Shown: positions 1-64,000 of the stretch, piece after piece
Layout: every line of letters begins with the position of its first letter
Numbering within the stretch: the first letter of the stretch is position 1
Assembly: GCF_026241095.1 (NCBI RefSeq)
Contig: NZ_JAPFGB010000028.1
Location: 1 to 64,000 of the forward strand
DNA length: 64,000 nucleotides
Direction: 5' to 3'
Origin: Saccharopolyspora sp. NFXS83
GTDB taxonomy: Bacteria > Actinomycetota > Actinomycetes > Mycobacteriales > Pseudonocardiaceae
The notes under the pieces: generated by a model
Told to the model about the DNA's origin: nothing
The model's input: the letters and a program-made list of their open reading frames with translations, nothing else
Databases searched by the model: none
Translations under genes and position numbers: made by a program

Positions 1-200
1 CGCTGCGGGATCTTTTTCCCGAGTGGCTCCGCCACGAGGGAAAAAGCTGTCCTCGCGAGGAAGCCGCTGAGAACCCGGGGGTGGTTGAGCTCTCGACGTG
101 GGCTGTGCGCTTCGCGCATACAGGCGCGGCTTCGCCGCGAGCCAGGCGCGGCTTCGCCCGCCCAAGGCACGGCTTCCCCGCCTACTGCACGGGTTTGCCG
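1..200 (+). repeat. Dispersed palindrome + UUCG-hairpin element, copy 1 (truncated by window edge)
   Basis: The window opens inside a repeated non-coding element that recurs near 29.8, 36.9 and 46.7 kb. The inner palindrome is intact: TTTTTCCC at 15-ish pairs with GGGAAAAA around 39-46, enclosing GTGGC/GCCAC. It is followed by the right outer arm GCGAGGAAGCCGCTGAG, which differs from the other copies (GCGAGAAGGACGCTGAG). The left outer arm lies before base 1. Downstream is a degenerate run of short hairpins of the GGCTTCGCC type. It lies upstream of the CitE-like gene; what precedes it is not visible. Confidence 0.75.
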
Positions 201-290
201 CTCATGGCGGTTGGGGGGCGAGTGGGGTCACAGCCGTGCGGGGCGGCGTCGTGGTAGATACCTCTGAACCCGTTCGATGAGGAGGAACTC

Positions 291-1253
291 GTGGTCGATC
301 GCCGACGTGCCCGCCGCAGCTGCCTGGCCGTGCCCGGCTCCAGCGCGAAGATGATCGACAAGGCGCGCGGGCTGGCGGTGGACTCGTTCTTCCTGGACCT
401 GGAGGACGCGGTGGCCCCGCTGGCGAAGGCCGAGGCGCGCGGCCGGGTGGCGGCGGCGCTCAACGAGGGCGGATGGGACGGCAAGATCCGTTCCGTCCGG
501 GTCAACGACCTCACCTCGGCGTGGACCTACCGGGACGTGGTGGAGGTCGTCGAGTGCGCCGGGGCGAACCTGGACACGGTCGTGCTGCCGAAGGTCTCCA
601 CCCCAGACCACGTGCGCTGGCTGGACCTGACGCTGACCCAGATCGAACGCGCCACCGGCCTGGAGGTCGGCCGGATCGGCATCGAGGCGCAGATCGAGGA
701 CGCGCGCGGCCTGGTCGAGGTGGACGCGATCGTCGCCGCCTCGCCCCGGGTCGAGACGCTGATCTTCGGTCCCGCCGACTTCATGGCCTCGATCAACATG
801 CGGTCGATGGTCGTCGGCGAGCAGCCGCCCGGCTACGACGTGGGCGACGCCTACCACTACGTGCTGATGCGGATGCTGATGGCGGCGCGGGCGCACGACG
901 TGCAGGCCATCGACGGCCCGTACCTGGCGATCAAGGACGTGGACGGTCTGCGCCGGGTCGGCGGCCGGTCGGCGGCGCTGGGCTTCGACGGCAAGTGGGT
1001 GCTGCACCCGGCGCAGGTGGATGCGGTGAACGAGCTGTTCTCGCCGCGCCAGGAGGACTACGACCACGCGGAGAACGTCCTGGCCGCCTACGACTGGCAC
1101 ACCTCGGAGGCCGGCGGCAAGCGCGGTGCGGCGATGCTCGGCGACGAGATGATCGACGAGGCGTCCCGGAAGATGGCGCTGGTCATCGCGGGCAAGGGCC
1201 GCGCGGCGGGCATGTCCCGCACCGACGAGTGGACTCCGCCGTTGCCGGACTGA
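291..1253 (+). CDS. HpcH/HpaI aldolase / citrate lyase beta-like (CitE family) protein
   Basis: A 320-residue protein of the CitE-like lyase superfamily, whose members cleave or form malyl-CoA, beta-methylmalyl-CoA or citramalyl-CoA in a Mg2+-dependent TIM barrel. The N-terminal CLAVPGSSAKM and the DLEDAV stretch (residues 36-41, metal/CoA region), SVRVND (about 67-72) and the HPAQV segment near residue 245 are typical. The GTG start at 291 is preceded by GGAGGA at 281-286, which fixes it. Length agrees with the malyl-CoA lyase branch. No partner genes (ccr, mcd) are adjacent, so the exact substrate is not decided by context. Cytosolic enzyme. Confidence 0.85.
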   Translation: MVDRRRARRSCLAVPGSSAKMIDKARGLAVDSFFLDLEDAVAPLAKAEARGRVAAALNEGGWDGKIRSVRVNDLTSAWTYRDVVEVVECAGANLDTVVLPKVSTPDHVRWLDLTLTQIERATGLEVGRIGIEAQIEDARGLVEVDAIVAASPRVETLIFGPADFMASINMRSMVVGEQPPGYDVGDAYHYVLMRMLMAARAHDVQAIDGPYLAIKDVDGLRRVGGRSAALGFDGKWVLHPAQVDAVNELFSPRQEDYDHAENVLAAYDWHTSEAGGKRGAAMLGDEMIDEASRKMALVIAGKGRAAGMSRTDEWTPPLPD

Positions 1254-1539
1254 TCTGGATCGGGTGGCCGCCGCGCAGCGGCTTCGCCGCTGGCGCGACA
1301 CCGCTTCGCGCGGACCCGTGGCGGGTGGCCGGCCTCCGCTCAGGAACGGGAACACGCCCGGTCGGGGGCTCCCGTTGAGGTCACCGGCCTGCGCGGTCGG
1401 GCCCTGACGCCCGTGTGGACGATCCCGGAGTCGGTTCGGCGCGGTACGTTCTGATCAAGAGCGATCGTCGGGTTCCTCCGCGGAACGAGCCGTGCCGAGG
1501 CCTTTTCCCGGCGTGCGAGTCGACCGAGGGGGCGGCGGC

Positions 1540-4500
1540 ATGGCCGACGAGGACCTGACCCGCGGCGACCCCGCCGGGAGCGGGGCGACCGGCGACGGGC
1601 GGGCCGACGGTGGCACCACCGGGGAGGCGGCCGGTCGGCGTCGCGCCGCTCCCGGCGGCGGAGCGGACGTGGACTCCGGCGGCGAACCCACCTCCGGCGG
1701 TGCCGACGCGGAGAACGACCAGGAACTCCGCTTGGCGCTGGCGATGCGCGGCGGTGCCAGCCTCGCGGTGTGGATCGGCGGCGCCGTCGCCGAGATCGAC
1801 CTGCTGCGTTGCGCGACGTCCGGACCGCCACCGGCCGGGCCCGGCGCGCCTGCGTCCGGAACGGCGAAACCCGGGCCCGCGAAGCCGAGCCCGGAGCCGG
1901 ACGACGAGCACCCGTGGTCGGCGCTGGCCGGGCTCGCGGGCTACGACTCGGTGTCCGTGGACGTGCTGGCCGGTGCCTCGGCGGGCGGCTTGAACGCGAC
2001 CCTGCTGTCCGCGTCGATCGTCTACGGCATGCCGTTCGAGGACATGCGCGAGCTGTGGGTGCGCCTCGCGGACCTGGAAGCGATGTGCCGCGCGGTGCCC
2101 AAGTTCTGGCAGCGCCGGCCGGATTCCCTGCTGGAGGGCGACGACTACTTCCGCGCCGAGCTCGCGAGGCTGATCACCGAGCTGACCCCGGCCCCCGCGG
2201 ACGCCCGCAACCTGGGCGACCGGCTGGACCTGCTGCTGACCGCGACCCTGCTGGATCCGGTGCTGGAGCGGCACTTCGACGGCAGGTCGGGCCCGTTGAC
2301 CGAGCAGCGCCGCACCGCCTCGTTCCGCTTCCGGCACCGAGGTCGTTCCGGCCAGCCGCTGTCGGACTTCGGCACCGGCGAGGAGTTTCCGGCGACCGCG
2401 CTGCGCTTGGCGCAGGCCGCGCGCGCCACCTCGTCGTTCCCGTTCGCCTTCGAACCGGCGCAGGTGCACTCCAGCACCGGTGCGCCGCCACCAGGTGAGC
2501 CGGACATGTTCGGGGTGTTCTCCGAGAACACCGCGGATCCCCGGCCGTTCCGGGTGATCGACGGCGGGGTGCTGGACAACATCCCGGTCACCGCGGCGGT
2601 GGAGGCGATGGCCGCGGTGCCCACCGAACGTCCCAGCGCGCGCTGGCTGCTGTACCTGAACCCGGAACCGGAGACCGTCGGCGAGGGCAGGCCGTTGAGC
2701 CGCCAGCTGGCGCTGCCGGTGGCGTCCACGGCGATGAGCGCGCGCATGTCGCAGGAGTCGTTGCTGGCCGACATCCACGCGCTCGACGAGCACAACGCCG
2801 CGGTGCAGCGCACCGAACTGCGCCGCAGATCCGTCTTCGCGCCCCTGCGGCCCGCGGCCCCGGCCGAGCGGGAAGCGGTGCTGTTCTCCCAGGCAGGGCA
2901 GGTCGAGGCGGAGTACGCGGTGGTGCGCGCGGAGCTCGACGCCCAAGCGGTGCTGCGGCTGCTGGTGGAACCGGCGGGCACCGAGGACGGCAGGCTGCTG
3001 CCGCCGGTGGTCGGGGATCCGCTGGAAGGCTGGTCGCCGCAGGTCCGCACCGTGCTGGGCAGGCGGCTGTCGGCGGGGCTGGCCGAGCTCGCCGCGGCGG
3101 AGCCGAACCGGGTCTTCGACGACGTGCGCGGGCTGTCCTCCGGGGTGCAGGAATGCCTGGACTGGGCGCGGGACATCGGCCGCTGGGCCACTCCCGGCCA
3201 GTTGCCGGTGATCGGCCGCTGCAAGTCGGCGCTGTACCGGCTGCGCACGTTCGCCGAGGTCCTGGAGGGGCACGCGGACCGCTACTGGATCAACGGCGCC
3301 GTCCTGGAGCCGATCGTGGAGCTGGGTGAGCTCGCGGACTGGGTGCTGCGGGTCGCCGATCGCCGCGAGCGGATGCAGCACCGGTTGCCGTCGCCGGTGC
3401 GACCGCTGCTGGGCGCCGTGCTCAACGAGGTCGAGCAGGACGCCCGCTTCCAGCGCGCGCTGGAGGAGTTCGCCGCCGAACTCGCGTCCATGGCCGACAC
3501 CTCGGGGGCCGACGCGGTGCCGTGGGACGAGCACGGGGTGGACGCGGTGGCCGAGGGCCGCGTCGTGCTGCACCGGATCGCGGACCGGCTCGCCGCCGCC
3601 GCCCCGCCGCGCACCCATTTCGAATCCCCCGCGCAGATCGGCTACGGCCTGCTGGAGCGCACCGACCGCCGCCCGGCCGTGCTGCGCGCCCTGGTGGTGC
3701 TCACCGCGCCGCTGGACGTGGGGCGGTCGCCGGGCGACCGGATCAACTTCCTCCGGGTGGTCGGGGACGCGCCGTCGCCGCTGCCGTTCGACGCGTTGCG
3801 CGTGGCCCGCGAACTGCGCGTCGAGGACAAGGTGCGCGGCGGCGACCTGGGCAACTTCGGGGCGTTCCTGTCCGCGCGGTGGCGCGCGAACGACTGGATG
3901 TGGGGCCGGTTGGACGCGGCCTCAGCACTGGTCGGGTTGCTGCTGGTGCCCGCGCGCCTGCTGCGCCACAGCGCCGGGCTGGGCCCGGAGGGCATCGCGG
4001 AGCGGCTGCGCGCCATCGTCACCACCCCGACCAGCGCGGAGCTCGGCGACCTGGCGGAGTCGGAGCGCTGGCAGGGCTTCCTGGCCGAGCTGTGGGAGCG
4101 GCGCGCGGAGCAGGTGCGGGCGGAGCTCGCGGCGATGTTCGCCGACCCGGCCGACGAGCATCCGCTGACCGAGACGAAGGCGCTGGTCGTCGAGCGGCTG
4201 CACTGGACCATCGCGGCGCAGGAGCTGCCCTTCGTCGCCACCGTCGCGACCGGCGCCGATCCGGGCGAGCCCCGGTTGCCGGACATCCCGGAGCCGCAGC
4301 GGCTCACCCGCGACGTGCAGCGCTACGCGGTGGGGCGCCAGCGCGTCGAGGACCTCGGTGAGCCCCGGCTCGCCTCGGTCGCGACCAGGTCGGCCCTGGT
4401 GGCCTACCGGGCGGTGCGTCCGGGCACGTCCGGGGTGCTGCGGCTGCTCGGGCGGATCGCGATGACCGTGATCAAGCCGGTGTTGCTGCTGGTGGTGCTG

Positions 4501-5262
4501 GCCGTGGCGGCGCCGCGCCGGGTGGCGTTGGTGCTCTTCCTCGGTGCCGGTGCGGTGGTGCTCAGCGGGGTCGCGCCCGCCGGGGCGCCGTACGTGCAGG
4601 AGTACTCGCTGAGCTGCCCGGTGGGGCAGCCGCCACCGGACGCCACGATGTCCTGCCTGCTCAACGAGCCCGCGACGGCGATCGGCGCGCGGATCGCGGT
4701 GGTGCCGCCCGACTCCTCGGCGGTGTCGGTGCTGCGCCCGTTCACCTACGACCCGTTCGTGATCAACTTGGGCGTGCTGCTGGCGCTGCTGGTCGCCGCG
4801 GTGTCCGCGTTGTGGCTCGGGTTCCGGTTGATGAGCCGCGGCAAGGGGCTCGCCCGGTGGCTGCCCGCGGTGTTCGTCGCGGCGGCGTTGACGACGGCCC
4901 TGCTGTGGACGGCGAGCACCGGGTTCACCCTCGGCCCGCAAGGCCTGGTGGTGGCGGCGGTGGTGCTGACCTGGCTGGGATCGCTGGGCCTGCGCGCGTG
5001 GGGCCGGGTAGTCGCCGCGGCGGTGTCGGCGGTGGTGTTCGCCGGGGCGCTGTGGCTCGCGGAGCCCGCGGTCGGTGCCGTGACCTGGCTGCTGCCCGCG
5101 TCGATCGTGGCCGCGTACGCGCACGTGGTGCTGCTCTCGACGGTGGACCTGCTGCGTCCCCGCCCGCGCCCGGAGCGTTCCGAACCCGGCACCCGGCCCG
5201 GGGCGAGTCCGGATTCCGCCCGATCGGATGCCGTGCGCGCGAGTCCGGCCACGGGTGGGTGA
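1540..5262 (+). CDS. Patatin-like phospholipase, large actinobacterial DUF3376 type with C-terminal membrane segments
   Basis: A 1240-residue protein with an N-terminal patatin domain: a glycine-rich oxyanion loop (MRGGASLAVWIGG), the nucleophile motif GASAG with Ser147, and the catalytic aspartate in DGGVLDN (Asp341). This Ser/Asp dyad hydrolyses acyl esters in the family. A long middle region follows. The last 300 residues hold several hydrophobic segments (for example VIKPVLLLVVLAVAA and VINLGVLLALLVAAV), so the protein is probably membrane-anchored. I start it at ATG 1540, behind GAGGG at 1526-1530, although an in-frame GTG exists at 1492. It matches the large patatin-related DUF3376 proteins of actinomycetes; the substrate is unknown. 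Confidence 0.85.
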   Translation: MADEDLTRGDPAGSGATGDGRADGGTTGEAAGRRRAAPGGGADVDSGGEPTSGGADAENDQELRLALAMRGGASLAVWIGGAVAEIDLLRCATSGPPPAGPGAPASGTAKPGPAKPSPEPDDEHPWSALAGLAGYDSVSVDVLAGASAGGLNATLLSASIVYGMPFEDMRELWVRLADLEAMCRAVPKFWQRRPDSLLEGDDYFRAELARLITELTPAPADARNLGDRLDLLLTATLLDPVLERHFDGRSGPLTEQRRTASFRFRHRGRSGQPLSDFGTGEEFPATALRLAQAARATSSFPFAFEPAQVHSSTGAPPPGEPDMFGVFSENTADPRPFRVIDGGVLDNIPVTAAVEAMAAVPTERPSARWLLYLNPEPETVGEGRPLSRQLALPVASTAMSARMSQESLLADIHALDEHNAAVQRTELRRRSVFAPLRPAAPAEREAVLFSQAGQVEAEYAVVRAELDAQAVLRLLVEPAGTEDGRLLPPVVGDPLEGWSPQVRTVLGRRLSAGLAELAAAEPNRVFDDVRGLSSGVQECLDWARDIGRWATPGQLPVIGRCKSALYRLRTFAEVLEGHADRYWINGAVLEPIVELGELADWVLRVADRRERMQHRLPSPVRPLLGAVLNEVEQDARFQRALEEFAAELASMADTSGADAVPWDEHGVDAVAEGRVVLHRIADRLAAAAPPRTHFESPAQIGYGLLERTDRRPAVLRALVVLTAPLDVGRSPGDRINFLRVVGDAPSPLPFDALRVARELRVEDKVRGGDLGNFGAFLSARWRANDWMWGRLDAASALVGLLLVPARLLRHSAGLGPEGIAERLRAIVTTPTSAELGDLAESERWQGFLAELWERRAEQVRAELAAMFADPADEHPLTETKALVVERLHWTIAAQELPFVATVATGADPGEPRLPDIPEPQRLTRDVQRYAVGRQRVEDLGEPRLASVATRSALVAYRAVRPGTSGVLRLLGRIAMTVIKPVLLLVVLAVAAPRRVALVLFLGAGAVVLSGVAPAGAPYVQEYSLSCPVGQPPPDATMSCLLNEPATAIGARIAVVPPDSSAVSVLRPFTYDPFVINLGVLLALLVAAVSALWLGFRLMSRGKGLARWLPAVFVAAALTTALLWTASTGFTLGPQGLVVAAVVLTWLGSLGLRAWGRVVAAAVSAVVFAGALWLAEPAVGAVTWLLPASIVAAYAHVVLLSTVDLLRPRPRPERSEPGTRPGASPDSARSDAVRASPATGG

Positions 5263-5266
5263 GCAC

Positions 5267-5272
5267 TACGAT
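5267..5272 (+). promoter_or_regulatory. -10 hexamer of leaderless CPBP gene
   Basis: TACGAT ends 7 nt before the GTG at 5280, with no Shine-Dalgarno in between. This is the TAnnnT-N7-start arrangement of leaderless actinobacterial mRNAs. Confidence 0.5.
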
Positions 5273-5279
5273 CAGAGGG

Positions 5280-6296
5280 GTGAGCGACTTCCCGGCAACG
5301 GCGGATCCCACGCCGGAGGGCACCCCGTACCACCTCCTCGCCCGCGATTCCCGGCACCGGTGGTGGACCCCGCTGCTCGCGCTGCTGTTCGGCGCGGTGC
5401 TCGCGTTCGTGCTGCTGCTGGTCGCCATGGTGCTGCTGGGCCTGTTCGTGCTGTACCCGGCGGGATTCGGCGAGTTCCGGCTGGCGTCGCTGTGGCTGAA
5501 CCCGGATTCCGTCGAGGCGGTGGTGCGCGATCCGTTCGTGCTGCTGTACGTGTCGTTCGGGGCGCTGGCCGCGCTGATCCCGGCGGTGATGCTCGCCGTG
5601 CTGTGGGCGCAGCGGCGGAGCCCGCGGCAGCTCATCGGCGTGACCGGGCGCATGCGCTGGCGGTGGCTCGGCCGATGCCTGCTCGCCGCCGTGGCCGTGT
5701 TCGTCGTGGCGTTCGCGATCTCCGCGTTGCTGACCTGGGCCACCGGGCGTTCCAGCGGGCCGGGCTTCCCGGGGTGGGCCGACTACGCGCGGATCGTGGC
5801 GCTGGCGGTCCTGATCGTGCCGTTCCAGAGCGCGGCGGAGGAGTTCGCCTTCCGCGGTTTCCTGCTGCAGACCCTCACCGCGTGGTTCCGCACGCCGTGG
5901 GTGGCGATCGTGATCACCTCGGTGCTGTTCCTGCTCGGCCACGGCTACACCGATCCGCTGGTGTGGTGCGAGCTGCTGGTGATGGCGGTCGCGATGTGCT
6001 GGCTGACGCTGCGCACCGGCGGCCTGGAGGCGGCGATCGCGCTGCACGTGGCGAACAACAGCCTCAGCGTGCTGGTCAGCGGCCTGTCCGGGGTGCCGGG
6101 CATCGAGCAGGCCGGTGATTTCGCGGTGGGCGACGTGCTGCCGTTCATCGCGGCGGTGCTGGCTTACGGCTGGTGGGTGGACCGCAGCGCAGCTCAGCGG
6201 GGGGAGTGGACCGTCACCGGCGGCCGGGTGCCGCTGAACCCGTGGTCGTTGCGCGCGGAGACCCAAGACGATCTCCGGGCCGGGGTGACGGGGTAG
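5280..6296 (+). CDS. CPBP family intramembrane glutamic endopeptidase
   Basis: A 338-residue polytopic membrane protein with the CPBP (Abi, CAAX protease-like) signature: EEFAFR at residues 187-192, the second motif FLLGHGY, and HVANN further on. In Rce1 and relatives these glutamate and histidine residues form the intramembrane proteolytic site. About eight hydrophobic segments are visible. The GTG at 5280 is preferred because TACGAT lies 7 nt upstream (leaderless) and because longer in-frame starts would run back through the patatin gene. It begins 17 nt after that gene ends. Substrate unknown. Confidence 0.85.
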   Translation: MSDFPATADPTPEGTPYHLLARDSRHRWWTPLLALLFGAVLAFVLLLVAMVLLGLFVLYPAGFGEFRLASLWLNPDSVEAVVRDPFVLLYVSFGALAALIPAVMLAVLWAQRRSPRQLIGVTGRMRWRWLGRCLLAAVAVFVVAFAISALLTWATGRSSGPGFPGWADYARIVALAVLIVPFQSAAEEFAFRGFLLQTLTAWFRTPWVAIVITSVLFLLGHGYTDPLVWCELLVMAVAMCWLTLRTGGLEAAIALHVANNSLSVLVSGLSGVPGIEQAGDFAVGDVLPFIAAVLAYGWWVDRSAAQRGEWTVTGGRVPLNPWSLRAETQDDLRAGVTG

Positions 6297-6375
6297 CCTG
6301 GAGGCAGGGACGATAGGGGACGAATCGGGCTCCTGCCGATCCTGCTAGGTAGTGCGCTCCACGGAGGTGTCAGCG

Positions 6376-6903
6376 GTGTCTTCCCCGTTTTCCGGCTCGG
6401 CTCGGCCGGCGCCGGGTTCACCGGGCAGCATGCCCATCCCGCCGACGGGATGGCCGATCGGCTCGTACGGCACGTACGAGGAAGCGCAGCGCGCTGTCGA
6501 CCACCTCGCCGGCTCCGACTTCCCAGTGCGGGAGGTCACCATCGTCGGCGTCGACCTGATGCTCGTGGAGCGGATCACCGGCAAGCTCACCTGGGGCAAG
6601 GTGATCGCGGGCGGTGCCGCCTCCGGGGCGTGGATCGGACTGCTCATCGGCCTGGTGATGAGCATCGCGACACCGCCCGGCACGGGTGCGCTCAGCTCGA
6701 TGCTGGCCGGTCTGGGCGGTGGCATCGTGATCGGCATCGGCTTCGCCGTCGCCGGGTACCTCGCGATGCGGGGGCGCCGGGACTTCTCCTCGGCGAGCCA
6801 GCTGGTCGCGGGCCGCTACGACGTGCTCGCCCAGCCCCGCCACGCCGAACACGGTCGCAACCTGCTGGCCCACTTGGCGATGAGGCCGCAGACCTCCCAG
6901 TGA
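6376..6903 (+). CDS. General stress protein 17M-like domain membrane protein
   Basis: A 175-residue protein. The N-terminal part (GSYGTYEEAQRAVDHLAG ... VREVTIVGVDL) resembles the small GSP17M-like alpha/beta domain found in actinobacterial heat-induced membrane proteins. It is followed by two glycine/alanine-rich transmembrane segments (VIAGGAASGAWIGLLIG and GLGGGIVIGIGFAVAG) and a short C-terminal tail. The GTG start at 6376 follows GGAGG at 6363-6367 with 8 nt spacing; an upstream GTG at 6352 has no ribosome binding site. Function unknown beyond a general-stress-protein resemblance. Confidence 0.75.
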   Translation: MSSPFSGSARPAPGSPGSMPIPPTGWPIGSYGTYEEAQRAVDHLAGSDFPVREVTIVGVDLMLVERITGKLTWGKVIAGGAASGAWIGLLIGLVMSIATPPGTGALSSMLAGLGGGIVIGIGFAVAGYLAMRGRRDFSSASQLVAGRYDVLAQPRHAEHGRNLLAHLAMRPQTSQ

Positions 6904-6913
6904 CAGGCCCGGT

Positions 6914-7174
6914 TCAGCTGCCGTGGTGATAGCGGCACGCGGCGATCTGTATCTGGTCCTCATGGATCCGGTAGACGAGGCGGTGCTCATCGGTGATCCG
7001 CCGCGACCAGAATCCGTGGAAGCCGTGTTTCAGCGGCTCCGGTTTGCCGATTCCCTCGTTCGCGTTCCGCTCGACGTCCTTCAACAGCGTGTTGATCCGT
7101 TTGAGAACCTTGCGGTCTTGGGTCTGCCACCAGACGTAGTCATCCCAGGCGTTCTCGTCCCAGACCAACTTCAT
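6914..7174 (-). CDS. yoeB: YoeB-family toxin (ribosome-dependent mRNA interferase)
   Basis: An 86-residue protein matching YoeB/Txe over its whole length. It has the basic core ending in SRRITDEHRLVYRI and the C-terminal CRYHHGS, which carries the catalytic His and the terminal Tyr-His of the RelE/YoeB RNase fold. YoeB cleaves mRNA in the ribosomal A site. Its ATG overlaps the end of the antitoxin gene by 4 nt (7171-7174), the usual antitoxin-first, translationally coupled order. Confidence 0.93.
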   Translation of the reverse strand: MKLVWDENAWDDYVWWQTQDRKVLKRINTLLKDVERNANEGIGKPEPLKHGFHGFWSRRITDEHRLVYRIHEDQIQIAACRYHHGS

Positions 7175-7422
7175 TCGATGAGGTCCCGAGTCGTTCCGCC
7201 GCCGTGCTCCAGGCGGTCGATCGAGGCCAGCAAGCGGCGTGCGTTCTCCGGGCTCTTGAGCAGGTAGGCCGTTTCCTTCAGCGACTCGTAGTCGTCCAGC
7301 GCGACCATGACCACTGGTTCGTGTCCGGATCGGGTGATCACTACTTCCTCGCGGTCGTCGATCACTGAGTTGAGGGTCTCCGCGTACCGTGCGCGAGACT
7401 CCGAGTACGACATGGTCTTCAC
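7171..7422 (-). CDS. yefM: YefM/Phd-family antitoxin
   Basis: An 83-residue antitoxin. The N-terminal Phd/YefM DNA-binding fold starts MSYSESRARYAETL and includes VVITRSGHEPVVMVALDDYESL; the C-terminal part (LLKSPENARRLLASIDRL) is the toxin-binding helix. The GTG at 7422 is preceded by GGAGG with about 10 nt spacing; ATG 7413 is a second possible start. YefM neutralises YoeB and together they repress their own promoter. A paired palindrome lies just upstream at 7441-7460. Confidence 0.93.
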   Translation of the reverse strand: MKTMSYSESRARYAETLNSVIDDREEVVITRSGHEPVVMVALDDYESLKETAYLLKSPENARRLLASIDRLEHGGGTTRDLIE

Positions 7423-7440
7423 GGGTCAGCCACCTCCTGT

Positions 7441-7460
7441 GCGTACAGGAAACTGTACGC
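7441..7460 (-). promoter_or_regulatory. Probable YefM-YoeB operator (paired GTAC palindromes)
   Basis: Perfect 8-bp inverted repeat GCGTACAG-GAAA-CTGTACGC, 18 nt upstream of yefM. Its two GTAC cores are exactly 12 bp apart centre to centre, the spacing known for the E. coli yefM operator (TGTACA cores). Confidence 0.7.
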
Positions 7461-7581
7461 CTGTTCTGGGGGTAGGAGGAAGTTCGCGAGTCGGGCGGCG
7501 CCCGCTGCGCAGTCGATCGTGCCTCCCGATCCGGCCGTCGGCGGCCCGCGGGAACAGGGGTTCGCTGCGCCGATAGGGGTA

Positions 7582-7610
7582 TTGCCGGAGTCGATCAACG
7601 CGCCTAGGTT
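7582..7610 (+). promoter_or_regulatory. Sigma-A-type promoter for lpqY-sugAB
   Basis: TTGCCG (7582-7587) and TAGGTT (7605-7610) are 17 nt apart. This would give a leader of about 100 nt before the lpqY start. The rest of the 7423-7714 gap shows no other convincing element. Confidence 0.5.
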
Positions 7611-7714
7611 GCTCTCACCCGCATCGGGCCGCCGGTGCGGTCCGTTGCGTGCGATGGGGCGCGGGCACTCGGCCTCAGCCGCACCGGCGCGAGACGTCTG
7701 GGAGGCCGACGACG

Positions 7715-8986
7715 GTGAGGGTGCGAGAACGCGATCGGGGCGCGGTCCGGCGGGCCGTGGCGTGGGGGTTGGCGGTGGTGGCCGCGGCGGGCGTGACGGC
7801 GTGCGCGCCGCCGCAGAGCGCGAACACGGTGAACCTCTACTACGCGCCCGAGGAGAACCTGCAGGCGGTCGTCGACAAGTGCAACGACCAGGCGCAAGGC
7901 CGTTTCAAGATCGTTTACCACAAGCTGCCGCGCGACGCGGACGGGCAGCGCGAGCAGATGGTGCGCAGGCTCGCCGCGCAGGACGACGGCATGGACGTCC
8001 TGGGCCTGGACACGACGTGGACCGCGGAGTTCGCGCGGGCCGGGTGGATCCGGGAGTGGACCGGCGAGGACCGGGAGCAGGCCGAGGCGGGCACGCTCGC
8101 CGGGCCGCTGGAATCCGCGCGCTACGGCGGGAAGTTGTTCGGGGCGCCGAAGAACACCAACGTCCAGCTGCTCTGGTACCGCTCGGACGTGGTGCGGAAA
8201 CCACCGCGGACCTGGGACGACATGATCGAGCAGGCGCGGCGGCTGAAAGCCGAGGGGCGCCCGTCGACGATCCTGATCCCCGGCGCCCAGTTCGAGGGCT
8301 ACGTGGTGCAGTACAACACGCTGCTCGCCTCCGCGGGCGGCAAGATCATCTCCGATGACGGCACCCGCGCCGTGGTCGACGAGGGCGCGGTGCGGGCGCT
8401 GGAGCAGCTCAAGGCGCTCGCCGATTCCGGCCTGACCAGCCCGTCGATGTCGAACGCGCAGGAGGACGACATCCGGCTCGAGTTCCAGCAGGGCGACGCG
8501 GCGTTCCAGCTCAACTGGCCGTTCGTCTACCCCTCCATGCAGGAGGACGCGCCGGAGATCGCGCGCGACGTGCGGTGGGCCCGCTACCCCACGTCGGATC
8601 CGAACCGGCCCAGCAAGGTGACCATCGGCGGCTTCAACCTCGCGGTCAGCGCGTACTCGCCGCGCCCCGCGGCGTCCTTCGACGCCGCGCTGTGCCTGCG
8701 CAGCGCGGAGAGCCAGCGGTTCTCCGCGGTCAACGACGGGGTGCCACCCACCATCGAATCCGTCTACGCCGCGCCGGAGATGGCCGCGGAGTACCCGATG
8801 CGGGAGACCATCCTGGAGGAGTTGCGGGACCCGGCGATCCGGCCGATCACCCCGGCGTACCAGAACGTCTCGACGGTGCTGGCGAAGCTGCTGTCCCCGG
8901 CATCGGCGATCGACCCGCCGCGCACCGCCGAGCGGATGCGCACCGAGGTGCAGAACGCCCTCGACTCGCAGGGAGTGATGCCCTGA
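7715..8986 (+). CDS. lpqY: LpqY-like sugar-binding lipoprotein of an ABC importer
   Basis: A 423-residue extracellular solute-binding protein. It starts with a basic stretch, a hydrophobic segment and a lipobox ending VTAC, so Cys30 should be lipidated and the protein anchored outside the membrane. The body carries motifs I recognise from mycobacterial Lpq[32 protein letters not shown], a LNWPFV segment and [11 protein letters not shown]. LpqY with SugABC retrieves trehalose in mycobacteria. The GTG at 7715 follows GGAGG at 7701-7705. The stop overlaps the sugA start by 1 nt (TGATG). Trehalose is inferred from resemblance; another disaccharide cannot be excluded. Confidence 0.85.
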
Positions 8987-9876
8987 TGTCCACGACGGAC
9001 ACGGCCGGGCGAGCGGAGCGCAGGCTGGGCTGGGCGTTGTGCGCGCCGGCCGCGCTGGTGATGGTCGCCGTCACCGGTTGGCCGATCCTGTACGCGGTGT
9101 GGCTCTCGTTCCAGCGCTACGACCTGAAGTACCCCGACCAGCGCGAGTTCGTCGGCCTGGACAACTACGTCACGGTGCTCGGCAACCAGTACTGGTGGAC
9201 GGCGTTCGGCATCACCGTGCTCATCACCGTCGCCCAGCTGGTGATCGAGTTCGTGCTGGGCATGGCGTTGGCGCTGATCATGCACCGGGCGCTGATCGGG
9301 CGGGGGCTGGTGCGCACCGTCAGCCTCATCCCGTACGGGATCGTCACCGTCGTCGCCGCGTTCAGCTGGCGCTACGCGTGGACGCCGGACACCGGGTACC
9401 TGGCGAACCTGTTCTCCGACGGCGCGCCGCTGACCGAACGAGCCTCCTCACTGGCGATCATCATCGTCGCCGAGGTGTGGAAGACGACGCCGTTCATGGC
9501 GCTGCTGCTGATGACCGGGCTCGCCCTGGTGCCGGAGGACATGCTGGAGGCGGCGCAGATCGACGGCGCCTCGCGGTGGCAGCGGTTCACCCAGGTGATG
9601 CTGCCGGTGATGAAGCCCGCGATCCTCGTCGCGCTGCTGTTCCGCACGCTCGACGCGTTCCGCGTCTTCGACAACATCGTGGTGCTCACCGACGGGGCGC
9701 AGGACACCTCCTCGGTGTCGGTGCTGGCCTACAACAACCTGATCAAAGGCCTCAACCTCGGCATCGGCTCCACGATGTCGGTTCTGATCTTCCTCGCGGT
9801 GGCGCTGATCGCGTTCCTGTTCGTGAAGCTGTTCGGCACCGCCGCGCCCGGCGCCGACGACGACGGGAGGCGCTGA
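8986..9876 (+). CDS. sugA: Sugar ABC transporter permease SugA (MalF-like)
   Basis: A 296-residue inner-membrane permease with about six transmembrane helices. The EAA loop that contacts the ATPase is visible near residue 190-200 ([15 protein letters not shown]). It is the MalF-type partner of the next gene and is fused to the operon by TGATG stop/start overlaps at both ends, so the three genes are translationally coupled. No ATPase gene follows. Confidence 0.88.
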
Positions 9877-10715
9877 TGGCCCGCCGTGCGAGGAAACCCG
9901 CCGACACGGCCAAGTGGACCGTGCTCAACGCGGTCGTGGTGCTCTACGCGCTGGTGCCGGTGCTGTGGATCGTGTCGCTGTCGTTCAAGACCTCCGCGGG
10001 GCTCAGCGACGGCAGGTTCATCCCGGCGGAGTGGACGCTGGAGAACTACGCGGCGATCTTCCGGACCGGGGAGTTCCTGCGCGCCCTGCTGAACTCCATC
10101 GGCATCGCGCTGATCGCCACCGCGATCGCCGTGGTGCTGGGCACGATGGCCGCCTACGCGATCGCGCGGCTGACGTTCCCCGGCAAGCGCCTGCTGGTCG
10201 GGGTGTCGCTGCTCATCGCGATGTTCCCGCAGGTGTCGCTGGTGTCGCCGTTGTTCGAGATCGAACGGACCCTCGGGCTGTTCGACACCTGGCCAGGGCT
10301 GATCCTGCCGTACATCACGTTCTCGCTGCCGCTGGCGATCTACACGCTCTCGGCGTTCTTCCGGGAGATCCCGTGGCAGCTGGAGGAGGCGGCCACCATG
10401 GACGGGGCCACTCCGGGGCAGGCGTTCCGGAAGGTGATCGCGCCGCTGGCCGCGCCGGGCGTGTTCACCACGGCGATCCTGGTGTTCATCTTCTGCTGGA
10501 ACGACTTCCTGTTCGCCATCTCGCTCACCTCCACCGAGGCGTCCCGCACGGTGCCGGTGGCGTTGCAGTTCTTCACCGGCGACTCCCAGTTCGAGGACCC
10601 CACCGGGACGATCGCCGCCGCGGCCGTGGTGATCACGATCCCGATCATCCTGTTCGTGCTGTTCTTCCAGCGCAGGATCGTCTCCGGCCTCACCTCCGGA
10701 GCCGTCAAGGAGTGA
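9876..10715 (+). CDS. sugB: Sugar ABC transporter permease SugB (MalG-like)
   Basis: A 279-residue MalG-type permease with six predicted helices and the EAA motif [20 protein letters not shown] in the last cytoplasmic loop. The ATG at 9876 overlaps the sugA stop. The operon stops here: the next gene is on the other strand and a strong hairpin terminator follows. A SugC/MsmK-type ATPase must therefore be supplied from elsewhere. Confidence 0.88.
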
Positions 10716-10726
10716 GCCGGGAACGG

Positions 10727-10773
10727 GTGAACGGACCGTTCGTCCAACGAGAATGGACGAACGGTCCGTTCAC
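10727..10773. terminator. Bidirectional terminator between sugB and the CAP gene
   Basis: Perfect 20-bp inverted repeat (arms GTGAACGGACCGTTCGTCCA and its complement) around a 7-nt loop, between the convergent ends of sugB and the CAP-domain gene. Confidence 0.85.
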
Positions 10774-10793
10774 TCCGAAACGGCCCGCGCGGG

Positions 10794-11285
10794 TCAGGGG
10801 CCTGCGAACTCCTGGACCCAGTAGTGGCCGTAGCTGCTGTTCGGGTCGAAGGCGTGCCCCACGCCGATCCGGGTGTAGGCGCAGTTCTGGATGTTCGCCC
10901 GGTGGCCGGGGCTGGTCATCCACTGGTGGAACGTCGCGGCGGGCGAGGCGTTGCCCGCGGCGATGTTCTCCGCCGTCGCGCCGGTGAGCCGTGGCCCGGC
11001 GGCGTCGGAGTGGGCGAAGAAGTCGTGCACGGCCATGTCGATGGCGTGCGCCTGCGCCGAGCGCTCCAGGTCGGGGAACGGTGCCAGCGGCCCGCACCCG
11101 GCTTCGGCGCGGGCCGCGTTCGTGCGGTCCACGACCTCCGCGGTGACGACGTCCATCCGGTTCGCGTGCGCGGACGGGACGAACATCGCGGAGGCGCTCA
11201 GCAACGCGCACAGCAGGATCGGCCGGACCGGACTCCGCCAGCGGAAGGCGGGCGAGCCGGGAATCGACCGGGGGAAGACGAACAT
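10794..11285 (-). CDS. Secreted CAP-domain (SCP/PR-1-like) protein
   Basis: A 163-residue protein with an N-terminal signal peptide (hydrophobic PILLCALLSASAMFVPSAHA) and one CAP domain: RTNAARAEAGCGPL, AHAIDMAVHDFFAHSD, TAENIAAG, HQWMTSPGHRANI and a final GHYWVQEFA. These contain the conserved His and Glu residues of bacterial SCP-like proteins, which are secreted and often cell-wall associated. The ATG at 11285 follows GGAG. Two cysteines (GCGPL and QNCAYT) could form a disulphide. The role is unknown. Confidence 0.85.
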   Translation of the reverse strand: MFVFPRSIPGSPAFRWRSPVRPILLCALLSASAMFVPSAHANRMDVVTAEVVDRTNAARAEAGCGPLAPFPDLERSAQAHAIDMAVHDFFAHSDAAGPRLTGATAENIAAGNASPAATFHQWMTSPGHRANIQNCAYTRIGVGHAFDPNSSYGHYWVQEFAGP

Positions 11286-11370
11286 CCGCACCACTCCTCG
11301 AAGACAGCGGTCCCAGGTGCGGACAGTTCTAACGTGCTTTTCGGCGTGTCGGCCCGGCAATCCACGCAAC

Positions 11371-11400
11371 GGGTGATCCGCGCCGCGCGGCGGATCACCC
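11371..11400 (-). terminator. Hairpin terminator after the 31-residue membrane ORF
   Basis: Arms GGGTGATCCGC and GCGGATCACCC pair perfectly over 11 bp around an 8-nt loop, between the end of the tiny membrane ORF (11445) and the CAP gene. Confidence 0.65.
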
Positions 11401-11444
11401 GAACGGGATTCGGAGAATCGTCGTCAACAGTGGACGAACCGGGA

Positions 11445-11540
11445 TCACATCTGCTGCGCGATGATGATGAACAGCGTCAGGATCCAGCCCATGATCAGGG
11501 TGGTGAGCACGGCGAGCTTGTTGGTGGCGAGACGAGTCAT
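11445..11540 (-). CDS. 31-residue single-span membrane microprotein
   Basis: A very short ORF behind a strong ribosome binding site (GGGAGG, then ATG at 11540). It starts MTRLATNKLAVLTTLIMG and goes on into an ILTLFIII stretch: a short basic head followed by one hydrophobic helix and a QQM tail. The start context, good codon use and the terminator just after it suggest a real gene. It lies downstream of corA on the same strand, after another small ORF. Homologues are not recognised and function is unknown. Confidence 0.5.
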   Translation of the reverse strand: MTRLATNKLAVLTTLIMGWILTLFIIIAQQM

Positions 11541-11623
11541 GGCGGTGCCTCCCGGCAGCGTGAGAAATGATCGATAACGAGATGTCGTCTCACGATGTGG
11601 GGGCGGCGATGCCGCAACGAGGG

Positions 11624-11815
11624 TCAGCGCATGGAGCACATGCGCGGCGAGGCGGACAGCGCGTCCCACATCGCGCCGGGTTTTCGCCCCCGGCGCGGCA
11701 CGGGACTTCGCCCCGGAGCCACGTTCCCCGAACCGGTCACGGGCAGCCTGCGGGTGAACACCCGGCGCCCCATCGCGCTGCGACGCGGTCCGTTGAACCG
11801 CACGGCGATCGGCAT
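11624..11815 (-). CDS. 63-residue arginine-rich small ORF
   Basis: An ORF of 63 codons starting at ATG 11815, 5-6 nt after AGGAGG at 11821-11826. The product is strongly basic (13 Arg, few acidic residues; for example RRSAMGRRVFTRR). It lies 143 nt after corA and just before the 31-residue membrane ORF, all on the minus strand. Third codon positions are GC-rich, as expected for a translated frame here, but I recognise no family. It could also be a translated leader for the next ORF. Confidence 0.4.
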   Translation of the reverse strand: MPIAVRFNGPRRSAMGRRVFTRRLPVTGSGNVAPGRSPVPRRGRKPGAMWDALSASPRMCSMR

Positions 11816-11958
11816 GGCCACCTCCTCACTTCTCCCGACGCGCACCGGAGTCAGCACGGTGGCGGTTGTTCGGCGGAAACGCTCGCGGCGGGAAACCGCG
11901 GCTGTCGAACCTCTGCGCACCACATCGCTCGAATGATCGAAAACGTTACAGCGCATCA

Positions 11959-13038
11959 TCAGAGCCACTTGTTCCTGCGGAATATCTTGAACAGCGTCAA
12001 GCAGGCCAGCATCATCACCAGCAGCGTCGCCGGATAGCCGAATTTCCAGTCCAATTCGGGCATGACCTTGAAGTTCATCCCGTAGATCCCGGCGATCATC
12101 GTCGGGGTCGACACGATCGCGACCCACGCCGAGATCTTGCGCATGTCGGTGTTCTGCTGGAGCGTGATCTTGGCCAGGGTGGCGTCGACCAGCGTGGTCA
12201 GCAGCTCGTCGAAGGACGCCACCCGTTCCGAGACCGTCGTCAGGTGGTCCTCGACGTTGCGGAAGTAGGAGCGGACCTCCTCCGGCACCATCGGCGTGTA
12301 TCCCTCGGCCAGGCGCTGCAACGGCCGGGCCAACGGCATCACCGCCCGGCGCAGCTCCATGACCTCGCGCTTCATCAGGTAGATGTGCTCGGCCTCGATC
12401 TTGGTGCGCGGCGCGAAGACCGCCGCTTCCATGTCGTCGATGTCGTCCTGGATGGCCTCGGTGACCTCCAGGTAGGTGTCCACGACGTGGTCGGCGATGC
12501 CGTGCAGCACCGCGGCGGGCCCCAGCCGCAACTGCTCCGGATCGGTCTCCAGCTGCGCGCGCACCTGCCCGAGGCTGGCGTGCTTGCCGTGCCGCACCGT
12601 GATCACGAAGTCGCGGCCGACGAAGGCCATCAGCTCGCCGCTCTCGACGATCTCGCTGGTGGCCGTCAGCTTCTCGTTGGCGATGTAGCGCACCGTTTTG
12701 AGGACCATGAACAGCGTGCTGTCGTAGCGCTCCAGCTTCGGCCGCTGGTGCGCGTGCACGGCGTCCTCGACCGCGAGCTCGTGCAGCCCGAAGGTCTCGG
12801 CCAGCACGTTGAGCTGGGTTTCGTCCGGTTCGTGCAGGCCGATCCAGACGAACCCGGTGCCGCGCCGGCGCACTTCGTCGATCGCCTCGGCGTGCGACCA
12901 CGTGCCGGACAGGCGCACGCCGTCGACGTAGACGCCGCAGTCGATGACGTAAGCCGGAGGAGCGGCGGGAACCGGGGTGGCTCGGCCGATGTTGCGGGCC
13001 GCGCGGTTGCGCAGGCCGAGCGAGGGAAGGCTGGGCAC
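11959..13038 (-). CDS. corA: CorA-type Mg2+/Co2+ channel
   Basis: A 359-residue CorA protein. It has a large cytosolic alpha/beta funnel domain, then a C-terminal pair of transmembrane helices with the signature GMN at residues 320-322, between IYGMNF and FKVMPELDW, and a basic tail FRRNKWL. CorA forms a pentamer that takes up Mg2+. I start it at GTG 13038, behind GGAGG at 13044-13048; a longer in-frame start at 13098 falls inside a structured RNA and has no ribosome binding site. Regulation appears to occur through that leader RNA and a leader peptide (13052-13240). Confidence 0.93.
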   Translation of the reverse strand: MPSLPSLGLRNRAARNIGRATPVPAAPPAYVIDCGVYVDGVRLSGTWSHAEAIDEVRRRGTGFVWIGLHEPDETQLNVLAETFGLHELAVEDAVHAHQRPKLERYDSTLFMVLKTVRYIANEKLTATSEIVESGELMAFVGRDFVITVRHGKHASLGQVRAQLETDPEQLRLGPAAVLHGIADHVVDTYLEVTEAIQDDIDDMEAAVFAPRTKIEAEHIYLMKREVMELRRAVMPLARPLQRLAEGYTPMVPEEVRSYFRNVEDHLTTVSERVASFDELLTTLVDATLAKITLQQNTDMRKISAWVAIVSTPTMIAGIYGMNFKVMPELDWKFGYPATLLVMMLACLTLFKIFRRNKWL

Positions 13039-13051
13039 GGCGACCTCCAAA

Positions 13052-13179
13052 GGCGGGGAATCGGATCTGGGGCGATCTCGCACACCTGGACCGCGCATCC
13101 CCGCCGGCGCAGCGGGAACCCCGAAGGGCTCCGGCGCCTGGATTTGGGCCTAGCCGCAGGCCTTCCAGGCGGGGATGCG
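13052..13179 (-). ncRNA. Candidate corA leader RNA switch (three-way junction with competing segment)
   Basis: Read on the minus strand. A 12-bp outer stem pairs CGCAUCCCCGCC (13179-13168) with GGCGGGGAUGCG (13105-13094). Inside it, two hairpins abut with no unpaired junction bases. One is 13167-13139 (UGGA/UCCA plus GGCCU/AGGCC). The other is 13138-13106 (GGCGC/GCGCC, then a CCC-UUCG-GGG stem). The segment UCCCCGCC of the 5' strand is repeated at 13059-13052, 3 nt before the corA Shine-Dalgarno, so GGCGGGGA (13105-13098) can pair with either copy but not both. The two folds are mutually exclusive. I know of no named family that matches. Confidence 0.7.
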
Positions 13180-13221
13180 GTTGGTACTACTCGGAAGCGC
13201 GCTGTCGGCACTGCCGCTCAC
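13150..13221 (-). CDS. corA leader peptide (23 residues)
   Basis: A 24-codon ORF starts at GTG 13221, exactly 9 nt after AGGAGG (13231-13236). It begins MSGSADSALPSSTNR and ends IPAWKACG before UAG at 13150-13152. The last nine codons lie in the 5' strand and first hairpin of the three-way-junction RNA, and the stop codon touches that hairpin's loop. A ribosome finishing this ORF would melt the outer stem. The placement resembles leader peptides that control Mg2+ transporter genes (mgtL, corL in enteric bacteria), with no sequence similarity claimed. The 213 nt between it and the Nudix gene show no other feature. Confidence 0.65.
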   Translation of the reverse strand: MSGSADSALPSSTNRIPAWKACG

Positions 13222-13434
13222 AATCCCTCACCTCCTTCTGTCCGCCTCGCGCATCGGCGAGGTGGTTCGGACCGGCCAACGATTCACGATACTCGCCGTG
13301 CCCGGCGCGGTCGGCGGCGGTGCGGGGTGTGATGGGACACGGCGAAACGGGTGATTCTTCGGTCTCGGCGCACGGGAAAATCCCGGCTTTCGTCCGGATC
13401 GACCTGATCATTCCCTTTGTCTCATTGGCCTGGT

Positions 13435-13872
13435 TCAGCGCGGCGGGGAGGATCGGGGGAGTCGGCCCCACGCCCGGAGGCAGTCCGCGAGGCCGTCGGT
13501 CAGCCGATGCTCGGCGTCGAGTGTGGCAAAGGTCGCAGTATCCGCCCACATCGCGTCGGAGGCGTCGTCACCAGGGAAAAGGGCTACCTCGTTGGTCCGG
13601 CATGCGTAGTCGTGAATCTCGTAGGTACCAGTCGGGGTCGGGCGCAGCACGCGTCCGTGCAGGCCCTCGACGATCACGGAGAGTCCGGTTTCCTCCAGAA
13701 GTTCCCGGTGTACCGCCGAACGATCGGTTTCTCCGGCCTCCACTCGCCCACCGGGCACGGACCACTGCCCCCTGCCGGGGTCATGGGTGCGTAGTACCAG
13801 CAACAACCTGCCATCGGCGTCGTGGACGACCCCACCGACGCACCGGATCACTGGGCCGTTGGGTATGATCAC
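13435..13872 (-). CDS. Nudix hydrolase
   Basis: A 145-residue protein with one complete Nudix box, GGRVEAGETDRSAVHRELLE followed by ETGL, matching GX5EX7REUXEEXGU. Nudix enzymes hydrolyse nucleoside diphosphates linked to another moiety; this short form resembles MutT/NUDT-type proteins. The GTG at 13872 lacks a Shine-Dalgarno, but TACCCT (13881-13886) lies 8 nt upstream, so the mRNA may be leaderless. Substrate unknown. Confidence 0.88.
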   Translation of the reverse strand: MIIPNGPVIRCVGGVVHDADGRLLLVLRTHDPGRGQWSVPGGRVEAGETDRSAVHRELLEETGLSVIVEGLHGRVLRPTPTGTYEIHDYACRTNEVALFPGDDASDAMWADTATFATLDAEHRLTDGLADCLRAWGRLPRSSPPR

Positions 13873-13880
13873 GGATACGG

Positions 13881-13886
13881 AGGGTA
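13881..13886 (-). promoter_or_regulatory. -10 hexamer of leaderless Nudix gene
   Basis: On the minus strand TACCCT ends 8 nt before the GTG at 13872, with no Shine-Dalgarno. Confidence 0.4.
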
Positions 13887-14016
13887 GTTGATCCGGACGG
13901 TTCGGCTAGCGACTGACCCAAGTGCGGGACAATGCTGCCCTAACGCCGCCGAGTGCGGTACAACAGATCGGCAGGCGCCAGCGTGTTCAATGGCATTTCG
14001 GACGGGGTGTATCGCA

Positions 14017-14178
14017 GTGAACCTTAAGAAGATCCTGACCTGGGCCGGGGTCGCGTTCCTCCTCTTCTTTCTCTTCTCCGCCCCACAGCAGGCCGGTAAC
14101 CTGGTGAACAACATCCTCGCCAGCCTGGAAGGAGCCGCGCAGGCGGTCATCCTCTTCATGCAGAACATCTTCGTGTAG
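14017..14178 (+). CDS. Small single-span membrane protein preceding a PH-domain protein
   Basis: A 53-residue protein beginning at GTG 14017 (GGGGTG upstream). It has one strong hydrophobic helix (WAGVAFLLFFLFSAP) and a hydrophobic C-terminus (AVILFMQNIFV). It is 18 nt upstream of the PH-domain membrane protein and probably co-transcribed with it. Small proteins of this kind often precede such genes in actinobacteria. Function unknown. Confidence 0.65.
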   Translation: MNLKKILTWAGVAFLLFFLFSAPQQAGNLVNNILASLEGAAQAVILFMQNIFV

Positions 14179-14196
14179 TGCCGAAGGGCGGTTGAC

Positions 14197-14766
14197 GTGT
14201 TCGCGCCTAGGGATCCCGACGAGTACCTGCTCGACACCGAACGCCGGGTCATCCGGCTCCGCAGACACTGGGCGAGCCTGGTCTGGGAACTGTTCGAGGC
14301 GATCGGGCTGCTCGTCGGTGTGGTGATGGTGTCCCAACTACTGCCGCAGGACACGACCCTGCCGCAGAACGTGCTCTGGTACGCGGGCCTGGTCGTGCTG
14401 CTCCGGTTCACCTATCAGGTGCTGGACTGGTACGTGGAGCGCATCGTCGTCACCGACAAGCGATTCCTGATCGCCGAAGGCATCTTCACCACCAACGTGG
14501 CGATGATGCCGATCGGGAAGGTCACCGACTTGACCTTCCAGCGGACCCTGGCCGGGCGCATGTTCGGCTACGGCACCCTGGTGGTCGAGTCGGCCGGTCA
14601 GATCCAGGCGCTCAACCGGATCGAGTACGTGCCGAGCCCCGACGAGGTGGAAGACGCGATCTCCTACCTGGTCTTCGGGGAGAAGAAGGCGCAGCAGGAG
14701 CGGTTCTCCATGCTCAAGGCCCGTCGCGCAGCGGTGGGCAAGAAGAAGGCCAAGCTTCCGAGCTGA
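14197..14766 (+). CDS. Bacterial PH-domain (bPH2/YdbS-like) membrane protein
   Basis: A 189-residue protein: an N-terminal cytosolic part, two transmembrane helices (FEAIGLLVGVVMVSQLL and VLWYAGLVVLLRFTYQV), then a bacterial pleckstrin-homology domain (RIVVTDKRFLIAEG ... GKVTDLTFQRTLAGRMFGYGTLVVESAG) and a Lys/Arg-rich tail. The ITDKR and GYGTL signatures are typical of YdbS/bPH2 proteins. The start is GTG 14197. Likely operon partner of the 53-residue protein; role in the envelope unknown. Confidence 0.82.
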   Translation: MFAPRDPDEYLLDTERRVIRLRRHWASLVWELFEAIGLLVGVVMVSQLLPQDTTLPQNVLWYAGLVVLLRFTYQVLDWYVERIVVTDKRFLIAEGIFTTNVAMMPIGKVTDLTFQRTLAGRMFGYGTLVVESAGQIQALNRIEYVPSPDEVEDAISYLVFGEKKAQQERFSMLKARRAAVGKKKAKLPS

Positions 14767-14781
14767 CCGGTCGCTCGCGAG

Positions 14782-14812
14782 CCGGGGTCGCAGGCGCTGC
14801 CTGCGGCCCCGG
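14782..14812 (+). terminator. Terminator after the PH-domain gene
   Basis: CCGGGG-T-CGCAGGC pairs with GCCTGCG-G-CCCCGG around a 3-nt loop, 16 nt after the stop codon and followed by TCGTGTTCG. Confidence 0.65.
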
Positions 14813-14990
14813 TCGTGTTCGTGGGCTGGTGCGGGAGTCCCCGCGGCCATCGGCGAGACTGTGCGCAGCGGAAGGTCGGTTCCCCGGGGCGCCGGTCGAG
14901 CGCCCGGTGCCGGGGTTCTCGCCGAGCTCGCGGCGGGAACGGCGGGGGATCGTCCGCCGCCGACCGCCGGGTTCAACGGAAAGGCCACGC

Positions 14991-15869
14991 TTGCGCATCG
15001 ACCTGCACGCCCACTCCACCGAGTCCGACGGCACCGATACGCCCGCGGAACTCGTCGCCGCCGCGCTCGACGCGGGACTGGACGCCGTCGCGATCACCGA
15101 TCACGACACCACGGCGGGCTGGGCCGAGGCGGCTGCCGCCGTCGCCGCCTGCTCCGGCCCGCGCCGGCTGCGGGTCGTCCCGGGGGCCGAGCTGTCCTGC
15201 AGCTGTCCGGACGGCAACGGCCGCACCATCACCGTGCACCTGCTGGCGTACCTGTTCGACCCGACCTCGCCCGCGCTCGTCGCCGAGCAGTCGCGGCTGC
15301 GCGCGGAGCGGCGCGGCCGGTTGCGGGAGATGGCCGAGCGGATGGCGGCCGAGGGGTTCCCGGTGGATCCGGAGGCCCTGATGGCGGGGCTGCCGCCGGA
15401 CTCGCCGGGCGGGCGACCGCACCTGGCCCGGCAGCTCGTGCGGGCCGGTCTGGTAGCGAGCGTGGACGAGGCCTTCGCCCGCTACCTGGGCAGCAGCGGC
15501 CGGTACTACCTGCCGCGCACCGACACCCCGGTGCGGCGGGCGATCGAGATGATCGCCGATGCGGGTGGCGTGACGGCGCTGGCGCACCCCTTCGCGCGAG
15601 CCCGCGGACCCGTGATCAACGCGGAGGTCGTGGCGGAGCTGGCCGCGCAGGGGCTCACCGGCATCGAGGTGGACCACCCGGACCACGACGAGCCGACCAG
15701 GCGGGAACTGCGGGGCATCGCCGCCGAGCTGAACTTGGTCCCGACGGGCAGCAGCGACTACCACGGCACCAACAAGACGATCCGGATCGGCCAGGAGACG
15801 ACCACCCCGGAGTCGCTGCAGCGGCTGATCGACAAGAGCAGCGGCAGCGAGGTCTTCACGGCCGGTTGA
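14991..15869 (+). CDS. PHP-domain phosphoesterase (TrpH / RNase AM-like)
   Basis: A 292-residue PHP-domain protein with all metal-binding motifs: DLHAHSTESDGT at the N-terminus, ITDHDTT, GAELSC, ALAHPFA and GSSDYHG near the C-terminus. Enzymes of this group (E. coli TrpH/YciV) remove 3',5'-bisphosphates and degrade short RNAs 5' to 3'. I place the start at TTG 14991 (MRIDLHAHST), after GGAAAGG, because the conserved domain begins at once; longer upstream starts add a low-complexity Arg/Pro extension. The 224 nt before it hold only the PH-gene terminator. Confidence 0.87.
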   Translation: MRIDLHAHSTESDGTDTPAELVAAALDAGLDAVAITDHDTTAGWAEAAAAVAACSGPRRLRVVPGAELSCSCPDGNGRTITVHLLAYLFDPTSPALVAEQSRLRAERRGRLREMAERMAAEGFPVDPEALMAGLPPDSPGGRPHLARQLVRAGLVASVDEAFARYLGSSGRYYLPRTDTPVRRAIEMIADAGGVTALAHPFARARGPVINAEVVAELAAQGLTGIEVDHPDHDEPTRRELRGIAAELNLVPTGSSDYHGTNKTIRIGQETTTPESLQRLIDKSSGSEVFTAG

Positions 15870-15966
15870 TCGGCCGATCACGCGGCTCGCGCGGTGCGGA
15901 TTCGCGGTGATCGTGCGAGTTTTCGGCGCCGTGCGGGGTGAAACTCGACGCGACGACCCGGCTGCG

Positions 15967-15972
15967 TAGGGT
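15967..15972 (+). promoter_or_regulatory. -10 hexamer of leaderless RecB-like nuclease gene
   Basis: TAGGGT ends 7 nt before GTG 15980; no Shine-Dalgarno is present. Confidence 0.5.
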
Positions 15973-15979
15973 GGGGCGA

Positions 15980-16813
15980 GTGCAGGGACAGCTCGGCCTC
16001 GAAGGCATCCCCGGCAAGCTCGTCCGGGTCACTCCGGCGAAACTCGCCAACTGGGACCGTTGTCCGCGCAAGTTCCGCATGACCTACCTGGACCGCCCGG
16101 CGCCGTCGAGGTCCGGTGCCCGCGCCAACGCCACGCTCGGCGCGGTCGTGCACAACGCGCTGAAGGCGTTCTTCGAGCTCCCGATCGCGCAGCGGACCCC
16201 CGAGAAGGCGGTGCTGCTGGTCCGGCAGTGCTGGAAGAGCGACGGGTTCGCGGACTTCGAGCAGGCCGACGAGTACCGCGGGCGCGCGCAGCGGTGGGTC
16301 GCCGAGTACGTCGAGCGGCTCGGTCCGGACGCGGATCCCGTCGCGGTGGAGCGATGGGTGTCGGCCCCGGCGGGCACGATCATCGCGGAGGGCCGGGTGG
16401 ACCGCATCGACCGGCGCGACGGTGCGCTGGTCGTCGTCGACTACAAGACCGGCAGGCGCGCCTCGACCGACGAGGACGCGCGGGATTCGCGGGCCCTGGC
16501 ACTGTACGCGGTCGCCACCCGCAAGACGCTGCGCGGGGAGACCGGGCGGGTCGAACTGCACCACTTGCCCAGCGGGCGGGTCGGGGCGTGGGAGCACGAC
16601 CGGGCCTCCCTCGACGAGCACGTGCGGGCGGCGGAGCGGTCGGCGGCGGAACTCCAGGCCGCCTCCGACACGTTCGAGGAGGGGGACGGCGGACGAACGG
16701 CCTTCCCGCCGAAGCCCGGCGCACAATGCGCGTGGTGCGAGTTCCGGGCGCACTGCCCGGAGGGGCAGCAGGCGGCGCCGCCCGCCGCGCCGTGGGCCGG
16801 GTTGGCCGAGTGA
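15980..16813 (+). CDS. RecB-family PD-(D/E)XK exonuclease with Fe-S cysteines
   Basis: A 277-residue stand-alone RecB/Cas4-like nuclease. It contains LSxxxxxxxCP-like ANWDRCPRKF near the N-terminus, the H of VVHNALKAFF, the catalytic D and K of VVVDYKTGR with the preceding IIAEGRVDRID, and the C-terminal triad CAWCEFRAHC. With the N-terminal Cys this gives four cysteines, as in the 4Fe-4S staple of AddB and Cas4. Start GTG 15980 fits a leaderless promoter. The following gene overlaps or abuts. No CRISPR genes are nearby, so general DNA repair is more likely. Confidence 0.85.
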   Translation: MQGQLGLEGIPGKLVRVTPAKLANWDRCPRKFRMTYLDRPAPSRSGARANATLGAVVHNALKAFFELPIAQRTPEKAVLLVRQCWKSDGFADFEQADEYRGRAQRWVAEYVERLGPDADPVAVERWVSAPAGTIIAEGRVDRIDRRDGALVVVDYKTGRRASTDEDARDSRALALYAVATRKTLRGETGRVELHHLPSGRVGAWEHDRASLDEHVRAAERSAAELQAASDTFEEGDGGRTAFPPKPGAQCAWCEFRAHCPEGQQAAPPAAPWAGLAE

Positions 16814-16830
16814 AGGACCAGAGGAACGAC

Positions 16831-17358
16831 ATGGACATGCCCCGACGAGGGCCGCAGGACGCCGCACGCGGAGACTCCGATGCCCGCCACCGGCAGGCGC
16901 AGGCGCTGCGCGGGCCGCACCGAGCCCCCGGTTACGGGGCGGGACCGGATGCTGCCGCCGATCAGCCCGGCACGGTGCCGTTCCGCTCGTCGCGCCCACC
17001 TCGGCAGCAGCAGGTGGAGTGGTACCAAGAGCAGGACTCGGACGAACGGCCGACGGTCCGCCGCGCCGGCGCGGCGAGCGGTACTCGCGCCGGGACGTGG
17101 TTGCGCGGACTGACCGGTTCGCTCGCGCTCGGCCTGCTGGTGGTGACGGTCGGCCTGCTCGGCGTGCAGATCTGGTCCACCCGGCAAGGAGAGGCGGGGC
17201 CGGGCACGAGCATGATCGTCACGCATGCCGTCGGCGTCGTGCTGGCCCTGGTGCTGCAGGCCTTCGCGGACCGCAACCGGGATCGGCGCGGCGCGGCAGC
17301 CCTGCTCGGAGTCCTGATCGCCGTCTTCGGCACCCTGTGGTTCTGGTGGTGGCTCTGA
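16831..17358 (+). CDS. Membrane protein with three C-terminal helices
   Basis: A 175-residue protein of unknown function. The first 90 residues are polar and Arg/Pro/Gln-rich; the rest has three hydrophobic segments (LALGLLVVTVGLLGVQIW, a segment around IVTHAVGVVLALVL, and GVLIAVFGTLWFWWWL). I choose ATG 16831 behind GAGGA, though an in-frame GTG at 16810 overlaps the upstream stop as GTGA. It likely forms an operon with the RecB-like gene. It ends convergent with the propeller gene. Confidence 0.65.
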   Translation: MDMPRRGPQDAARGDSDARHRQAQALRGPHRAPGYGAGPDAAADQPGTVPFRSSRPPRQQQVEWYQEQDSDERPTVRRAGAASGTRAGTWLRGLTGSLALGLLVVTVGLLGVQIWSTRQGEAGPGTSMIVTHAVGVVLALVLQAFADRNRDRRGAAALLGVLIAVFGTLWFWWWL

Positions 17359-17408
17359 CGGGTCTTCTCGGGCCGACCCGCTGAGGGGACGAGGTCGAAC
17401 ACCGGGCC

Positions 17409-18893
17409 TCAGCCCAGCGCCACCAGCGTTCCGCCTCGTTGTTCGAGCAGGGTGGGGCCCGCGGAATCCATGCTGATCGGGCCGTCGTAGCCCTGCCGGT
17501 CCACCGGGATCACCCGTTGCCGCGCTCCGGTGAAGCGGTCCACGACGGCGATGCCCTCGGGGACGGGGAGCAGCAGTTCGCCGCCGAACAGCGTCCCGGG
17601 GCCCAGCGTGCCGGGCACGGTCCACAGCGGGGCGAAGGTGGCGGCGTCCAGCGCCACCGTGGTGGCGCCGTTGTGCCAGTACAGCAGGCCGCCGAAGGTG
17701 GCCCCGGCGATGTCGTCGATCTTGTCCTTGACCTGCTGGTACTGCTCGTCGTCGAGGACAGCCACCCGGAACGGCCGGTTCGGCCCGGCGGTGGCGAGCC
17801 CGTGCAGCACGCTCTGCTCGGTGATCGTCGAATCGAACCGGTGCAGCGAGGTGGCGATCGAGCGCGCGGCGCGCTGCTGCTCGGGTTCGGGGACGGGGCG
17901 CAGGTTGACCGTCCACACCCGGTCCGCGGCGACGGCCTCCACGCCGGACTCGGGGATCCCGGTCCCCTCGGCGGGCAGCGGGTACTCGGCCTCGATCCCG
18001 CCGGTGGTGTTCGCGTACACCACGATCGAGCCGCGATCTCGCAGGTAGACCACGGTCTGCTTGGTCGACACCGCCACCGCGGTCGCTTCGGAACCGCCGA
18101 GCACCGCGGTGGTGACCTCTTCCGGTTCCTCGTCGTCCTCGGGCTTGGTCTTGAGCACGCTGAGGCGCTTGGTCGGGTCAGAGGGGCAGTCCTCGATGAC
18201 CGCGACCCGTTCGCTGCCCACAGCCGTCGAGGTGTAGGTGCAGTCCGGTCGGCGCAGGTTGTTCCCGGCGTTCTTCAACGCGGGCATGATCCCGTACTGC
18301 TGGGTGCGCACCAGGTCGGAGCGCCAGCTCTCCAGCACCCGATCACCGGTCGCGGTCAGGTACTTGCCGTCGCTGAGCAACCGGGTGCCGAACTGGGTGT
18401 CGGAGTTGCGGGCCGGTCCGCGCACGCCGGTGCCGCCGCGCAACGAGCTGATCTCGCTGCAGTTCGCCGCCTTGCGGTACACCGCCACCGCGCGGTCCCA
18501 CTCACCGCCGACCGTGCACAGGGGAAGATCGCGGGAGTAGCGCCAGTGCTCGCGGCCGGTTCCCGGAGCCCGGCCCAGGACCGTTCCGCCGTCGCCGGTC
18601 ACCACGGTCGAGTCGGCGACCACCGGAACCGGTGTGGCCGGGCTGGGCGCACGCCACAGCTCCTGGACCGATGTGGGGGCTCCGGCAGGTGCGGACGCCA
18701 CGGGAGGTTGTTCGGAGGCGGGCTCGGACACCGTCGCGCGGGCGTCGCTGCGCCACCAGATGACGGCGGCGGCCGACACCACCGCCACCAGGATCAGGGC
18801 CACCGCGACGAAGTCGGACCGCGTCCGCCGTTCCGGCCGTACCACTGCACTCCTCCGTCGGCGTTCGTCGGACTGTCGGCGTTCGTCGGTCAC
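17409..18893 (-). CDS. Membrane-anchored PQQ-like beta-propeller protein (Rv3212-like)
   Basis: A 494-residue protein. An Arg-rich cytoplasmic N-terminus carries a DNA direct repeat, giving TDERRQSDERRR. One transmembrane helix follows (FVAVALILVAVVSAAAVIWW). A long extracytoplasmic part with repeated beta-strand blades (for example STVVTGDGGTVLGRAPGTGREHWRYS and TVALDAATFAPLW) resembles PQQ-type propellers. It lies downstream of rhlE on the same strand with a 149-nt gap, the same neighbour as in M. tuberculosis (Rv3211-Rv3212, from memory). Four or more cysteines in the outer domain may form disulphides. Function unknown. Confidence 0.7.
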   Translation of the reverse strand: MTDERRQSDERRRRSAVVRPERRTRSDFVAVALILVAVVSAAAVIWWRSDARATVSEPASEQPPVASAPAGAPTSVQELWRAPSPATPVPVVADSTVVTGDGGTVLGRAPGTGREHWRYSRDLPLCTVGGEWDRAVAVYRKAANCSEISSLRGGTGVRGPARNSDTQFGTRLLSDGKYLTATGDRVLESWRSDLVRTQQYGIMPALKNAGNNLRRPDCTYTSTAVGSERVAVIEDCPSDPTKRLSVLKTKPEDDEEPEEVTTAVLGGSEATAVAVSTKQTVVYLRDRGSIVVYANTTGGIEAEYPLPAEGTGIPESGVEAVAADRVWTVNLRPVPEPEQQRAARSIATSLHRFDSTITEQSVLHGLATAGPNRPFRVAVLDDEQYQQVKDKIDDIAGATFGGLLYWHNGATTVALDAATFAPLWTVPGTLGPGTLFGGELLLPVPEGIAVVDRFTGARQRVIPVDRQGYDGPISMDSAGPTLLEQRGGTLVALG

Positions 18894-19042
18894 TCGGCTG
18901 CTGATCGGTTCGGTGCGAGCCTCGGTGGACTCGTCCGCGCGCGCTGAGCGATCAGGCCCGGTGCCTCCCGGCCACCGAGCCTAGCCACCCGGCACGGCCA
19001 ACGGGCCGCCCGGTCGTCGGGCCGCCCGCCGCTCGTCCTACC

Positions 19043-20647
19043 TCAGTCGGCGGCCGACTCGCCGCCACCGGAGCCGGAACCGCCACCGCCGCCGCGACGC
19101 CTGCGCCGCCGCTTGCGGGGAGCCTCAGCCGAGTCCCCGGCGCCCTCGGCCTGCGGAGCCGATTCCGCGGGCTTCGCGCCGCTGTCCGCTCCCACACCGC
19201 CGCGGGTGCGCCTGCGCTGCCGCGTCCGGCCACCGGGACGGGTGTCGCCCGCGGGCTCGCCGGCGGGCTGCTCGCCGGCCCCGTTGCCGCGGGTGCGGCG
19301 GCGCGGCTTGCGGGACGAGGAGGAACGCTTCGCATCCTCGTCCACCTCCGCGCCCAGCCCGGCGCGAGTGCGCTTCGACAGCGGCAACCGGCCGGTCGCG
19401 TCCGCGGGGATGTTCAAGTCCTCATACAGGTGCTTGGAGGTGGAGTAGGTCTCCACCGGCTCCGGCTTGCCCAGGTCGAGGGTGTCGCTGATCATCTTCC
19501 AGCGGGTCTCCTCGTCCCAGTCGACGAGGGTGATCGCGACGCCCTCGCGCCCCGCGCGACCGGTGCGGCCGATGCGGTGCACGTAGGTCTTCTCGTCGTC
19601 CGGGCACTGCAGGTTCACCACATGCGTCACGCCGGAGACGTCGATGCCGCGCGCGGCGACGTCGGTCGCGACCAGGGTGTCGACCTTGCCGGAGCGGAAC
19701 GCGCGCAGCGCCTGCTCGCGGGCGCCCTGGCCGAGGTCTCCGTGCACCGACGCGGCGGCGAAACCGCGCTCGGCCAGCTCGTCGGAGAGCTTCTGCGCGG
19801 TCCGCTTGGTCCGCGTGAAGATCATCGTGAGGCCGCGGTCCTGCGCCTGCAGCGCCCGCGCCAGCAGCTCCGACTTGTCCATCGCGTGCGCGCGGTAGAC
19901 GAACTGCTTGGTGCGCTCGTGGATCGCGTTCGCGTCCGCTTCCTCCGCACGGATGTGCGTGGGCTGGTTCAGGAACGTGCGGGCCAGGGTGATGATCGGG
20001 CCCGGCATGGTCGCGGAGAACAGCATCGTCTGCCGCTGCTCGGGAACCATGTTCAAGATCCGCTCGATGTCCGGGAGGAAGCCCAGGTCGAGCATCTCGT
20101 CGGCTTCGTCCAGCACCAGCCCGCGGACCTTGCCGAGGATCAGGTGCTGCTGCTCGGCCAGGTCCAGCAACCGCCCGGGAGTGCCGATGACCAGGTCGAC
20201 GCCCTGCTTGAGCGCGTCGATCTGCTGCTCGTAGGGACGGCCGCCGTACACCGCGAGGGTGCGGATGCCCAGGTGCTTGCCCGCGTCGGTGAGGTCGCGC
20301 GCGACCTGCACGCACAGCTCGCGGGTCGGCACCACGACGAGCGCCTGCGGAGTGCCGTCGCCGGGCACCTGCAGCCGCTGCAGCAGGGGGACGCCGAATC
20401 CCAGCGTCTTCCCGGTGCCGGTGCGGGCCTGCCCGATCAGGTCCTCGCCGCGCAGCGCGAGCGGCAGCGTGAGCTCCTGGATCGCGAAGGTGTGCTCGAT
20501 GCCCGCCTCGCCCAGCGCGCGCACGATCTCCTCGTGCACGTCGAGCTCGGCGAAGGTCGGGGTGTTCGGGACGGTGCTCTCCGCGTGCAGCGGCGGCACT
20601 TCCTCCACTGCGGGGGCGCCGCTCTCGCTGTGTTCGATCGCGTGCAC
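19043..20647 (-). CDS. rhlE: DEAD-box RNA helicase RhlE
   Basis: A 534-residue helicase. Motif I ARTGTGKT is at residues 74-81; then come PTRELCVQ (Ia), TPGR (Ib), VLDEADEMLDLGF (II), SATMP (III), VATDVAARGIDV (V) and HRIGRTGRAGREG (VI). The last 120 residues are rich in Arg, Lys and Gly (KRRRRRRGGGGG), likely an RNA-binding tail. It unwinds short RNA duplexes, probably in ribosome assembly or cold adaptation. The GTG at 20647 has no clear ribosome binding site, so the first 30 residues are uncertain. Confidence 0.9.
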   Translation of the reverse strand: MHAIEHSESGAPAVEEVPPLHAESTVPNTPTFAELDVHEEIVRALGEAGIEHTFAIQELTLPLALRGEDLIGQARTGTGKTLGFGVPLLQRLQVPGDGTPQALVVVPTRELCVQVARDLTDAGKHLGIRTLAVYGGRPYEQQIDALKQGVDLVIGTPGRLLDLAEQQHLILGKVRGLVLDEADEMLDLGFLPDIERILNMVPEQRQTMLFSATMPGPIITLARTFLNQPTHIRAEEADANAIHERTKQFVYRAHAMDKSELLARALQAQDRGLTMIFTRTKRTAQKLSDELAERGFAAASVHGDLGQGAREQALRAFRSGKVDTLVATDVAARGIDVSGVTHVVNLQCPDDEKTYVHRIGRTGRAGREGVAITLVDWDEETRWKMISDTLDLGKPEPVETYSTSKHLYEDLNIPADATGRLPLSKRTRAGLGAEVDEDAKRSSSSRKPRRRTRGNGAGEQPAGEPAGDTRPGGRTRQRRRTRGGVGADSGAKPAESAPQAEGAGDSAEAPRKRRRRRRGGGGGSGSGGGESAAD

Positions 20648-21311
20648 GTCCTCGGTTCTGTCCGTTGTCGCGGGGGCCTCGGGGGCCCGCTCATTGCTGA
20701 GGGTCAGAGTGATCGCCTCTCTCAGTACCGGCGCGCTGCGGCCGATTCTCGGCCGATCTCGCGGTGACGCCCTCCGGCATGTTGGCCGCGGTCTGATCCG
20801 CGTCCGGCCGCGTTGTTCGCGTGCCGCATGCTCGTGGTCACCGATGCGATGGTCGCGCGCCCCTGTTCGATCAGCGGAAATCCGCTGCTGGTTCGGTCGG
20901 CATCGTGGCGAGGCTCACGCCGTCGCCCACGCCTCCGGCTTCGCCGGCCGGTAGCCGGGCACACAGGTGGCGCCCACGCCCGGGCCTCCCGCACGGACCC
21001 TGGGCGACCGGCCGCTCACGGGGTGGGACCGTGGCCCGCTTCGAGCCCTTCGGGTCCGCGCGGGGAGAGGGGTCCACTGCCGGTTGCCTGATGCCTCATG
21101 GCTTCTGCGTCCGCAAGGATACCTGGTCCACACCGGATCTAGGTCGGCAATGTGCGATGAGCTTCGCGGAACGGCCCGCACGACCAGCGCCGGGGGTGGG
21201 ACCGGCGGCGCCGGGGTGCCCGCACTCCGCGCGTGTCGGGCGGGCGCGTACCCGATGGCCGAGGTGTGCGGCAGGTCTCCGGTGGTCCCGCCCGCGCACT
21301 CGTGGACCCCT
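20648..21311. other. 664-nt intergenic region between divergent rhlE and ferritin-like gene
   Basis: I see no convincing gene here. Open frames in it are Arg/Pro-rich and inconsistent with coding. It should contain the rhlE promoter and 5' leader, but no clear -35/-10 pair or structured leader stands out. The long space is unusual beside the tight packing elsewhere and fits the long regulated leaders of DEAD-box genes. Confidence 0.4.
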
Positions 21312-21317
21312 TAGGCT
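21312..21317 (+). promoter_or_regulatory. -10 hexamer of leaderless ferritin-like gene
   Basis: TAGGCT ends 6 nt before ATG 21324; no Shine-Dalgarno. Confidence 0.5.
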
Positions 21318-21323
21318 GCCGGT

Positions 21324-22004
21324 ATGAGCGAGCTCGACCCCTCCGTCGCCGGATCCGCCGATTCCACCTACGCCGAGGGGGTCGTGGACCTGCTGGCCGC
21401 GCTCGCCTACGGCGAACTCTCCGCTTTCGACCGGCTCGCCGAGGACGCGCGCACCGCGCCCACCCTGTCCGGCCGGGCCGCGCTGGCCAGCATGGCCGCT
21501 GCCGAGATCGGCCACTACCGCCTGCTGGACGAAGCGCTCGCCGGCCGGGGGGTGGCCGTGGACGAGGTGATGGCGCCGTTCGCGGAGCCCTTCGACGCGT
21601 TCAACGCCTCCACCGCGCCGCACTCCTGGCTGGAGTCGCTGGTCAAGGCGTACGTGGGCGACGGCCTCGCGGCGGACTTCTACCGCGAGGTCGCCGAGTG
21701 GCTCGACGACTCGACCCGCGACCTGGTGCTCACCGTGCTCGCCGACACGGGGCATTCCGCGTTCGCCGAGCGGGAGGTGCAGGCGGCCTGCGTCGACGAC
21801 CGCTCGCTGCGCGACAAGCTGACGCTGTGGGGTCGGCGGCTGCTCGGCGAAGCGGTCACCCAGGCCCAGCGCGTCGTCGCGGAACGCGACGCCCTCTCCG
21901 AGCTGATCATCACCGGTTCGGGCGATCTCACCGGCATCGTCGCTCTCTTCCGACGCCTCCAGAACAACCACACGAAGCGGATGGCCCGCCTCGGCCTGGG
22001 CTGA
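21324..22004 (+). CDS. Ferritin-like-fold (MiaE_2-type) protein
   Basis: A 226-residue all-helical protein. Helix motifs include [29 protein letters not shown] (an ExxH iron-ligand pair) and [11 protein letters not shown], which together resemble the four-helix di-iron bundle of MiaE-like tRNA hydroxylases and ferritins. It matches the ferritin-like gene next to rhlE in mycobacteria (Rv3210c as I recall). Whether it binds iron or hydroxylates tRNA is not known. It is leaderless, and DUF3107 follows on the same strand. Confidence 0.75.
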
Positions 22005-22111
22005 TCGAGGGTTCGATCGCCGACGTGTTCGCCCACGGCGAAGGCGGGTTCGGCGAGGGCTGGGATAACCTCTCGGGCGTACGCATCGGTTGCGAATTAC
22101 GGAGGTCAAGC

Positions 22112-22339
22112 GTGGAGGTCAAGATCGGCGTCGTGGACAGCCCGCGTGAGCTCGTCGTGGCCAGCGGTCAGTCCTCGGCCGAGGTCGAGTCGCTGGTCGC
22201 CGACGCGCTGAAGACCACCGACGGGGTGCTGTCGCTGACCGACGAGAAGGGCCGGCGCTACCTGGTGCCCGCCGCCAAGGTGGCCTACGTCGAGATCGGT
22301 CCCTCGGAGTCCCCGCGGGTCGGCTTCGGCGTTCAGTGA
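22112..22339 (+). CDS. DUF3107 small protein (TB9.4/Rv3208A-like)
   Basis: A 75-residue protein starting at GTG 22112, 6 nt after GGAGG (22101-22105). It begins MEVKIGVVDSPRELVV, a typical DUF3107 start, and ends with YLVPAAKVAYVEIG and GFGV. In mycobacteria this is the TB9.4 antigen gene Rv3208A next to a TetR gene. A possible -10 TAACCT lies at 22066-22071. Function unknown; probably cytosolic. Confidence 0.85.
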   Translation: MEVKIGVVDSPRELVVASGQSSAEVESLVADALKTTDGVLSLTDEKGRRYLVPAAKVAYVEIGPSESPRVGFGVQ

Positions 22340-22347
22340 TCTACCGC

Positions 22348-22384
22348 GATGCCCCCGGCCGGAGACCTCTCCGCCGGGGGCATC
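22348..22384. terminator. Bidirectional terminator between DUF3107 and DUF4873 genes
   Basis: GATGCCCCCGGC (22348-22359) pairs perfectly with GCCGGGGGCATC (22373-22384), with CGGAG/CTCCG-type pairing in the loop. It sits between convergent genes. Confidence 0.8.
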
Positions 22385-22397
22385 GTCGTGTTCGCGA

Positions 22398-22718
22398 TCA
22401 GAACGGCGGGCGGCCGAGCCCGGTGATCCGGTAGCGCTGCCACGGATCGGGGTCGGCCAGCGTGCCCACCGCCTGGCCGCGCGGCGTGCGCAGCACCACG
22501 TCGGTCTTGCGTCCCCCGGCCAGCTCGGCGACGCCGTCGTGGGCGGAGATCCGGCCGTACCAGTGGAAGCGGCCGTCGATGGGCTGGAAGTACCCGCGCA
22601 GCAGCACGTCCACCGCGACTTCGCGGTCCTCGGTGAACAGCACGGCCTCGCCCTCGTACTCCTCCTCGGGGCCGTGTTCCTGATCGGCGGTGGCCGCCGA
22701 TTCGCGCACGTCGGACAT
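22398..22718 (-). CDS. DUF4873 domain protein
   Basis: A 106-residue protein starting at ATG 22718 behind GAGGAG. After an acidic N-terminus come EYEGEAVLFTEDREVAVDV, LRGYFQPIDGRFHWYGRI and the ending RYRITGLGRPPF, typical of DUF4873, a beta-rich domain often attached to or encoded beside actinobacterial monooxygenases. It lies 17 nt downstream of the TetR gene on the same strand, and a di-iron oxygenase is divergent, so it probably belongs to the same oxidation system. Biochemical role unknown. Confidence 0.8.
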   Translation of the reverse strand: MSDVRESAATADQEHGPEEEYEGEAVLFTEDREVAVDVLLRGYFQPIDGRFHWYGRISAHDGVAELAGGRKTDVVLRTPRGQAVGTLADPDPWQRYRITGLGRPPF

Positions 22719-22735
22719 GCTTCTCCTCTCCGCGG

Positions 22736-23503
22736 TCAGCTCTCGCCGACGCCGGTGCTCGGTTCGCCGTGCTGCTCGGTCATCAGCCGGAGGCCGGTGC
22801 TCAGCTCCAGCGGTTCGTCGGGGTCGACCACGATGCCGCCGGAACGCAGCACGCCGTCGATGGCGTGCCAGATGATCCGGCTCAGGTAGTCGGTGAGGTT
22901 GTCCTTGCTCATCGACTGCCGTTCCAGCCACCAGTCGCCGCTGGCCTGCACCATGCCGACCAGCCCGTGCGCCCACGGCTCGACGCCGCCGGAGTCCAGG
23001 CCCAGCGCGCGCAGGTATTCGCCGAGCAGCCGGGACAGCGAGTTCGCGATCTCCGTCTTCTCCGCGGTGACCGGGTCGTCGCGCACCGGCTTGTCGGTGA
23101 AGGTGCGCCGCACCACGAACCGGTACAGGTCGGGGTACTGCTCGAGGACGCCGAGGTAGGCGTCGAGCATCCGCCGGATGCGCTCGTTCGGGCTGCCGTC
23201 GGCGGCGATCTCGGGTGCCAGCCGCCGCATCAGCAGTTCGGTGCCCCATTCGCCGACGGCCACGTACAGGTCGCTCTTGTCGTGGAAGTGCCGGTAGAGC
23301 ACGGGTTTGCTGACTCCGGCCTCGGCGGCGATCTCGTCCATGCCGACGTCGGCGCCGTGCTCGCCGATGGCGCGGACGGTGGCTTCGACGAACTCGGTGC
23401 GGCGAGCCTGGCGGTGCTCGCGCCAGCGTTCCCGGCGGGCGTCGCCGCGTTCCGGTGGGGGCGCGGTGGGGACGACCTTGACAGGTCGAGTGCGGTGGCT
23501 CAC
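22736..23503 (-). CDS. TetR-family repressor of the AurF-like oxygenase cluster
   Basis: A 255-residue regulator with an N-terminal TetR helix-turn-helix (ATVRAIGEHGADVGMDEIAA then AGVSKPVLYRHFHDKSDLY) and a larger C-terminal ligand domain. I start it at GTG 23503, because TACCTT lies exactly 7 nt upstream (leaderless) and a longer reading would run through the operator region. Two perfect palindromes (23504-23518 and 23519-23535) cover its -10 and the space towards the divergent oxygenase gene, so it should repress itself and that gene. The ligand is unknown, perhaps a lipid. Confidence 0.87.
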   Translation of the reverse strand: MSHRTRPVKVVPTAPPPERGDARRERWREHRQARRTEFVEATVRAIGEHGADVGMDEIAAEAGVSKPVLYRHFHDKSDLYVAVGEWGTELLMRRLAPEIAADGSPNERIRRMLDAYLGVLEQYPDLYRFVVRRTFTDKPVRDDPVTAEKTEIANSLSRLLGEYLRALGLDSGGVEPWAHGLVGMVQASGDWWLERQSMSKDNLTDYLSRIIWHAIDGVLRSGGIVVDPDEPLELSTGLRLMTEQHGEPSTGVGES

Positions 23504-23518
23504 GCTACCCAAGGTAGC
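23504..23518. promoter_or_regulatory. Palindrome over the tetR -10 box
   Basis: GCTACC-CAA-GGTAGC is a perfect 6-3-6 inverted repeat. On the minus strand it contains the -10 TACCTT (23511-23516), 7 nt before the tetR start. Confidence 0.6.
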
Positions 23519-23535
23519 TGTTACTTGAAGTAACA
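23519..23535. promoter_or_regulatory. TetR operator, 17-bp perfect palindrome
   Basis: TGTTACTT-G-AAGTAACA is a perfect 8-1-8 inverted repeat in the divergent tetR / oxygenase promoter region, directly beside the first palindrome. This is the usual size and place of a TetR operator. Confidence 0.75.
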
Positions 23536-23585
23536 TGCAATACGCGGGCAGCGGAGCCGCGCGGAGGTCGAAGGGGAGCACCGTC

Positions 23586-24485
23586 ATGGTCAGGACCTTG
23601 CAGGTGAACGATCGGGAGAAGACAGCGGCCCGGCTGCTGAAGTCGTCCGCGAAGAACAGCTACGACCCCGACGTCGACATCGACTGGAACGCGCCGCTGC
23701 TCGACGACGCGCCCTACGTCCCGTTCCACCGCAGCAGCCTCTACGGCACCCACCTGTGGGACCGGCTGGACCACGCGCAGCGCGTCGAGCTGACCAAGCA
23801 CGAGTTCGCCAGCATCGCCTCGAACGGGCTCTGGTTCGAGGTCCTGCTGATGCAGATGCTGCTCAAGGAGTTCTACGACTCCGACCCGCGCTCCGAGCAC
23901 GCGCACTACGCGCTGACCGAGATCGCCGACGAGTGCAGGCACTCCACCATGTTCGGCAAGGCGGTGCGGCGCGTCGGAGCCCCCGCCTACGGCCCGGTGC
24001 CGCTGCTGCGCCAAGGCGGCCGGGTGCTGCCCGCGATCTTGAAGGGCCCGTCGGCGTACGCCTCGATCCTGGTCGCCGAGGAGATCCTGGACCGGTTCCA
24101 GCGCGACCAGATGAACGACGAGGCCGTGCAGCCGCTGGTGCGCATGGTCAACCGCATCCACGTGCTGGAAGAAGCGCGGCACGTCACCTTCGCCCGCGAA
24201 GAGGTCATCCGGCGGATGGAGAAGTGCAACGCCGCCGAACGCGCCTGGCACCAGTACTGGACGGCGCTGGTGTCGTACGCGATCTGCTTCAGCCTGATCA
24301 ACCCCAGGGTGTACAAGTCCGTCGGCCTGCGGCCGAGGGACGCGCACGCCGCCGCGTGGGCGAACCCGCACTTCCAGAACACCTTGCACTGGGGCGGCGA
24401 GAAGATCATGAGCTTCCTGGACGAGGAGGGCCTCGTCGGCAAGCCCGGCATGAGCTTCTGGCGCAAGTCCTTCCTGATCCGCTGA
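23586..24485 (+). CDS. AurF-like di-iron oxygenase
   Basis: A 299-residue protein of the AurF/CmlI (p-aminobenzoate N-oxygenase) type. It has a helical bundle with likely di-iron ligands in KHEFASIASNG, TEIADECRHSTMFGKA (ExxxH), VAEEILDRFQRD and HVLEEARHVTFAREE (ExxxH). AurF oxidises arylamines; actinobacteria carry many paralogues of unknown substrate. The ATG at 23586 follows GGGGAG. It is divergent from the TetR gene across two operators and is followed 31 nt later by an alpha/beta hydrolase. The substrate may be lipid-like or aromatic. Confidence 0.85.
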   Translation: MVRTLQVNDREKTAARLLKSSAKNSYDPDVDIDWNAPLLDDAPYVPFHRSSLYGTHLWDRLDHAQRVELTKHEFASIASNGLWFEVLLMQMLLKEFYDSDPRSEHAHYALTEIADECRHSTMFGKAVRRVGAPAYGPVPLLRQGGRVLPAILKGPSAYASILVAEEILDRFQRDQMNDEAVQPLVRMVNRIHVLEEARHVTFAREEVIRRMEKCNAAERAWHQYWTALVSYAICFSLINPRVYKSVGLRPRDAHAAAWANPHFQNTLHWGGEKIMSFLDEEGLVGKPGMSFWRKSFLIR

Positions 24486-24516
24486 CCACGACTCCAGAAC
24501 AGGAACCCGCACCGCG

Positions 24517-25416
24517 ATGACGACCACTCTGGACACCGACACCCTCACCACCGGCGACGGCGTGCGGCTGCGCGTGTGGGAGCACGGCCCGGCCGACGCG
24601 CCCACCACGCTGCTGCTGGTGCACGGCTGGACGCTCACCACCCACACCTGGGACCGGGTCATCGACTCCGTGCTCAGCGGGTCGAGCGTGCGCGTCGTGC
24701 GCTTCGACCTGCGCGGGCACGGGGAATCGGAGGCCGCGCCCGCCGGGTCGGCCACCATCGAGCGCTGCGCCGACGACGTCGCCGAACTCATCGCGCAGCG
24801 GGTGCCCACCGGGCCGATCGTGCTCGCCGGGCACTCCATGGGCGGCATGACGATCATGGCGTTGGCCGAGCGGCACCCGGAGCTGTTCGCCGCGCGGATC
24901 GCCGGGGCGGCGCTCGTCGCGACCTCCAGCGGCGACCTGGTGGCGCCGACGCTGGGGCTGCCCGCGCCGATCGCCTCCGTCGCGCACCGCGCCGAACTCG
25001 GCGTGCGCGGCGTGCTCGCCAACTCCTCCGGCAAGCGGCTGAGCAAGAACTCGCGTCCGCTGCGACCGGGGATGCGGTGGCTGCTGTTCGGCGCGGGTGC
25101 CGAGCGCCGGGACATCGCCGACAGCGCGGACTGGGTCGCGGCCTGCAACCCGTCGAACCTGGCCGGCTTCCGCAAATCGCTGGCCGAGCACGATCGCGCG
25201 CACGCGCTCGCCGCGCTGCGGTCGATCCCGGTGGTGGTGCTCGCGGGCTCGGCGGACCGGCTGTGCCCGCTGCCGCACTCGCGGCGCATCGCCGACGCGC
25301 TGCCGGACGCGCAGCTGCTGGTGTACTCGGGCGCCGGGCACATGCTGCCGATGGAGCGCACCGACGAGGTCGCGGACCGGATCACCCAACTGGTCCGCGT
25401 CGCCGACCGGAGCTGA
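24517..25416 (+). CDS. Alpha/beta hydrolase
   Basis: A 299-residue hydrolase with HGW oxyanion segment (LLLVHGWTLTTHTWD), FDLRGHGES, nucleophile motif GHSMGG, and the acid (GSADRLCPLP) and histidine (SGAGHMLPMER) of the triad. It directly follows the AurF-like gene and is probably co-transcribed. An esterase or lactonase acting with the oxygenase is plausible but not shown. A perfect hairpin terminator follows. Confidence 0.87.
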   Translation: MTTTLDTDTLTTGDGVRLRVWEHGPADAPTTLLLVHGWTLTTHTWDRVIDSVLSGSSVRVVRFDLRGHGESEAAPAGSATIERCADDVAELIAQRVPTGPIVLAGHSMGGMTIMALAERHPELFAARIAGAALVATSSGDLVAPTLGLPAPIASVAHRAELGVRGVLANSSGKRLSKNSRPLRPGMRWLLFGAGAERRDIADSADWVAACNPSNLAGFRKSLAEHDRAHALAALRSIPVVVLAGSADRLCPLPHSRRIADALPDAQLLVYSGAGHMLPMERTDEVADRITQLVRVADRS

Positions 25417-25431
25417 GCTCCCGCGAGCAGA

Positions 25432-25463
25432 GGGCCGAGCCGCGATCGTGCGCGGCTCGGCCC
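25432..25463. terminator. Bidirectional terminator
   Basis: GGGCCGAGCCGCG and CGCGGCTCGGCCC pair perfectly (13 bp) around ATCGTG, followed by TTCTCGT, between the convergent hydrolase and TetR genes. Confidence 0.85.
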
Positions 25464-25486
25464 TTCTCGTCACTCGGGACGGGTGA

Positions 25487-26107
25487 TCAGCCGTTCTGCA
25501 GCGGGAACCCCGCGAGGCCCTTCCACGCCAGGGTGGAGATGAGGCTGATCGCCTCGTCGCGCTGCACCGACTCCGTCTCGTCCAGCCAGTAGCGCGCGGT
25601 GACCTGGCTCAGCCCGACCAGGCCGAACGCCAGCAGCCGCGCGCGTTCCGAGTCGAGGCCGGCATCGGCGGTGACGGCCTCCGCGACCGCGTCCACGCAA
25701 TCCGACAGCGCGCCGTCCACCGCCTGGTCGACGGCCGGTTCGCCCCGCAGGTCCGACTCGAAGACCAGCCGGAACGCCTGGCCCTCGCCGTCGACGAACT
25801 CGAACAGCGCGCCGACCGCGGCGCGCACCCGCTGCTTGTTGTCCGGGGTGGTCTCGATGGCCTCCCGGACGCGGCGCACCAGCTCGCCGCCGTGCATCTC
25901 CACCAGCGCCAGGTACAGCTCGAGCTTGCCGGGGAAGTGCTGGTAGAGGACGGGTTTGCTGACCCCGGCGTGCTCGGCGATGTCGTCCATCGCCGCCGCG
26001 TGGTAGCCGTTGGTCACGAACACGTGCTGAGCCGCCGTGAGCAGCTGTGCTCGGCGGGCGTCGCGGGGCAGCCGAACGCCTCTGCTCGGCTGCGCGGTCT
26101 CCGTCAT
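25487..26107 (-). CDS. TetR-family regulator (Rv3208-like)
   Basis: A 206-residue TetR protein: helix-turn-helix AAQHVFVTNGYHAAAMDDIA then AGVSKPVLYQHFPGKLELY, and a C-terminal domain (LSQVTARYWLDE ... LISTLAWKGLAGFP) that I associate with the regulator beside moeZ in mycobacteria (Rv3208). A possible -10 TAAGGT lies around 26163-26168 on the minus strand, giving a leader of about 50 nt. The target is unknown; the divergent hydrolase is a candidate. Confidence 0.85.
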   Translation of the reverse strand: MTETAQPSRGVRLPRDARRAQLLTAAQHVFVTNGYHAAAMDDIAEHAGVSKPVLYQHFPGKLELYLALVEMHGGELVRRVREAIETTPDNKQRVRAAVGALFEFVDGEGQAFRLVFESDLRGEPAVDQAVDGALSDCVDAVAEAVTADAGLDSERARLLAFGLVGLSQVTARYWLDETESVQRDEAISLISTLAWKGLAGFPLQNG

Positions 26108-26299
26108 GCCTGCCCCACCCGTCCTTCCGTGACACTTGCTGGGCGCTCCAGCCGGGGAAGCACAACCTTACTCGCCGGTAAACTCGGTCTCGACCACATC
26201 CGGCGGTTCATCGCCCTCCCGGGGCATGCTGGGGGCATGCGGACGAGAACACGGCGCCTCGACGCATCGCGGCCGAGCAGCGAGCTGACCAGGGTTCCG

Positions 26300-27244
26300 A
26301 TGCCCGTCGACGCCGTCGAGACCCGTCTCTCCGGCGTTCCCGCCCCCGGTCGGCACGTGCCGCTGATCACGGGATTCGGGCCGGTGACCGCGCACGTCCG
26401 GGACACGCCCGGCTCCGGTGCCGGGACCGCGGTGTACCTGCACGGACTCGCGGGCTCCGCCGCGAATTGGACGGACCTCGCGGAAGCGCTCGCGCCGCAC
26501 CTGCGCGGGATCGCCGTGGACCTGCCGGGGTTCGGGCGTTCCGAACCGCCGGACTGGTTCGACTACACGTGCGAGCAGCACGCGCACGTCGTGATCCGGC
26601 TGCTGGAGGAGTCGGGGACGGGCGCGGTGCACCTGTTCGGGAACTCGTTCGGCGGGGCGGTGGCGGTGCTCATCGCCGCGCACCGGCCGGACCTGGTGGC
26701 CTCGTTGACGCTGATCTCCCCGGCGATGCCGGACCTGCGTCCCGATCCGCGGCGGCTGTCCGATCCGCGCATCCCGTTGGCGTGGCTGCCGCTGCTCGGG
26801 CCCGTAGTGCGGCAGCGGCTGGCGGCGGTGCCGCCGGGCGAGCGCGCCCGGAAGTTGCTGGAGCTGTGCTTCGCCGACCCGGCGGCGGTGCCGGACGACC
26901 GGCTGCGGCTGGTCGTGGAGGAGTTCCGGGAGCGTGCGGACTTCGCCTGGGCCGAGGTGGCGCTGGGGCGCACCACGACCGGGCTGATGTGGTCCTGGCT
27001 TTCGCCGCCGTGGCGTTCCCTGTGGAACCTGCTGCCGGAAGTGCGGGCGCCCGGTCTCGTGGTGTGGGGTGCGCGGGATCGCGTGGTGAGCGTCCGGAAG
27101 GCGCCGCGGACCGCGCGAGCACTGCGGCGCGGACGGCTGCTGGTGCTGCCGCGCACCGGTCACGTAGCGCAACTGGAGCATCCGCGCGTGGTCGCCGCGG
27201 CCGTGATCGGCATGCTCCGGGAGGTCGAAGTCGGCCGTTGGTGA
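26300..27244 (+). CDS. Alpha/beta hydrolase, divergent from TetR
   Basis: A 314-residue hydrolase: YLHGLAGSAANWTDLA (oxyanion region), VDLPGFGRSEPP, nucleophile GNSFGG, acid in VWGARDRVV, and histidine in RTGHVAQLEHP. The ATG at 26300 sits 5 nt after AGGG; another in-frame ATG at 26237 would add 21 mostly basic residues. It starts about 190 bp from the divergent TetR gene, so that regulator may control it. Substrate unknown; related to haloalkane-dehalogenase/epoxide-hydrolase-like esterases in general. Confidence 0.82.
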   Translation: MPVDAVETRLSGVPAPGRHVPLITGFGPVTAHVRDTPGSGAGTAVYLHGLAGSAANWTDLAEALAPHLRGIAVDLPGFGRSEPPDWFDYTCEQHAHVVIRLLEESGTGAVHLFGNSFGGAVAVLIAAHRPDLVASLTLISPAMPDLRPDPRRLSDPRIPLAWLPLLGPVVRQRLAAVPPGERARKLLELCFADPAAVPDDRLRLVVEEFRERADFAWAEVALGRTTTGLMWSWLSPPWRSLWNLLPEVRAPGLVVWGARDRVVSVRKAPRTARALRRGRLLVLPRTGHVAQLEHPRVVAAAVIGMLREVEVGRW

Positions 27245-27340
27245 TCACCGGGAGCCGAATCGGGTGATCTTTGTCGGAGGTACCGGACATCGCAGGCCAC
27301 AGCCTCGATGCCCACGATCGCGCTATGGCACGCTTGTACC

Positions 27341-28387
27341 GTGCCGCGCCCTCCGAGACGAACCCGTGACGCCGCCCCCGGCCACTCGGATGCGGCGGAC
27401 GGAGCCGCACCCCACGCGCGGCGCAGACCGCGCCCGGACGAGCCGCTCGCGGCGTCGTGGCGCCCGTTCGACGAGCGCGACTACGACATCGACGAGCCGG
27501 AGCGCCCGCGGCGCGAGCGGCGCGGCGCCTGGTCGCTGTACGGATGGCGGATCTACGCGGTCCCATTGCTGGTCGTGATCACCGCGCTGGCCGTGTTCGA
27601 GTCCGTGGACCCGGGGGCCGAGCAGCTCGGCGAGGCCGGGCCGGGAGCGCACCTGCAAGCGCCGAACGTGCCCGAGGCGCCGGTGGTCACCGAGGCTCCG
27701 CCGGGGCAGACCTACGACGCGGACATGTTCTCCGCGGAACTCCCGCCGGGCTCCCCGGTTCCGGAGGTCGGTGGGCGGACCTTCGACGTGCTGCCCGGCG
27801 CCTCGCCGAAGGTCGGCGCCGGTGGCGACCTGTACCGCTACACGGTCGAGGTCGAGGTCGGCGTGCGGCTGGAGGAGGGCAACGACTCCTTCGGCAGGCT
27901 CACCCAGCAGACCCTCGCCGACCCGCGCAGCTGGACGAACCCGGAGGCGGGCGACATCTCGCTGCAGCGGGTCGACGGTTCCGCCTCCGCGGACTTCCGG
28001 GTGACGCTGGTCAGCCAGAACACCGCCCGGGAGATCTGCGGTTACGGCAGCGGGCTGCCGTTCGACACCTCGTGCCGCATCTCCGACCGGGTCTACATCA
28101 ACGCGGCCCGCTGGGTGCGCGGCGCGGTCGCGTTCGAGGGCGACATCGGCACCTACCGGCGCTACGCGATCAACCACGAGGTGGGCCACGTCTTCGGCAA
28201 CGGGCACGTGCCGTGCGGGAAGCAGGGCGGTTTGGCGCCGGTGATGATGCAGCAGACGTTCAGCACCGCGAACAACGAGCTGCACGAGCTGAACAAGGCC
28301 GTGCCGCAGGGCACGGAGATCCCCGCCGACGGCTTCGTCTGCAAGTACAACGCCTGGCCGTTCCCCGTCGGCGGCAGTGGTCGCTGA
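27341..28387 (+). CDS. DUF3152 protein with metzincin-type zinc motif
   Basis: A 348-residue protein. A Pro/Arg-rich cytoplasmic N-terminus is followed by one transmembrane helix (VPLLVVITALAVF) and a long extracytoplasmic domain. At residues 279-289 it has HEVGHVFGNGH, a complete HExxHxxGxxH zinc signature of metzincins, followed about 15 residues later by a methionine pair in LAPVMMQQ that could be the Met-turn. The N-terminal start is uncertain (ATG 27308 or GTG 27341). It precedes moeZ as in mycobacteria (Rv3207c as I recall). Likely a membrane-anchored protease; the family is annotated only as DUF3152. Confidence 0.82.
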   Translation: MPRPPRRTRDAAPGHSDAADGAAPHARRRPRPDEPLAASWRPFDERDYDIDEPERPRRERRGAWSLYGWRIYAVPLLVVITALAVFESVDPGAEQLGEAGPGAHLQAPNVPEAPVVTEAPPGQTYDADMFSAELPPGSPVPEVGGRTFDVLPGASPKVGAGGDLYRYTVEVEVGVRLEEGNDSFGRLTQQTLADPRSWTNPEAGDISLQRVDGSASADFRVTLVSQNTAREICGYGSGLPFDTSCRISDRVYINAARWVRGAVAFEGDIGTYRRYAINHEVGHVFGNGHVPCGKQGGLAPVMMQQTFSTANNELHELNKAVPQGTEIPADGFVCKYNAWPFPVGGSGR

Positions 28388-28588
28388 TCTTCCGGGGCCG
28401 CCGGAACGTGCTCGCGGCCACTTCGTTCCCGGATGGTGGGAGTAATTTGGGAGGCGGGAAGACGATCCGCCACTCTGGCGTTGCACCTTTCGCGCCGGTT
28501 CGGTTCCGCCGATTCCGGGCGCGGACGCTCGTCGCCCCCGCGGAAGCGGAGAACGGCGAGGTGAGGACCACTGAGGAGGAGCTGGGAG

Positions 28589-29773
28589 ATGTCCGGCGAT
28601 TCAGCCCAGGCAACGACGCTCCCGCCGCTCGTTGAGCCGGCGGCGGAGTTGACCAAGGAAGAGGTCGCGCGCTACAGCCGCCACCTGATCATCCCGGATG
28701 TCGGGATGGACGGGCAGAAGCGGCTGAAGAACGCGAAGGTCCTGGTGATCGGTGCCGGTGGGCTCGGCAGCCCGGCACTGCTGTACCTGGCCGCGGCCGG
28801 TGTCGGCACGATCGGCATCGTCGAGTTCGACGCCGTCGACGAGTCGAACCTGCACCGCCAGGTCATCCACGGCCAGTCCGACCTGGGCAGGCCGAAGGCG
28901 GAGTCGGCGCGCGACTCGATCGCCGAGATCAACCCGTTCGTCAAGGTCAACCTGCACCAGACGTACCTGTCCTCGGACAACGCGCTGGGGATCTTCGCCG
29001 ACTACGACCTGATCCTGGACGGCACGGACAACTTCGCCACCAGGTACCTGGTCAACGACGCCGCGGTGCTGGCGGGCAAGCCCTACGTGTGGGGCTCGAT
29101 CTTCCGCTTCGAAGGCCAGGTCAGCGTGTTCTGGGAGGAGAAGGGCCCGAACTACCGGGACCTGTACCCCGAGCCGCCGCCGCCCGGGATGGTGCCGTCC
29201 TGCGCCGAGGGCGGCGTGCTGGGCATCCTGTGCGCCTCCATCGGTTCGATCATGGTCACCGAGGCGGTCAAGCTCATCACCGGCATCGGGGAGACCCTCG
29301 TCGGCCGGCTGATGATCTACGACGCGCTGGAGATGAGCTACCGGACGGTCAAGATCCGCAAGGACCCGAACGCGGACAAGATCACCGAGCTGATCGACTA
29401 CGAGGCGTTCTGCGGCGTCGTCTCCGACGACGCGCAGCAGGCGGCCGTGAACAGCACGATCACGCCGCGCGAGCTCAAGGACAAGTTCGACCGGGGCGAC
29501 AAGTTCCAGCTGATCGACGTCCGGGAGCCGCACGAGTACGAGATCGTCAAGATCGACGGCTCCACGCTGATCCCGAAGGACCGCATCCTCTCCGGTGCGG
29601 CGCTCGCGGAACTGCCGCAGGACCGGCAGATCGTGCTGCACTGCAAGTCCGGCGGGCGTTCCGCCGAGGCCCTCGCAGCGCTGCACAAGGCCGGTTTCTC
29701 CGACGCCGTGCACGTCGGCGGCGGAGTCCTCGGCTGGGCCAACGAAGTCGACACGAGCCTGCCTACTTACTGA
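28589..29773 (+). CDS. moeZ: MoeZ: adenylyltransferase-sulfurtransferase (MoeB/ThiF + rhodanese)
   Basis: A 394-residue two-domain protein. The N-terminal ThiF/MoeB fold has VLVIGAGGLGSPALLYLAAAG (nucleotide loop near residue 54) and NLHRQVIH; it adenylates the C-terminal glycine of sulphur-carrier proteins. The C-terminal rhodanese domain has the active loop HCKSGGRS with Cys352 as persulfide carrier. In actinomycetes MoeZ supplies sulphur for molybdopterin, cysteine (CysO) and thio-metabolites. The ATG follows GGAGGAG. A dispersed palindromic element begins about 25 nt after the stop codon. Confidence 0.94.
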   Translation: MSGDSAQATTLPPLVEPAAELTKEEVARYSRHLIIPDVGMDGQKRLKNAKVLVIGAGGLGSPALLYLAAAGVGTIGIVEFDAVDESNLHRQVIHGQSDLGRPKAESARDSIAEINPFVKVNLHQTYLSSDNALGIFADYDLILDGTDNFATRYLVNDAAVLAGKPYVWGSIFRFEGQVSVFWEEKGPNYRDLYPEPPPPGMVPSCAEGGVLGILCASIGSIMVTEAVKLITGIGETLVGRLMIYDALEMSYRTVKIRKDPNADKITELIDYEAFCGVVSDDAQQAAVNSTITPRELKDKFDRGDKFQLIDVREPHEYEIVKIDGSTLIPKDRILSGAALAELPQDRQIVLHCKSGGRSAEALAALHKAGFSDAVHVGGGVLGWANEVDTSLPTY

Positions 29774-29796
29774 GTCGGCTGGTCGTTCTGCTCGGG

Positions 29797-30115
29797 TGGT
29801 TCCGTGGCGGAACCTCAGCGTCCTTCTCGCTGCGGGATCCTTTTTCCCTAGTGGCTCCGCCACGAGGGAAAAAGCTGTCCTCGCGAGAAGGACGCTGAGA
29901 ACCCGCGGGTGAGCGGCTTTTCGACGTGGGCTATGCGCTGGCGCGCATCCAGGCACGGCCTTCGGCCGCAAGGCAGGCGGGCTTCGCCGCCCTACTGCAC
30001 GGCTTCGCCGCAAAGGCACGGCCTTCGGCCGCGAGGCAAGCATCGCTTCGCTCGCCTACTGCACGGCTTCGCCGCCCGAGGCACGGCCTTCGGCCGCGGG
30101 GTGGGCGGGCTTCGT
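29797..30115 (+). repeat. Dispersed palindrome + UUCG-hairpin element, copy 2 (most complete)
   Basis: A hairpin GGTTCCG-TGG-CGGAACC (29797-29813) leads into a long nested palindrome. Outer arms CTCAGCGTCCTTCTCGC (29814-29830) and GCGAGAAGGACGCTGAG (29883-29899) are perfect. Inner arms TTTTTCCCT / AGGGAAAAA enclose GTGGC-TCC-GCCAC. After a spacer (ACCCGCGGGTGAGCGGC...) comes an array to about 30100 of short hairpins GGCACGGCCTTCGGCCGC and GCACGGCTTCGCCGC. It is non-coding and starts right after moeZ. The rest of the gap to 30345 shows no gene. Confidence 0.8.
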
Positions 30116-30345
30116 CGTTGACCGGGCGGTGCCCGGGGATCCTGTTGGCGTGCACGGTAGAAGGAGCAGGTCGCCCGGCTCGACGGGTGGCACTGCGCGG
30201 CGGTTCTTCCCGGTCCGGTTCCTGTTCGCAGGGGCCGGGCCGGTCGTCGTTTCGGGGGGCGGCGCGTGGGCGGGAGCGGGAGATCACGATTCGCTTCGGG
30301 TCATGATCTGCGGAGTGCCTGACCCCCATTCGGGGATCTCCGAGG

Positions 30346-30351
30346 TAGCGT
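30346..30351 (+). promoter_or_regulatory. -10 hexamer of leaderless TIGR02569 gene
   Basis: TAGCGT ends 7 nt before GTG 30359; no Shine-Dalgarno. Confidence 0.5.
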
Positions 30352-30358
30352 CTGCGCC

Positions 30359-31156
30359 GTGACTGGAACTCCGGAGCCGCCCCCGCCGCACGTGCGCGCG
30401 GCGTTCGGTGCGCGCGGGGAGGACGCCGAACTGCTCAACGGTGGCGTCGCCTGGCGTTGCGGTGAGGTCGTGCTCAAACCGGCCGCGAACACCGCCGAAG
30501 CCGCCTGGGTGGCGCAGACCCTCGACCTGTTGGAACCGGACGAGGTGCGGGTGGGCAGACCGGTCCGCTCCACCGACGGTCGCTGGGTGGTGTCCGGCTG
30601 GTCCGCGAGCCGCGACATCACGGGACGTCCGGAGCCGCGCCACGACGAGGTCGTGGCCATGTCCCTGCGGCTGCACGCCGCCAGCAGCGTGCTCACCCGG
30701 CCCAGGTTCGTCGACGCGCGGCAGGACATCTACGCGCTGGCGGACCGGATGTCCTGGGGCGAAGAGGACTACCCGTTGCCGCTGGACAAGGGCGGCAGGC
30801 TCTACGACGTGCTCGCCGGTTCGCGGCGCCGGACGCAGCTGCGCCCGCAGGTGGTGCACGGCGACCTGTTCGGCAACGTCCTGTTCGCGGGCAACGCGCC
30901 GCCCGGCATCATCGACTTCGCCCCGTTCTGGCGGCCCGCGGAATGGGCGGCGGCGGTCGCGGTGATCGACGCGCTGTCCTGGGGCGGTTCGGACGCGGCG
31001 ATCGTGGAGCGCTGGTCGCACCTGACGGATTGGCCGCAGGCGCTGCTGCGGGCACTGCTGTTCCGGCTCGCGGTGCACGCGCTGCACCCGCGTTCCACGA
31101 CGGCGTCGCTCGGCGGCCTGGAGCACGCCTCGCAGATGGTCCTCGAAGTCCTCTGA
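30359..31156 (+). CDS. TIGR02569 family protein (aminoglycoside-phosphotransferase-like fold)
   Basis: A 265-residue actinobacterial protein. The kinase-like core shows VVHGDLFGNVLF (HGDxxxxN catalytic loop) and GIIDFAPFW (DFG-like metal site), as in APH-type phosphotransferases. It corresponds to the gene beside moeZ in mycobacteria (Rv3205c as I recall), known only as TIGR02569. The substrate is not known. It is leaderless; the dispersed repeat lies upstream. Confidence 0.75.
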   Translation: MTGTPEPPPPHVRAAFGARGEDAELLNGGVAWRCGEVVLKPAANTAEAAWVAQTLDLLEPDEVRVGRPVRSTDGRWVVSGWSASRDITGRPEPRHDEVVAMSLRLHAASSVLTRPRFVDARQDIYALADRMSWGEEDYPLPLDKGGRLYDVLAGSRRRTQLRPQVVHGDLFGNVLFAGNAPPGIIDFAPFWRPAEWAAAVAVIDALSWGGSDAAIVERWSHLTDWPQALLRALLFRLAVHALHPRSTTASLGGLEHASQMVLEVL

Positions 31157-31259
31157 TCTCGGCGCCGCCGCGAGGTTTCGCGGCGTTCCGCCTCGATCGC
31201 CCGCGCCACCGACGCACCCGGTCCGCCACGCGGCGCCGTTCGGGTGTGACGATGGGCGG

Positions 31260-32093
31260 GTGGCTGAGACCGTCGAGGACACCGGACCGCTGCGCGGGTT
31301 CACCGCGGGGATCACCGCCGAGCGCAAGGCGGGTGAGCTGGGTGCGCTGCTGGAGCGGCGCGGCGCGGCGGTGCGCTACGCCCCGGCGATGCACACGGTC
31401 CCGGTCCACGACGACGGCGAGCTGACCGCGGCGACCGAAGCGGTGCTGGCGCGGCCCGTGCAGCACGTGGTCGCGGTGACCGGCACCGGGTTCCGCGGCT
31501 GGATCGAGTCGGCGCAGGCCCAGGGCTCGGGGGAGCGGCTGCTGGAACACCTGCGCTCGGCGGAACTGCTCGCGCGGGGAGCGAAAGCGCGCGGGGCGAT
31601 CCGCGGTGCGGGGTTGCGCGAGTCGTTCACCGCGCCGACGGAGGAGGTCGCCGACATCCTCGCCCGGCTGCTGGAGATCGGCGTGGCGGGCGAGCGGGTC
31701 GTCGTGCAGCTGCACGGTGATCCGATGACCGACTTCCGGGAGCAGTTGCGCGCGGCGGGCGCCGAGGTGCTGCCGATCGTGGTGTACCGCTGGACGGACC
31801 CGGAGGACCTGCCCGCGCTGGACCGGTTGATCGACGGAGTGATCGCGGGCGAGGTGCACGCGTTGCCGCTGACCAGCGCACCGGCCGCGACGAACTTCCT
31901 GGCCCGCGCGGAGCGGACCGGCCGCGGCCCGGCGCTGCTGGCGGCGCTGCGCGGCGTGTTCATCGCCTGCGTCGGCCCGGTCACCGCGGCCCCGATCGCC
32001 CGAGCCGGGCTCCCGCACGCGATGCCCGAACGAGCTCGTACGGCCGCGCTGGTCAAACTGGTCGCGGACGAACTCCCGGCATTCCGCCCCTGA
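31260..32093 (+). CDS. Uroporphyrinogen-III synthase (HemD)-like protein
   Basis: A 277-residue protein with the two alternating Rossmann-like halves of HemD: GFTAGITAERKAGELGALLERRGA at the start, VVAVTGTGFRGWI, VVVQLHGDPMTDFREQLRAAGAEV, LPLTSAPAATNFL and ACVGPVTAAPI. It has no fused winged-helix domain and no neighbouring heme genes, so it may be a paralogue rather than the housekeeping enzyme. The GTG at 31260 has GACGAT 6 nt upstream (31248-31253) and no Shine-Dalgarno, consistent with a leaderless start. Confidence 0.72.
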   Translation: MAETVEDTGPLRGFTAGITAERKAGELGALLERRGAAVRYAPAMHTVPVHDDGELTAATEAVLARPVQHVVAVTGTGFRGWIESAQAQGSGERLLEHLRSAELLARGAKARGAIRGAGLRESFTAPTEEVADILARLLEIGVAGERVVVQLHGDPMTDFREQLRAAGAEVLPIVVYRWTDPEDLPALDRLIDGVIAGEVHALPLTSAPAATNFLARAERTGRGPALLAALRGVFIACVGPVTAAPIARAGLPHAMPERARTAALVKLVADELPAFRP

Positions 32094-32283
32094 CCGTCCC
32101 ACCGCCGCGGTGCGGACGACCTCCGCGATGCGAACCGTCCGAACGAGGTGCACCTCGTCGTTCCGGGCCGCGACCAGCGCAGCTGATCAGCCAAGACGGG
32201 GCGTCCACCAGGTCCGACGTGCCGGGGCGTTCACCTTCGCGAGGAAGTGCGGACCTGACCGGGCCGTGGCGAGGAGGGGCGGG

Positions 32284-32580
32284 TCAGGAGCGGGGGCCGG
32301 GCCAGCGGTAGCGGCGCATGTTGATGCGGGCCCCGTCGGCGAGGACGCCTTCACCGCGGAGCAGCTCGAGCTGGCGCTGCCGCAGGTGCTCGGCGATGGT
32401 GCCGTCGGAGCGCAGCACCCGGTGCCATGAGATGTCCGCGCCGTCCTCCGCCAGGATCCGGCCGACGAGCCGCGCCGACCGCAGTCCAGCGAGCTCCGCG
32501 ACGTCGCCGTAGCCGAGCACGGAGCCGGGCGGGATGGAGGCGACCACTGCTCGAACCCGTTCCAGCGTTTCCTCGTCCAC
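32284..32580 (-). CDS. Alkyltransferase-like (ATL) protein, MGMT fold without the reactive Cys
   Basis: A 98-residue protein with the DNA-binding domain of O6-methylguanine methyltransferase: IPPGSVLGYGDVAELAGL, ARLVGRIL, and WHRVLRSDGTIA. The methyl-accepting PCHR motif is replaced by SWHR, so Trp stands in place of Cys. ATL proteins bind O6-alkylguanine and hand lesions to nucleotide excision repair. It corresponds to Rv3204 of mycobacteria as I recall. The GTG at 32580 is the only sensible start. Confidence 0.85.
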   Translation of the reverse strand: MDEETLERVRAVVASIPPGSVLGYGDVAELAGLRSARLVGRILAEDGADISWHRVLRSDGTIAEHLRQRQLELLRGEGVLADGARINMRRYRWPGPRS

Positions 32581-32635
32581 GGGTGCAGTGTTCCAGAACG
32601 CCGGACGTCACCGTCGGGAGCCGGGCGACCCGCTA

Positions 32636-33010
32636 TTACAAGCGGCGGATGCCATCGAGCACTGCTTGCAGCAGGTCGTAGTCGGGTTCGCGCAGCGGGG
32701 TGAGCGGCACGCTGAGATCGCCGCTGTCCAGCAGGTCGGACACGAGGACCTTCGCCACCACCAGCGGGATCTCCAATGCCGCGGCCAGATCCTCGACCGA
32801 CCGAGGCTGCGCGCACAGCAGCAGGATGCGTTCGCGATCGGCGTCCCACTCGTCCGAGGCGGCGGGTTCCGGCGCGGCCACGACGAGGGTGGCGCGGTCC
32901 AGTTCGGCCGCGGCGGCGTGGGTGCGACCGCGCGTCAGCGCGTACGGCCGCACCAGCGGGCCGGCCGCGCCGTCGCGCCAGCCTCCGGTCGCCGCCCGCC
33001 GGGAAGTCAC
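32636..33010 (-). CDS. DUF742 protein (conservon CvnC-like)
   Basis: A 124-residue DUF742 protein: LVRPYALTRGRT near the start, a winged-helix-like middle (ERILLLCAQPRSVEDLAAALEIPL, VAKVLVSDLLDSG) and the conserved end DYDLLQAVLDGIRRL. In conservons it lies between the roadblock protein and a small GTPase. Here it overlaps the roadblock stop by 4 nt but no GTPase gene follows; the next gene is the ATL protein. Confidence 0.88.
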   Translation of the reverse strand: MTSRRAATGGWRDGAAGPLVRPYALTRGRTHAAAAELDRATLVVAAPEPAASDEWDADRERILLLCAQPRSVEDLAAALEIPLVVAKVLVSDLLDSGDLSVPLTPLREPDYDLLQAVLDGIRRL

Positions 33011-33429
33011 GTCGCCGTCGGGGTGAGCCGGGAACGCGGTGCGGCTTCGATGGCCCGCCCCGCCTGCTGGACGAACAGGTTGATCTCGTAGGCGATGAGC
33101 CCGACGTCGGCGTGCTCCTCACCGAGCAGCGCCAGGCAGGAGCCGTTGTCGGCGGCGGTGACGAACAGGAACGCGTGGTCCATCTCCACCACGGTCTGCC
33201 GGATGGAGCCGCCGCCGAAGCGGTGCCCGGTGCCGCGGGCGAGGCCGTGCAGAGCGGAGGCCGTCGCCGCCAGCGCCTCGGCATCCACTGTGGACAGTTC
33301 CGGCGAGCACTCGACCACCAGGCCGTCGGTGGACAGCACGACCGCGTGGCGGGCTCCCGCGACGCGGTCGACCAGATCGCCCAGCAACCGGCCGAGCTCG
33401 AATTCGGTCGTGGTGCTCGTGTGCCGCAC
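33007..33429 (-). CDS. Roadblock/LC7 domain protein (conservon CvnB-like)
   Basis: A 140-residue roadblock/LC7 protein: LLGDLVDRVAGARHAVVLSTDGLVV at the start and VVEMDHAFLFVTAADNGSCLALL in the middle. In Streptomyces conservons CvnB acts with the kinase CvnA and a GTPase in a membrane-associated signalling complex. It lies 12 nt after the kinase gene and overlaps DUF742. Confidence 0.9.
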   Translation of the reverse strand: MRHTSTTTEFELGRLLGDLVDRVAGARHAVVLSTDGLVVECSPELSTVDAEALAATASALHGLARGTGHRFGGGSIRQTVVEMDHAFLFVTAADNGSCLALLGEEHADVGLIAYEINLFVQQAGRAIEAAPRSRLTPTAT

Positions 33430-33441
33430 TGCGCATCCCCT

Positions 33442-36360
33442 TCATTCGTCGGTCGTGCTCGCGTCCGGGTCGGCGGGCCTGCGGCCCCGGTCGGTACCGC
33501 GCTGGATGGCCGACATCAGCGCCCGGATCTCCGCGGCGGAGCGGGATCCGGATTCCGCCCGCCGTTCGTCCTCGTCCGGTTGCTCGCGGGCGAGCTCCGG
33601 CGCGAGGTTGGCCTGCTTGCGGCGGCGGGGGAGCGGAACCACGGCCTCTTCGGGTTCCGGTCCCGGATCGCCGTCCGGGCCGTTCGTGCTGTCGGTGCTG
33701 TCGTTCGTGGTCGCGTCGCCGGTGGCGGGCGATGCGGTGTCGGTGTTCGCGATCGGCCGGTGGCCGGTGGGATCGGTGGTCGCCGGATCCGCATCCGCGG
33801 GCCAGGTGACCTGTTCCGCGTTCCCGGCGGGATCCTCGGTCGGCCATGCCGCGTCGAGCGCGGATTCGTCCTGAATTCCGGGCTCGATCGGTTCCCCTCC
33901 GTCCGAACGGTAGCCGCGCTCCGCCGACGAGTCGTCGCCCGAAGCGGTGACGTCGGACGAACGCTCGGGTGGCGTGCGAACCGCCTCGTCCGCGTCCTCG
34001 GCCGTGGTGTCCGGTGGGTCCGAATCCTCCGTGTCGGGCGGCCAGGAGTGGTCGTCCGCGGTGAGTTCGCCGTCCGCGCCGCCGGATTCCGGCCCCGGGG
34101 CGGGCTCGTCGGCGTCGATCACTTCGAGGTCCGGATCCGTGGTCTCGGTGCTCGACGCTTCGGTCGTCGACGCGCTGGGAACGTCGGACGCGGCAACGGG
34201 GTCCGCGGAATTCTCGTCGTCGGGGGCCGTGGAACTCCCGCGCTCGGCGTTCGCCGACGTGAACGGGTCGAACGCGACCCGGTCCGCCTCCACCGACTCG
34301 TCGGCGACGTCGACGGATTCGGCCGCGGCACCGGCGGGCACCGCCGCCTCCTCCTCCGGCTCGTGCCGCGGGTCGTCCCCGGAAGCCGACCGCACCCTCG
34401 GGAGCTGGGAGGTGTGCGCCTCGCCGGGGTCGGGCTCGATCGGCTCCACGATCAGCTTCGCGGGCACCAGCACGGTCGCCCGGGTGCCGCCGTAAGCGGA
34501 GGTGCGCAGCTCCACCCCGATGCCGTGGCGGTCGGCGAGCCGAGCCACCACGAACAAGCCGAGCCTGCTGTCCGAACGCAGCGCCATCGCGTCGAACTCC
34601 GGCGGGCCGGCCAGCATCGCGTTCGCAGCCTCCCGGTCGGTGTCGGCGATGCCGAGGCCGCGGTCCTCGACCTCGATCACCACCCCGCGGGCGACGGTGT
34701 GGCTGTGCACGTTCACCCGCGATTCCGGCGGGGAGAAGGAGGTCGCGTTGTCCAGCAGCTCCGCCAGCAGGTGCACGGTGTCGGCGACCGCGTCGCCGTG
34801 CAGCGCCAGGTCCGGCGGTCGCTGCACGCGGACCCGCGCGTAGTGCTTCGTCTCGGCGACCGCGCTGCGCAGCACGTCGGCGAGCTCGATGGGGCGCGAC
34901 CACCGGCGGCCCGGCTGCCCGCCGCCGAGGATGATCAGGTTCTCGGCGTTGCGGCGGGCGCGGGTGGCGAGGTGGTCGAGGCCGAACAGCAGGGCCATCC
35001 GGTCCGGGTCCTGCTCCTCGCGCTCCAGGCGGTCGATCATGGTCAGCAGCCGGTGCACCAGGGCCTGGCTGCGTCCGGCGATGCCGAGGAAGACGGTGTG
35101 CACGCCCTCGCGGGCCTGCGCTTCCTGCACTGCCGCGGACACCGCGGTGCGCTGGGCGATGTTGAAGGCCTCGGCGACCTGGCCGATCTCATCGCGGCCG
35201 TAGTCGAGGTGCGCGACCTCGCGGTCGATGTCCACGCGCTCGCCGCGGCGCAACCGGCCCACGATCTCCGGCAGTTGCCCGCCGGCGAGCAGCAGCGTGT
35301 CGTCGCGGAGCCCGTTGAGCCGCCGGGACAGGCCGCGGGACACCCGCAGCGCGACGAGGATCGCGAGCAGCACGATCAGCAGCGCGACCACGCTGCCGAT
35401 CGCGACCTGGATCAGGTTGCGGTCGCCCGCTTCCAGCCCGGCGGCGGCGGTGCGCTGCGCCTGCGTGGAGGCCAGCGTGGTGAGGTCGTCGGTGACGAGG
35501 TCGCTGGTGGTGAGCCAGTCGGTCGCGTCGATGGTCGGTGCGTCGTCGTCCGGGCTCCACGGCCCGAGCTCGACGATCTGGTTCTCCAGCTCGGCGAGGT
35601 GCCGGAACTGCGGCGAAGAGAGGATCTTGGTGTACCGCGCCCGCACGTCGGGCGGTGCGGACGCGGCGCTCGACTCCAGTTCCAGGTGGTAGGCACCGGT
35701 CAGCTGGGCGAACGCCAAGTGGTCGGCGGCCGTGAAGGTGCCGGTGCGCAGCCCGTCGGAGGCGAGCGACGCGGCTCGCGCCATCCGGTCCGCGGCGGTG
35801 AAGAACGCGTCGGCGCGCAGCCCGCCCTGGGTGACCGCGGAGTCCGGGAACAACCGGGCCTGCGACTCGAACAGCGCGGAGCCCGCGTCGACGAAACCGT
35901 TGTAGTAGCCGTGGATCTGGGCCCGATCGGCCTGCCTGCCGTCCACGCGGGCCCGCATCACGGGCAGCTCCGCGATGACCCGGTTGAGCTCGCGCATCCG
36001 GTCGGCGACCTCGTCCGGTGCCTGCTGCAACGTCGGGTCCGCGGCGTCGCGCATCGCGGTCAGCGCCCGGTCGGTGGCCTCGCGCTGCTTGTCGAGCCGT
36101 TCCCCGGCCGAATCGGGGGCCGCGGCCTGCAGCAGGCTCAGCGTGCGTTCCTTCTGCGCGGAGGCCAGCACCCGCATCGCGGGCAGCGACACGTCGCGCA
36201 CGCCGGAGGCGATGCCGCGCAGGTGGAACCCGTTGTAGAGGGTGATCCCGCTGATGATCGACCACAGCACCAGCAGCGCGATGCCGGGTATCAGGACCAC
36301 GCCGTAGAGGCGATCGCGGATGCTGCGGCGGCCTTTGCGCCAGTCATCGAGCTTCTGCAC
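33442..36360 (-). CDS. Nitrate/nitrite-sensor-type histidine kinase (conservon CvnA-like)
   Basis: A 972-residue membrane kinase. TM1 is around residues 20-45 (LYGVVLIPGIALLVLWSII), followed by a large extracytoplasmic NIT-like helical domain, TM2 around 315-335 (IGSVVALLIVLLAILVAL), a HAMP region, and an H-box-like segment (LDHLATRARRNAENLI). The ATPase domain carries LLAELLDNATSFSPP (N box), VEDRGLGIAD, SRLGLFVVARLADR and GGTRATVLVP. The last 320 residues are acidic, Ser/Thr/Asp-rich and probably disordered. It heads a three-gene operon. The input signal is unknown. Confidence 0.88.
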   Translation of the reverse strand: MQKLDDWRKGRRSIRDRLYGVVLIPGIALLVLWSIISGITLYNGFHLRGIASGVRDVSLPAMRVLASAQKERTLSLLQAAAPDSAGERLDKQREATDRALTAMRDAADPTLQQAPDEVADRMRELNRVIAELPVMRARVDGRQADRAQIHGYYNGFVDAGSALFESQARLFPDSAVTQGGLRADAFFTAADRMARAASLASDGLRTGTFTAADHLAFAQLTGAYHLELESSAASAPPDVRARYTKILSSPQFRHLAELENQIVELGPWSPDDDAPTIDATDWLTTSDLVTDDLTTLASTQAQRTAAAGLEAGDRNLIQVAIGSVVALLIVLLAILVALRVSRGLSRRLNGLRDDTLLLAGGQLPEIVGRLRRGERVDIDREVAHLDYGRDEIGQVAEAFNIAQRTAVSAAVQEAQAREGVHTVFLGIAGRSQALVHRLLTMIDRLEREEQDPDRMALLFGLDHLATRARRNAENLIILGGGQPGRRWSRPIELADVLRSAVAETKHYARVRVQRPPDLALHGDAVADTVHLLAELLDNATSFSPPESRVNVHSHTVARGVVIEVEDRGLGIADTDREAANAMLAGPPEFDAMALRSDSRLGLFVVARLADRHGIGVELRTSAYGGTRATVLVPAKLIVEPIEPDPGEAHTSQLPRVRSASGDDPRHEPEEEAAVPAGAAAESVDVADESVEADRVAFDPFTSANAERGSSTAPDDENSADPVAASDVPSASTTEASSTETTDPDLEVIDADEPAPGPESGGADGELTADDHSWPPDTEDSDPPDTTAEDADEAVRTPPERSSDVTASGDDSSAERGYRSDGGEPIEPGIQDESALDAAWPTEDPAGNAEQVTWPADADPATTDPTGHRPIANTDTASPATGDATTNDSTDSTNGPDGDPGPEPEEAVVPLPRRRKQANLAPELAREQPDEDERRAESGSRSAAEIRALMSAIQRGTDRGRRPADPDASTTDE

Positions 36361-36582
36361 TACGTCCCACCCGTGTGTGCCGGTGCGCGCGACGAGCGCG
36401 TCGCGGCGGTCTCGGCGGCATGCGAAACGCCACGCCGTCAGGCGAGGTGTCGTGCTGAGGGAGACGGGTTTGCGGGGTGTGGCGATCGGACGCTCGCGTC
36501 CCGGTCCCCCCGATTCGCTGTTCCCGCATGAAACCGCACGGATCTTAGCACGGCAAGATCAACTGGTGGAACGGTGGATCAG

Positions 36583-36628
36583 CATTGCGCCGTGTGCCCC
36601 AACGGGAACTGGGGCACACGGCGCAATG
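36583..36628. terminator. Long perfect hairpin between the GH18 gene/repeat and the kinase gene
   Basis: Arms CATTGCGCCGTGTGCCCCA and TGGGGCACACGGCGCAATG pair over 19 bp around an 8-nt loop. It ends readthrough from the GH18 gene and repeat on the minus strand. The bases from here to 36361 should hold the kinase promoter; no clear boxes are visible. Confidence 0.6.
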
Positions 36629-36684
36629 TGGAGCGTGGTGGAGCCGGGTGCGGCGGCCCTCGGCCGTCCACGACCGGCCGACGG

Positions 36685-36955
36685 CGAAGCCAAGAGCGAG
36701 CGAAGCGAAGCCTGCCTCGCGGCCGAAGGCCGTGCCTTTGCGGCGAAGCCGTGCAGTGGGCGAGCGAAGCGATGCTTGCCTTGCGGCCGAAGGCCGTGCC
36801 TGGATGCGCGAAGCGCATGGCCCACGTCGAGAAGCCGCTCACCCGCGGGTTCTCAGCGTCCTTCTCGCGAGGACGGCTTTTTCCTCGTGGCGGAGCCACT
36901 CGGGAAAAAGATCCCGCAGCGAGAAGGACGCTGAGGTTCCGCCACCCGGACACCA
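36685..36955 (-). repeat. Dispersed palindrome + UUCG-hairpin element, copy 3 (inverted)
   Basis: Inverted copy: outer arms at 36852-36868 and 36919-36935, identical to copies 2 and 4; inner TTTTTCC/GGGAAAAA palindrome between them; hairpin array at 36690-36830. Read on the minus strand, the palindrome comes first, about 25 nt after the GH18 stop codon, and the array second, the same order relative to the upstream gene as in copies 2 and 4. Confidence 0.8.
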
Positions 36956-36979
36956 GAGCAAAAAGAGCCCGGAACAGCC

Positions 36980-37978
36980 TCAACCAGCAAAACCCGCCAC
37001 GATGGAGGAGAACTCCCAGGGCTGCTGCTCGGCGCCGCTGCAGCTGTCGACCGCGCCGCCGCCGTCGCAGGGCCGGTCGCGGTTGACCGACCAGAAGGTG
37101 AACCGGCCGAGGCCCTTCTCCTTGGCGTAGTCGGCCATCTTCTGGAACGCGGCCACGTCGACGTGCTCGCCCTCGACGTCGGTGTTGCCGTTCATCGATG
37201 AGATGCCGACGTGCGCGTAGGCCGTCGCGTCGTCGTAGCCGAAGGTCGTCTTGACCTGCTCCTTCAGCGCGTCGGTCGTGGTGATCGTGTCCTGCGCCAT
37301 GTCGGTGCCGTTGAAGTCGAACGGCATCTGCGTCCACACGTCGATGTCGGCGCCGATCTCGGCGGCCTTGGCGATCATCGCCTTGCCGTTCTCGTTCGGC
37401 CCGGTGGTCGTGGTGCCGAACGTGACGACGGTCTTGAGGCCGGGGTTGGCCTCCTTCGTGATCTTCAGCGCTTCGATCACGCGGTCCCGCGAGGCGGGGG
37501 TCTCGACCTCGGTGGACTCGATGTCGACGTCGATGGCCTTGAGGCCGTAGGCGTCGATCACCTTCTGGTAGGCGCCGGCCAGGGACTGCGCGTCGGTGCA
37601 GACCTCGCCGAGCTTGTTGCCGCTCCAGCCGCCGATCGAGGGGACCACGTCGCCGCCACCGGCGCGGATCTCCTCGATGGTGGCCTTGTCCTGGCCGTCC
37701 AGCGGCCGGGTGCCGTCCCAGGCCGGGTTGCAGGTGCCGTCGGCGTTGATGAACGCGAGCGTGAAGTCCTTGACGCCGGTCGCGCCCTGCACCTCGGACG
37801 GCGCCGGCGGGTTGCCCCAGCCGTTGTAGAGGTACGGCGAGGCCGCGACGGGGCTCTCGGCCTGGGGTGCGACGTCCTGCTTGGCGCTCAGCGCGGGAAC
37901 GGCGGTCAGGGTCGCCGCGCACGCGACGGCGACACCGGTACCGGCCAGGGTGAGCACGTTCTTGCGGAGCTTGCCCAC
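36980..37978 (-). CDS. Secreted GH18 chitinase-like protein
   Basis: A 332-residue protein with a signal peptide ([20 protein letters not shown], cleavage near AxA) and a GH18 TIM barrel. VVPSIGGW (residues 111-118) is the substrate-lining strand, and AIDVDIE (148-154) holds the DxDxE catalytic motif with Glu154 as proton donor. Later TQMPFDFNG and [10 protein letters not shown] are typical barrel strands. It resembles small actinobacterial GH18 enzymes of the chitinase/endoglycosidase group. The GTG at 37978 follows GGAGG. A DasR-like operator lies about 75 nt upstream. Confidence 0.87.
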
Positions 37979-38050
37979 TGGTCCTCCTTCGGGGATCTTG
38001 TTCGCCACGGCGGGGGTTCGTGGCACAGCGGGACCTTCCCAGAACCTGAA

Positions 38051-38066
38051 ATTGGTTCGTACCACC
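38051..38066 (-). promoter_or_regulatory. DasR-like operator (dre) upstream of the GH18 gene
   Basis: ATTGGTTCGTACCACC keeps the TGGT-N4-ACCA core of the DasR-binding site ACTGGTCTAGACCACT (11 of 16 positions identical). DasR is the GntR-family N-acetylglucosamine-responsive regulator that controls chitinase genes in Streptomyces. Confidence 0.5.
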
Positions 38067-38249
38067 AAAAGGAACATCCGCGTGCTCCCTCTGGGGACTT
38101 GGCGTGCCTTCTCTGTCGCTTTCTGTATCAGCGCTGGCCAGCGAATTGTGGAGTCCACAGAGGAGTTTTTCCGCCGCGTTCACAGCAGAATGTGAACGGC
38201 GTGGGAAATTACCGTTATTCCGACTGCGTCGGCCCGGCCTGCGCGATCG

Positions 38250-41200
38250 GTGTCGGTGCGGCGTGATTCCATCGGTGCCGTGCCCGCCCCGAACAGGACC
38301 TCTGCCCGCGAGCCGACTCGTCGCGAGTCGGCCCCGCGCCGCGCGGCGCCGGTGCTCGTCCGCCGGCCCGGCGGCGGACGACGGCTGGACTGGGACGAGC
38401 CCGCGCGGCGGGTGCTCGACGCCGCCGGCGGCGGTTTCGTGCGCGTCCTCGGCGGCCCCGGCAGCGGGAAGACGACCTTGGTGGCCGAGGTCGCCGCCGA
38501 CCGGATCCTGCGCCACGGCGTCCCGCCGGAGAACGTGCTGGTGCTGACCTCCGGTCGAGCGGCGGCGACCCGGATGCGGGCGCAGATCACCCGGCGGCTC
38601 ACCTCCGGCGAGGGGCTGCGCACCGCGCAGGAACCGCTGGTGCGCACCGTGCACTCCTACGCGTTCGCGGTGCTGCGGTTGCAGGCGGTGCTGGCGGAGG
38701 CGCCACCACCTCGGATGCTCAACGGCCCAGACCAGGACGCGCTGGTCCGCGAGCTGCTCGACGGTGATCTCGACACCGGCGCGCGGGACTGGCCGGATTC
38801 GCTGCGCGCCGCGCTGCCGGTGGAGGCGTTCGCCGGTGAACTGCGCGATCTGCTGCTGCGCGTGGCCGAGCGCGGCACCGGACCGGCCGAGCTGATCGAG
38901 CTGGGCGAGCGCCACGGCCGCCCGGAATGGGTGGCCGCGGGCAAGTTCGGCATCCAGTACGAGCAGGTCACCCTGCTGCGCGGTGGCGGGCATGGCGGTG
39001 CGGAGCTGGACGCGGCGGAACTGGTGGCCCAAGCGCTGCTGGCCTTCGACACCGACCCGGAGCTGCTCGCCGCGGAGCGCGACCGGGTGCGCTACCTGCT
39101 GGTCGACGACGCGCAGCACCTGGACCCGCAGCAGTTCGAGCTGATCCGCAGGCTCGGCGACCCGGCGCGGGAGTTCCTGCTGACCGGAGACCCGGACCAG
39201 GCGGTGTTCTCGTTCCGCGGCGCCGACCCGAGCGCCCTGACCGGCGCCGAACCGGACCGCACCGAGGTGCTCACCACCGGCCGCCGGATGTCGCCCGCGG
39301 TGCACACCGCCGTGGGCAGGTTGATCCAGGGCCTGCCGGGCGCCGGGCCGCAGCGCGCGTTGCGGCCACCGGACGGCGATGGCGGCTCGGTGCAGGTGCG
39401 GTTGCTCGGCACCCAGGCGCAGGAGGCGGCGTGGGTGGCCGACCAGCTGCGCCGCGCGCACCTGCTGGACGAGGTGCCGTGGTCGGACATGGCGGTGATC
39501 GTGCGCTCCACCGGCCAGTCGCTGCCGGTGCTGCGCCGCGCGCTGCTGGCGGCGGGCGTGCCGCTGGTGCTGCCGGTGGACGACGTGCCGCTGGCGCACC
39601 GCACCGCGATCCGTCCGCTGCTGACGCTGCTGCGCTGCGCCGCGAGCCCACCGGCGCTGGACCCGGATGCGGCGGAGGCGCTGCTGTCCTCCTCGCTGGG
39701 CGGCGCGGATCCGTTGGCGCTGCGGCGGTTGCGCCGCGGACTGCTGCGGTTGCAGAAGGCCACCGGGGAGCAGAAGTCCAGCGGCGAGCTGCTGGTGGAG
39801 GTGCTGCGCGACGGCGACCGGCTCACGGGCCTGGAGGACGCCGCCGCGCGCCCGGCCCGCAGGCTCGCGGCGTTGCTGGCCACCGCGACCGAGGTGATCG
39901 GCAAGGGCGTCGAAGAGGCGTTGTGGCGGGTGTGGAAGGCCAGTGGCCTGGAGCAGCGCTGGGTGTCGGCGTCCGAACGGGGCGGCATCGCCGGAGCGCA
40001 GGCCGATCGGGACCTGGACGCGGTGGTCGCGCTGTTCGACGCCGCCGCGCAGTACGCGGACCGCAAGCCCGGTTCGGACGTCGTGGGCTTCGTCGACGAG
40101 TTGAGCAAGCAGCGCATCACCGGCAGCAGCCTGGCGCCGACGGCCCCGGCGGGCGATGCGGTGTCGGTGCTGACGGCGCACGCCTCGGCGGGCCGGGAGT
40201 GGGAGGTCGTGGCGATTCCCGGCGTGCAGGAGGGGACGTGGCCCGACCTGCGGCTGCGGGGTTCGCTGCTGCACACCGGGCGCCTGGTGGACGTGCTCTC
40301 CGGCATGGACGAGCAGGAGCGGGTGTCGGCCACCGCGCCGCTGCTGGCGGAGGAGCGGCGCCTGCTGCTCGTCGCCGCCGGTCGCGCGCGGCGGTCGCTG
40401 CTGGTGAGCGCGGTGCGCGGGGAGGACGAGCAGCCGTCCCGCTTCCTCGACGAGCTGGAGGGGATCAGCACCGACGTGGAGCAGCAGCGGCCGTTGCTGC
40501 GCCCGGAACGCGGCCTGGTGCTGGGCGAACTCGTCGCGGAGCTGCGCCGGGTGGTCTGCGACGGCGAGGCCAAACCGGGCCGCCGGGAGCGGGCCGCCGA
40601 ACAGCTCGCGCGGCTCGCGGTCGCCGGAGTTCCCGGCGCGGACCCGGACGGCTGGTACGGCTTGCCGGAGAGCTCCACCTCGGCGCCGCTGGTCGAGCAG
40701 GACGAAGCGGTCAAGGTATCACCGTCCACTGTGGACGTTTTGAGCAAGTGCCCGCTGCGGTGGATGGTGCAGCGCCACGGCGGTGAGGACGCAGCCGAAC
40801 TCGCCTCCGTCACCGGAACCCTGGTGCACGCCCTGGTGGAGAAGGCCGCCGAAGGCGCCGACCGCGAGCAGCTGCGGGAAGCGCTGGACCAGGCGTGGAA
40901 GTCCGTCGACGCCGGAGCGCCGTGGTTCTCCCGCCACGAGCGGCGCCGCGTGGAGGGCATGCTCGACGCGTTCCTCGGCTGGCTGGAGAGCTCCCGCGCC
41001 GAGTTGACGCAGCTCGGCGTGGAGCGGGACCTGGACCTGGAGGTGCCGAGCCGCGAAGGCGGCCCGAAGCTGCGGTTGCGCGGCCGGGTGGACCGCCTGG
41101 AGGCCGACGGCGACGGCAAACCCGTCGTCGTGGACGTCAAGACGAGCAAGTCCGCGGTGAGCGCCGACGATGCGCAGGAGCACCCGCAGCTGGCGGTCTA

Positions 41201-41501
41201 CCAACTCGCCGCCGCGCTCGGCGCGTTCCAGGGCGGCGAAGCCGCACCGGACGCGCTCACCGAGCCCGGCGGGGCGCGGCTGCTGTACGTGGCGAAGTCC
41301 TCCCGGCAGGGGCCGTGGACCGAGCGGGCGCAGGAAGGCCTGGACGAGGACCGGCTGCGGGTGTGGCTGGACGTGGTGCACGACGCGGCGGCCTCCAGCG
41401 TCGGCCCGGCCTACGTCGCCGCCGAGAACTCGGACTGCCCCCGCTGCCCGGCCCGCCCGTCCTGCCCCATCCACCCGGAAGGCCGCCAAGTCGGCCAGTG
41501 A
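38250..41501 (+). CDS. adnA: AdnA: helicase-nuclease subunit
   Basis: A 1083-residue UvrD-like helicase fused to a RecB-type nuclease. Walker A GGPGSGKTT is near residues 68-76; the Walker B is altered (YLLVDDAQHLDPQQ, DD instead of DE). UvrD motifs follow (LLTGDPDQAVFSFRGADP, VSVLTAHASAGREWEVVAI). The C-terminal nuclease has VVVDVKTSKS and QLAVYQLAAALG. Cysteines SKCPLRW and CPRCPARPSC form a possible Fe-S staple. AdnA pairs with AdnB to resect DNA ends in mycobacteria. The exact GTG start is uncertain within about 30 nt. Confidence 0.9.
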   Translation: MSVRRDSIGAVPAPNRTSAREPTRRESAPRRAAPVLVRRPGGGRRLDWDEPARRVLDAAGGGFVRVLGGPGSGKTTLVAEVAADRILRHGVPPENVLVLTSGRAAATRMRAQITRRLTSGEGLRTAQEPLVRTVHSYAFAVLRLQAVLAEAPPPRMLNGPDQDALVRELLDGDLDTGARDWPDSLRAALPVEAFAGELRDLLLRVAERGTGPAELIELGERHGRPEWVAAGKFGIQYEQVTLLRGGGHGGAELDAAELVAQALLAFDTDPELLAAERDRVRYLLVDDAQHLDPQQFELIRRLGDPAREFLLTGDPDQAVFSFRGADPSALTGAEPDRTEVLTTGRRMSPAVHTAVGRLIQGLPGAGPQRALRPPDGDGGSVQVRLLGTQAQEAAWVADQLRRAHLLDEVPWSDMAVIVRSTGQSLPVLRRALLAAGVPLVLPVDDVPLAHRTAIRPLLTLLRCAASPPALDPDAAEALLSSSLGGADPLALRRLRRGLLRLQKATGEQKSSGELLVEVLRDGDRLTGLEDAAARPARRLAALLATATEVIGKGVEEALWRVWKASGLEQRWVSASERGGIAGAQADRDLDAVVALFDAAAQYADRKPGSDVVGFVDELSKQRITGSSLAPTAPAGDAVSVLTAHASAGREWEVVAIPGVQEGTWPDLRLRGSLLHTGRLVDVLSGMDEQERVSATAPLLAEERRLLLVAAGRARRSLLVSAVRGEDEQPSRFLDELEGISTDVEQQRPLLRPERGLVLGELVAELRRVVCDGEAKPGRRERAAEQLARLAVAGVPGADPDGWYGLPESSTSAPLVEQDEAVKVSPSTVDVLSKCPLRWMVQRHGGEDAAELASVTGTLVHALVEKAAEGADREQLREALDQAWKSVDAGAPWFSRHERRRVEGMLDAFLGWLESSRAELTQLGVERDLDLEVPSREGGPKLRLRGRVDRLEADGDGKPVVVDVKTSKSAVSADDAQEHPQLAVYQLAAALGAFQGGEAAPDALTEPGGARLLYVAKSSRQGPWTERAQEGLDEDRLRVWLDVVHDAAASSVGPAYVAAENSDCPRCPARPSCPIHPEGRQVGQ

Positions 41502-41567
41502 CGGGAGGGCTTCCGCAGGGGAGGCCGTCGAAACGGTCGGCGCCGAGCCCGCGCAACGCCGCGGTCC

Positions 41568-41593
41568 GCTGATCGCCGGGCGTGGCGATCAGC
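41568..41593 (+). terminator. Terminator after adnA
   Basis: GCTGATCGCC and GGCGATCAGC pair perfectly (10 bp) around GGGCGT, 66 nt after the adnA stop. It separates adnA transcriptionally from adnB. Confidence 0.6.
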
Positions 41594-41824
41594 CCCGCCC
41601 GCGCGGTCTTTCGCGTCCCGGATCGCCGGTGCCGGGCTGATGCACCCCGCCTCCACGCGAGCGCTGCCGCCGCTGGAGCAGAGTCGCCAGCCCCGAGTCG
41701 CCCGTCGGATCCGCGAGTTCATCCCTTTCGCGGAGTGATGTTCACGATCGGCTCAGGGCGGGTTCTCGAAAGATGACGCAGCGTGCAGCTACTTTGGTGA
41801 GGGTTCGGAATCGAAAGGGGAGTC

Positions 41825-42178
41825 ATGGCGCAGCACTCGAACGGCCTGCACCACCACGGATACGTCGAACGCTCCACGCTCTCGCACGCGTTGAGCGCGG
41901 CGGAGCGGCGGATGCTCGATCCCGACGAGGTCATGCACTCCCCGGAAGAGGTAGCGGCCTGGCTCGCGGGGACCTTGCGCGCGGCGATGGGACTGACCGA
42001 GGACGAGGTCGGGTTCACCGACGAGACCGAGATCTGGCTGACCGAGTCTCGTCGCGGCGAGACGATCGTGACCGGGCTCAACGACGGCCCGACGATCACC
42101 GCCGAGGCCGTCTACGACAACAACTGCGAGTGCGAGCGCCAGCTCAAGCCCGTCCCCCCGTCGAAGAAGCGCCGCTGA
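41825..42178 (+). CDS. 117-residue hypothetical protein between adnA and adnB
   Basis: A protein of 117 residues starting at ATG 41825 behind GGGGAG. It opens with a His-rich stretch (NGLHHHGYVERS), continues with acidic helices (DPDEVMHSPEEVAAWLAGTLRAAMGLTEDEVG), and ends with a Cys pair and a basic tail (CECERQLKPVPPSKKRR). I recognise no family. It sits between a terminator after adnA and the adnB start 78 nt downstream, so it may be co-transcribed with adnB. A role in the helicase-nuclease cannot be inferred beyond position. Confidence 0.65.
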   Translation: MAQHSNGLHHHGYVERSTLSHALSAAERRMLDPDEVMHSPEEVAAWLAGTLRAAMGLTEDEVGFTDETEIWLTESRRGETIVTGLNDGPTITAEAVYDNNCECERQLKPVPPSKKRR

Positions 42179-42256
42179 GCGAGGTGGAGCGGGCACCAGC
42201 GGGGCTGGTCGTGGCGACGTGCTACAACCGGCGCTGACCTGCCGGAACAGCCTGGA

Positions 42257-45200
42257 GTGGAGCGACGCTTGCCTGAACGGATCAGTCCGCATCGCATCGC
42301 GCAGGGGCTGGGGCTGCACCCGCCGACTCCGGAGCAGGCCGCGGTGATCGCCGCGCCCGCCGAACCGGCGCTGGTCGTGGCGGGCGCGGGCGCGGGCAAG
42401 ACCGAGACGATGGCGGCCCGCGTGGTGTGGCTGGTGGCGAACCGGTTCGTCACCCCGGAGCACGTGCTGGGGCTGACCTTCACCCGCAAGGCCGCTCGGC
42501 AGCTCGCGGACCGGGTGCGGGCTCGGCTGCGGCGGCTCGCCGGGTCCGGGTTGCTGGACGAGGTGGATCCGAGCGGGGGCCTGCGCAACCAGGTGCTGGC
42601 CGAAGAGCCGACCGTGCTGACCTACCACGCCTACGCGGGGCGGCTGGTCGGCGAGCACGGGCTGCGGATCCCGGTGGAGCCGGGCGCGCGGCTGCTCACC
42701 CAGACCGCGTCCTGGCAGCTCGCGCACCGCGTCGTGTCGACGTGGACGGAGGACCTGGACACCGAGAAGGTGCCCTCCACCGTCACCGGGTACCTGCTGT
42801 CGCTCGCCGGTGAGCTGGCCGAACACCTGGTGCGGCCGGACCAGCTGCGGGAGCACGCCGAACGGCTGTGCCGGACCATCGAGGACGCGCCGCGGGCGAA
42901 GCGGCAGCGCGCCGAACTCCCCCAGGACCTCACGAAGGTCATCGCGGCGCAGCGGTTGCGGGCCGCCCTGCTGCCGCTGCTGGAGACCTACGCGCAGCAG
43001 AAGCGGCGCGAAGCGGCGATGGACTTCGCCGATCAGATGTCGCTGGCGGCGCTGCTGGCCACCGAACATCCCGAGGTGGTGGCGGGCGAGCGGGAACGCT
43101 ACGGCGCCGTGCTGCTCGACGAGTACCAGGACACCGGTCACGCGCAGCGGGTGCTGCTGCGAGCGCTGTTCGGCGGGGTCGCTCCCGGCGCCGACCCGCT
43201 GCCCGTCACGGCCGTCGGCGACCCGGCGCAGGCCATCTACGGCTGGCGCGGGGCGAGCGCGGCGAACCTGCCGCGGTTCACCACCGACTTCCCCCGCGCC
43301 GAGGACGGCGTGCCGGCCCCCGCGCGGCGGTACGGGCTGCTGACGAGCTTCCGCAACCCGCCCGAGGTGCTCAGCCTCGCCAACGCCGCCTCCGAACCGC
43401 TGCGCGCCGCCGGGCTGGAGGTCGACGAACTGCGCGCCCGCGACGGCGCGGGAGCCGGGGACATCCGCGCCGCGCTCGTCGAAGACGTGCGGGTGGAGCG
43501 CGACTGGGTCGCCGACCGGATCGCCGAGCAGTGGCACGCGGTGCTCGACGAGAAGGGCTCCCCGCCGACGTCGGCGGTGCTGGTGCGGCGCCGCTCCGAC
43601 ATGGCTGGCCTGGCCGGCGCGCTGCGCGAACGCGGGCTGCCCGTGGAGGTCGTCGGCCTCGGCGGGCTGCTCGACGAACCCGAGGTGCGAGACCTGGTGA
43701 GCGCGCTGCGCGTGCTGGTGGAACCGCTGGCGGGTTCGGCGGCCATGCGGCTGCTGACCGGTGCCCGCTGGCGCCTCGGTGCCGCCGACATCGCCGCGCT
43801 GTGGGACCGGGCGCGGCGGCTCGGGCCCGCCGCGGAGGAGGCCGGCGCGGATTCGGTCGACGACGTGCTGCCGGGGGAGCACGCGGAGCAGGCCGGTCTG
43901 GTCGACGCGCTCGACGACCCCGGACCGCCGGAGGCCTACTCGGCGGCGGGCTACGAGCGGATCCGGTCGCTCGGCAAGGAATTGGTGCGGCTGCGGCGCA
44001 GGCTGGACCAGCCGCTGCCGGAGCTGGTGGCCGACGTCGAGCGGACCTTGCTGCTGGACATCGAAAGCCTCGCCCGCCCGGCAGGGGCGGGACGCATCCA
44101 CCTGGACGCGTTCGCGGACGTGGTCACCGACTTCGCCACCGCCAGCCCCTCCGCGCCGCTGTCGGCGCTGCTGGACTACGTCACCGCCGCCGAACGCGCC
44201 GAGGACGGGCTGGAACCGGGCGAGGTCGAGGTGGCCGAGGACCGGGTGCAGGTGCTCACGGTGCACGCCGCGAAGGGCCTCGAATGGGAGGTCGTCGCGG
44301 TCCCGCACCTGGTGGACCAGGTGTTCCCCGGTCGCAGGCACTCCGGTTCGTGGCTGACCTCGGTGACCGAGCTGCCCGCCACGATGCGCGGTGACGCCCG
44401 AGACCTGCCCGCTCTCGACCTGGACCGGCTCACCGGCATGGACCGCAAGGAGATCAGCGACGAGCTCAAGCGCCACGACGGCGAGTTCGAGGACCGGCGG
44501 CTCACCGAGGAGCGGCGGCTGCTGTACGTGGCGCTGACCCGGTCCGAGCGGGTGCTGCTGCTGTCCGGGCACTGGTGGCAGGAAGGCGGCAAGAAGCCGA
44601 AGGGCCCGTCGGACTTCCTCACCGAGCTGGCGGACGTGCTGCGCGGGACCGGCGCCGGTGACATCGGCCAGTGGGTCGAGGAACCGGCGGAGGACGCGGA
44701 GAACCCGCTGGCGGACGCGTTGCGCTCGGTGGAATGGCCGGCCGATCCGCTGGGGCCGCGGCGCAGCGCGGTGGTCGCCGGAGCCGACCTGGTGCGGGCC
44801 GCGATGGTCACGGCGCGAACCGAACCGTCCACTGCGGACACCGGTGTGGCCGGGGCGGATGTGCGGCGGACAGCGGATTCCGGTCCGCCGGACGACGCCG
44901 ACCTGCCGCCGGAGCCGCTGCCCGATGACGAGGAGTACCTTCCGCCGGACGAGCCGCCGGACGACGAGGACCAGCTGCCGCCGGACGAGGCCGACCTGAC
45001 GCTCGATGCGGAATCACCGGACGACGAGTCGGAGCCGCCCGCGGACGCCGAGGACGACGAGCTGAGCTGGGCGCGCGACGTCGACGTGCTGCTCGCCGAA
45101 CGGGAAGCGGCGGCGCAGCGCCGCGAACAGGTCGTGCTGCCCGGCCACCTCTCGGTGAGCCGCCTCGTCGAACTCGCCGCCGACCCGGAAGCCCTCGCCC

Positions 45201-45739
45201 GCAGGCTGCGCCGCCCGCTGCCGATGCCGCCGAACCCGATGGCCCGCCGCGGCACCGCGTTCCACGCGTGGCTGGAACACCGCTTCACCTCCAGCGCGCT
45301 GCTCGACCTGGACGAACTGCCCGGCTCCGCCGACGAGACCGCGCCGCCGCAGGACGACCTCACCGGGCTGCAAGACGCGTTCCGCCGCGGATCCTGGGCC
45401 GACCGGGTGCCGCACAAGGTCGAGGTGCCGTTCGAGACCCAGGTGGCGGGGATCGTGCTGCGCGGCCGGATGGACGCCGTGTTCGCCGACGCCGACGGAG
45501 GCTGGACCGTGCTGGACTGGAAGACCGGCGCGGTGCCCGCCGACGACCAGGTGCCCGCGCTCGCCGTGCAGCTCGCCGCCTACCGGCTCGCATGGGCGGA
45601 ACTGGCCGAGGCGCCGCTGGAGAAGGTGCGCGCGGCGTTCCACTACGTCCGCCACGACACCACCCTGCGGCCGGCCGACCTCTTCGACGCGGAAGGCCTC
45701 CGCGAGCTGATCGACTCCGTTCCCGATTCAGGAGCGTAG
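42257..45739 (+). CDS. adnB: AdnB: helicase-nuclease subunit
   Basis: A 1160-residue subunit. Walker A is GAGAGKTET, Walker B LLDEYQDTGHAQR, then VGDPAQAIYGWRGA and VQVLTVHAAKGLEWEVVAVPH (UvrD motifs). A Pro/Asp/Glu-rich linker covers roughly residues 865-945 (for example LPPDEPPDDEDQLPPDE). The C-terminal RecB nuclease follows, with TAFHAWLEHR, VLDWKTG near residue 1084 and QLAAYRLAWAEL. No Fe-S cysteine set is seen, unlike in AdnA. AdnB is the main motor in mycobacterial AdnAB. The GTG at 42257 is a reasonable start. Confidence 0.9.
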   Translation: MERRLPERISPHRIAQGLGLHPPTPEQAAVIAAPAEPALVVAGAGAGKTETMAARVVWLVANRFVTPEHVLGLTFTRKAARQLADRVRARLRRLAGSGLLDEVDPSGGLRNQVLAEEPTVLTYHAYAGRLVGEHGLRIPVEPGARLLTQTASWQLAHRVVSTWTEDLDTEKVPSTVTGYLLSLAGELAEHLVRPDQLREHAERLCRTIEDAPRAKRQRAELPQDLTKVIAAQRLRAALLPLLETYAQQKRREAAMDFADQMSLAALLATEHPEVVAGERERYGAVLLDEYQDTGHAQRVLLRALFGGVAPGADPLPVTAVGDPAQAIYGWRGASAANLPRFTTDFPRAEDGVPAPARRYGLLTSFRNPPEVLSLANAASEPLRAAGLEVDELRARDGAGAGDIRAALVEDVRVERDWVADRIAEQWHAVLDEKGSPPTSAVLVRRRSDMAGLAGALRERGLPVEVVGLGGLLDEPEVRDLVSALRVLVEPLAGSAAMRLLTGARWRLGAADIAALWDRARRLGPAAEEAGADSVDDVLPGEHAEQAGLVDALDDPGPPEAYSAAGYERIRSLGKELVRLRRRLDQPLPELVADVERTLLLDIESLARPAGAGRIHLDAFADVVTDFATASPSAPLSALLDYVTAAERAEDGLEPGEVEVAEDRVQVLTVHAAKGLEWEVVAVPHLVDQVFPGRRHSGSWLTSVTELPATMRGDARDLPALDLDRLTGMDRKEISDELKRHDGEFEDRRLTEERRLLYVALTRSERVLLLSGHWWQEGGKKPKGPSDFLTELADVLRGTGAGDIGQWVEEPAEDAENPLADALRSVEWPADPLGPRRSAVVAGADLVRAAMVTARTEPSTADTGVAGADVRRTADSGPPDDADLPPEPLPDDEEYLPPDEPPDDEDQLPPDEADLTLDAESPDDESEPPADAEDDELSWARDVDVLLAEREAAAQRREQVVLPGHLSVSRLVELAADPEALARRLRRPLPMPPNPMARRGTAFHAWLEHRFTSSALLDLDELPGSADETAPPQDDLTGLQDAFRRGSWADRVPHKVEVPFETQVAGIVLRGRMDAVFADADGGWTVLDWKTGAVPADDQVPALAVQLAAYRLAWAELAEAPLEKVRAAFHYVRHDTTLRPADLFDAEGLRELIDSVPDSGA

Positions 45740-45808
45740 GCGCCTCGGCCGTTCGCCCGTTGCGGGATCGACGCACGGTCGAAGTTCCGTCGTCAGCGAC
45801 ATGGGGTA

Positions 45809-45833
45809 GATCCACACCTTCGGGTGGTGGATC
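45809..45833 (+). terminator. Hairpin after adnB with UUCG loop
   Basis: GATCCAC-ACC-TTCG-GGT-G-GTGGATC: a 10-bp stem with one bulged G and a stable UUCG tetraloop, followed by TTGTGG, 70 nt after the adnB stop. Confidence 0.5.
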
Positions 45834-45855
45834 TTGTGGTCGCCCGTTCGGACGC

Positions 45856-46485
45856 ATGACGATGCTCGGGATGGAGCAGAACACGGAGTGGAAACTCAAC
45901 ACCCCGCCCGAGGCCGAGGTGCTCGTCGACACCGACGTGCTGTCGCTGCGGGCGCCGCTGGTCCGGGTGCACCGCGACGACTCGGGCACCTGGTCGTTCA
46001 GCGGCCCGGAAGGCGAAACCCGGCCCACCAAGCGCACCATGCTCAGCGCCGTCGTCGGAGCCTGGCCGCACGTGGCCGCGCTGTCCGACCTGGACGTGGG
46101 CGCCGGCGTCGTGTGGTCCTGGGCGAAGCACGGCTGGGCCGGTGAGTTCGAGTGCCGCTGCGGCAACTGCGACCAGCCCGTCGCCGCTGACCTGGACCGG
46201 CGCACCTGGCCGCCGGACCTGCACCCCAACACCCTGATCAGCGTGGAGAAGACCACGCTGTCCGGACAGGTGCCGCTCACCGACATCCTGTCCACGCCAG
46301 GCGGAATCGCGTTCCTCGGCCCCGGAGACCACCGCCGCACCAGCGAACTGATGACCCCGGTCGCCGTGGCCAACGTGATCCGCCGCTGGCCGCACACCAT
46401 GCAGGCGCTGCGGGCGGCGAAGGAAGGCCGAGGACTCGGCTGGAACCCCCACGGCATGAACTGGCACGAGTACGTTCTGGCTTGA
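45856..46485 (+). CDS. Hypothetical protein with CxCxxC motif
   Basis: A 209-residue cytosolic protein of no family I recognise. Features: RTLISVEKT-type beta strands, a compact ECRCGNCDQPV motif near residue 100 that may bind metal, and several Trp-rich segments (GTWSFSGPEG, VVWSWAKHGWAG, GWNPHGMNWHEY). ATG 45856 and ATG 45871 are both possible starts; neither has a good ribosome binding site. It follows the adnB terminator. A dispersed repeat copy begins 160 nt after its end. Confidence 0.6.
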   Translation: MTMLGMEQNTEWKLNTPPEAEVLVDTDVLSLRAPLVRVHRDDSGTWSFSGPEGETRPTKRTMLSAVVGAWPHVAALSDLDVGAGVVWSWAKHGWAGEFECRCGNCDQPVAADLDRRTWPPDLHPNTLISVEKTTLSGQVPLTDILSTPGGIAFLGPGDHRRTSELMTPVAVANVIRRWPHTMQALRAAKEGRGLGWNPHGMNWHEYVLA

Positions 46486-46644
46486 GCGCTGGGATCGTTC
46501 TGCTTTGGTGGTCGGCTTTGGAGCTTTGCTCGGCTTGGGGTGGGGTGTCGGGTTGTAAGGCCTTCCCCGGCTTGGGTGTGTGGTTGCTGTGGTGCGGTGG
46601 AAGGTCGGGTTTACTGACTGCTTTCGCGGCTCGTTCCGCTCTGG

Positions 46645-46830
46645 TGTCCGGGTGGCGGAACCTCAGCGTCCTTCTCGCTGCGGGATCTTTTTCCCGAGTG
46701 GCTCCGGCACGAGGGAAAAGCTGTCCTCGCGAGAAGGACGCTGAGAACCCGCGGGTGAGCGGCTTTTCGACGTGGGCTGTGCGCTGGCGCGCACACAGGC
46801 ACGGCCTTCGGCCGCAAGGAGTCGGTTTTG
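46645..46830 (+). repeat. Dispersed palindrome + UUCG-hairpin element, copy 4
   Basis: Outer arms at 46662-46678 and 46729-46745 are identical to copies 2 and 3, with the inner TTTTTCCC/GGGAAAA palindrome between them (one inner A shorter; GGC/GCAC changed by a C-to-G). A shortened hairpin array follows (GCACGGCCTTCGGCCGC once). Upstream CTGGTGTCCGGGTGGCGGAACC is shared with copy 3. The remaining intergenic bases 46486-46873 show no gene. Confidence 0.78.
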
Positions 46831-46873
46831 CCGCGCTGACTCGGGTGAGATGGGTGTGCCGCTGTGGTGCCGA

Positions 46874-47410
46874 TCAGGCCGTGGGGTTCTCGGCGAGCTC
46901 GGGGTCTCGTTGGAGGACCAGGGAGTACAGGACCTCTTGCAGCCAGCGGCCGAAGAGGGAAGCGCCGAACTCGGAGGAGCGGTCCTCCGGGGGGAGCAGC
47001 ACTTCGGACGGTTCCGCGCCGTGGTCGGCCACGACGCCGATTCCGTAGTAGTCCAGTTCGGTCATCGGCCACGGGCGGTACGGGTGGCCGCGCGGCAGCA
47101 CCACGCTGCACGGCGCCAGCGTCATCAGGTTCCCGCAGGCGCGCAGGCCGTACTTCGCCTTCCGCACCGGGACGAGGATGCCCACCACGTCGACCGCGGC
47201 GAGCGGCAGGTGGTCGTGCATGGACGGCTGCGACCAAGACCGGAACCACAGCGGATCGTCCTCAGGGGCCCAGCCGTGCTCGCGGCGCCACAGGTGCACG
47301 TCGCGCCGAACTCGGGTGACGGCGGCGAAACGGGTTCCGAGCACCTCGACGTGCGGGACCAGGAGTCCCTTCCAGTCGAGAGCGTCGGCGGCGTGCTCAA
47401 GCTGCTGCAC
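46874..47410 (-). CDS. Hypothetical protein, 178 residues
   Basis: A soluble-looking protein with no recognised domain. It is rich in Trp and His (HLWRREHGWAPEDDPLWFRSW) and has LPLAAVDVVGILVPVRKAKYGLRACGNL and a C-terminal helix with WLQEVLYSLVLQRD. The GTG at 47410 lacks a ribosome binding site, but TACCAT (47417-47422) lies 6 nt upstream, so it is probably leaderless. It is convergent with the repeat copy and the 45856 gene. Confidence 0.55.
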   Translation of the reverse strand: MQQLEHAADALDWKGLLVPHVEVLGTRFAAVTRVRRDVHLWRREHGWAPEDDPLWFRSWSQPSMHDHLPLAAVDVVGILVPVRKAKYGLRACGNLMTLAPCSVVLPRGHPYRPWPMTELDYYGIGVVADHGAEPSEVLLPPEDRSSEFGASLFGRWLQEVLYSLVLQRDPELAENPTA

Positions 47411-47416
47411 TGGGAA

Positions 47417-47422
47417 ATGGTA
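47417..47422 (-). promoter_or_regulatory. -10 hexamer of leaderless hypothetical gene
   Basis: On the minus strand TACCAT ends 6 nt before GTG 47410. Confidence 0.4.
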
Positions 47423-47456
47423 AACCGGCCGCCCCGCCGCGGACTACGTCCGGTGG

Positions 47457-47828
47457 CTATTTCGTTGCGGTGGAGCGAACTCGCCACGCCCACGCGATCA
47501 ACGGCAGCTGCAACGGCAACCGGCCGTAGGCGATGGCCCGCTGCGGCAGCGGTTTCCGCCGGTAATCCAGCGCCATCTGCACGTTCGCCGGGAACACGCC
47601 GACGAACAGCCCGGCGGTGAGCAGGCCGCCGAAGCGGCGCCACCGCGGATGCGCCACCGCCGCCGCGCAACCGAGCTCGGCGACACCGGAGACGTAGGTC
47701 CAGGTGCGGGCCGAACCGGGCAGCTGCTTCGGGACGATGCTGTCGAACGGCTTCGGCTTCGCGAAGTGCAGCACGCCCGCGGTGGCGAGGACGCCGGCGA
47801 GCAGGGGCGCTGAACGGGGGAAGGACAT
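47457..47828 (-). CDS. DoxX-like membrane protein
   Basis: A 123-residue protein with four hydrophobic helices: LLAGVLATAGVLHFAKP, TYVSGVAELGCAAAVA, GGLLTAGLFVGVFPANVQMALDY and LPLQLPLIAWAWRV. The order and the HFAKPKPFD and FPANVQMAL segments fit the DoxX/SURF4-like small membrane family seen in actinobacteria. Start ATG 47828. Function unknown, perhaps redox-related in the membrane as for other DoxX proteins. Confidence 0.75.
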   Translation of the reverse strand: MSFPRSAPLLAGVLATAGVLHFAKPKPFDSIVPKQLPGSARTWTYVSGVAELGCAAAVAHPRWRRFGGLLTAGLFVGVFPANVQMALDYRRKPLPQRAIAYGRLPLQLPLIAWAWRVRSTATK

Positions 47829-48002
47829 GCGCCGCAGCGTTGCACGATGCGGTACCGGGCGGCAATGGCCGGGTGACGCGCGCGGTACGGGAGGGCTTGC
47901 GGTGCGCCGCCGCCCGAGCGGGTTATGTTCAGCGTCGTCGTCAGCACGCTCAGCCGGAATCGGGGGAATCGTGTCCCAAGGCGCGAAAACCGGAGGATCG
48001 CC

Positions 48003-49112
48003 GTGGTGAGCGGGCGCGGCCCGAGCCGGGCGAGCCACCTGATCGGCGGGCGAATGCGGAACCCGATCACGGAACGGCTCACCGACCGCCCGGACCACAC
48101 GCTGGTCGGCGTGATCCGGATGCCGGAAGTCACGATCAGCCCGGTGCGCTCCATCGTGCGCCGGATCATCGGCGCCGGGCTGGCGCTGGCGGCCACCGTG
48201 GCCATCGTCTACGTCGGCCGCGACGGCTACCGGGACACCGCGGGCGGCGAGCTGAGCCTGCTCGACGTGGTCTACTACGCCACGGTGTCGCTGTCGACGA
48301 CCGGATACGGCGACATCACCCCGGTCAGCCCGCTCGCCCGGCTGGTGAACGTCCTGGTCATCACCCCGCTGCGGGTGCTGTTCCTGATCGTGCTGGTCGG
48401 CACCACGCTCGAAGTGCTCACGGAACGCTCCCGGCAGGCACTGAAGATCCAACGCTGGAGGACGAAGGTGCGCGACCACGTGGTCGTCATCGGTTACGGG
48501 ACGAAGGGCCGCTCGGCGGTCACCGCGCTGCTCGGCGACGGTGCCGACCCGCAGCGGATCGTCGTCGTGGACACCGATCACGCGGCGCTGGAAACGGCGT
48601 CCTCCCTGGGACTGGTCACCGTCAACGGATCCGGCACCCGCTCCGACGTGCTGCGCGTCGCAGGTGCGACGCGGGCGCGCGCCATCGTGGTCGCACCGGC
48701 CCGCGACGACACCGCCGTGCTCGTCACGCTGACCGCGCGGGAACTGGCGCCGAAGGCGCAGCTGGTGGCCGCGGTGCGGGAAGCCGAGAACGTGCACCTG
48801 CTGCGCCAGTCCGGCGCCGACTCCGTGGTGGTCTCCAGCGAGACCGCGGGCCGGTTGCTGGGGATGGCGACCACCACGCCCTCCGTGGTGGAGATGTTCG
48901 AGGACCTGCTCACCCCGGACGTGGGCCTGGCGATAGCGGAGCGGGAGGTCGACCCGAAGGAGGTCGGCGGCTCGCCCCGGCACCTGCCGGACATCGTGCT
49001 CGGCGTCGTGCGCGCCGGTGAGCTGTACCGGGTGGACGCCCCGGAGGCCGACGCGATCGAGGTCGGCGACCGGCTGCTCTACGTCAAGAAGGTCACCCCG
49101 GCCGAGTCCTGA
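48003..49112 (+). CDS. Two-helix K+ channel with RCK/TrkA domain (Rv3200c-like)
   Basis: A 369-residue potassium channel. A first transmembrane helix (IIGAGLALAATVAIVYVG) is followed by the pore loop with selectivity filter TTGYGD (residues 99-104), a second helix (VLVITPLRVLFLIVLVG), and a cytosolic RCK unit with Rossmann fold VVVIGYGTKGRSAV and a TrkA-C-like end (VRAGELYRVDAP). The GTG at 48003 follows GGAGG. The topology is that of MthK-like channels and matches the channel gene near adnB in mycobacteria, from memory. Ligand gating is inferred. Confidence 0.9.
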   Translation: MVSGRGPSRASHLIGGRMRNPITERLTDRPDHTLVGVIRMPEVTISPVRSIVRRIIGAGLALAATVAIVYVGRDGYRDTAGGELSLLDVVYYATVSLSTTGYGDITPVSPLARLVNVLVITPLRVLFLIVLVGTTLEVLTERSRQALKIQRWRTKVRDHVVVIGYGTKGRSAVTALLGDGADPQRIVVVDTDHAALETASSLGLVTVNGSGTRSDVLRVAGATRARAIVVAPARDDTAVLVTLTARELAPKAQLVAAVREAENVHLLRQSGADSVVVSSETAGRLLGMATTTPSVVEMFEDLLTPDVGLAIAEREVDPKEVGGSPRHLPDIVLGVVRAGELYRVDAPEADAIEVGDRLLYVKKVTPAES

Positions 49113-49189
49113 CTCCGGCGGAGAACCGCCCGTCACGGCGAAACCTCGGGCCATGGAAGCCTTTTCCGGCGTTCTGGGACCATTGCGGT

Positions 49190-49618
49190 GTGAGGCGACG
49201 AGGCGGTTCGGCATCGGTGGCGCTGATCCTGGTGGCGCTCGGTCTGCTCGGGGTCATAGTGGTGGCGCTGTCCTGGTGGCGGCTGCCGAACATCGGTTCC
49301 ACGGACGGCGCGGTGCGCTCCGCCACGGCGAAGGTGATCGAGTCGGCGCCGTGCGGCCCGTCCGCGGGCGGCGACCTGGTGGAGGTCCGGATCGACGGCG
49401 AGGTGCGGCAGTTGCGATTGGACGGCTGCGGTCACACCGCGGGCCAGACCATGCAGGTGCAGATCCCGGCCGGCGGCGGAGAACACGCCGTCCGGGCGGG
49501 CGAGTCCGACGACAGCGGTGGCCTGCACTCCAGGGCGAGCTGGGTCCTGTGCACCCTCGCCGCGATAGCGGGAGGCGGCTACGCCCTGCTGATCACCCGC
49601 CCCCGCGCGTTGAGCTGA
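49190..49618 (+). CDS. Small membrane protein with two spans
   Basis: A 142-residue protein: N-terminal helix VALILVALGLLGVIVVALSWW, a central soluble part with two cysteines (SAPCGPSAGG, DGCGHTAG) and beta strands, and a C-terminal helix WVLCTLAAIAGGGYALLI. The soluble part is probably outside the cell with a disulphide. The GTG at 49190 has GACCAT 6 nt before it and no Shine-Dalgarno. Unknown function. Confidence 0.6.
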   Translation: MRRRGGSASVALILVALGLLGVIVVALSWWRLPNIGSTDGAVRSATAKVIESAPCGPSAGGDLVEVRIDGEVRQLRLDGCGHTAGQTMQVQIPAGGGEHAVRAGESDDSGGLHSRASWVLCTLAAIAGGGYALLITRPRALS

Positions 49619-49820
49619 TCACCCGCTCGTCGGCGACCTTCCGGCCCCGTCGCGGTGCCACGGTGGGCGCACCCGGCGGATCACGTTCCAGCGGACGGTT
49701 GGAACTCCGCGCCCTCGCCGCCGGTACCCGCGGGCGCGGCCCGGTCCTGGAAACCGCCAGGGGGACGCCCGATCCCGCGCGCGACGGCTCCGGTCACCAC
49801 CGCGGGCCCGGAGCAGGAGG

Positions 49821-51035
49821 TCAGTCCACCTGGTCCGGCGTGGCGATCCAGGTGTTGCACTCGGTGACGCGGTTCTTGTAGAAGCCCTGGTCGATCCACG
49901 CCGTGTTGGTGGCGATGCTGCCGTGGTCGGGCTGGGCGTTGTACTCGTCCCCGCGACCGCGCGAATCGGTGAGCGCGGCGAAGATGATGTCGTTGTGCAC
50001 GCCGCCGTTCTGCAGCGAGGCCAACGCCATCCCCTCGTAGCAGGTCGCCTGCAACTCCGAGCGCCGCGTGAGTTCGAGCCCGACGGGGCTGGTGCCGTTC
50101 GCGTCGTAGGACGCCGCCGTGTAGGCCTGGTTGATGCCGCTCATGCTCTGCACGGCGTGCCCGAACTCGTGCGCGAACTGGCCGAGGAAGACACCGGCGT
50201 CGGTGCGCCCCTCCTTGTCGGCGTAGTAGCGCGCCGTCATGTAGATCGTGTTGTTGCCGGGGCAGAACATGGCCGTCTGGTCCCAGGTCCGGGTGCCGCA
50301 GGGGCTCTCGACGGTGCCGTCGATGGTGAGCACGGACGGCATCCGCACCGGCAGGTTGGCCTCCCGCAGCGCGGGCGCCCACATCGCCATCAGGCAGGGC
50401 AGCGCGGCTTCGTAGAACGCCGCCTGCGCGGCCGTGTCGGTGGCGAACCGCGGCAGCGGGCAGGGCGTGTTCACGGCGCCGTTGCCGGGGATGTTGATCG
50501 GGTTGTCGCCGAGCGCGGCGACGGGCCGGGCGGCCGGCGCGTACCCGCTGCTCGGGGCCGTGGTGGGCGCGGCGCTCGACGAAGGGGTGGAGCTCGGCTC
50601 GCTCGACGTGGTCGGCGCGGCCGAGGTCCGCGAATCGTTGGCCGAACCGTCGCCGGTCTCGTGCACCGGGGTCTCGTAGTCGGACGCGTCGGTGCCGGAC
50701 CGCGTCAGCGCGCTCACGCCGACGGTGCCCGCGCCGAGCAGGAACAACCCGGTGATCACCAAGGCGACGATCACTCCGGGGGCGGTCCTGCGAGGCTTCG
50801 GCGGCGGAGCCTGCGGGGGATCGTAGCCCTGCTGCCACGGTGGCGGTCCCCACTGCGGTGGCTGGGCCGGCGGCGGCAGCTGCGGGGGCAGGTAGTGCGG
50901 CTGTTCCTGGCCCGCCTGCCGCGGAGCCTGGTACCGGGCCGGAGCCTGGTGTTGCGGCAGCGGTTGCGACGCTGGTGGCGGGCCGACCGGACGCTCACCC
51001 CACGGGGGTTGCGACTGCGGTGGTTGCTGCGTCAT
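49821..51035 (-). CDS. Neutral zinc metallopeptidase (YpfJ-like), membrane-anchored
   Basis: A 404-residue protein. The first 80 residues are a Pro/Gln-rich cytoplasmic tail (QPPQWGPPPWQQGYDPP), followed by one transmembrane helix (VIVALVITGLFLLGAG), a Ser/Thr-rich linker and an extracytoplasmic peptidase domain with HEFGH (residues 289-293), LELTRRSELQATCYEGMAL (third ligand Glu region) and four cysteines. This is the YpfJ neutral zinc metallopeptidase type. The ATG at 51035 follows GGGAG. Substrate unknown. It is convergent with the 49190 gene; 200 nt between them hold only a weak GTTCCA/TGGAAC hairpin. Confidence 0.87.
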   Translation of the reverse strand: MTQQPPQSQPPWGERPVGPPPASQPLPQHQAPARYQAPRQAGQEQPHYLPPQLPPPAQPPQWGPPPWQQGYDPPQAPPPKPRRTAPGVIVALVITGLFLLGAGTVGVSALTRSGTDASDYETPVHETGDGSANDSRTSAAPTTSSEPSSTPSSSAAPTTAPSSGYAPAARPVAALGDNPINIPGNGAVNTPCPLPRFATDTAAQAAFYEAALPCLMAMWAPALREANLPVRMPSVLTIDGTVESPCGTRTWDQTAMFCPGNNTIYMTARYYADKEGRTDAGVFLGQFAHEFGHAVQSMSGINQAYTAASYDANGTSPVGLELTRRSELQATCYEGMALASLQNGGVHNDIIFAALTDSRGRGDEYNAQPDHGSIATNTAWIDQGFYKNRVTECNTWIATPDQVD

Positions 51036-51231
51036 TGACCGATCTCCCGGCTTCACCGACGACTGGAGCGCACCGAGCTTAGCGGTGCCGGGACCGGGGT
51101 TGGTCCACCGATCAGTCCACATCGGAGGTGCGGGCGACCACCTGCCGCACCGGAAGTCCACAGCCCGCCCGTCATCGGTGACCGCCCTCCGGTGTTGTCC
51201 TGACGCGGGCCGAAGCTTAGCCAGGCCCGGC

Positions 51232-51237
51232 TATCGT
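51232..51237 (+). promoter_or_regulatory. -10 hexamer of leaderless DUF2207 gene
   Basis: TATCGT ends 7 nt before GTG 51245; no Shine-Dalgarno. Confidence 0.5.
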
Positions 51238-51244
51238 TCGGGCC

Positions 51245-52939
51245 GTGTTGCGGAAACCGGCCCTCGTCGTCCTGCTGCTCGCGGTGGCCGCGCTGATCGG
51301 CCTCCCCGCGACCGGCCGGTCCGCACCTGGAGCCGCGCATCCGCTACCGGCCCGGCCGGTGAACGTGCTCCCCGGCACCGTCTCCACCGACGTGCACGTC
51401 AAGCTGCAACGGGACGGCGGGCTCACCGTCACCGAACGGATCACCGTTCCGGCCGGTCCGCCCGTGCGCCGGGCGATTCCGCTGCGGCAGCGCACCGGCG
51501 ACGGAACCGACCGCGTCTTCGCGCTCACCGACGTCCGCGTCGACGGCGGCGAGATCGAGATCGGGCCGGACGCCGCCCGGATGACCCTGCTCCCCGGCGA
51601 GGTGGCGTTCGACTACACCGTGCGCGGTGCCGTAGCCGAAGCCGGAGACCTGCAGGAGATCCGCTGGCAGCTCTCCGGGGGCTGGGACCTGCCGGTGGAC
51701 CGGGTGTCGGCGTCGTTGCTCGCCCCGCAGGTGCCGCAGGACATCACCTGCCTCGCCGGGCCGGTCGGCGGCCACGAGCGCTGCGACCGCTTCGAGATCG
51801 GGCGCACCCGGCAGGTGCAGGTCCTGCAGTTCGGGCTCGCGGCGGGCGAACGGATGGACCTGTCGATGCGGGTGCCCGCCGGTGCCGTGCCGTCGAACGC
51901 GGTGACCGAACGGCGCTTCGACCCGGTCTACGCGTTCTCGCTGACACCCGAGACCGGCGCGGGCCTGGCGGGCGTGGCACTGCTGCTGATCGGCGGTATC
52001 GGCGTCCTCTGGCGCTTCCGGGGGCGCGACCACCGGGCGTCGGCCGCCGCGACCGGGCCCGTCGAGGTCCTGCTGACCAGAGCGGACGGCACCACGGCCT
52101 TCGCGTCGCCGGACGGCGTGCTGCCCGGCCAGATCGGCACCGTCGCCGACGAACGGGTCGACCTCGTCGACGTCGCCGCCACCGTCGTCGACCTGGCGGT
52201 GCGCAACTACCTCGGGATCGAGGAACTGGACGGGGACTGGCGCATCGTGCGCCGCAACGCCCCGGACCCCGGGTTGCGCGAGTACGAACGCGCCGTGCAC
52301 GACCTGCTCGTCGGCGACCGGGAGCAGGTGCTGGTCTCGGAGCTCGCGGGCCGCAACCTCGCGCCGGTGCGCGAAGCGCTGTACGCGGAGGTCGTCGCCC
52401 ACGACTGGTTCACCCGCAGGCCCGACGCCGAACGCAACCGCTTCTGGTGGGGCGGCGTCGGACTCGCGGCGGCGGGAGCGCTGCTCACGGTGCTGCTGGC
52501 GCTCACCGGGCCGCTCGGCCTGCTCGGCGTGGCCGTGGTCCTCGGCGGAGTGGCGCTGACCTCCGCCGCTCGCCTCATGCCCGCGCGAACGGCGCGGGGG
52601 AGCGTGCTGGTCGGGCAGATCCACGGCCTGCGCGACCACCTGCGCGACGTGCCCGTGGCGGAGATCCCGGACGCCGACCGGGACACGGTGTTCTCCCGGT
52701 CGCTGCCGTACGCGCTGGTGCTCGGGGAGGCCGAGCGGTGGCTGGCCAAGTTCACCCCGCTCGCCCCCGACGGCACGCCCGGCCCGCACTGGTACGCCGA
52801 ACGCGGCGCGCCCTCGGACTTCGCTCGCTTCCGGGAGGCCTTCCCGGCGTTCGCGACGACGCTGTGCGCCGCGCTCGGAGCGCGGCGGGGTTCGTCGGGT
52901 TCGCCCGAACCGGAGACCGATGCCGTGGCGTCGCGCTAA
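51245..52939 (+). CDS. DUF2207 (YciQ-like) membrane protein
   Basis: A 564-residue protein with a signal peptide (LVVLLLAVAALIGLPATG), an extracytoplasmic beta domain starting STDVHVKLQRDGGLTVTERITV (the DUF2207 start), a transmembrane helix around residues 236-254 (LAGVALLLIGGIGVLWRF), a cytosolic region with a winged-helix-like part, and a further pair of helices (LAAAGALLTVLLALTG and LLGVAVVLGGVAL) before a DUF2207-type cytosolic end (YALVLGEAERWLAKF). Function unknown. Its stop overlaps the promoter of the next module. Confidence 0.83.
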   Translation: MLRKPALVVLLLAVAALIGLPATGRSAPGAAHPLPARPVNVLPGTVSTDVHVKLQRDGGLTVTERITVPAGPPVRRAIPLRQRTGDGTDRVFALTDVRVDGGEIEIGPDAARMTLLPGEVAFDYTVRGAVAEAGDLQEIRWQLSGGWDLPVDRVSASLLAPQVPQDITCLAGPVGGHERCDRFEIGRTRQVQVLQFGLAAGERMDLSMRVPAGAVPSNAVTERRFDPVYAFSLTPETGAGLAGVALLLIGGIGVLWRFRGRDHRASAAATGPVEVLLTRADGTTAFASPDGVLPGQIGTVADERVDLVDVAATVVDLAVRNYLGIEELDGDWRIVRRNAPDPGLREYERAVHDLLVGDREQVLVSELAGRNLAPVREALYAEVVAHDWFTRRPDAERNRFWWGGVGLAAAGALLTVLLALTGPLGLLGVAVVLGGVALTSAARLMPARTARGSVLVGQIHGLRDHLRDVPVAEIPDADRDTVFSRSLPYALVLGEAERWLAKFTPLAPDGTPGPHWYAERGAPSDFARFREAFPAFATTLCAALGARRGSSGSPEPETDAVASR

Positions 52940-52942
52940 AGT
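52937..52942 (+). promoter_or_regulatory. -10 hexamer for the ESX substrate module
   Basis: TAAAGT overlaps the stop codon of the DUF2207 gene and lies 48 nt before the first gene of the ESX-like module. Confidence 0.35.
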
Positions 52943-52990
52943 GATCGACGTTCGTCGGGGGAGATCAGTGGAGTCCAGAGGGGCCTGGGG

Positions 52991-53404
52991 ATGACGAGTG
53001 CGGATGCCGGCGGGTTCGCGGCGGCGAAGGAAGGTCTGAAGGCGGTCAGCGCCCAGACCCAGTCGATCAACCAGTCGGTCGGCGCGGGCATGCTGTCCCT
53101 GGACCCGGAGGTCGCGGAAAAGGCCGCGAAGCGCGTCGAGGAGGAAATCGAAGCGCTCCAGGGGTTGTACAAGAGCGCAGAGTCTTTGCGCAGCGTAAAG
53201 GGCTTGGGGGATTACCCCGATGGTCAACAACTGGCGAAGCGCTTCCAAGACAAGGCCGCTGATGGCGATGCCGGTGCGCTCAAGCTGATTCGTGATCTTC
53301 AGGACGAGTTGCAGAAGCAGGCTGAGGCGTTCCGCGGTGCAGCTCGGGACTACCGTGCCATGGACGAACAGAACGCCGACGATCTCAGGCGAGGTATGCA
53401 GTGA
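52991..53404 (+). CDS. Small helical ESX (type VII) substrate-like protein
   Basis: A 137-residue all-helical protein: two long helices (KEGLKAVSAQTQSINQSV, DPEVAEKAAKRVEEEIEALQ) and a C-terminal YRAMDEQNADDLRRGM. YRAMD fits the YxxxD/E secretion signal of type VII (ESX) substrates, though no WxG is present. It starts at ATG 52991. It overlaps the lipoprotein gene by 4 nt. Codon use is clearly less GC-biased than in the neighbours. Likely a secreted partner in the module that includes the PPE-like and EspG-like genes. Confidence 0.65.
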   Translation: MTSADAGGFAAAKEGLKAVSAQTQSINQSVGAGMLSLDPEVAEKAAKRVEEEIEALQGLYKSAESLRSVKGLGDYPDGQQLAKRFQDKAADGDAGALKLIRDLQDELQKQAEAFRGAARDYRAMDEQNADDLRRGMQ

Positions 53405-53940
53405 GGAAGTATTCCCGGTCCCTGATCGCAGTGGCCTCCGGACTTGCGCTGTTCGGGCTCTCATCTTGTGCACTCGGCGATTCGAGTCCGGGTGGGGAAG
53501 GTGCTTCGCCGACTTCTGCGGCTCAAGGCGCCGGCTTGGAAAGCTTTGATCCGTGCACCTTCTTTAAGTCTGATGAGCTGATCTCGTTCGGCGTGTCCAC
53601 TGAGGCTCAGGATTTCACTCAAGTGAGTTTTCAGCCTGGCTGCACGTGGAACGGCGAGAAACAGGACATCGCTTTGCAGAAGAACGCCGATGAGACCGTC
53701 GAAAGTCTCGAAAAGGGCGGTTCGTTCGACGAGTACACGCGAATCAACGTTGCTGGTCGCGATGCTGCGCGGATGATCGTTTCCGGTGCCACCGGGCAGG
53801 GAAGCTGCATTACCGTTGTGTCGGCCGGTGACGGGATCGTGTTGTATCAACTCGTCGGCTACATGCGTGACTCCGTCGCCGACCCGTGCGGTGATCTGGA
53901 AAAGATCGCAAATCAGACCGCGTCGCGTTTGCCAGCTTGA
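53401..53940 (+). CDS. DUF3558 lipoprotein
   Basis: A 179-residue lipoprotein: signal LIAVASGLALFGLSSC with lipobox LSSC (Cys23), then a Gly/Ser/Ala linker and the DUF3558 domain (FDPCTFFKSDELISFG, PGCTWNGEKQ, SCITVVSAGDG, DPCGDLEKIA) with conserved cysteines. DUF3558 lipoproteins recur near ESX-type genes in Pseudonocardiaceae. GTGA overlap with the previous gene indicates coupling. Third positions are noticeably AT-richer. Role unknown. Confidence 0.82.
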   Translation: MRKYSRSLIAVASGLALFGLSSCALGDSSPGGEGASPTSAAQGAGLESFDPCTFFKSDELISFGVSTEAQDFTQVSFQPGCTWNGEKQDIALQKNADETVESLEKGGSFDEYTRINVAGRDAARMIVSGATGQGSCITVVSAGDGIVLYQLVGYMRDSVADPCGDLEKIANQTASRLPA

Positions 53941-53952
53941 TCTGGGGGAATC

Positions 53953-55314
53953 ATGGGGCTTTTCGACACGATCGACAACGCGGGCTCGCGGGTCTTCGGC
54001 TACGAGAGCGCCGCTGAAGAGCAGCGCAAGGAGCACGGCGAAGAGGCGAACCGGATCGCGCAGCGGCAGCAGGCGCAGCTGGCGCAGCAGAACTCCGGGA
54101 TGAACGTCAACGGTTACGACTCGCCCGCGATCACGCAGTGCGTGAACTGGTCCGGGTTCGACCACGCGCAGATCTTCCAGACGAACGAGGACTCGATCGA
54201 CCAGGGCAAGGTCGCCGAGGTGGCGCAGGCCTGGACCGAGTTCGCCAAGTCGCTGCGCGAGCGGGGCGAGAACTACGGCAAGGACCTGCAGCAGATCGTC
54301 GAGGGCGGCTGGCAGGGCGAAGCGGCCGACAGTGCGAAGGAGGTCGGCAAGCCCGCGTCCGAGTGGATGAAGGCCAGCGCGGACGCCTTCGAGGTCACCG
54401 GCAACAACCTCAACGCCGCCGGTGAGGCCGCGGGGCAGGCGCGCAAGCTCGTCGACAAGCCCGAGGGTTTCAGCGTGGGCTCCACCGTCGCGTCCGCCAT
54501 CCCGTTCGGGGCTGCCGGAGCCGGCGTGAACGCGCTCTCCCAGATGGAGGAGCAGGAGCAGGCGGAGAAGGCCGCGCAGGAGACGATGGGCCGCGTCTAC
54601 AGCCCGACGCTCACGCAGGTCGACGCGAAGATGCCGCAGTACACGGCGCCGGACGGCAGCACGAAGGAGCCGCCACCGGCGACTCCGCCGCCCGGCACCG
54701 ACTGGGGCGGTGGCCCCGGTGCGGGCGGTCTCGGCAACGGGCCGGGATCCGGGATCGGTGGTGGCGCGGGCTCGGGCCTTCCGGGTGGTGGCTACGGCGG
54801 TTCCGGACTTCCGGGCGGTGGTTACGGCAGCGGTTCCGGCGGGCCGGGCAGCGGTCTCGGCGGCGTGCCCACCACGCCTTCCGGCAGCGGTAGCCAGTGG
54901 GCCGGGCAGCCCGGTGGGCCCGGTTCCGGCGGGCTTCCCGGCGTGGGCGGCCCCGGTGCGGGTGGCGCCGGTGGCGGTGCGGGCGCTGGTGCCGGACTCG
55001 GCGGCATGGCCGGTGGTCTCGCAGGTGGTGCCGGTGGAGCCGGTGCGGGCGGCCTGGGCCGTGGCGCCGGTGGCGTCGGCGCGGGCGGACGAGCCGGGAT
55101 CGGCGGTGCCGGTGCGGGTGCGGCCGGTGGCGGTGCCGGCGCGCGCGGCGCCGGTGCCGGCCGAGGCGGCATGGGCGGCGGCATGGGCGGTGCCGGTCAG
55201 CGCGGCCAGCAGGGCGAGGACGCCGAGCACGAGCGCCCGTCCTGGCTGGAGGAGCACGACGACATCTGGATGAACGACATGCCGAAGACCGCCCCGCCGG
55301 TGCTGGGCGAGTGA
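53953..55314 (+). CDS. PPE-like ESX substrate with glycine-rich tail
   Basis: A 453-residue protein. The first 200 residues are helical and PPE/WXG-like, with VEGGWQGEAADSAKEVG as the WxG turn between helices (AEVAQAWTEFAKSLRERG and SEWMKASADAFEVTG). From about residue 245 to 425 it is Gly/Ala/Ser-rich (repeats of GGxGxG, GAGGAGAGG), like PE_PGRS or glycine-rich PPE tails. It ends with a conserved acidic motif (RPSWLEEHDDIWMNDMP). An EspG-like chaperone gene follows. It is probably exported by a type VII system encoded elsewhere. Confidence 0.75.
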   Translation: MGLFDTIDNAGSRVFGYESAAEEQRKEHGEEANRIAQRQQAQLAQQNSGMNVNGYDSPAITQCVNWSGFDHAQIFQTNEDSIDQGKVAEVAQAWTEFAKSLRERGENYGKDLQQIVEGGWQGEAADSAKEVGKPASEWMKASADAFEVTGNNLNAAGEAAGQARKLVDKPEGFSVGSTVASAIPFGAAGAGVNALSQMEEQEQAEKAAQETMGRVYSPTLTQVDAKMPQYTAPDGSTKEPPPATPPPGTDWGGGPGAGGLGNGPGSGIGGGAGSGLPGGGYGGSGLPGGGYGSGSGGPGSGLGGVPTTPSGSGSQWAGQPGGPGSGGLPGVGGPGAGGAGGGAGAGAGLGGMAGGLAGGAGGAGAGGLGRGAGGVGAGGRAGIGGAGAGAAGGGAGARGAGAGRGGMGGGMGGAGQRGQQGEDAEHERPSWLEEHDDIWMNDMPKTAPPVLGE

Positions 55315-55399
55315 TTCACCGCCGACCGGCATCGGGGGCCGGTCGGCCACGGGACCGGTCGGCGGTTCGGCATCTGCACTTCACAGGGGAGAGAACGCA

Positions 55400-56224
55400 G
55401 TGACCGCTTTGGGGTCTTGGCAGTTGCCGCCGGTGCACCTGGACGTGGCGCTCAAGCATCTGCGGATCGACCGGCTGACGTTGCCGCTGACCAGCCGGTC
55501 CACCGGGTACACCGCGGAGCAGTTCAGCCGCGTGGCGAAAGCCGAACTGGACCGCATGTACGCGAGCGGCGCGGTCGTGGACGACGAGATCGCGCCCGCG
55601 CTCGCCGGTGCGCTCCGGGTGCTCGCCGCGCCGTACCTGTGGGTCGATTCGATCTGGTTCCCGAAGGTCGGCGCCGACCACTGCTGGCGCACGCTCGCCG
55701 TGTTCACCGAGGGGAACCGGGTGGTGCTCGGGGTGCAGTCGCCCGGCGAGGACCCGAAGCGCGGCGGCCTGGTCACCGTCGAGGTGCACGAGAACGTGCC
55801 GTTGCCGCAGGTCCTGCTGGCCACGCTGCCCCCGGCGCGGGTCGGCGGTCAGGGGCCGGTCCGGGTTCCGCAGGCGTCGTTGCAGCGGCAGCAGCAACCG
55901 GACGACTTCGGGCAGGCGAGCATGATGCGCTCCGCCACCGAGGAGCGCGGCAGCACGGGCGACCGGCAGGTCCGGCTCTACGAGGCGATCGGCAACGCTC
56001 CGCACCAGCGCATCGGGCAGCTCGCGGCGAACCTGCGCGACCAGTACGGCCGCAGGAGGCGGTCCACGGTCGTGTCCTGGTTCGACAACCTGGAGCCGGA
56101 CGGCCGGTACTTGAACCGGGTCGAGCGCGGCAGCTCGGGCGAGCAGGTCTTCGCGCTCGTCCCCGCCGATGCGCGCACCATCGGCACCGAGATCGACTCG
56201 CTGATCGCGCAGGTCCGCGCGTGA
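55400..56224 (+). CDS. EspG-family ESX chaperone
   Basis: A 274-residue EspG-like protein: WQLPPVHLDVALKHLRIDRL at the start, YLWVDSIWF, VVLGVQSPGED, VTVEVHENVPLPQVLLATLP, and VVSWFDNLEPDGRYLNRV before the end. EspG proteins bind the tip of PPE proteins and deliver them to the ESX machinery. GTG 55400 follows GGGGAGAG. Its place right after a PPE-like gene supports a dedicated chaperone-substrate pair. A perfect terminator begins 5 nt after the stop. Confidence 0.85.
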   Translation: MTALGSWQLPPVHLDVALKHLRIDRLTLPLTSRSTGYTAEQFSRVAKAELDRMYASGAVVDDEIAPALAGALRVLAAPYLWVDSIWFPKVGADHCWRTLAVFTEGNRVVLGVQSPGEDPKRGGLVTVEVHENVPLPQVLLATLPPARVGGQGPVRVPQASLQRQQQPDDFGQASMMRSATEERGSTGDRQVRLYEAIGNAPHQRIGQLAANLRDQYGRRRRSTVVSWFDNLEPDGRYLNRVERGSSGEQVFALVPADARTIGTEIDSLIAQVRA

Positions 56225-56228
56225 TCCG

Positions 56229-56256
56229 GGGGTGTTCGCCGAACGGCGAACACCCC
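56229..56256 (+). terminator. Terminator of the ESX-like module
   Basis: GGGGTGTTCGCC and GGCGAACACCCC pair perfectly over 12 bp around GAAC, directly after the espG-like stop codon. Confidence 0.85.
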
Positions 56257-56480
56257 GCGCGCGTCGCTCACCGCGAGTGCTCGTCCGCGCGACCTCGCGC
56301 CACCGAGCTCTGCTCGACGTGGTCGGCCCGGTCTGGTGCGGGGACGCCCGGCCAGGGGCGTGGCCTGCGATGGCGCGCGTCCGCGTCCCCTCCGGCGGGG
56401 CGCGGGCGCCGCGGTCGCGGCCCCGAGTGGTGAGCACCGAGCGCAGCGAAGGGGGTACGCACAGCGTTACGTTGCGCACG

Positions 56481-56486
56481 TAGGCT
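56481..56486 (+). promoter_or_regulatory. -10 hexamer of leaderless M16 peptidase operon
   Basis: TAGGCT ends 7 nt before ATG 56494; no Shine-Dalgarno. Confidence 0.5.
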
Positions 56487-56493
56487 GCGAGGC

Positions 56494-57810
56494 ATGGTCG
56501 AACCCCCACTGCATCGCGTTACCCTGCCGAACGGGCTGCGCGTCGTGCTCGCGCCGGACTCGGCGCGGGGCGCCTCCGGTCAAGCCCCCGTCGTGGGCGT
56601 CAGCGTGCACTATGACGTGGGCTTCCGCTCCGAGCCGGAAGGCCGCACCGGATTCGCGCACCTGTTCGAGCACCTCATGTTCCAGGGCAGCGAGAGTCTG
56701 GAGAAGCTCGCGCACTTCCGCCACGTCCAAGGCTCCGGCGGCACCTTCAACGGTTCGACGCACCAGGACTACACCGACTACTTCCAGGTGCTGCCCTCGG
56801 CGGCGCTGGAGCGGGCGCTGTTCCTGGAAGCCGACCGGATGCGGGCCCCGAAGCTCACCGAGGAGAACCTCCGCAACCAGGTCGACGTGGTGAAGGAGGA
56901 GATCCGGCTCAACGTCCTCAACCGCCCCTACGGCGGGTTCCCGTGGATCCTGCTGCCGCCGGTGCTCTACTCCACGTTCGCCAACGCGCACAACGGCTAC
57001 GGCGACTTCACCGACTTGGAGCAGGCGACCGTCGAGGACTGCGCCGCCTTCTTCGACACCTTCTACGCGCCCGCGAACGCGGTGCTCACCATCGCCGGTG
57101 ACTTCGACGTGGACCGGGCTACCGAGCTGGTGCACAAGCACTTCGGCGACGTCCCGGCCCGCGAGGTGCGCCCGCGTCCCTCGTTCGCCGAGCCGCTGCC
57201 GACCGAGCAGGTCACCGGCGTGCACGCGGACCCGCACGCGCCGCTGCCCGCGATCGCGCTGGGGCACCGGCTGCCGGACCCGGTCGGCGAACTCGACCAG
57301 TACCTGGCGAACATCGTGCTGGCCGCGGTGCTCACCGACGGCGACGCCTCCCGGCTGCAGCAGCGGATGGTCTACCAGGACCCGCTGGTCGTCGACGTGC
57401 ACGCGGGCTGCGGCCTGATGGGCGCGCCGCTGGACGCCCGTGACCCGGACACCTTCACGCTCACCGCGATCCACACGCCCGAGGTGGAGGCGGAGCGCGT
57501 CGTCGCCGCCGTCGACGCGGAACTGGAGGCGCTCGCCGCGACCGGGCCCACGGCGGAGGAGCTGTCCCGCGTCACGTCCCGCTGGGCGGCGTCGCTGCAC
57601 CGCGAACACGACCGCGTCGTCTCCCGCACGCTGGACTTGGGCAGCACCGAGCTGATCCACGGCCGCGCCGAACTCATCTCGGAGCTGCCGAAGCGGATCG
57701 CCGAGGTCGGCGCCGAGCAGGTCGCCGCCGCCGCGAAGGCCCTCACCCCGGACTCCCGCGCGACCCTGCGCGTGCAGCCCGACTCGAACTCCGCCGGAGG
57801 TGCGGCATGA
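56494..57810 (+). CDS. M16 zinc peptidase, active subunit
   Basis: A 438-residue M16B peptidase. The inverted zinc motif is HLFEH (residues 56-60) and the distal ligand Glu lies in VVKEEIRLNV (about 134-137). It begins LHRVTLPNGLRVVLAPD, as usual for the family. M16B enzymes are half-size and act in dimers as a clamshell protease. The next gene overlaps by 4 nt (57807-57810) and encodes a partner without the zinc motif, so the two should form one heterodimeric peptidase. Substrate unknown. Confidence 0.9.
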   Translation: MVEPPLHRVTLPNGLRVVLAPDSARGASGQAPVVGVSVHYDVGFRSEPEGRTGFAHLFEHLMFQGSESLEKLAHFRHVQGSGGTFNGSTHQDYTDYFQVLPSAALERALFLEADRMRAPKLTEENLRNQVDVVKEEIRLNVLNRPYGGFPWILLPPVLYSTFANAHNGYGDFTDLEQATVEDCAAFFDTFYAPANAVLTIAGDFDVDRATELVHKHFGDVPAREVRPRPSFAEPLPTEQVTGVHADPHAPLPAIALGHRLPDPVGELDQYLANIVLAAVLTDGDASRLQQRMVYQDPLVVDVHAGCGLMGAPLDARDPDTFTLTAIHTPEVEAERVVAAVDAELEALAATGPTAEELSRVTSRWAASLHREHDRVVSRTLDLGSTELIHGRAELISELPKRIAEVGAEQVAAAAKALTPDSRATLRVQPDSNSAGGAA

Positions 57811-59174
57811 CCCAGGCCCCTCACCGCAGCGCCGAGGAGATCGGCCGCACCGAGACCGGTCCGCGCCCGCTGCCGCCGCTGGGCGAACCCCGCCCGCTGC
57901 GCACTCCCGAGGTCGTGGACTCCACGCTGCCCAACGGGTTGCGCCTGATCGCCGCCCGGCACGGCGTGGTCCCGATGGTCGAAGCCCGGCTGCGCATCCC
58001 GTTCGCGGGCGAGGACGCGATGCACCCGGCGACCTCCGAGGTGCTCGCCGAGACGATCCTGACCGGCACCGCCGTCCGCGACCGGGTGCAGGTCGACACC
58101 GACCTCGCCGCCGTCGGCGGCGAACTGCACGCGGTGGTCGACCCGGAGCGCCTCAGCTTCATCGGCAGCGCGCTCTCCAGCGGGAAGGCAACGCTGCTGG
58201 AGGTGCTGGCCGACGCCCTCACCGGCGCCGCCTACACCGCCGACGAGGTCGCCGGTGAGCGGGACCGCCTGGTGGAGCGGCTCGCCGTGGCCCGCTCGCA
58301 GCCGCGCGTCATCGCGCGCGAGGAGTTGCAGCGGCACCGCTACGGCGACCACCCGTTCGTCCGCGAGGTCCCGCAGGCCGCCGACGTCGGGCAGGTCACC
58401 CCGGATGCCGTCCGCGAACTGCACGCTGGCGCCGTGCTGCCGCGCGGCTCCACGCTGGTGCTCGTCGGCGACTTGGACCCGCACACCATCGTCGACGAGG
58501 TGACGCGGGTCCTGGCGCCCTGGGATTCGGCGGTCGCCGCCACCGAGCTGCCGGACCTGCCGGAGCTGCGCGGCGGGGACGTGCGGTTGGTGCACCGCGA
58601 GGGTGCCGTGCAGTCGCAGCTGCGGATGTCCGCGCAGGGCCTGCACCGCACCGACGAGCGCTACCCGGCGCTGCAGATCGCGAACCTCGCCTTCGGCGGC
58701 TACTTCTCCTCGCGGCTGGTGGAGAACATCCGCGAGGACAAGGGCTACACCTACGGCGCGCACTCGTCGTTCGAGTTCACCCGCGGCAACGGCACGATCC
58801 TGGTGGACGCCGACACCGCCAGCGAGGTCACCGCGGCGGCGCTGCTGGAGATGCGCTACGAGTTCGGCCGCATGGCGCTGGTCCCGCCGACCGAGGCGGA
58901 GGTCGAATCGGCCCGGCAGTACGCGATCGGCGGGCTGCTGACCTCGACGTCCTCGCAGTCCGGGATGGCGTCGATGCTGCTGACGCTCGCGGTCGCCGGG
59001 CTCGACCACCACTGGCTCACCGCGCACCCGGACCGGCTGCGCGCCGTCACCGCGGAGCAGGTCGCGGAGGCGGCGCTGTTCTACGCGCCGACCCGGTTCA
59101 CCGGTGTCGTGGTGGGCGACGCGGACAAGATCGGCGACCGGCTCGCGGCGCTCGGCGGGGTGGTGCTGCCGTGA
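57807..59174 (+). CDS. M16 peptidase-like partner subunit lacking the zinc motif
   Basis: A 455-residue M16-fold protein. At the position of HxxEH it has MHPATSEVLAETIL, so it cannot bind zinc in the usual way. It keeps the substrate-binding C-domain with EDKGYTYGAHSSFEF (the R/Y or G-YG motif of the non-catalytic subunit). It fits the pairing of an active and a degenerate subunit, as in alpha/beta mitochondrial processing peptidase and many bacterial M16B pairs. ATGA overlap upstream and GTGA overlap with nudC downstream indicate one operon. Confidence 0.87.
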   Translation: MTQAPHRSAEEIGRTETGPRPLPPLGEPRPLRTPEVVDSTLPNGLRLIAARHGVVPMVEARLRIPFAGEDAMHPATSEVLAETILTGTAVRDRVQVDTDLAAVGGELHAVVDPERLSFIGSALSSGKATLLEVLADALTGAAYTADEVAGERDRLVERLAVARSQPRVIAREELQRHRYGDHPFVREVPQAADVGQVTPDAVRELHAGAVLPRGSTLVLVGDLDPHTIVDEVTRVLAPWDSAVAATELPDLPELRGGDVRLVHREGAVQSQLRMSAQGLHRTDERYPALQIANLAFGGYFSSRLVENIREDKGYTYGAHSSFEFTRGNGTILVDADTASEVTAAALLEMRYEFGRMALVPPTEAEVESARQYAIGGLLTSTSSQSGMASMLLTLAVAGLDHHWLTAHPDRLRAVTAEQVAEAALFYAPTRFTGVVVGDADKIGDRLAALGGVVLP

Positions 59175-60100
59175 CGGAGGCGTGGGCGCCGCCGATCGCG
59201 GCGGACGGCGGCTTCCTGCTCGACTCGGCGCCGCTGCTGTCCCGGTCCACCGCGGATCGCACCGAACTGCTGCGGGAGGGACCGGTCGCCGAGCTGTGGT
59301 CGTCCGCCCGGGTGCTGCTGGTCGACGGCAAGGGCCGCACCCAGATCGGTCCGGACGGGCGCCTCGTCTACGAGGACGCCGCGGTGTTCGGCGAGCAGCC
59401 CACGCCGCGCGCGGTGCTGCTGGGAAGCCAGCAGGGCACCGTGTACTGGGCCCTGCGCACCGAGCGCGACGGGTCGCAGGAGGGCTGGCAGGACCTGCGG
59501 ATCGCGGGCGCGCAGCTCGACGACACCGACGCGGGCCTGCTCACCACCGCGGTCGGGTTGCTCAACTGGCACGACCACGCCCGCTACTGCGCGGCGTGCG
59601 GTGCGGCGACGAACCGGGTCAAGGTCGGCTGGGCTCGGCGCTGCTCCGGCTGCGACCGCGAGGAGTACCCGCGCACGGACCCCGCGGTGATCTGCCTGGT
59701 CCACGACGGTGCCGACCAGGTGCTGCTGGCCCGCCAGCCGGTGTGGCCACCGGAGAGGTTCTCCGTGCTCGCCGGGTTCGTCGAGGTCGGCGAGTCGCTG
59801 GAGGCCTGCGTGCAGCGGGAGGTCGAGGAAGAGGTCGGGGTGCACGCCACCGAGATCCGCTACCTCGGCAGCCAGCCGTGGCCGTTCCCGAGGTCGCTGA
59901 TGCTGGGGTTCGCCGCGGTGGCGGACCCGGCCACGCCGCTGCGGCCCGCCGACGGCGAGATCGAGGAGGCCCGCTGGGTCTCCCGCGCCGACGTGCAGGC
60001 GGCGATGAGCACCGACGACGGCATCATCCCCGGCTTACGGCTGCCGCCGAGCGTCTCCATCGCCCACCGCATGCTCAAGGGCTGGGCCTTTTGGTCCTGA
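59171..60100 (+). CDS. nudC: NudC NAD+ pyrophosphatase / mRNA decapping Nudix hydrolase
   Basis: A 309-residue NudC. A zinc ribbon has four cysteines near residues 140-161 (CAACGAATNRVKVGW, RCSGC). Then the Nudix box GFVEVGESLEACVQREVEEE at about 200-220 and the NudC-specific SQPWPFPRSLM just after it. NudC hydrolyses NAD(H) and removes NAD caps from RNA. The GTG at 59171 overlaps the peptidase stop. It corresponds to Rv3199c, which lies beside uvrD2 in mycobacteria as I recall. Confidence 0.94.
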   Translation: MTEAWAPPIAADGGFLLDSAPLLSRSTADRTELLREGPVAELWSSARVLLVDGKGRTQIGPDGRLVYEDAAVFGEQPTPRAVLLGSQQGTVYWALRTERDGSQEGWQDLRIAGAQLDDTDAGLLTTAVGLLNWHDHARYCAACGAATNRVKVGWARRCSGCDREEYPRTDPAVICLVHDGADQVLLARQPVWPPERFSVLAGFVEVGESLEACVQREVEEEVGVHATEIRYLGSQPWPFPRSLMLGFAAVADPATPLRPADGEIEEARWVSRADVQAAMSTDDGIIPGLRLPPSVSIAHRMLKGWAFWS

Positions 60101-60116
60101 AACCCGCGTCACCCGT

Positions 60117-60155
60117 GAACGCCCCATCCGCTCTTGAGCGACGGGTGGGGCGTTC
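60117..60155 (+). terminator. Terminator between nudC and uvrD2
   Basis: GAACGCCCCA and TGGGGCGTTC form a perfect 10-bp stem, extended by CCG/CGG, around the loop. It begins 16 nt after the nudC stop. Confidence 0.7.
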
Positions 60156-60205
60156 GCTCGCGCGGCGCGCGGTGGGGTTGCCGCCGGTGGGGCAGGTGCT
60201 TCTGC

Positions 60206-60211
60206 GAGGAT
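60206..60211 (+). promoter_or_regulatory. Possible -10 of leaderless uvrD2
   Basis: GAGGAT ends 7 nt before ATG 60219, without a Shine-Dalgarno; weaker match to TAnnnT than its peers. Confidence 0.3.
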
Positions 60212-60218
60212 GCCGGGC

Positions 60219-62306
60219 ATGGCCGATCAACCGCGACTGCTGGAAGGACTCGATCCGGAGCAGCGGGCGGCGGTCACCGCGCCACGCGGCCCGGTGTGCG
60301 TGCTCGCGGGTGCGGGCACCGGCAAGACCCGGACCATCACGCACCGCATCGCGCACCTGGTCCAGCGCGGGCTCGTCGTTCCGCAGCAGGTCCTGGCGGT
60401 GACGTTCACGGCTCGCGCGGCGGGTGAGATGCGCACTCGGTTGCGCGCCCTCGGTGCCGCCGGGGTGCAGGCGCAGACGTTCCACGCCGCCGCGTTCCGG
60501 CAGCTGCGCTACTTCTGGCCGCGGGTGCACGACTCGCAGGTGTGGCCGCTGGTGGACAACAAGTTCCGGCTGGTCATGCAGGCCGCGAACCGCGTCGGCC
60601 TGTCCACCGAGAAGGAGTCGGTGCGCGACCTGGCAGGCGAGATCGAGTGGTCCAAGTCCTGCCTGATCTCCCCCGACCAGTACGCCACCGCCGCTGCCCG
60701 CGCCGGGCGCGACGCGCCGGTGGTCCCGCAGCAGCTCGCGAAGGTCTTCGCCACCTACGAGGAGCTCAAGAACGACGCGCGGATGCTGGACTTCGACGAC
60801 TTGCTGCTGCACACCGTCGCCATCCTGGAGGAGCACCCGGAGGTCGCCGAGGAGTTCCGCGGTCGCTACCGCTCCTTCGTCGTCGACGAGTACCAGGACG
60901 TCAACCCGCTGCAGCAGCGCGTGCTCGACGCGTGGCTCGGGGGCCGCGACGACCTGACCGTGGTCGGCGACGCGAACCAGACCATCTACTCCTTCGCCGG
61001 GGCCGCCCCGAAGTGGCTGATCGGGTTCCCGAAGCGCTTCCCGGAGGCGGCCGTGGTGCGCCTGGAGCGGGACTACCGCTCCACGCCGCAGGTCGTGTCG
61101 CTGGCGAACCGGGTGATCGGAGCCGCCCGCGAACGTCCCGCGGGCACGCGGCTCAAGCTGATCGGGCAGCGCCCGGACGGCCCGGAACCGGATTTCGCCG
61201 AGTACGACCACGAACCCGCCGAGGCGGAGGCCATCGCCCGCAAGATCGCCGCGCTGGCGGGCAAGGGCGTGGCGCTGTCCGAGATCGCGATCCTGTTCCG
61301 GGTCAACGCCCAGTCCGAGGTGTACGAGAAGGCGCTGTCCGACGCCGAGATCCCGTACCAGGTGCGCGGTGGTGAGCGGTTCTTCAACCGCCCCGAGGTG
61401 CGCCAGGCCGTGGTGGCGCTGCGCACCGCCGCCAACCGGGGCGCCGATCCGGGTGCCGACCTGCCCGCCTCGGTGCGGGCCGTGCTGGCCGAGGTCGGGC
61501 TCACCGAGGAACCTCCGGTCGGGGGCTCGGCGCGGGAGCGCTGGGAGTCGCTGATCGCGCTCGTCGAACTCGCCGAGGAGCTCGCGGCCGTCGCCGACGA
61601 GGCGGACCTGGCCCGCTACGTCGCCGAGCTGGAGCTGCGCGCCGAGGCCCAGCACCCGCCGACGGTCGAGGGCGTCACGCTCGCTTCGCTGCACTCGGCG
61701 AAGGGCCTGGAGTGGGACGCGGTGTTCCTCGCCGGACTCGCCGAGGGCACCATGCCGATCCAGCACGCCGACGACGACGCGGGCATCGAGGAGGAGCGCA
61801 GGCTGCTCTACGTCGGTGTCACCCGAGCCCGGGAGCACCTGCACCTGTCCTGGGCGCTGGCGCGGGCCGCCGACGGCCGGCGCTACCGCCGCCGCAGCCG
61901 GTTCCTCTACGGGGTGATCCCGGAGCGCCACCCGGCGGCGCTGACCGCGAAGAGCCGCACCCCCGAACCCGGCCCCACCCGCAAGCAGGCCACCCCGCGC
62001 TGCCGCAACTGCGAGTCGGTCCTGGTGAGCACGATGGACATCAAGCTGGGCCGCTGCTCCACGTGCCCGTCCGACGTGGACGAGGGCCTGCTGGACCGGT
62101 TGCGCGCCTGGCGCGGTGATCGCGCGAAGCAGTTGAAGGTTCCCGCCTACGTGGTGTTCACCGACGCGACGCTCACCGCCATCGCCGAGCAGCGCCCGTC
62201 CGACGAGGCGGCCCTGGTCGCGATCTCCGGGATCGGCGCCAGCAAGGTCCGCAGGTTCGGGGAGGACGTGCTGGCGTTGATCCAGCGCGAGCACGACCGG
62301 AACTGA
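60219..62306 (+). CDS. uvrD2: UvrD2 helicase with Cys4 and HRDC domains
   Basis: A 695-residue SF1A helicase. Walker [11 protein letters not shown] is near residue 30; then [18 protein letters not shown] (motif II), [15 protein letters not shown] (III), [21 protein letters not shown] (V) and [17 protein letters not shown] (VI). After about residue 585 come four cysteines (CRNCESVL ... GRCSTCP) and a C-terminal HRDC domain ([27 protein letters not shown]). This layout is that of mycobacterial UvrD2, an essential DNA-dependent helicase. ATG 60219 is preferred over ATG 60210. Confidence 0.94.
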
Positions 62307-62347
62307 CGCCGCTGAGCAGGAACTCCGCCCCCATCGGCGGAACTTCG

Positions 62348-62386
62348 AAAAATCGGTTGCGGCGCGCTTCCGGCGCCTCATAGTCT
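62348..62386 (+). promoter_or_regulatory. whiB7 promoter with WhiB7-type AT-rich box
   Basis: AAAAAT (62348-62353) lies 3 nt upstream of a -35 TTGCGG (62357-62362), followed after 18 nt by -10 TAGTCT (62381-62386). An A/T tract just before TTG is the known target of the WhiB7 AT-hook, so the gene should be autoactivated. Confidence 0.8.
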
Positions 62387-62445
62387 GCAACAGCGCAAGC
62401 CGTGGTGTACGGAACCCGGCGTGATCCGGAGGGGAGGTGGCAGCG

Positions 62446-62628
62446 ATGACCGGCATTCAGAAGCTCGGTACCCCTGGCCACCCCATGTCCGGGGGTATCG
62501 CGCTGTTCCGCGGTCGCACAGCGACCCAGCCTGGCTATGAGCGTGTCATCGCTGTGCCGCGTCCGAATGACGCCGGCCTCCCGGTTGATGGCCGTTTCGT
62601 GCCGGTTCGCGCGGAGCTTGATCCTTGA
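62446..62628 (+). CDS. whiB7 leader ORF (uORF), 60 residues
   Basis: A 60-codon ORF starting at ATG 62446, 8 nt after GGGGAGG, about 53 nt into the predicted transcript. It begins MTGIQKLGTPGHPMSGGIA and ends ELDP before TGA at 62626-62628. Unlike most genes here it uses many CCT, CGT and GTT codons in the second half. It ends 37 nt before an intrinsic terminator, as in the ribosome-monitored attenuators known for whiB7/wblC. Antibiotic-slowed ribosomes would allow readthrough. Confidence 0.8.
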   Translation: MTGIQKLGTPGHPMSGGIALFRGRTATQPGYERVIAVPRPNDAGLPVDGRFVPVRAELDP

Positions 62629-62665
62629 TCTCCTGACCGAGGACACGCTCCAGGCTCTTCTTCGA

Positions 62666-62703
62666 GGCCGCGGACCCGCACCAGCCGGGTCCGCGGCCCT
62701 TTT
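62666..62703 (+). terminator. whiB7 transcription attenuator
   Basis: GGCCGCGGACCCG and CGGGTCCGCGGCC form a perfect 13-bp stem around a 7-nt loop, followed by C and TTTT. It stands between the leader ORF and whiB7. Confidence 0.88.
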
Positions 62704-62805
62704 CGTATCTCCAACTTCGAGAAGCAGCGCCATCCAACGCATTCCTGGGGAAATACCGATCGTCCGTGCGGGCACGTGCACTGCCCCGAGCAGACAGGAG
62801 GAGAG

Positions 62806-63147
62806 ATGTTGACCACCAGCGTCCCGATACAGCCCGAGAGCAGGGCTGTCGACGCAGGATGTGACGGCGCCGTCGGAGCGTTGCTCGACGGCGCCACCGA
62901 CCGGGCCGACGAGGTTCCCTGCCGGAGGGACCCCGACCTCTGGTTCGCCGAAAGCCCGGGCGACCTGGACCGGGCGAAGAACCTGTGCGGGCAGTGCCCG
63001 CTCAAGCAGCGCTGCCTGGACGGCGCGCTGTCCCGTGGCGAGCCCTGGGGGGTGTGGGGCGGCGAGATCTTCGAACGCGGAGCAGTGGTGGCTCGCAAGC
63101 GTTCCCGAGGCCGCCCCCGCAAGAACCCCGTACCCGCCGTCGCTTAG
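62806..63147 (+). CDS. whiB7: WhiB7 antibiotic-response transcription activator
   Basis: A 113-residue WhiB protein. Four cluster cysteines Cys39, Cys61, Cys64, Cys70 (the last three in CGQCPLKQRC) bind a 4Fe-4S cluster; EPWGVWGGE (79-87) is the sigma-binding turn; the C-terminal AT-hook SRGRPRKN (RGRP core at 101-104) is specific to WhiB7. It works with the primary sigma factor to turn on intrinsic antibiotic-resistance genes. The ATG follows AGGAGGAG. Expression is controlled by the attenuated leader and by its own promoter box. Confidence 0.95.
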   Translation: MLTTSVPIQPESRAVDAGCDGAVGALLDGATDRADEVPCRRDPDLWFAESPGDLDRAKNLCGQCPLKQRCLDGALSRGEPWGVWGGEIFERGAVVARKRSRGRPRKNPVPAVA

Positions 63148-63191
63148 GCCATGACCGGCGATCGTCCCGCACGACCGAAGGAGCTAACGAC

Positions 63192-63416
63192 ATGAACCGG
63201 TTCGACCTCACCCGCATCCACCCCGACGGCTCGAAGGAAGCGATCCGAATGCTGTTGCCAGAGGACATGGCACGTATCCGACAACACGACCTGCTGATCG
63301 AGGTGCGCCGCGACCGGCTGGCCCGCCAGGCCACCGCCGGTCGCTGGTGGCGCCGCTTGGCGCGGTACGCGCATCAACGCGCGGACCACGCGGAGGGGGA
63401 GATCACCAGGCCGTAA
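63192..63416 (+). CDS. Small basic hypothetical protein downstream of whiB7
   Basis: A 74-residue protein starting at ATG 63192, 9 nt after AGGAG. It begins MNRFDLTRIHPDGSKEAIRM, contains an acidic-basic helix (PEDMARIRQHDLLIEVRRDR) and ends in a Trp/Arg-rich stretch (GRWWRRLARYAHQRADHA). It lies 44 nt after whiB7 without a terminator in between, so it may be induced together with it. I do not recognise the family. Confidence 0.65.
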   Translation: MNRFDLTRIHPDGSKEAIRMLLPEDMARIRQHDLLIEVRRDRLARQATAGRWWRRLARYAHQRADHAEGEITRP

Positions 63417-63419
63417 AGT
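63414..63419 (+). promoter_or_regulatory. -10 hexamer of leaderless methyltransferase gene
   Basis: TAAAGT overlaps the stop codon of the preceding gene and ends 8 nt before GTG 63428. Confidence 0.4.
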
Positions 63420-63427
63420 GCACGCTC

Positions 63428-64000
63428 GTGGCTCACTCGCACGATGGAATCGACTGGGACGCCAAGATCGCACGGTTGCGCGAAGGCGATGAACTGGCCG
63501 CCCCGGAGACCGCTGATCTGGTGCGCGACCTGCTCCGCCCGCAGGACCGCACGGTGATCGACATCGGTTCCGGCGCGGGCGGTGCCGCGACCGCGTTCGC
63601 GGACGCCATGTGGGACACCGGGGGAACGATCATCCTCGTCGACTCCGCGCCGGAGCTGCTGGCCGCGGCGGCGCGCAACACCGCCGCCACGGCCGGTCCC
63701 GACGTCCGGGTGCTCTCGGTGCAGGCCGACGTGGCCCGCGGCGACCTGTCCGCCGTGGGCCAGGCCGACCTGGTCTTCGCCTCGTTCGTGGTGCACCACC
63801 TGCCGGATCAGCTCGCGGGCCTGCGGCGGTTGCTGAAGCTGGTGCGGCCCGGCGGGCGGCTCGCCCTGGTCGAGTCCGGCCTGGAACCGCGGGTGCTGCC
63901 GTGGGACGTCGGGGTCGGTGAACCCGGCCTGGAGTCGCGGCTCGCGGCGGCGCGGGCCGACTGGTTCCGCGAGATGCGGGCCGAGATGCCGGGCTCGGTC
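63428..64000 (+). CDS. Class I SAM-dependent methyltransferase (3' end outside window)
   Basis: An open frame of at least 191 codons runs from GTG 63428 to the window end. Motif I is TVIDIGSGAGGAATAFA, motif II TIILVDSAPELL, then DLVFASFVVHHLP (motif IV) and KLVRPGGRLALVESG (post-motif). This is a typical SAM-binding Rossmann fold acting on a small molecule or other unknown substrate. The start has no Shine-Dalgarno. The C-terminal part is missing from the window. Confidence 0.85.
   Translation, partial: MAHSHDGIDWDAKIARLREGDELAAPETADLVRDLLRPQDRTVIDIGSGAGGAATAFADAMWDTGGTIILVDSAPELLAAAARNTAATAGPDVRVLSVQADVARGDLSAVGQADLVFASFVVHHLPDQLAGLRRLLKLVRPGGRLALVESGLEPRVLPWDVGVGEPGLESRLAAARADWFREMRAEMPGSV

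Follow-up and report, generated by a model that had tools for sequence, protein, structure and literature searches.

CorA is a main Mg2+ channel of many bacteria, and its expression in E. coli was long considered constitutive (PMC11552253). The same source describes an upstream open reading frame (uORF) within a switching leader of E. coli corA, for which both the involvement of Rho and a response to Mg2+ have been shown. In Salmonella, mgtQ lies between mgtC and mgtB and controls mgtB; its stems 1:2 and 3:4 exclude stem 2:3, and the ribosome-binding site of the transporter is freed by 2:3 and hidden by 3:4 (PMC8092293). Early Asp and Glu codons are needed; such acidic codons destabilise the ribosome, and translation of the uORF aborts on them (PMC8092293). 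The last codons of mgtP likewise lie in a stem arm (PMC3641672). A further RNA, the corA motif, is a riboswitch candidate with 325 representatives, all from Gammaproteobacteria and metagenomes (PMC6429828).

Here we describe a leader upstream of corA in a 64-kb stretch of actinobacterial DNA (the window, by which we mean the whole stretch) and in its relatives. By analogy, the described system closest in logic is Salmonella mgtQ. In both cases a short ORF overlaps stems that exclude one another, a property proposed for our leader, and the target is a Mg2+ transporter; mgtQ, however, has eight residues and lies inside an enteric operon, whereas the ORF described here encodes 23 residues, lies at the 5' end and is actinobacterial (PMC8092293). 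Stem 3:4 of mgtQ hides the transporter ribosome-binding site, while hiding of the corA site is here a proposal (PMC8092293). The leader shares with enteric corL and mgtL, which lead corA and mgtA, a uORF within a switching leader of, in the case of corL, corA itself and, as we propose, a stem that sequesters the Shine-Dalgarno sequence of the uORF and competes with another stem (PMC11552253). No sequence likeness to corL or mgtL was noticed, as judged without formal comparison, and the involvement of Rho and the response to Mg2+ have been shown for the enteric leaders (PMC11552253); for the actinobacterial leader we propose a response to Mg2+, and Rho may take part. Because no such likeness was noticed, the leader could provide an independent test of ribosome stability as a general gauge of Mg2+.

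Compared by description, the leader resembles the gammaproteobacterial corA motif in being a structured RNA directly 5' of corA (PMC6429828). Within actinobacteria, the mycobacterial M-box/uORF2 leader of pe20 is also Mg2+-linked and carries a conserved uORF with a conserved proline, but there an aptamer acts and the gene is pe20, whereas the window has no M-box match (PMC12810186). As in the ilvB and whiB7/wblC attenuators, the position of the ribosome on the uORF would select between exclusive structures; ilvB, however, has runs of codons for the sensed amino acid and an intrinsic terminator, neither of which was seen here (PMC10272879, PMC13236596, PMC11550727). The available portions of PMC13236596, PMC10219788, PMC11550727 and PMC11109978 contain nothing similar to the corA leader. 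A search of journal literature, mostly open-access, found no report of an actinobacterial corA leader peptide.

Results

Layout of the corA leader

The features of the leader are collected in Table 1. The initial annotation had described AGGAGG, a 9-nt spacer and a 24-codon ORF (13221–13150, minus strand), and each was found as described; AGGAGG lies at 13236–13231, and the frame opens with GTG at 13221 and closes with TAG at 13152–13150. By corA, the closest named relatives of the window belong to Saccharopolyspora, and the host is probably of that group. We estimate that the transcript starts near 13279. Of 86 non-redundant leaders, 74 have a −10-like GRGTANNNT motif 30–110 nt 5' of the uORF, against 1.6 expected from shuffles. 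A sigma-70 consensus scan of the leader gave no match and no terminator-like site was found in 12980–13440.

Several features of the surroundings were also observed. The sequence CACCCGTT, a possible regulator site, occurs at 13346–13353 of the window (minus strand), about 55 nt 5' of the putative −10 region, and CACYCGTT precedes the uORF in 13 of 86 leaders, mostly from Saccharopolyspora relatives. Upstream of the leader, on the same strand, lies an ORF (13435–13872) that we take to be Nudix-like, and a further minus-strand ORF (10794–11369) presumably encodes a secreted CAP-domain protein. At many family loci (e.g. L077, L083, L096) corA is instead faced by a divergent gene, presumably MaoC-like, whose start region is conserved.

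Table 1 Features of the corA leader in the window
Feature	Position	Strand	Remark
Putative −10 region GAGTATCGT, TANNNT type	13286..13294	(-)	GRGTANNNT frequency in leaders
uORF Shine-Dalgarno AAGGAGGTGA	13228..13237	(-)	At least 8 contiguous bases of AAGGAGGTGA in 82/86 leaders
Segment A, part of uORF ribosome-binding site, complementary to B	13222..13232	(-)	Suggestive: own versus foreign A:B
uORF, leader peptide VSGSADSALPSSTNRIPAWKACG followed by stop	13150..13221	(-)	23 residues + TAG; purifying selection in frame on first part
Codons 6–15 (DSALPSSTNR), conserved part of peptide	13177..13206	(-)	Rich in AGT Ser codons across family
Segment B, codons 15–18 (R I P A), 5' strand of conserved stem	13168..13179	(-)	
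Two inner hairpins, 13167–13139 and 13138–13106	13106..13167	(-)	Minimum-energy fold; not conserved
Segment C, 3' strand of conserved stem	13094..13105	(-)	Pairing and RNAalifold
Segment D, GAUUCCCCGCC, directly 5' of corA Shine-Dalgarno	13052..13062	(-)	Can pair with C or with A
corA Shine-Dalgarno GGAGG	13044..13048	(-)	
corA, CorA-type Mg2+ channel, 359 aa, GTG start	11959..13038	(-)	Pfam PF01544, E 4.7e-61

The outer stem is conserved and the three-way junction is not

Segments B (13179–13168) and C (13105–13094) form a perfect stem in which all 12 pairs are made, just as had been annotated, and the TAG adjoins the loop of hairpin 1. The fold of 13240–13094 has a predicted energy of −75 kcal/mol (z −2.53), a value equalled by 4 of 200 shuffles. 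The stem still forms in the longer transcript 13279–13027, with a weaker z of −1.63 (10 of 200 shuffles). Since relatives keep both the uORF and the outer stem, the element in the window is more than a product of chance.

The initial annotation had placed these elements in a gap-free three-way junction. The minimum-energy fold of 13240–13094 does have zero unpaired junction bases, but the arrangement is not conserved, because the two inner hairpins are not. Hairpin 2 already differs within the same genus (L005), and the interval between B and C varies in length and fold in other genera. Given no structure beforehand, RNAalifold predicted the outer stem alone (seven pairs) from 50 sequences. 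We therefore rejected the junction as the functional unit, since its inner hairpins are not kept; it is incidental, and the unit is the uORF together with B:C.

Conservation of the uORF in Pseudonocardiaceae

Upstream regions of corA were gathered from a search of 200 family genomes, 185 of which had a corA match, together with 80 named loci and 80 further stretches. Among the 15 genomes that had no match were all ten sampled from one genus, g3 (threshold E 1e-60). A uORF with a strong Shine-Dalgarno sequence and a PxST-type core lies 5' of corA at 155 of 163 Pseudonocardiaceae loci counted; some genomes are present among these loci as both a named and an unnamed copy, and 86 of the leaders are non-redundant. 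One locus, L112, was recognised through a looser regex only and is doubtful. The eight loci that yielded no call are L095, L098, L101, L104, L106 (masked), L179, L194 and L219, of which L095, L179 and L219 look like diverged versions.

Loci L113–L139 stand outside this count. Two of them, L113 (Saccharothrix) and L121 (Lentzea), are more distant corA loci that have no uORF, and L128 comes with no upstream DNA. The remaining 24 come from families of the order other than Pseudonocardiaceae (Rhodococcus, Mycolicibacterium, Nocardia and similar genera) and showed no similar uORF; the regex made unrelated matches at L115, L131 and L137 and none at the other 21. When 60 related genomes were searched at the DNA level, matches were strong in the six that belong to the genus and in four further genera; the rest were weak and short. 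The peptide takes forms such as MSNDPHPASTSRVL in Saccharothrix, MSSGDSPLPS in Prauserella and Amycolatopsis, MSDPHGHDNATGCSSTRVP in Actinokineospora and MPTAPGCSSRRVP in Pseudonocardia, and its most conserved residues are P-x-S-T-x-R.

Evidence for translation of the uORF

Over the first 9–13 codons, pN/pS in frame was 0.19, 0.26, 0.17 and 0.72 in four groups of 7–10 distinct sequences each, and in the other frames it exceeded 1 wherever it could be computed. Over the last nine codons it was 1.1–1.7, and selection on the uORF ends where B begins. Because pN/pS is low at first and 1.1–1.7 in the tail, the peptide matters until about the arrival of the ribosome at B and not beyond. The extent of the match between the uORF Shine-Dalgarno sequence and AAGGAGGTGA is given in Table 1; that of corA matches over 5 or 6 bases in 69 of 86 leaders. 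Judged by this pattern of evolution, a kept frame under in-frame selection, the uORF is probably translated into a leader peptide, as the annotation had supposed.

Codon use in the conserved part is unusual. Of its Ser codons, 136 of 225 are AGT in Pseudonocardiaceae, as are 73 of 73 in the genus g119 (described below), whereas long GC3-rich ORFs at such loci have a background of 3.7% and 4.1%, respectively, and the window one of 1.8%. Third-position GC of the conserved part is 0.55 in Pseudonocardiaceae and 0.43 in g119; in the family it is 0.81 in the uORF tail and 0.83 in the early corA codons, and in g119 the tail has 0.70. Such rare codons may slow the ribosome or may reflect a constraint on the RNA. 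Asp, Glu and Pro residues are mildly enriched, at 2.5 per nine in positions 2–10 versus 1.6 in the tail. No run of codons for one amino acid, of the type found in amino-acid attenuators, was present in the listed peptides, and the peptides tried had no NCBIfam or Pfam match.

Covariation of the B:C stem

To obtain a diverse set, we selected 60 of the 86 leaders by hand and then removed ten that were long or misplaced (L052, L059, L085, L090, L092, L189, L198, L200, L203 and L211), a choice that could favour the stem. In the resulting alignment of 50 leaders, 88.4% of the cells of B:C and its extension were paired. An RNA stem overlapping uORF codons had been claimed for the window, and across the alignment 10 of its 12 pairs had changed on both sides, with none of 500 shuffles reaching any of five B:C measures. 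Pairing fell to 23–47% when the partner strand was slid. Run separately on four family groups and on g119, RNAalifold recovered the stem every time, along with other helices. A mechanical search for C placed B wrongly in many rows, mostly of Saccharopolyspora, and the alignment was used instead.

We also scored the pairing of B with the downstream sequence of its own leader against dinucleotide shuffles. The mean z was −1.77 in the 36 leaders outside the alignment (15 of 36 at p≤0.05), −1.55 in the 50 aligned leaders (21 of 50) and −1.27 in the ten left out (3 of 10). Aligning the corA upstream regions of Pseudonocardiaceae, the check that the annotation had proposed, revealed both a kept uORF frame and stem covariation; neither a lack of compensatory changes nor a loss of the frame, two of the outcomes it had named as counting against the element, was seen. 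The third such outcome, a corA transcript starting downstream of 13094, is made less likely by the −10-like motif 5' of the uORF.

In several family groups (L105, L143, L159, L185, L186 and others) a separate hairpin of the CGTCGT...ACGACG type is predicted between C and corA, directly before the corA ribosome-binding site; it is not evident in the window.

The leader extends beyond the family

A covariance model built from the 50-leader alignment matched 50 of 298 genomes of the order and 3 of 394 of the class, and the listed matches were all from Pseudonocardiaceae. There was always one place per genome, and all 30 order-level matches that were fetched had corA downstream. In the genome of the window, the one good match was the present copy (E 2.9e-11), the next having E 1.0. 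Restriction of the element to one family, which the covariance model would imply, was rejected, as uORFs with the same core precede corA in other families. Among 29 corA loci from other families, three had such uORFs (MDPSRPCSTDHPSAHRCSH, MDPSRPCSTGRSSCPAATASPGI and MVTTSSSPCSTSRSPLRRVLPR).

A pattern made of a Shine-Dalgarno sequence, a start codon and CCRTGYAGTAC was found in 25 of 296 genomes of the class, the reversed pattern giving 4 matches; 17 of the 27 loci had corA downstream and 10 did not. This pattern misses diverged forms, since the leader of the window is itself not matched. In genus g119, which we infer to be Streptomyces, a similar pattern was present in 67 of 121 genomes, in 2 of them solely through unrelated coding sequence (reversed pattern, 2 matches), and about 65 of the 121 thus carry a leader with the same core. 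Of 30 g119 loci fetched, 27 had corA and 3 did not. Across both searches corA was adjacent at 44 of 57 pattern loci, the other 13 being unrelated matches.

The g119 peptide begins MDRSRPCSTTRSS or MDPSRPCST... and stands before corA. Its stem is formed by B = GCUCUUCC and C = GGAAGAGC, with B four bases after AGTACC, the same place as in Pseudonocardiaceae. In 36 non-redundant g119 leaders 96.2% of B:C cells were paired, compared with 49–57% when slid; shuffles reached the observed values and are uninformative here, because the stem hardly varies within the genus. Between Pseudonocardiaceae and g119, four of seven shared B:C pairs, read by eye, had been exchanged on both sides. The stem in g119 is rewritten but held in place. 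The scope of the annotation was too narrow, as the same leader precedes corA in a second order.

Competing pairings

With RNAduplex on whole regions, pairing of A with its own B was better on average than with foreign partners (z −0.63). As these runs were noisy, narrower segments were then used to compare the pairings that might compete with B:C. In a matrix of clades covering seven groups, the own A:B pair ranked first in its row for four, the exceptions being Actinokineospora, Amycolatopsis and g119; the own B:C pair did not rank first for three of the seven, and these have C sequences in common. C fitted the corA Shine-Dalgarno region slightly better than foreign sequences (z −0.50 and −0.56) or shuffled ones (−0.68), compared with −1.26 for B:C with shuffled C. 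Consensus folds computed without B joined C to the corA site in two groups, Actinokineospora and g119, and not in the other four, and in the 14 testable cases C paired with that site no better than other segments of the leader did. Segment D is a near-copy of B in the window, but as a family-wide copy of B it is not supported. On these comparisons A:B and C:D are candidate pairings.

Predicted effect on corA

In the free fold of the window B:C is formed and A is paired with D. With B or the stop masked, C pairs with D, as our proposal would have it, and 5 of the 10 bases around the corA Shine-Dalgarno sequence are unpaired, whereas a ribosome placed at the start of the uORF leaves all 10 of them paired. 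In these models the exposure of the corA site is opposite to the direction that we propose below. Three of the 86 leaders have no clear corA Shine-Dalgarno sequence and were left out of the exposure test. For the other 83 uORFs the mean opening energy was 6.5 with the ribosome at the start and 6.6 with it over B (+0.19 kcal/mol; higher in 47 of 83, p 0.43). Lentzea/Saccharothrix had the expected sign (+1.5, 10 of 12) and the Saccharopolyspora group, to which the window belongs, the wrong one (−0.74, higher in 5 of 20).

With opening energy null across the 83 uORFs, translational control as the general output finds no support in equilibrium folding. Exposure of the corA Shine-Dalgarno sequence as a universal output was likewise not supported, given the family-wide null and the wrong sign in the window's own group. 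The sequence 3' of C has a slight pyrimidine bias in terms of Rut-like composition. By analogy with E. coli corA, Rho is a possible output (PMC11552253).

Discussion

These data allow us to hypothesise how the leader acts. That it is a cis-regulatory leader of corA we regard as very probable. Comparison across genomes has shown the uORF, its in-frame selection and the B:C stem, whereas the sensing of Mg2+ and the output, on transcription or on translation, would follow by analogy. With its near-perfect Shine-Dalgarno sequence, the uORF would be read soon after it is transcribed. The codons just after PxST form strand B, which could pair back with A, in the uORF's own ribosome-binding site, or forward with C. 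A ribosome standing on B would free C, allowing C:D to form beside the corA ribosome-binding site. Where the acidic residue, the prolines and the rare AGT codons cause the first codons to be read slowly or abortively, for instance at low Mg2+, B would be left free, B:C would form and corA would be expressed. Efficient reading to the stop would keep ribosomes on B, release C and lower corA, whether by blocked translation, by Rho or by both. As a whole, including Mg2+ and the direction of the response, this translation-coupled attenuator, working like enteric CorL, MgtL and MgtQ, is at best an even proposition. Its evolutionary form, in which an old actinobacterial nascent-peptide sensor (PxSTxR and rare AGT codons) controls CorA through the B-strand switch and arose independently of CorL, MgtL and MgtQ, we put forward tentatively.

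The same attenuator might instead answer to another signal, namely translation itself, through decoding of rare Ser codons, charged tRNA or a ligand acting on the PxST nascent chain. The strong conservation of P-x-S-T-x-R, with its Ser encoded by rare AGT, would fit such a signal, as would the mild enrichment of acidic and proline residues (2.5 versus 1.6 per nine). Against this, the sole target seen is a Mg2+ channel (30/30 model matches, 44/57 pattern loci), and we consider a signal other than Mg2+ rather unlikely. Still less probable is a plain cis-acting RNA, metal-sensing or bound by a protein, to which the uORF is secondary. A covarying stem is what such an RNA would have, as is the additional conserved hairpin that several groups have in front of corA, but in-frame selection and the exceptional uORF Shine-Dalgarno sequence speak for reading of the frame, and a search of the window with 4227 families of Rfam 15, the M-box included, gave no match at the gathering cut-off; the weak matches up to E 5 were unrelated.

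The frame could have arisen by chance, short ORFs being frequent where DNA is GC-rich, or, as its peptide is under selection, it could encode a small functional protein with no regulatory role. Neither would account for a covarying stem inside the ORF, a freely varying tail and a fixed place before corA, and the absence of NCBIfam and Pfam matches among the peptides tried also argues against a functional protein; we regard this explanation as highly improbable.

Should the independent origin of the translation-coupled sensor prove true, ribosome stability would have evolved as a gauge of Mg2+ on two or more occasions, one of them preceding the divergence of two actinobacterial orders. That both orders keep the leader peptide, with a stem rewritten in place, suggests that translation has a part in controlling corA there too.
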